This document shows, in pieces, positions 1-11,371 of a stretch of DNA of 11,371 nt. The notes beneath the pieces are model-generated. The model saw nothing but the letters and a program-made list of their open reading frames with translations. It ran no database searches and was not told the DNA's origin. The stretch comes from Acidobacteriaceae bacterium (GTDB taxonomy: Bacteria; Acidobacteriota; Terriglobia; Terriglobales; Acidobacteriaceae). The number at the start of each line of letters is the position of its first letter. The first letter of the stretch is position 1. The DNA is taken from assembly GCA_031296355.1 (NCBI GenBank), contig JARLFX010000125.1, positions 1 to 11,371 on the forward strand. Direction: 5' to 3'. A program made the position numbers and the translations under genes.

Positions 1-135
1 GAGCGCGTTGCGGCGCTTATAACCTCTTCACTCACATGGCATATCTGCATCTCGGCGGGATCTTTTCAGCATCCCGGGGGCCTCAAAACGCTTCAACCGG
101 CCCTTTGTCTTGCGACGGCTCGATACAGACAGTAC

Positions 136-154
136 ACGCCTGAAACTCAGGCGT
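136..154 (-). other. Stem-loop spanning the rpmI stop codon
   Basis: An 8-bp perfect inverted repeat (ACGCCTGA / TCAGGCGT) with a 3-nt loop covers the rpmI stop codon. No T-run follows on the minus strand, so it is not a standard intrinsic terminator. It could be a processing or stability element or part of a leader for a downstream gene. Beyond it, positions 1-135 show only a weak 5-bp hairpin (57-61/71-75) and no start resembling ribosomal protein L20. Confidence 0.4.
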
Positions 155-344
155 AGGGAATCATCCGGCGCACCTTCGGTGCATCGGCCTCAGATACCAG
201 GATCGACCCGCCCAGCTTACGCTTGGTCTTGGTCGCCTTTGAGGTAAGGATGTGGCGCATCTTGGTCTGGCCGCGCTTGATCTTACCCGTACCGGTCATC
301 TTGAAGCGCTTTTTGGCGCCGGTGTGTGTCTTCAACTTTGGCAT
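147..344 (-). CDS. rpmI: 50S ribosomal protein L35
   Basis: Component of the large ribosomal subunit, 65 aa, the usual length for L35. The family start [15 protein letters not shown] is clear, followed by the basic core [10 protein letters not shown] and the conserved H-I-L-T-x-K-x-x-K-x-K-R-x-L segment near residues 31-45. The ATG at 344 is chosen over an in-frame upstream codon because it begins the conserved MPKLKTH motif and has AGGA about 6 nt upstream. In most bacteria rpmI lies directly between infC and rplT. Here two small membrane genes and two terminator-like hairpins separate it from infC, and no rplT is seen in the remaining 146 nt, so rpmI may be transcribed from its own promoter. 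Confidence 0.97.
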
Positions 345-385
345 GGTGTTCCTAACAGGGGATACAGCATTGGACAACGTTTCTC

Positions 386-391
386 AGTATA
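386..391 (-). promoter_or_regulatory. Candidate -10 box for rpmI
   Basis: TATACT on the minus strand matches the sigma-70 -10 consensus at five of six positions. It lies 41 nt upstream of the rpmI ATG and just downstream of a terminator-like hairpin. No good -35 hexamer is seen at 16-18 nt, so this is tentative. A promoter here would uncouple rpmI from infC. Confidence 0.3.
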
Positions 392-395
392 CGGC

Positions 396-431
396 AAAAC
401 CCGCCCCAATTGCCATATCTGGTCGGGCGGG
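396..431 (-). terminator. Terminator-like hairpin before rpmI
   Basis: On the minus strand CCCGCCC (431-425) pairs with GGGCGGG (406-400) across an 18-nt loop, followed directly by TTTT (399-396). The seven G/C pairs next to a short T-run fit a weak intrinsic terminator for the 56-aa gene, which ends nine bases upstream. The long loop and short T-run leave doubt; it could also act as an attenuator in the rpmI leader. Confidence 0.45.
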
Positions 432-439
432 GTCTCGGA

Positions 440-610
440 TTACCGCAGAAAATGCATAATCAGCAGCGCCGCGGCCATCAGAAATACCGCGATCAGTCCG
501 CAGACCAGCACGCTGATGAAGATGGTCGCGTTCTTCCGCTGTGCAGGGGATGGCGCCGTGATGCCGAAGGCTTGAATGAAGGCGTCTGATAACCGGCTAA
601 AGATACCCAT
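440..610 (-). CDS. Small single-pass membrane protein, unknown function
   Basis: This 56-aa reading frame runs from ATG at 610 to TAA at 440. The N-terminal half (residues 1-27, MGIFSRLSDAFIQAFGITAP and a basic RKN) is amphipathic to polar. Residues 28-52 form one strongly hydrophobic segment ending in HFLR, which suggests a single membrane helix. The Shine-Dalgarno match is weak (GGAA 4 nt before the start). It lies 36 nt downstream of another small membrane gene on the same strand, so the two are probably cotranscribed. The terminator-like hairpin just after its stop supports a real transcript end here. I recognise no family. It could be missed easily because of its size. Confidence 0.6.
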   Translation of the reverse strand: MGIFSRLSDAFIQAFGITAPSPAQRKNATIFISVLVCGLIAVFLMAAALLIMHFLR

Positions 611-646
611 AGGTTCCAGTGTACGTTGCTGTTGTGGGCAGCGTCT

Positions 647-901
647 CTACTGGCGGGGTACAGCCGTGTGAGAGCTGTACCAGGAACGCCACAGCACATA
701 GAGCGCGCTGGTTCCGGCAGCAATCAGCAGGGCGACCCAGGTGGGCGGATGCACGGTATAGTCGAGCGGATCCATGTCATGGTGCCATCCGCCAAAGCGG
801 GCGGCGAGAAAAACAATGACGAAGACCACGCCAAATTCGATACCTTTGCGGGTGGGGGAGAGCTCCTTGACAGGATCAAGGTCTTGAATCTGATAGGCCA
901 T
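647..901 (-). CDS. Small two-helix membrane protein, unknown function
   Basis: This 84-aa protein has a polar N-terminus (MAYQIQDLDPVKELSPTRKG). A first hydrophobic segment spans residues 21-39. A short loop containing HHDMDPLDY follows, then a second segment at residues 53-71 ending in WRSWY. The ATG at 901 is chosen because GGAGAGGGG lies just upstream. The in-frame extension to 1009 would run into the infC terminator (974-1003), and the next upstream ATG (931) has no such site. The gene sits 159 nt after infC, separated by that terminator, so it probably has its own promoter, though none is obvious. Two helices with a His/Asp-rich loop do not point to a known family. Confidence 0.72.
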   Translation of the reverse strand: MAYQIQDLDPVKELSPTRKGIEFGVVFVIVFLAARFGGWHHDMDPLDYTVHPPTWVALLIAAGTSALYVLWRSWYSSHTAVPRQ

Positions 902-973
902 ATGGTCCCCTCTCCGAGAGATGGAGTGCATGTGAAATTGGCCGAACAAAGTGCATCTGCGCCAGAAATACTC

Positions 974-1003
974 AAAAATAAAAGGCCAGGTTAACCCTAG
1001 CCT
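974..1003 (-). terminator. Intrinsic terminator of infC
   Basis: On the minus strand AGGCTAGG (1003-996) pairs with CCTGGCCT (990-983) over a 5-nt loop GTTAA, with one G-T wobble in the 8-bp stem. It is followed by TTTATTTTT (982-974). This is a textbook Rho-independent terminator, 56 nt after the infC stop. It implies that infC transcription mostly ends before the small membrane genes and rpmI. Confidence 0.87.
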
Positions 1004-1059
1004 AATCAATGGAGCTTGCGGGAATCAATCAATTTTTTGCTGGTGTTACTCAGCGAGGT

Positions 1060-1713
1060 TCAAGAAGCGTCACTTGCGGGCGCTTCTGCTGGTGTTGGGG
1101 CGGGCGGGGCCGGAGCAGCGGCAGGCTTAAGCTCGCGCACGGCATTTTCAGTGGCTTTGCGCGGTGCATTCTGGCCGTCTGCACGCTTGGCCGGAGCCAG
1201 AATGGCGTGGAGCGTGGTGCCTTCCATGCGCGGCATGAACTCTACGACGCCCACTTCGCCAATGTCCATAATGAGGCGGTTCACGATCTTGTAGCCGAGG
1301 TCGCGGTGAGCCATCTGGCGGCCCTTGAAGCGGAGCGAGGCTTTCACCTTGTCGCCGTCGGTCAGGAAGCGGACAGCCTGGTTCTTCTTTGTCTGGTAGT
1401 CGTGCTCATCTACCGTGACGGAGAACTTAACTTCCTTGATGGTGATGACCTTCTGTTTCTTGCGCGCGGCGCGATCACTCTTGTCCTTCTCGTAAAGGAA
1501 CTTGCCGTAGTCCTGGATGCGGCAGACGGGCGGCACGGCGTTTGGCGAAATCTCAACCAGATCCAGGCCGCGTTCGCGGGCCATCTTCAGGGCTTCAAAC
1601 GGCGCCAGAATACCGAGCTGCTCGCCATTTTCGTCAATTACGCGAATCTCACGGGCGCGGATTCGTTCGTTAGTGCGGATAAAAGATTTTGCTGAACGTT
1701 TATCGAGTGCGAT
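1060..1713 (-). CDS. infC: Translation initiation factor IF-3
   Basis: IF3 binds the 30S subunit, keeps subunits apart and proofreads the start codon and initiator tRNA. The N-terminal domain begins with SFIRTNERIRAREIRVIDEN and includes LDLVEISPNAVPPVCRIQDY. A basic linker (YEKDKSDRAARKKQKVITIK) leads to the C-terminal domain with KFSVTVDEHDYQTK, KVKASLRFKGRQMAH and EFMPRMEGTTLHAILAP. A tail of about 40 residues, rich in Pro and Ala, extends past the usual end. The start chosen is a non-canonical ATC (1713-1711), giving 217 aa, because GGAGG (1723-1719) lies 5 nt before it. The in-frame GTG at 1725 has no ribosome site and overlaps that GGAGG. Rare AUU/AUC/AUA starts are characteristic of infC and allow IF3 to repress its own translation; I infer the same control here. 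Confidence 0.96.
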   Translation of the reverse strand: MALDKRSAKSFIRTNERIRAREIRVIDENGEQLGILAPFEALKMARERGLDLVEISPNAVPPVCRIQDYGKFLYEKDKSDRAARKKQKVITIKEVKFSVTVDEHDYQTKKNQAVRFLTDGDKVKASLRFKGRQMAHRDLGYKIVNRLIMDIGEVGVVEFMPRMEGTTLHAILAPAKRADGQNAPRKATENAVRELKPAAAPAPPAPTPAEAPASDAS

Positions 1714-1727
1714 GGTTGCCTCCACGG

Positions 1728-1783
1728 CTAGCGGGGTCCGCGGCGAGTTGAACTCTGCGCGCGCCCCTGCATAGTGCAGTATA
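1728..1783 (-). promoter_or_regulatory. Candidate infC promoter -10 with short leader ORF
   Basis: TATACT (1783-1778, minus strand) is a good -10 box. Five bases later an ATG (1772) opens a 14-codon frame, rich in Arg (MQGRAQSSTRRGPR), that stops with TAG at 1728, just before the GGAGG of infC. If the transcript starts 5-7 nt after the -10, the ATG would be at or near the 5' end. No convincing -35 is present (CATAAA at 17 nt). Translation of this leader is speculative. Confidence 0.35.
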
Positions 1784-1831
1784 CCATTGTCTCCATTGTG
1801 TTTATGTAAGCGTTAGCTGCGAACATCAGGC

Positions 1832-1849
1832 TGCACCGGAAGCGGTGCA
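1832..1849. other. Inverted repeat in the infC / response-regulator divergent region
   Basis: TGCACCG and CGGTGCA form a perfect 7-bp inverted repeat with loop GAAG. It lies midway between the divergent infC and receiver-domain genes. No T-run follows on either strand, so an operator or structured RNA is more likely than a terminator. The rest of the 1784-1993 region shows only a weak plus-strand promoter candidate (TTGCTG 1919, TGTAAT 1940, spacer 15). Confidence 0.3.
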
Positions 1850-1993
1850 CAGCATTTTCAGACAGAATCCATTATCTTTAATTCGTCTGGGTACATTTTC
1901 CCAATTTCAAAGTGGGGATTGCTGCATTTGCTCCTCAGTTGTAATCGAACACTTTAAGGTGCACGGATTATTTTTTAGAGGGAGAGTTATTCG

Positions 1994-2614
1994 ATGAAAC
2001 GCCGCGTCCTGCTCGTTGATGATGAAGTTTCGATCCTGCTTACACTCAAGGCCGTGCTGGAGATCAGCGGGTTTGAGGTGGAGACCGCTGCATCTGCTCG
2101 CGAGGGCAAGCTGCGGATCAAGAACCGCACATACGACATGGTGATCACCGACATGCGCATGGAAAATGACGAAGCCGGTGTGGACGTGATCGCCAGCGCG
2201 CGTACTGCGCCGTACCGTCCGGCGGTGGCGCTGCTCTCCGCCTATCCCGTTGCCGAAGAAGACTGGCAGGAGATGGGTGCGGACGAGATGCTGGTGAAGC
2301 CCATGCAGACCCACGCCTTGCTGCGCCAACTGGAAGCGCTGCTGGTTTCACATGAAGACAAGAAGCATAAGCAAGGGATGGCTGCTCCAGGCCTGCCAAA
2401 GCGGGTGGCAAAGAAGGCCGTGAAAAACGCCACAGTAAAGAAGGTCGTGAAGAAGACCGCAGCGAAAAAGGCTGTAAAGCCTGCCGTGAAAAAAGCGGCA
2501 AAAAAAGCCACGAAGCCTGCGGCAAAGAAGGCCGTTAAAAAGGCGGGAAAATCTGCTGGCAAGGTAACTGCGAAGAAGTCTCCCGCGAAAAAGAAGAAGG
2601 CCGGAAGAAAATAG
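1994..2614 (+). CDS. Response-regulator receiver domain with histone H1-like Lys/Ala tail
   Basis: This 206-aa protein has two parts. Residues 1-118 are a CheY-like receiver domain. It has the acidic pair D9/D10 (LLVDDE), phospho-acceptor D53 (VITDMRM), the switch Ser S82 (LLSAYP) and K102-P103 (MLVKPM), so all phosphorylation residues are present. Residues 136-206 are a low-complexity tail with 29 Lys and 2 Arg in 71 residues, built of repeated KKA/AKK/VKK/KPA units and with no Asp or Glu. Such tails resemble eukaryotic histone H1 C-termini and the bacterial AlgP and mycobacterial HupB tails, which bind DNA without sequence specificity. No helix-turn-helix output domain is present, so phosphorylation may control DNA or RNA compaction; this is inference. 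The start is supported by AGAGGGAGAG about 9 nt upstream. No histidine kinase gene is adjacent. Confidence 0.93.
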   Translation: MKRRVLLVDDEVSILLTLKAVLEISGFEVETAASAREGKLRIKNRTYDMVITDMRMENDEAGVDVIASARTAPYRPAVALLSAYPVAEEDWQEMGADEMLVKPMQTHALLRQLEALLVSHEDKKHKQGMAAPGLPKRVAKKAVKNATVKKVVKKTAAKKAVKPAVKKAAKKATKPAAKKAVKKAGKSAGKVTAKKSPAKKKKAGRK

Positions 2615-2620
2615 TTCGAG

Positions 2621-3013
2621 CTACTTCAATTCACTCAGCGCATTTTCGGTAGCCAACTCTGAAACAGTCATCCCGGCCTCTACAGGTGCGCCTTGCTCTG
2701 CAGGGGGCGCAGTTGCGCCGGATTGCTGGCCCTGGAAGCAGGATCGGCATAGTACTGGGCGACCCTGCGTGGGCCGGAACGGAACGGTCGTCTCTACTCC
2801 GCATTGGGAGCAGTGGGTGCGCGTCTCCGTCCCGCTGCGGCGGCCTGTGCCGTCGCCTTTGCGGCGTTGTGAGCTGCGCTTACTCTTGCAGTCTTTACAA
2901 CGCTTCGGATCATTGCTGAACTGCTTGTCGTGAAAAAAGAGTTGTTCCCCTGCGGTGAAGATGAAGTCCTTCCCGCACTCCACACATTTTAAGGTCCGGT
3001 CCACAAAGTCCAT
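2621..3013 (-). CDS. Small protein with two CxxC zinc-ribbon domains
   Basis: This 130-aa protein carries two predicted zinc-binding knuckles. The first is C10-x2-C13 with C39-x2-C42, inside the pattern CVECGKDFIFTAGEQ-x-FF, as in the probable zinc-ribbon family zf-trcl. The second is C68-x2-C71-x17-C89-x2-C92, matching the short CxxC-x17-CxxC domain. A basic linker (KSKRSSQRRKGDGTGRR) joins them and could contact nucleic acid. The last 38 residues are acidic and Ala/Pro rich. ATG at 3013 is chosen because it starts the conserved MDFVDRTLKC segment and has GGGGAG about 7 nt upstream; an in-frame ATG at 3100 adds 29 residues unlike the family. The gene is convergent with the receiver-histone gene, 6 nt apart. 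Its role is unknown. Confidence 0.88.
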   Translation of the reverse strand: MDFVDRTLKCVECGKDFIFTAGEQLFFHDKQFSNDPKRCKDCKSKRSSQRRKGDGTGRRSGTETRTHCSQCGVETTVPFRPTQGRPVLCRSCFQGQQSGATAPPAEQGAPVEAGMTVSELATENALSELK

Positions 3014-3130
3014 CAGTTTCTCCCCATCGTGCGGAAAGACATGCAAGCAAAGCACGACAATCTCTGCACTCCATGAGCGCAGCAGCGTTGTCACTTTCAA
3101 GGGGGCCCGGGCCGCAGAAACGCGGCAAAC

Positions 3131-3185
3131 TACTGTGCGGCGTATAGCCTACGCACGCCATGCAGCGAAATACTGTGCGCTGCAT
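3131..3185. repeat. Short direct and inverted repeats upstream of the zinc-ribbon gene
   Basis: TACTGTGCG occurs at 3131-3139 and again at 3171-3179, exactly 40 bp apart. Overlapping the second copy is an 8-bp perfect inverted repeat, ATGCAGCG (3160-3167) / CGCTGCAT (3178-3185). The region lies between the rpsU terminator and the zinc-ribbon gene, so a regulatory role is possible. It may also be chance. Confidence 0.3.
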
Positions 3186-3224
3186 CACAATCTCTGACGG
3201 AAGATTTCGCTAGAGCATACTACA

Positions 3225-3265
3225 AATCCGCGCGGAGAGCCGGAGAGGCATCTCTCGCGCGGATT
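3225..3265 (-). terminator. Probable terminator hairpin after rpsU
   Basis: AATCCGCGCG (3225-3234) and CGCGCGGATT (3256-3265) form a perfect 10-bp inverted repeat. Inside it, GAGAG and CTCTC can add further pairing with a one-base bulge. It starts 25 nt after the rpsU stop. The T-run on the minus strand is poor (TTTGTAGTA), so termination may be partial. Confidence 0.6.
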
Positions 3266-3290
3266 ATTGGTGCTGAAATGCTCGCAGGAA

Positions 3291-3488
3291 CTAGTCCTGT
3301 TCCTTACGTGCCTTCTTGCGATTGCGCTTACGCGCCAGCGCCTGCTTCACGCGCTTCTTTTCGCCTGGTTTCAGGTAAAAAGAGTGACGCTTCACTTCCT
3401 TGATAATGTCTTCTGTCTGCACCTTGCGCTTGAAGCGCCGCAGTGCATTCTCAAGGGGTTCGCCTTCTTGTACTCGAACCTCTGCCAT
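3291..3488 (-). CDS. rpsU: 30S ribosomal protein S21
   Basis: Small basic protein of the 30S subunit, needed for efficient initiation. The 65-aa sequence has the family layout: an N-terminal EVRVQEGEPLENALRRFKRK, then KRHSFYLKPGEKKRVKQ, then a run of Arg/Lys (ARKRNRKKARK). Length is normal for S21. The ATG at 3488 has a strong GGAGGTG 8 nt upstream. It stands alone rather than in the rpsU-dnaG-rpoD operon of Gammaproteobacteria. It follows the NHL lipoprotein gene by 76 nt and is followed by a hairpin. A possible -10 (TATTCT near 3535) lacks a -35 partner. Confidence 0.96.
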   Translation of the reverse strand: MAEVRVQEGEPLENALRRFKRKVQTEDIIKEVKRHSFYLKPGEKKRVKQALARKRNRKKARKEQD

Positions 3489-3564
3489 GGGTAAAACACC
3501 TCCAAACCTGCCCGAAGGGGGTCGTCTAAGTAGAATACCTGAAAACGGCCTTCCATGGCAGCCC

Positions 3565-5508
3565 TTATGGCCTGGCCGCCGGGAAGAGGTAATACGACGT
3601 GATATCGAGATTTGCAGCCAAAGGCGTTACTACAGGCTGCGCCAGCCCGATGAACTCCGTCAGGATATCGTTTCCGCCGCTGGACCCGGCGACCCACACG
3701 TTACCGCCGCCATCGACCGCAATGCTGTTCGTCGCGGAGGTAAGCATTGCGCTACTGGTAAAGCCGGTCGAGCTGCTCAGGACCGTGCCATTCGCGCTAA
3801 TTCCTGTCACACCACTGGCGTAGTTTGAGATCCAGGCGGTGCCAGCGCTATCCAATGCAATCGCATCGGGCCCATGCAGCCCGCCGCCCGTAATCGGCGA
3901 ATTCACAGAAGGATTGCCGTTGCTGTTCAGTTCGGTAACGGAGTCAGTGGCATAATCCGTTACCCAGGCATTGTCGTAGCTGTCCATTGCGATCGCGTAG
4001 GGGTTATACAGGCCGCCTCCGCTATAGGGTGAACCGGGGACTGCTACTCCGCTGCTGTTGAGTACGGTTACGGTACTGCCGCTGACTCCGCCGGCATTGG
4101 CGATCCAGGTGTTCCCAATGGCGTCGGTGGCAATTCCGGCAGGCACGTTGAGGCTGCTGTCTGTGAACGGAGAGTTCACAACCTCTGTGCCGTTCTTATC
4201 AAACACGGTGACAGAGTTGTTGCTATTTGTAAGCCAGACATTGTCAGAGCCGTCGATACCAATGCCGTCTGCCAGACCCAGGCTGCCAAAGAATGGCGAA
4301 CCCGACAGCGGGGCACCAGCGCTGGTGAATACACTTACGCCCGAGCTAATATCGTTATTCGTTACCCACACATTGCCTGAGGAGGCGATGGCGATCTTGT
4401 AGGGTGAGTTTAAACCACCGCCGGTAAAGGGCGATCCAGTGGCTAGTGCGCCCGCGCTGGTCAGCTTGGCAATGCTGTTGCTCCTGGCGTTTGCGATCAA
4501 GACATTGCCTACAGCATCAATCGCTATGGCATTGGGCTGGAGAAGAAAGCTGCCGGTAAAGTCAATCGCGATGCTGAAATCGTTTGGCTGCGCAGTGAGC
4601 GCGGGGCTAAAGGGTGGGGTCGGTGTGATGTTGCCGTAGAGCGCCGTCATTTGCGCGGCACCGGGGTAAGGATTGTGGGCAAAGTAGATTGCGGCGGTAG
4701 CCGTATCGGTTGCCGGGGACCCTGAGGCTCCGCCAGACAGCATATTGTTGAACAGCGTAGAGCAGCCTGTGGACGAGGGACTGGTGGAGTTGATGCAGGT
4801 GGCCAGAATGTTGGCCAGCGTGTTGATCACGAGGTGAGGAACCGCACCCAGGCCGCTGAGTGTGGTGCTGCGCGCCACGCCGGTGTCCAGGTCAGCGAGA
4901 TTTGCCGCGTTGGCAAAGGCGTTCTTTACGTCCACCAACGCCAGTGGCGAGGGGTTACTGGAAACATCGGTTGCGTCCGTTGCATATCCAGCCATGGCGT
5001 AGGCGGCAGCAATGGTGGATACCTCATCCATGAACACGAAGGGCGTTGCCGTTGCGAAGTTTCCGGAAGCGGGACAATCGCCAAGTATGGCGAGCAGGCT
5101 AATAGCGGAGTTTGCGTCCGCGGGATTGCCATCTGACGTGCCGCCAACCAGGTAGACGTAGACCTGCTGCGTGGGTATGCAGGCATAGTCGCCGTTGATG
5201 CTGAAATTGCCATGCGCATCCGTAACGACGTAGTAGTTGCCGTTCGTGTCCTGCCCGGAGCTGGTGGGATTGTTAGTTAGTACGCTGCTGTTGAGCAGGG
5301 AGTCAGAAGGGAGGCCATAGCCACCTTGACCTGCGGCATACAGATACACCAATCCACCAACGATGGGCTGCTGACCACCAAATGCGGTGCCGCGAAGGGC
5401 TACGCCGCGATCTGCAGAGGCTGGAGCTGTTGGAGTAAGGGAGCAGCCGGTAAGTAGGGGCACAAGTGCCAGGCACACAGCGAGGGGAATTCGCACGGTG
5501 GTCACCAT
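3565..5508 (-). CDS. Lipoprotein with seven NHL/Vgb-like propeller repeats
   Basis: This 647-aa secreted lipoprotein starts with signal peptide MVTTVRIPLAVCLALVPL and lipobox LLTGC, giving lipidated C22. Residues 30-130 look like a carboxypeptidase-regulatory or Ig-like fold (RGTAFGGQQPIVGGLVYLY and VVTDAHGNFSING). A helical middle region follows (STIAAAYAMAGYA, then VDVKNAFANAANLADL). From about residue 330 seven repeats occur, each like P-x-x-I-A-I-D-x-x-G-N-x-W-V-x-N followed by S-V-T-x-x-x-x-x-G. Seven repeats predict a seven-bladed beta-propeller. Some repeats resemble virginiamycin B lyase, but no catalytic role can be claimed. ATG 5508 is chosen because it directly precedes the signal peptide. 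A longer frame to 5739 would overlap the divergent gene at 5641 and hide the signal. Ribosome site is weak. Confidence 0.87.
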   Translation of the reverse strand: MVTTVRIPLAVCLALVPLLTGCSLTPTAPASADRGVALRGTAFGGQQPIVGGLVYLYAAGQGGYGLPSDSLLNSSVLTNNPTSSGQDTNGNYYVVTDAHGNFSINGDYACIPTQQVYVYLVGGTSDGNPADANSAISLLAILGDCPASGNFATATPFVFMDEVSTIAAAYAMAGYATDATDVSSNPSPLALVDVKNAFANAANLADLDTGVARSTTLSGLGAVPHLVINTLANILATCINSTSPSSTGCSTLFNNMLSGGASGSPATDTATAAIYFAHNPYPGAAQMTALYGNITPTPPFSPALTAQPNDFSIAIDFTGSFLLQPNAIAIDAVGNVLIANARSNSIAKLTSAGALATGSPFTGGGLNSPYKIAIASSGNVWVTNNDISSGVSVFTSAGAPLSGSPFFGSLGLADGIGIDGSDNVWLTNSNNSVTVFDKNGTEVVNSPFTDSSLNVPAGIATDAIGNTWIANAGGVSGSTVTVLNSSGVAVPGSPYSGGGLYNPYAIAMDSYDNAWVTDYATDSVTELNSNGNPSVNSPITGGGLHGPDAIALDSAGTAWISNYASGVTGISANGTVLSSSTGFTSSAMLTSATNSIAVDGGGNVWVAGSSGGNDILTEFIGLAQPVVTPLAANLDITSYYLFPAARP

Positions 5509-5628
5509 CCATTTGGTTGTCGCTGGGGAATGTACTGCTGGTGCGGAGCGGCAAGTGCCTAATCCTAGCAAACTAATGCGAATGCGCGAAGACAATTCGT
5601 AGTCTGGGTACACGGATGGGAAGCCCGG

Positions 5629-5634
5629 TAAAAT
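5629..5634 (+). promoter_or_regulatory. Candidate -10 placed for a leaderless transcript
   Basis: TAAAAT matches the -10 consensus at five of six positions and ends 6 nt before the ATG of the carbonic anhydrase homologue. No Shine-Dalgarno is present before that ATG. The spacing would place the transcript start at the start codon. No clear -35 is seen. Confidence 0.35.
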
Positions 5635-5640
5635 AGCCTC

Positions 5641-6159
5641 ATGATCCGTTCTTACCAGGGCATTACACCCACCATTCCCGATACCTGCTATACCGATATC
5701 TCTGCCCAGATTCTTGGCGACGTGCAGCTTGGCGAGCACTCCAGCGTATGGATGAATGCGGTTCTCCGCGGCGACGTGAATGCTATTCGCGTGGGCTCAC
5801 GCTCCAATGTGCAGGATTGCGCGGTGCTCCATGGCCAGCGCTATACCCACCCGGTTCAGATCGGCGACTGGGTCACGATTGGCCATAATGCGACGGTGCA
5901 TGGCTGCGTGGTGGAAGACGCCTGCCTGATTGGCATGGGCGCGGTCATTTTGAACGGCGCGCGGATCGGAGAAGGCTCCATCATCGCTGCGGGCGCGCTC
6001 ATCCCCGAAGGCATGCAAATCCCGCCCAATTCGCTGGTAACAGGCATCCCCGGCAAGATACGCCGCGCACTTGGCGATGAAGACCGCAAACTCATCCTGA
6101 TGTATGCGCAGAATTACCTGGACTACACGGCCACGTATTTGAAAGAGACAGCGGGCTGA
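5641..6159 (+). CDS. Gamma-class carbonic anhydrase family protein
   Basis: This 172-aa protein is a left-handed beta-helix trimer-type protein of the gamma carbonic anhydrase / PaaY / YrdA family. The hexapeptide-repeat pattern is clear (for example SAQILGDVQLGEHSSVWMNA and ACLIGMGAVILNGARIGEGS). The metal and active-site residues align: R43 and D45 (VLRGDVNAI), Q58 (SNVQD), and zinc ligands H64 (LHG), H82 (TIGHN) and H87 (TVHGC). Length and C-terminal helix (NYLDYTATYLKE) are typical. Retention of all three His ligands makes metal binding likely, but many members have no measured hydration activity and the cytosolic role is uncertain. It is divergent from the NHL lipoprotein, with 132 nt between. 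No ribosome site precedes the ATG. Confidence 0.94.
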   Translation: MIRSYQGITPTIPDTCYTDISAQILGDVQLGEHSSVWMNAVLRGDVNAIRVGSRSNVQDCAVLHGQRYTHPVQIGDWVTIGHNATVHGCVVEDACLIGMGAVILNGARIGEGSIIAAGALIPEGMQIPPNSLVTGIPGKIRRALGDEDRKLILMYAQNYLDYTATYLKETAG

Positions 6160-6208
6160 TTCGCGGGTAAGGTAAGAGAAACAAGTTCTACAATTTATGG
6201 AGAATTCT

Positions 6209-6868
6209 ATGCCTGCTTCGCGTTCACCCTGGCACGCATCTACCTGGATTCTTGTCTTTGCCGCGCTCGCTGGGACTATGGCATTGCATGCCCAGGGCAC
6301 AGCGCTGCCAGATGCACCCTCAGCTACGATCACGCTGGTCAATGGGCGGGCCTATCACCGGCCCACGCGCAAGGAAGATTTTAAGGCATATGAGCATGAA
6401 GTGATTGGCCCGCGCGCTTTTATCGGCGCCGCCTTCCGCTCGGGCATTGAGCAGGCGAGGACCGTGCCTGTGGGCTGGGGACAGGATTGGCCGGGTTATG
6501 GTCAGCGGTATGGGTCAGCTTATGCTGAGATCGCCATCGACAGCAGCGTGCGGTTTGGCCTGGCAGCCGCCCTGCATGAAGACACGCGCTACCTGATCTG
6601 TCATCACTGCTCGCTGGGGGTGAAGTTTGAGAATGCGCTATTGGCTGAAGTCACCAATCGCCACGGGGTGGATGGACATCGCAGGCTTTCCGTGGTGCCG
6701 GTTGTAGCGACCTTCTCTGGTCCGCTGGTGGCATACAGCGCGTGGTATCCGCCAACCTATGGGCCCGGCGAAGCTGCGGGGCATGCTGCGTTTGGCCTGA
6801 CAACGCATGTCTTCGGGCACATGGTGCGCGAAGTCTTCTTTGATCACGATCGTAAACCGAAGCCGTAA
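6209..6868 (+). CDS. Secreted protein of an acidobacterial family, unknown function
   Basis: This 219-aa protein begins with a Sec signal peptide (MPASRSPWHASTWILVFAAL, then AGTMALHAQG), probably cleaved after HAQ. The mature part has a segment with GWGQDWPGYGQRYGSAYAE followed by a hydrophobic stretch and LHEDTRY. I recognise the pattern 'WGQ..GYG.RYGS..G ... HED.RY ... AWYP' from hypothetical proteins common in Acidobacteriota; no function is established. Two Cys (ICHHC) sit next to two His, which is unusual and could bind metal. ATG 6209 is preferred over ATG 6197 because GGAG (6199-6202) lies 7 nt before it. A TACAAT at 6189 could be a -10. It follows the carbonic anhydrase gene by 49 nt and converges with the anti-sigma candidate. 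Confidence 0.8.
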   Translation: MPASRSPWHASTWILVFAALAGTMALHAQGTALPDAPSATITLVNGRAYHRPTRKEDFKAYEHEVIGPRAFIGAAFRSGIEQARTVPVGWGQDWPGYGQRYGSAYAEIAIDSSVRFGLAAALHEDTRYLICHHCSLGVKFENALLAEVTNRHGVDGHRRLSVVPVVATFSGPLVAYSAWYPPTYGPGEAAGHAAFGLTTHVFGHMVREVFFDHDRKPKP

Positions 6869-6877
6869 CGCTGCCGT

Positions 6878-7207
6878 TTACTGCGTCTGCCACAGCTCCG
6901 CGAAGACGAACAGCAGCAGAAGCTCTGCCGTCAGGGCCATCTCCAACAGGGCCACCATGCTGTGCAGGTTCATCCACGATACCGGGTGGGTTGCCGCGAG
7001 AATCGCCAGCCCTGCCGTGAGCAGAAGAATGCAGAGATACGCCGCGGTCACGCCGTAATGCGTTACCCGGGCCGCCTTGCGCACGGGCATAGATGCAGCG
7101 ACACGGGCCGCGAAGTTTGCCGGGATCGCAACCTGGGGCTGCCGTTCGAGCGCTGCTGTCAGCATGGCTTCGAATTTTTGTTCATTTCTGTCGCCGGCGG
7201 TGTTCAT
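6878..7207 (-). CDS. Two-helix membrane protein, candidate anti-sigma factor
   Basis: This 109-aa protein has a soluble N-terminus of about 48 residues (EQKFEAMLTAALERQPQ, then VAIPANFAARVAASMP). Two membrane segments follow at about residues 51-73 and 83-103. Its ATG overlaps the stop codon of the ECF sigma gene (ATGA at 7207-7204), so the two are translationally coupled. This position and the small cytosolic domain before membrane helices are typical of membrane anti-sigma factors. The zinc anti-sigma motif HxxxCxxC is absent, so any sigma binding would be through a ZAS-less domain. Anti-sigma function is inferred from context only. Confidence 0.85.
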   Translation of the reverse strand: MNTAGDRNEQKFEAMLTAALERQPQVAIPANFAARVAASMPVRKAARVTHYGVTAAYLCILLLTAGLAILAATHPVSWMNLHSMVALLEMALTAELLLLFVFAELWQTQ

Positions 7208-7803
7208 AGGCTGTATCCCTTCTGCAACGTGTTGACTACGGCAATGCGTTGCGCTGAAGCTTGTCGTCTCATGCGCGCCCTGACGAGCTTACCCAGCTTT
7301 TCGCGTCCGCGGTGCAGATGCGTTCTAACAGTGCCGACGGGCAGCTTGAGCGCGAGCGCGATCTGCTCATAACTGCATTCTTCCTGATGATAAAGCACAA
7401 GCACGGCGCGTTCTGCGTCGCCGAGCTGCAACAGCTCCTCATCCACCGCCTGCCACATCTCTTTCTGCTCCAGCGTGGCCTCGGCATCGGGCGCGTCCTG
7501 GGGCAGGTTTTCGATCCAGTCTTCCTGCTCGGTATCAGGGTCGTAGACGGGGGTGGCGATGTTCTCGCGCTCTTTGCGGCGGCGCTTCCATTCATCCTGG
7601 GCCACATTCAATACGATGCGGTACAGGTAGGTGGAGATGAGGGCGTCGCCGCGAAAGTTCTCCAGTCCGCGGTACAGCCGCAAAAAGACCTCCTGCGCCA
7701 GGTCCTCCACGTTTTCGCGGTTGCCGGTCAGGCGCAGCAGGGTACGGAACACCTTTTGCTGGTGCTCTTGTACGATGGATTCGAATTGGGCTGCGGTATC
7801 CAA
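7204..7803 (-). CDS. ECF-family RNA polymerase sigma factor
   Basis: This 199-aa RpoE-like sigma factor directs RNA polymerase to specific promoters. Region 2 spans about residues 7-77: FESIVQEHQQKVFRTLLRL, then DLAQEVFLRLYRGLENFRG, then the -10-contacting STYLYRIVLNVAQDEWKRR. An acidic linker follows (residues 88-110). Region 4 spans 115-172, with helix-turn-helix SYEQIALALKLPVGTVRTHL and HRGREKLGKL. The start is TTG at 7803; an in-frame TGA lies 39 nt upstream, and no other start precedes FESIV. No good ribosome site is present. A predicted ECF-type promoter has its -10 only 7 nt before the TTG, so the transcript may be nearly leaderless. The gene is coupled to the anti-sigma candidate and is probably autoregulated. 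Confidence 0.95.
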   Translation of the reverse strand: MDTAAQFESIVQEHQQKVFRTLLRLTGNRENVEDLAQEVFLRLYRGLENFRGDALISTYLYRIVLNVAQDEWKRRRKERENIATPVYDPDTEQEDWIENLPQDAPDAEATLEQKEMWQAVDEELLQLGDAERAVLVLYHQEECSYEQIALALKLPVGTVRTHLHRGREKLGKLVRARMRRQASAQRIAVVNTLQKGYSL

Positions 7804-7810
7804 GGTCCGG

Positions 7811-7840
7811 TAAGACTGTAGTATCCGCCTTAAGTTTCAT
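7811..7840 (-). promoter_or_regulatory. Predicted ECF-type promoter of the sigma operon
   Basis: On the minus strand a -35-like ATGAAACTT (7840-7832) is followed after 16 nt by a -10-like TCTTA (7815-7811). GAAACTT with TC-rich -10 at 16-17 nt is the general ECF pattern, as for E. coli sigma-E (GAACTT / TCTGA). The same element occurs in mirror orientation on the plus strand. The expected transcript start falls at or just before the TTG codon at 7803. Confidence 0.65.
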
Positions 7841-7863
7841 GAAAATTTATGAAACTTAAGGCG
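7826..7863. repeat. 38-bp palindrome between divergent sigma and membrane-protein genes
   Basis: CGCCTTAAGTTTCAT (7826-7840) and ATGAAACTTAAGGCG (7849-7863) are perfect 15-bp inverted repeats around an 8-bp centre GAAAATTT. The centre itself is nearly symmetrical (only the outer G-T pair fails). No T-run follows on either strand, so this is not a standard terminator. Each arm read outward is the -35 region of a predicted ECF promoter. Confidence 0.9.
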
Positions 7864-7878
7864 CCCGTCTCAGTCTGA
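7849..7878 (+). promoter_or_regulatory. Predicted ECF-type promoter of the DUF6249-like gene
   Basis: ATGAAACTT (7849-7857), a 16-nt spacer, then TCTGA (7874-7878) on the plus strand. TCTGA is identical to the sigma-E class -10. The whole element matches its divergent partner as ATGAAACTTAAGGCG, seven free bases, then CAGTCT and a shared final A. A transcript from about 7885 would carry a 40-nt leader with AAGGAG before the ATG at 7925. Confidence 0.65.
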
Positions 7879-7924
7879 GGGGTCTAGAAAACGCTCCGGG
7901 TAAGGGGCCTAAGGAGATTTTGAG

Positions 7925-8416
7925 ATGAGCGATTGGTCAGGAAGTCCGTTTGTGGTTCCCATTGGGGCCTTCATCGCATGGTTTGGCGTGGTTGCGGTGA
8001 AGACAATTTCCAGGTATCAGGTCCGTAAGTTGCAGAGTCAGGAGCGTTTGGCGGCGATCGAGAAGGGATTGCCAGTGGCGCCGGAGGACCCCTCCATCAT
8101 AGAAAAGACGTTTGGCGAGCGTGAAAGCAGCCGCCCGTCGAACCCGCTGCGCCGTATCGGCTATCTGCGCACCAGCGGAATCGTCTGCATCTCGGTTGGC
8201 GTGGGTCTGGTGCTCTTTTTCATGGCGTTGGCGCATATCATCCAAGAGCACATGGTGCTTTGTGGCGCGGCTACCGGAATCATTCCGCTGGCCATCGGAG
8301 CCGGTTTGCTGCTGGATGCCCGCATGCAGGCTAACGCCCTGAAGGCAGACCAGGCGGCTGCGGCTCCAACGCCGGTTGAGCCCCCGGTCTATCCGCCGGA
8401 CTATCCGCAGCAGTAG
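7925..8416 (+). CDS. DUF6249-like three-helix membrane protein
   Basis: This 163-aa protein has a first membrane segment at about residues 9-27. A charged cytosolic-type stretch follows with RYQVRKLQSQERLAAIEKGL, the signature I associate with DUF6249-like proteins found near sigma factors in Acidobacteriota and Bacteroidota. Two further membrane segments lie at about 84-106 and 112-131. The tail is polar and Pro/Tyr rich (PPVYPPDYPQQ). AAGGAG lies 9 nt before the ATG. It is divergent from the ECF sigma operon and shares its palindromic promoter region, so it is a likely target of that sigma. The function is unknown; an envelope-stress role is inference. hisS follows after 36 nt. Confidence 0.87.
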   Translation: MSDWSGSPFVVPIGAFIAWFGVVAVKTISRYQVRKLQSQERLAAIEKGLPVAPEDPSIIEKTFGERESSRPSNPLRRIGYLRTSGIVCISVGVGLVLFFMALAHIIQEHMVLCGAATGIIPLAIGAGLLLDARMQANALKADQAAAAPTPVEPPVYPPDYPQQ

Positions 8417-8452
8417 AGCGGTGCCGCGGCAACTTCGGTAGACTGGAGGTCT

Positions 8453-9736
8453 ATGTCTACGCTGAAAGCTGTACGCGGCACCCGCGATCTGCTGCCGCCG
8501 GAAACCGCGCTTTGGAACCATGTTGAGTCCACGGCCCGCGCCGTCTTCACCCGCTATCACTTTGGGGAGATCCGCACGCCCGTATTTGAAGATACCCAGC
8601 TCTTTGCCCGTGGCGTGGGGGAAGAGACGGACATCGTCAGTAAGGAGATGTACACGTGGGAGGACCGGGCCCGCGCGCAGTCTGAGAAGGCGCAATCCCT
8701 CACGCTGAGGCCGGAAAACACCGCCGGCGTCGTCCGCGCCTACATTGAGCACCAGATGGATAAGACCGGCCACCTGCAGAAGCTCTACTACATCGGGCCG
8801 CAGTTCCGTCGCGAACGCCCGCAGAAGGGGCGGTACCGCCAGTTCTTCCAGATCGGCGCCGAGGTAATTGGGCCGCCGTCATCTGGCTCCGAATCGCCGC
8901 TGCGCGACGCCGAAGTGCTGGAGATGCTGGCCACCTTCCTCGACGAACTCGGTATCACGGGGTGGCAGCTGACGCTGAACTCCGTTGGCAGCTCGCAGGA
9001 CCGCCCCCGCTACATCGCCGCGCTTCGTGCCGCGCTGGAGCCGGTCAAGGGGCGGATGTGCGTGGATTGCCAGCGCCGCGCGGATACCAACCCCCTGCGC
9101 GTGCTCGATTGCAAGGTGCCCGAAGACCAGCCCATCATCGAAACGCTGCCCAGGATCGCCGATTTTCTCGACGACTCCTCCAAAGCCCACTTCGCCGCCG
9201 TGCTGGCCGGGCTGGATGCGAGCGGGGTGAAGTACACCATCAATCCGCGGCTGGTGCGCGGGCTGGACTATTACACGCGCACCACCTTTGAATTCACCGT
9301 GGAGACCGGCCTGGGCACGCAAAACGCCCTGCTTGGCGGCGGACGGTATGACGGCCTGAGCGAGATGCTGGGCGGGCCGAAGGCTCCCGGCATCGGCTTC
9401 GCCATTGGGGAAGACCGCCTGATTTTGATCCTGCAGGCCCAGCAAAGCGATCAAAATGCGGCAAAGATCGATGCGTACATCGCCCCGCTGGGCGAGGCGC
9501 AGAACGCTGCCGCGCTGGCACTGGCCCGTGAGCTCCGCCGCGCCGGGCTCAAGGTTGAGGTGGGCGACGGCAGCTTCCGGCTGAAGAAATCTTTCGAGGC
9601 GGCAGACCGTGTTGCCCGCAAAGTGGTGCTTCTGGGCGAAGACGAGGTGCAATCCGGTATCCTTACTGTGAAGGATTTTTCTAACGGTGAGCAGACGAAA
9701 ATCTCTCGCGAGGAATTTATCCGGTTGATGCAATGA
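8453..9736 (+). CDS. hisS: Histidyl-tRNA synthetase
   Basis: Class II synthetase that attaches histidine to tRNA-His in the cytosol. The 427 aa are of normal length. The N-terminus KAVRGTRDLLPPE, motif 1 region (FGEIRTPVFEDTQLF), and motif 2 at about 117-137 (QFRRERPQKGRYRQFFQIGA) are clear. The His-specific signatures are LVRGLDYYTRT at about 267-277 and LLGGGRYDGL at about 293-302, and motif 3 is GIGFAIGEDRL. A C203-x2-C206 with C220 (CVDCQRR and LDCK) lies in the inserted domain, as in many bacterial HisRS. The C-terminal anticodon-binding domain is complete (AYIAPLGEAQNAAALALARE to the end). GGAGG sits 3 nt before the ATG, which is close spacing. Its stop overlaps the next gene by 4 nt. 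Confidence 0.98.
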   Translation: MSTLKAVRGTRDLLPPETALWNHVESTARAVFTRYHFGEIRTPVFEDTQLFARGVGEETDIVSKEMYTWEDRARAQSEKAQSLTLRPENTAGVVRAYIEHQMDKTGHLQKLYYIGPQFRRERPQKGRYRQFFQIGAEVIGPPSSGSESPLRDAEVLEMLATFLDELGITGWQLTLNSVGSSQDRPRYIAALRAALEPVKGRMCVDCQRRADTNPLRVLDCKVPEDQPIIETLPRIADFLDDSSKAHFAAVLAGLDASGVKYTINPRLVRGLDYYTRTTFEFTVETGLGTQNALLGGGRYDGLSEMLGGPKAPGIGFAIGEDRLILILQAQQSDQNAAKIDAYIAPLGEAQNAAALALARELRRAGLKVEVGDGSFRLKKSFEAADRVARKVVLLGEDEVQSGILTVKDFSNGEQTKISREEFIRLMQ

Positions 9737-9879
9737 CCTATTACATCGAATTTGAATTGGAAGACGATGACCGCTGGATTGCCGAGATCAGCGAACTGCC
9801 CGGCGCGATGGCTTATGGCTCATCGAAAGAAGAGGCAGAGTCGAAGGTCCGGGCAATTGCATTGCAGATTGCGCCTTAA
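9733..9879 (+). CDS. HicB-like small protein, orphan
   Basis: A 48-aa reading frame starts inside the hisS stop (ATGA, 9733-9736), so it is translationally coupled to hisS. Its sequence has the HicB-like (UPF0150) pattern: YYIEFELEDDDRWIAEISEL, then PGAMAYGSSKEEAESKV. That gives beta strand, conserved W-x-A-E, L-P-G, G-x-S-x-x-E-A. HicB proteins are antitoxins that neutralise HicA RNases and are usually 70 aa or longer, often with a DNA-binding end. This one stops after one partial domain and has no complete hicA beside it, so it may be an orphan or decayed antitoxin, or a domain used for another purpose. Confidence in coding is good from the family match. Confidence 0.75.
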   Translation: MTYYIEFELEDDDRWIAEISELPGAMAYGSSKEEAESKVRAIALQIAP

Positions 9880-9968
9880 GCAGTCCCCAGTAGTGCCCCG
9901 AAGATTCAGGTGATTACGGACTGGCTGAAGCCTGTCCATTTCAAAACAGTTCGTAGAATGGAAGTATT

Positions 9969-11371
<1,403 letters not shown>

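Follow-up and report, generated by a model that had tools for sequence, protein, structure and literature searches.

In Escherichia coli, sigma-E (RpoE) promoters have the consensus GGAACTT plus GTCNNA, and the phage lambda promoters PR and PRM are two complete promoters that stand back to back, with transcript starts about 80 bp apart. The promoter pair described here is very similar to the sigma-E promoters in its -35 element, -10 element and spacing, with GAAACTT at the -35 position, whereas it differs from PR/PRM, which use the housekeeping sigma factor, are dissimilar to each other and are under repressor control. Self-activation of an ECF sigma factor together with a divergent target has been described for RpoE7 (ECF16) of Sinorhizobium meliloti (PMC6180224), but that system involves other genes and another sigma group than ours, and the accessible part of the source describes no mirrored promoter geometry. 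ECF41 systems resemble this locus in that a conserved promoter motif lies at the sigma locus and the regulon is apparently a single transcript, but according to the excerpts of PMC3426412 their -35 element is TGTCACA, their sigma factor carries a fused regulatory extension, and less than 20% of their loci are divergent. In the bidirectional promoters of E. coli, the symmetry of promoter elements likewise yields divergent transcription, but in the portions of that study considered here both directions share one -10 element and the starts are mostly 18, 10 or 23 bp apart (Warman et al., PMC12825309), whereas our locus has two complete promoters that meet at their -35 ends and whose starts would lie about 80 bp apart. 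Thus, ECF self-activation with a divergent target and single-target ECF factors are known already, and, as far as the excerpts of these sources allow the comparison, what appears to be new is the joining of two complete promoters by their -35 ends and the unusually constant gap between them. No description of the mirrored ECF layout was found in the open-access literature, as judged partly from the openings of abstracts, and the same literature held nothing on DUF6249, the family of the divergent gene, beyond a plant gene family.

The promoter pair and its flanking genes

The window, which is the whole stretch of 11,371 bp that was analysed, contains two ECF-type promoters back to back at 7811-7878, each consisting of TGAAACTT, 15 nt and GTCTNA. 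On the sigma side (minus strand), the -35 element TGAAACTT occupies 7832..7839 and the -10 element GTCTTA 7811..7816; on the DUF6249 side (plus strand), the -35 element TGAAACTT occupies 7850..7857 and the -10 element GTCTGA 7873..7878, and all four elements are also seen in relatives, with the position of the sigma-side -10 element kept. In the plus copy, GAAACTT (7851-7857) is followed by 16 nt and TCTGA (7874-7878), and in the minus copy, GAAACTT (7838-7832) is followed by 16 nt and TCTTA (7815-7811), which confirms the two divergent ECF promoters with 16 nt between GAAACTT and TCT(G/T)A that the initial annotation had claimed; relatives keep both of them. The spacing from GAAAC to GTC is 17 nt in both promoters of the window. 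The GAAACTT cores are separated by 12 bp (7839-7850), not by the 8 bp given earlier for the -35 cores, which is the distance between the arms of a perfect inverted repeat (arms of 15 bp, 7826-7840 and 7849-7863, on either side of GAAAATTT). Perfect 15-bp arms no more than 20 nt apart occurred in 1 of 200 mononucleotide shuffles, and a looser ECF pattern matched nothing in the window besides these two sites. The two -10 elements are separate, which distinguishes the pair from a bidirectional promoter with a shared -10 element. Transcripts would be expected to start at about 7804 leftward and about 7885 rightward; an RNA hairpin formed by the repeat would not be expected, since both of these starts lie beyond it.

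The leftward promoter faces an ECF sigma factor gene (7204..7803, minus strand; 199 aa), which begins with TTG 7 nt past the -10 element. Its product scores 99.8 bits against TIGR02937 (cut-off 42.9) and matches PF04542 and PF08281 above cut-off, as is expected of an ECF sigma factor of the sigma70-ECF superfamily. An assignment to the RpoE equivalog (TIGR02939, 100.6 against a cut-off of 236.15 bits) or to the SigW equivalog (NF007223, 113.7 against 209) was rejected, as was a plasmid origin, since 647 plasmid records contained no close relative and all were below 60% identity. The sigma stop is overlapped by 4 bases by a 109-aa ORF with two hydrophobic stretches (6878..7207, minus strand; from the ORF list), whose product had no Pfam or NCBIfam match. 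Judging from its position and from matches in the counterparts of relatives, this ORF probably encodes an anti-sigma factor. An ORF downstream of the sigma gene could be picked at 63 of the 65 loci; most of these ORFs measure about 104-154 aa and contain one or two hydrophobic stretches, although some picks (such as L008, L009 and L124) look like wrong frames. An HxxxCxxC motif was counted by eye in nine of these ORFs, and when five of their proteins were compared with Pfam, zf-HC2 was above cut-off in one (L035, E 1.9e-7) and the other four had no match above cut-off. On the opposite side, a Shine-Dalgarno-like AAGGAG (7911..7916, plus strand) precedes the ATG of a gene for a 163-aa DUF6249 membrane protein (7925..8416, plus strand; PF19762, 38.6 bits, cut-off 33, E 1.1e-9). 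The view that one copy is directed toward an ECF sigma operon and the other toward a DUF6249-like gene is therefore in agreement with both the PF19762 and the sigma profiles. Elsewhere in the window, a long minus-strand ORF (3565-5739; 724 aa as listed) contains repeated motifs and resembles, by eye, a secreted beta-propeller-type repeat protein.

Conservation in relatives and the proposed circuit

Relatives were obtained by scanning a genome collection with an alignment of 30 sigma proteins, and from the larger number of loci that this gave, the 80 best were used (L001-L080). The near relatives among them (L001-L036; 44-74% identity in the best segment) were chosen blind to promoters and are labelled Acidobacteriota or with genera that we take to belong to this phylum, except L010, which is labelled Verrucomicrobia. 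A mirrored pair was present within 350 bp upstream of the sigma gene in 34 of the 36 near-relative loci, compared with 1 of 44 more distant ECF loci (L037-L080; gap 57) and 0 of 1435 random positions within L001-L036. In L003, the pair sits further upstream and has a 12-bp gap, which brings the total to 35 of 36; in L024, both DUF6249 and its promoter have been lost and the sigma-side promoter is kept. At the sequence level, the locus looks like an autoregulated ECF system, with a promoter of the sigma factor's own type before the sigma operon in the window and in all 36 sigma-found loci. In a separate draw, the sigma factor was detected at E<=1e-40 in 15 of 151 class genomes, all 15 of which were among the mirror-pattern matches. 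Scans for the mirror pattern matched 23 of 200 genomes and, class-wide, 34 of 399 against 4 of 399 for the reversed-pattern control; 3 of 30 loci fetched from the class-wide scan had no sigma match and are probably due to chance. The mirrored layout of the predicted promoters is kept in dozens of related bacteria, many of them Acidobacteriota. As a separate observation, the stretch that separates the promoter pair of L003 from its sigma gene contains a run of short imperfect repeats resembling AAGGCAAGAGCAAT.

The regulon suggested by pattern searches is very small. GAAACTT-N15-GTCTNA had 13 sites in six relatives, none of them outside the locus or, in Terriglobus roseus, its duplicate, against 3 for the reversed control, and TGAAACTT-N15-GTCNNA had 52 sites in 23 relatives, 42 at the locus and 10 elsewhere, against 12 for the reversed-pattern control. 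Because off-locus sites were no commoner than in the control, the regulon at this stringency would be one site with two transcripts per sigma factor. When only the mirrored -35 elements were searched for, in 12 genomes, three off-locus places were matched as well (G002, G009 and G010). DUF6249 matched once in each of the 23 genomes except T. roseus, which had two of the 24 matches; the PF19762 family cut-off was reached in 19 of the 23, and by coordinates every match (24/24) adjoins a mirrored pair. In T. roseus DSM 18391 (G008), the whole locus is duplicated (L192 and L193): the two copies align at 99.96% over 13,981 of the 14,001 bases retrieved, and the repeat extends to the end of the retrieved sequence.

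Our main reading, to which we assign a probability of roughly 0.85, is that the back-to-back promoters serve one ECF sigma factor, which would activate itself and one divergent gene in a local positive feedback. A membrane-bound anti-sigma factor would release the sigma factor, and the freed sigma factor would then drive transcription of its own sigma/anti-sigma operon to the left and of the DUF6249 membrane gene to the right; as these would be its only targets at strict matching, degenerate sites aside, the outcome would be a positive-feedback loop confined to the locus, with a single output gene. What comparison of the candidate promoters across relatives shows is their sequences, their orientation, the genes that they face and the usual 12-bp gap, while linkage suggests that this sigma factor, rather than another ECF factor, reads the pair. 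Activation by the sigma factor of itself and of the divergent membrane gene, as the initial annotation had proposed, is the natural reading of the relatives' promoters. Such a locus would be a compact natural regulon in which one sigma factor acts at a single site to give two transcripts, and because near-identical promoters would be read by the same sigma factor, it would provide a clean natural system for studying the mutual effects of back-to-back polymerases. It would also tie DUF6249, an uncharacterised membrane family, to an ECF pathway.

The 12-bp gap and the inverted repeat

Of the 35 sigma-found pairs, 27 have a gap of 12 bp, two of 11 bp, one of 13 bp, three of 18 bp, one of 24 bp and one of 26 bp. 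The gap was 12 bp in 53 of all 65 pairs, a biased count since the pattern-added loci had limited gaps. There is perhaps an even chance that the two promoters are independent and simply share an intergenic region, with the 12-bp gap inherited and functionless, which is consistent with the common descent of all loci and with the 8 of 35 sigma-found pairs (11, 11, 13, 18, 18, 18, 24 and 26 bp) in which the gap differs and the promoters are kept. However, the inner 10 bp of the gap (7840..7849 in the window), which in relatives show neither sequence conservation nor dyad symmetry, have drifted to 32% mean identity among 53 pairs while the length usually holds. Furthermore, in a quick tree made from 65 sigma proteins (those of L003 and of 64 of the 65 pairs, the sequence of L036 being too short), the gap required 10 changes compared with 23 for the distance from the -10 element to the first start codon, and departures from 12 bp were mostly at the tips or the base. 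As this tree has 19 open branches as well as some long branches, the comparison is suggestive only.

The alternative that the fixed gap couples the two promoters mechanically, so that their polymerases exclude each other, as in the either/or switch of the initial annotation, or help each other, is plausible but on balance less likely than not. The gap is exactly 12 bp in most of the unbiased pairs although its sequence drifts, and with starts about 80 bp apart, the upstream edge of one polymerase would lie near the -35 element of the other. However, longer gaps occur, and lambda PR/PRM, with similar spacing, can be occupied jointly. In E. coli, polymerases compete at promoters that share a -10 element, but in the part of that report available here direct clashes had no impact on separate divergent promoters (Warman et al., PMC12825309).

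The inverted repeat itself was evaluated by column scoring of 52 non-redundant pairs including the window, and by comparing the arms of 65 pairs after the loci from the class-wide scan were added. GAAAC, GTC and the 17-19 nt spacing were demanded by the search pattern, and their own conservation in the column tables is thus by construction. Beyond these, T before GAAAC was found in 52/52 pairs on the sigma side and 51/52 on the DUF side, the first T after GAAAC in 48/52 on each side, and the A closing GTCNNA in 51/52 and 52/52, respectively, and spacer columns 8-21 reached at most 0.63 bits on the sigma side and 0.77 bits on the DUF side. Over the 65 pairs, arm identity outside the -35 elements was at the shuffled level (273 against 266 +/- 12.5; 1531 of 5000 shuffles were as high), and the spacers of one locus were no more alike than spacers from different loci. 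The centre of the gap in the relatives' pairs had no dyad (74 of 265 against 73.7), and AAGGCG, by which the palindrome of the window is extended, was not conserved in relatives. A long palindrome was therefore rejected as a conserved feature, although in some loci the match counted from GAAAC is long (16 in L010, 13 in the window, 13 in L021, 12 in L016 and 11 in L007). The long palindrome of the window looks like a chance extension of the two -35 elements, and the idea that the pair is built from one palindrome is not supported, since relatives mirror the -35 elements only. A dimer operator would predict symmetry in the spacers and in the centre, and because none was seen, the elements are better read as promoters; gap changes to 18, 24 and 26 bp in distant lineages with intact promoters also argue against an operator. 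Despite the perfect 15-bp arms of the window taken by itself, the long runs in some loci and the usually constant gap, it is thus very improbable that a dimeric repressor or activator uses the inverted repeat as its operator and that the promoter likeness is incidental or secondary, because a dyad beyond the promoter elements around a fixed centre is not what the relatives have: their symmetry is at the shuffled level, their gap varies (up to 35 bp in L159, again with both promoters intact), their -10 elements are kept, and L024 retains a single half. Relatives that keep the palindrome and lose the -10 elements, which had been named beforehand as the outcome that would count against promoters, were looked for among the 36 sigma loci, and in 35 of these the pair retains its two -10 elements.

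The TTG start of the sigma gene

In the window, the TTG start of the sigma gene coincides with the expected transcript start (7801-7811, minus strand). At 38 of the 65 loci, a TTG located 5-7 nt past the A of GTCNNA is the first in-frame start codon after the -10 element, and some start codon lies within 9 nt past the -10 element in 48 of 65, with that of the other 17 further downstream. The optimal distance from the -10 element to the transcript start in E. coli is given as 7 bp in the excerpt of PMC12825309, and because the start codon lies at about this distance, the sigma message is probably leaderless, beginning at the start codon or a few bases from it. The locus would also allow translation that begins at a leaderless TTG to be tested. 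We put forward only tentatively the further idea that the 12-bp gap is a working part and that the TTG-led leaderless sigma message helps to set the gain of the loop. If true, two identical holoenzymes standing back to back would exclude or help each other and in this way tie the output of sigma and anti-sigma to that of DUF6249, with no further regulator, and the unusual translation from a leaderless TTG would help to set the loop gain. Five predicted sigma proteins (P0014, P0015, P0018, P0019 and P0037) begin with MKL, apparently at an ATG overlapping the -35 element, so that the predicted genes seem to run across the promoter.
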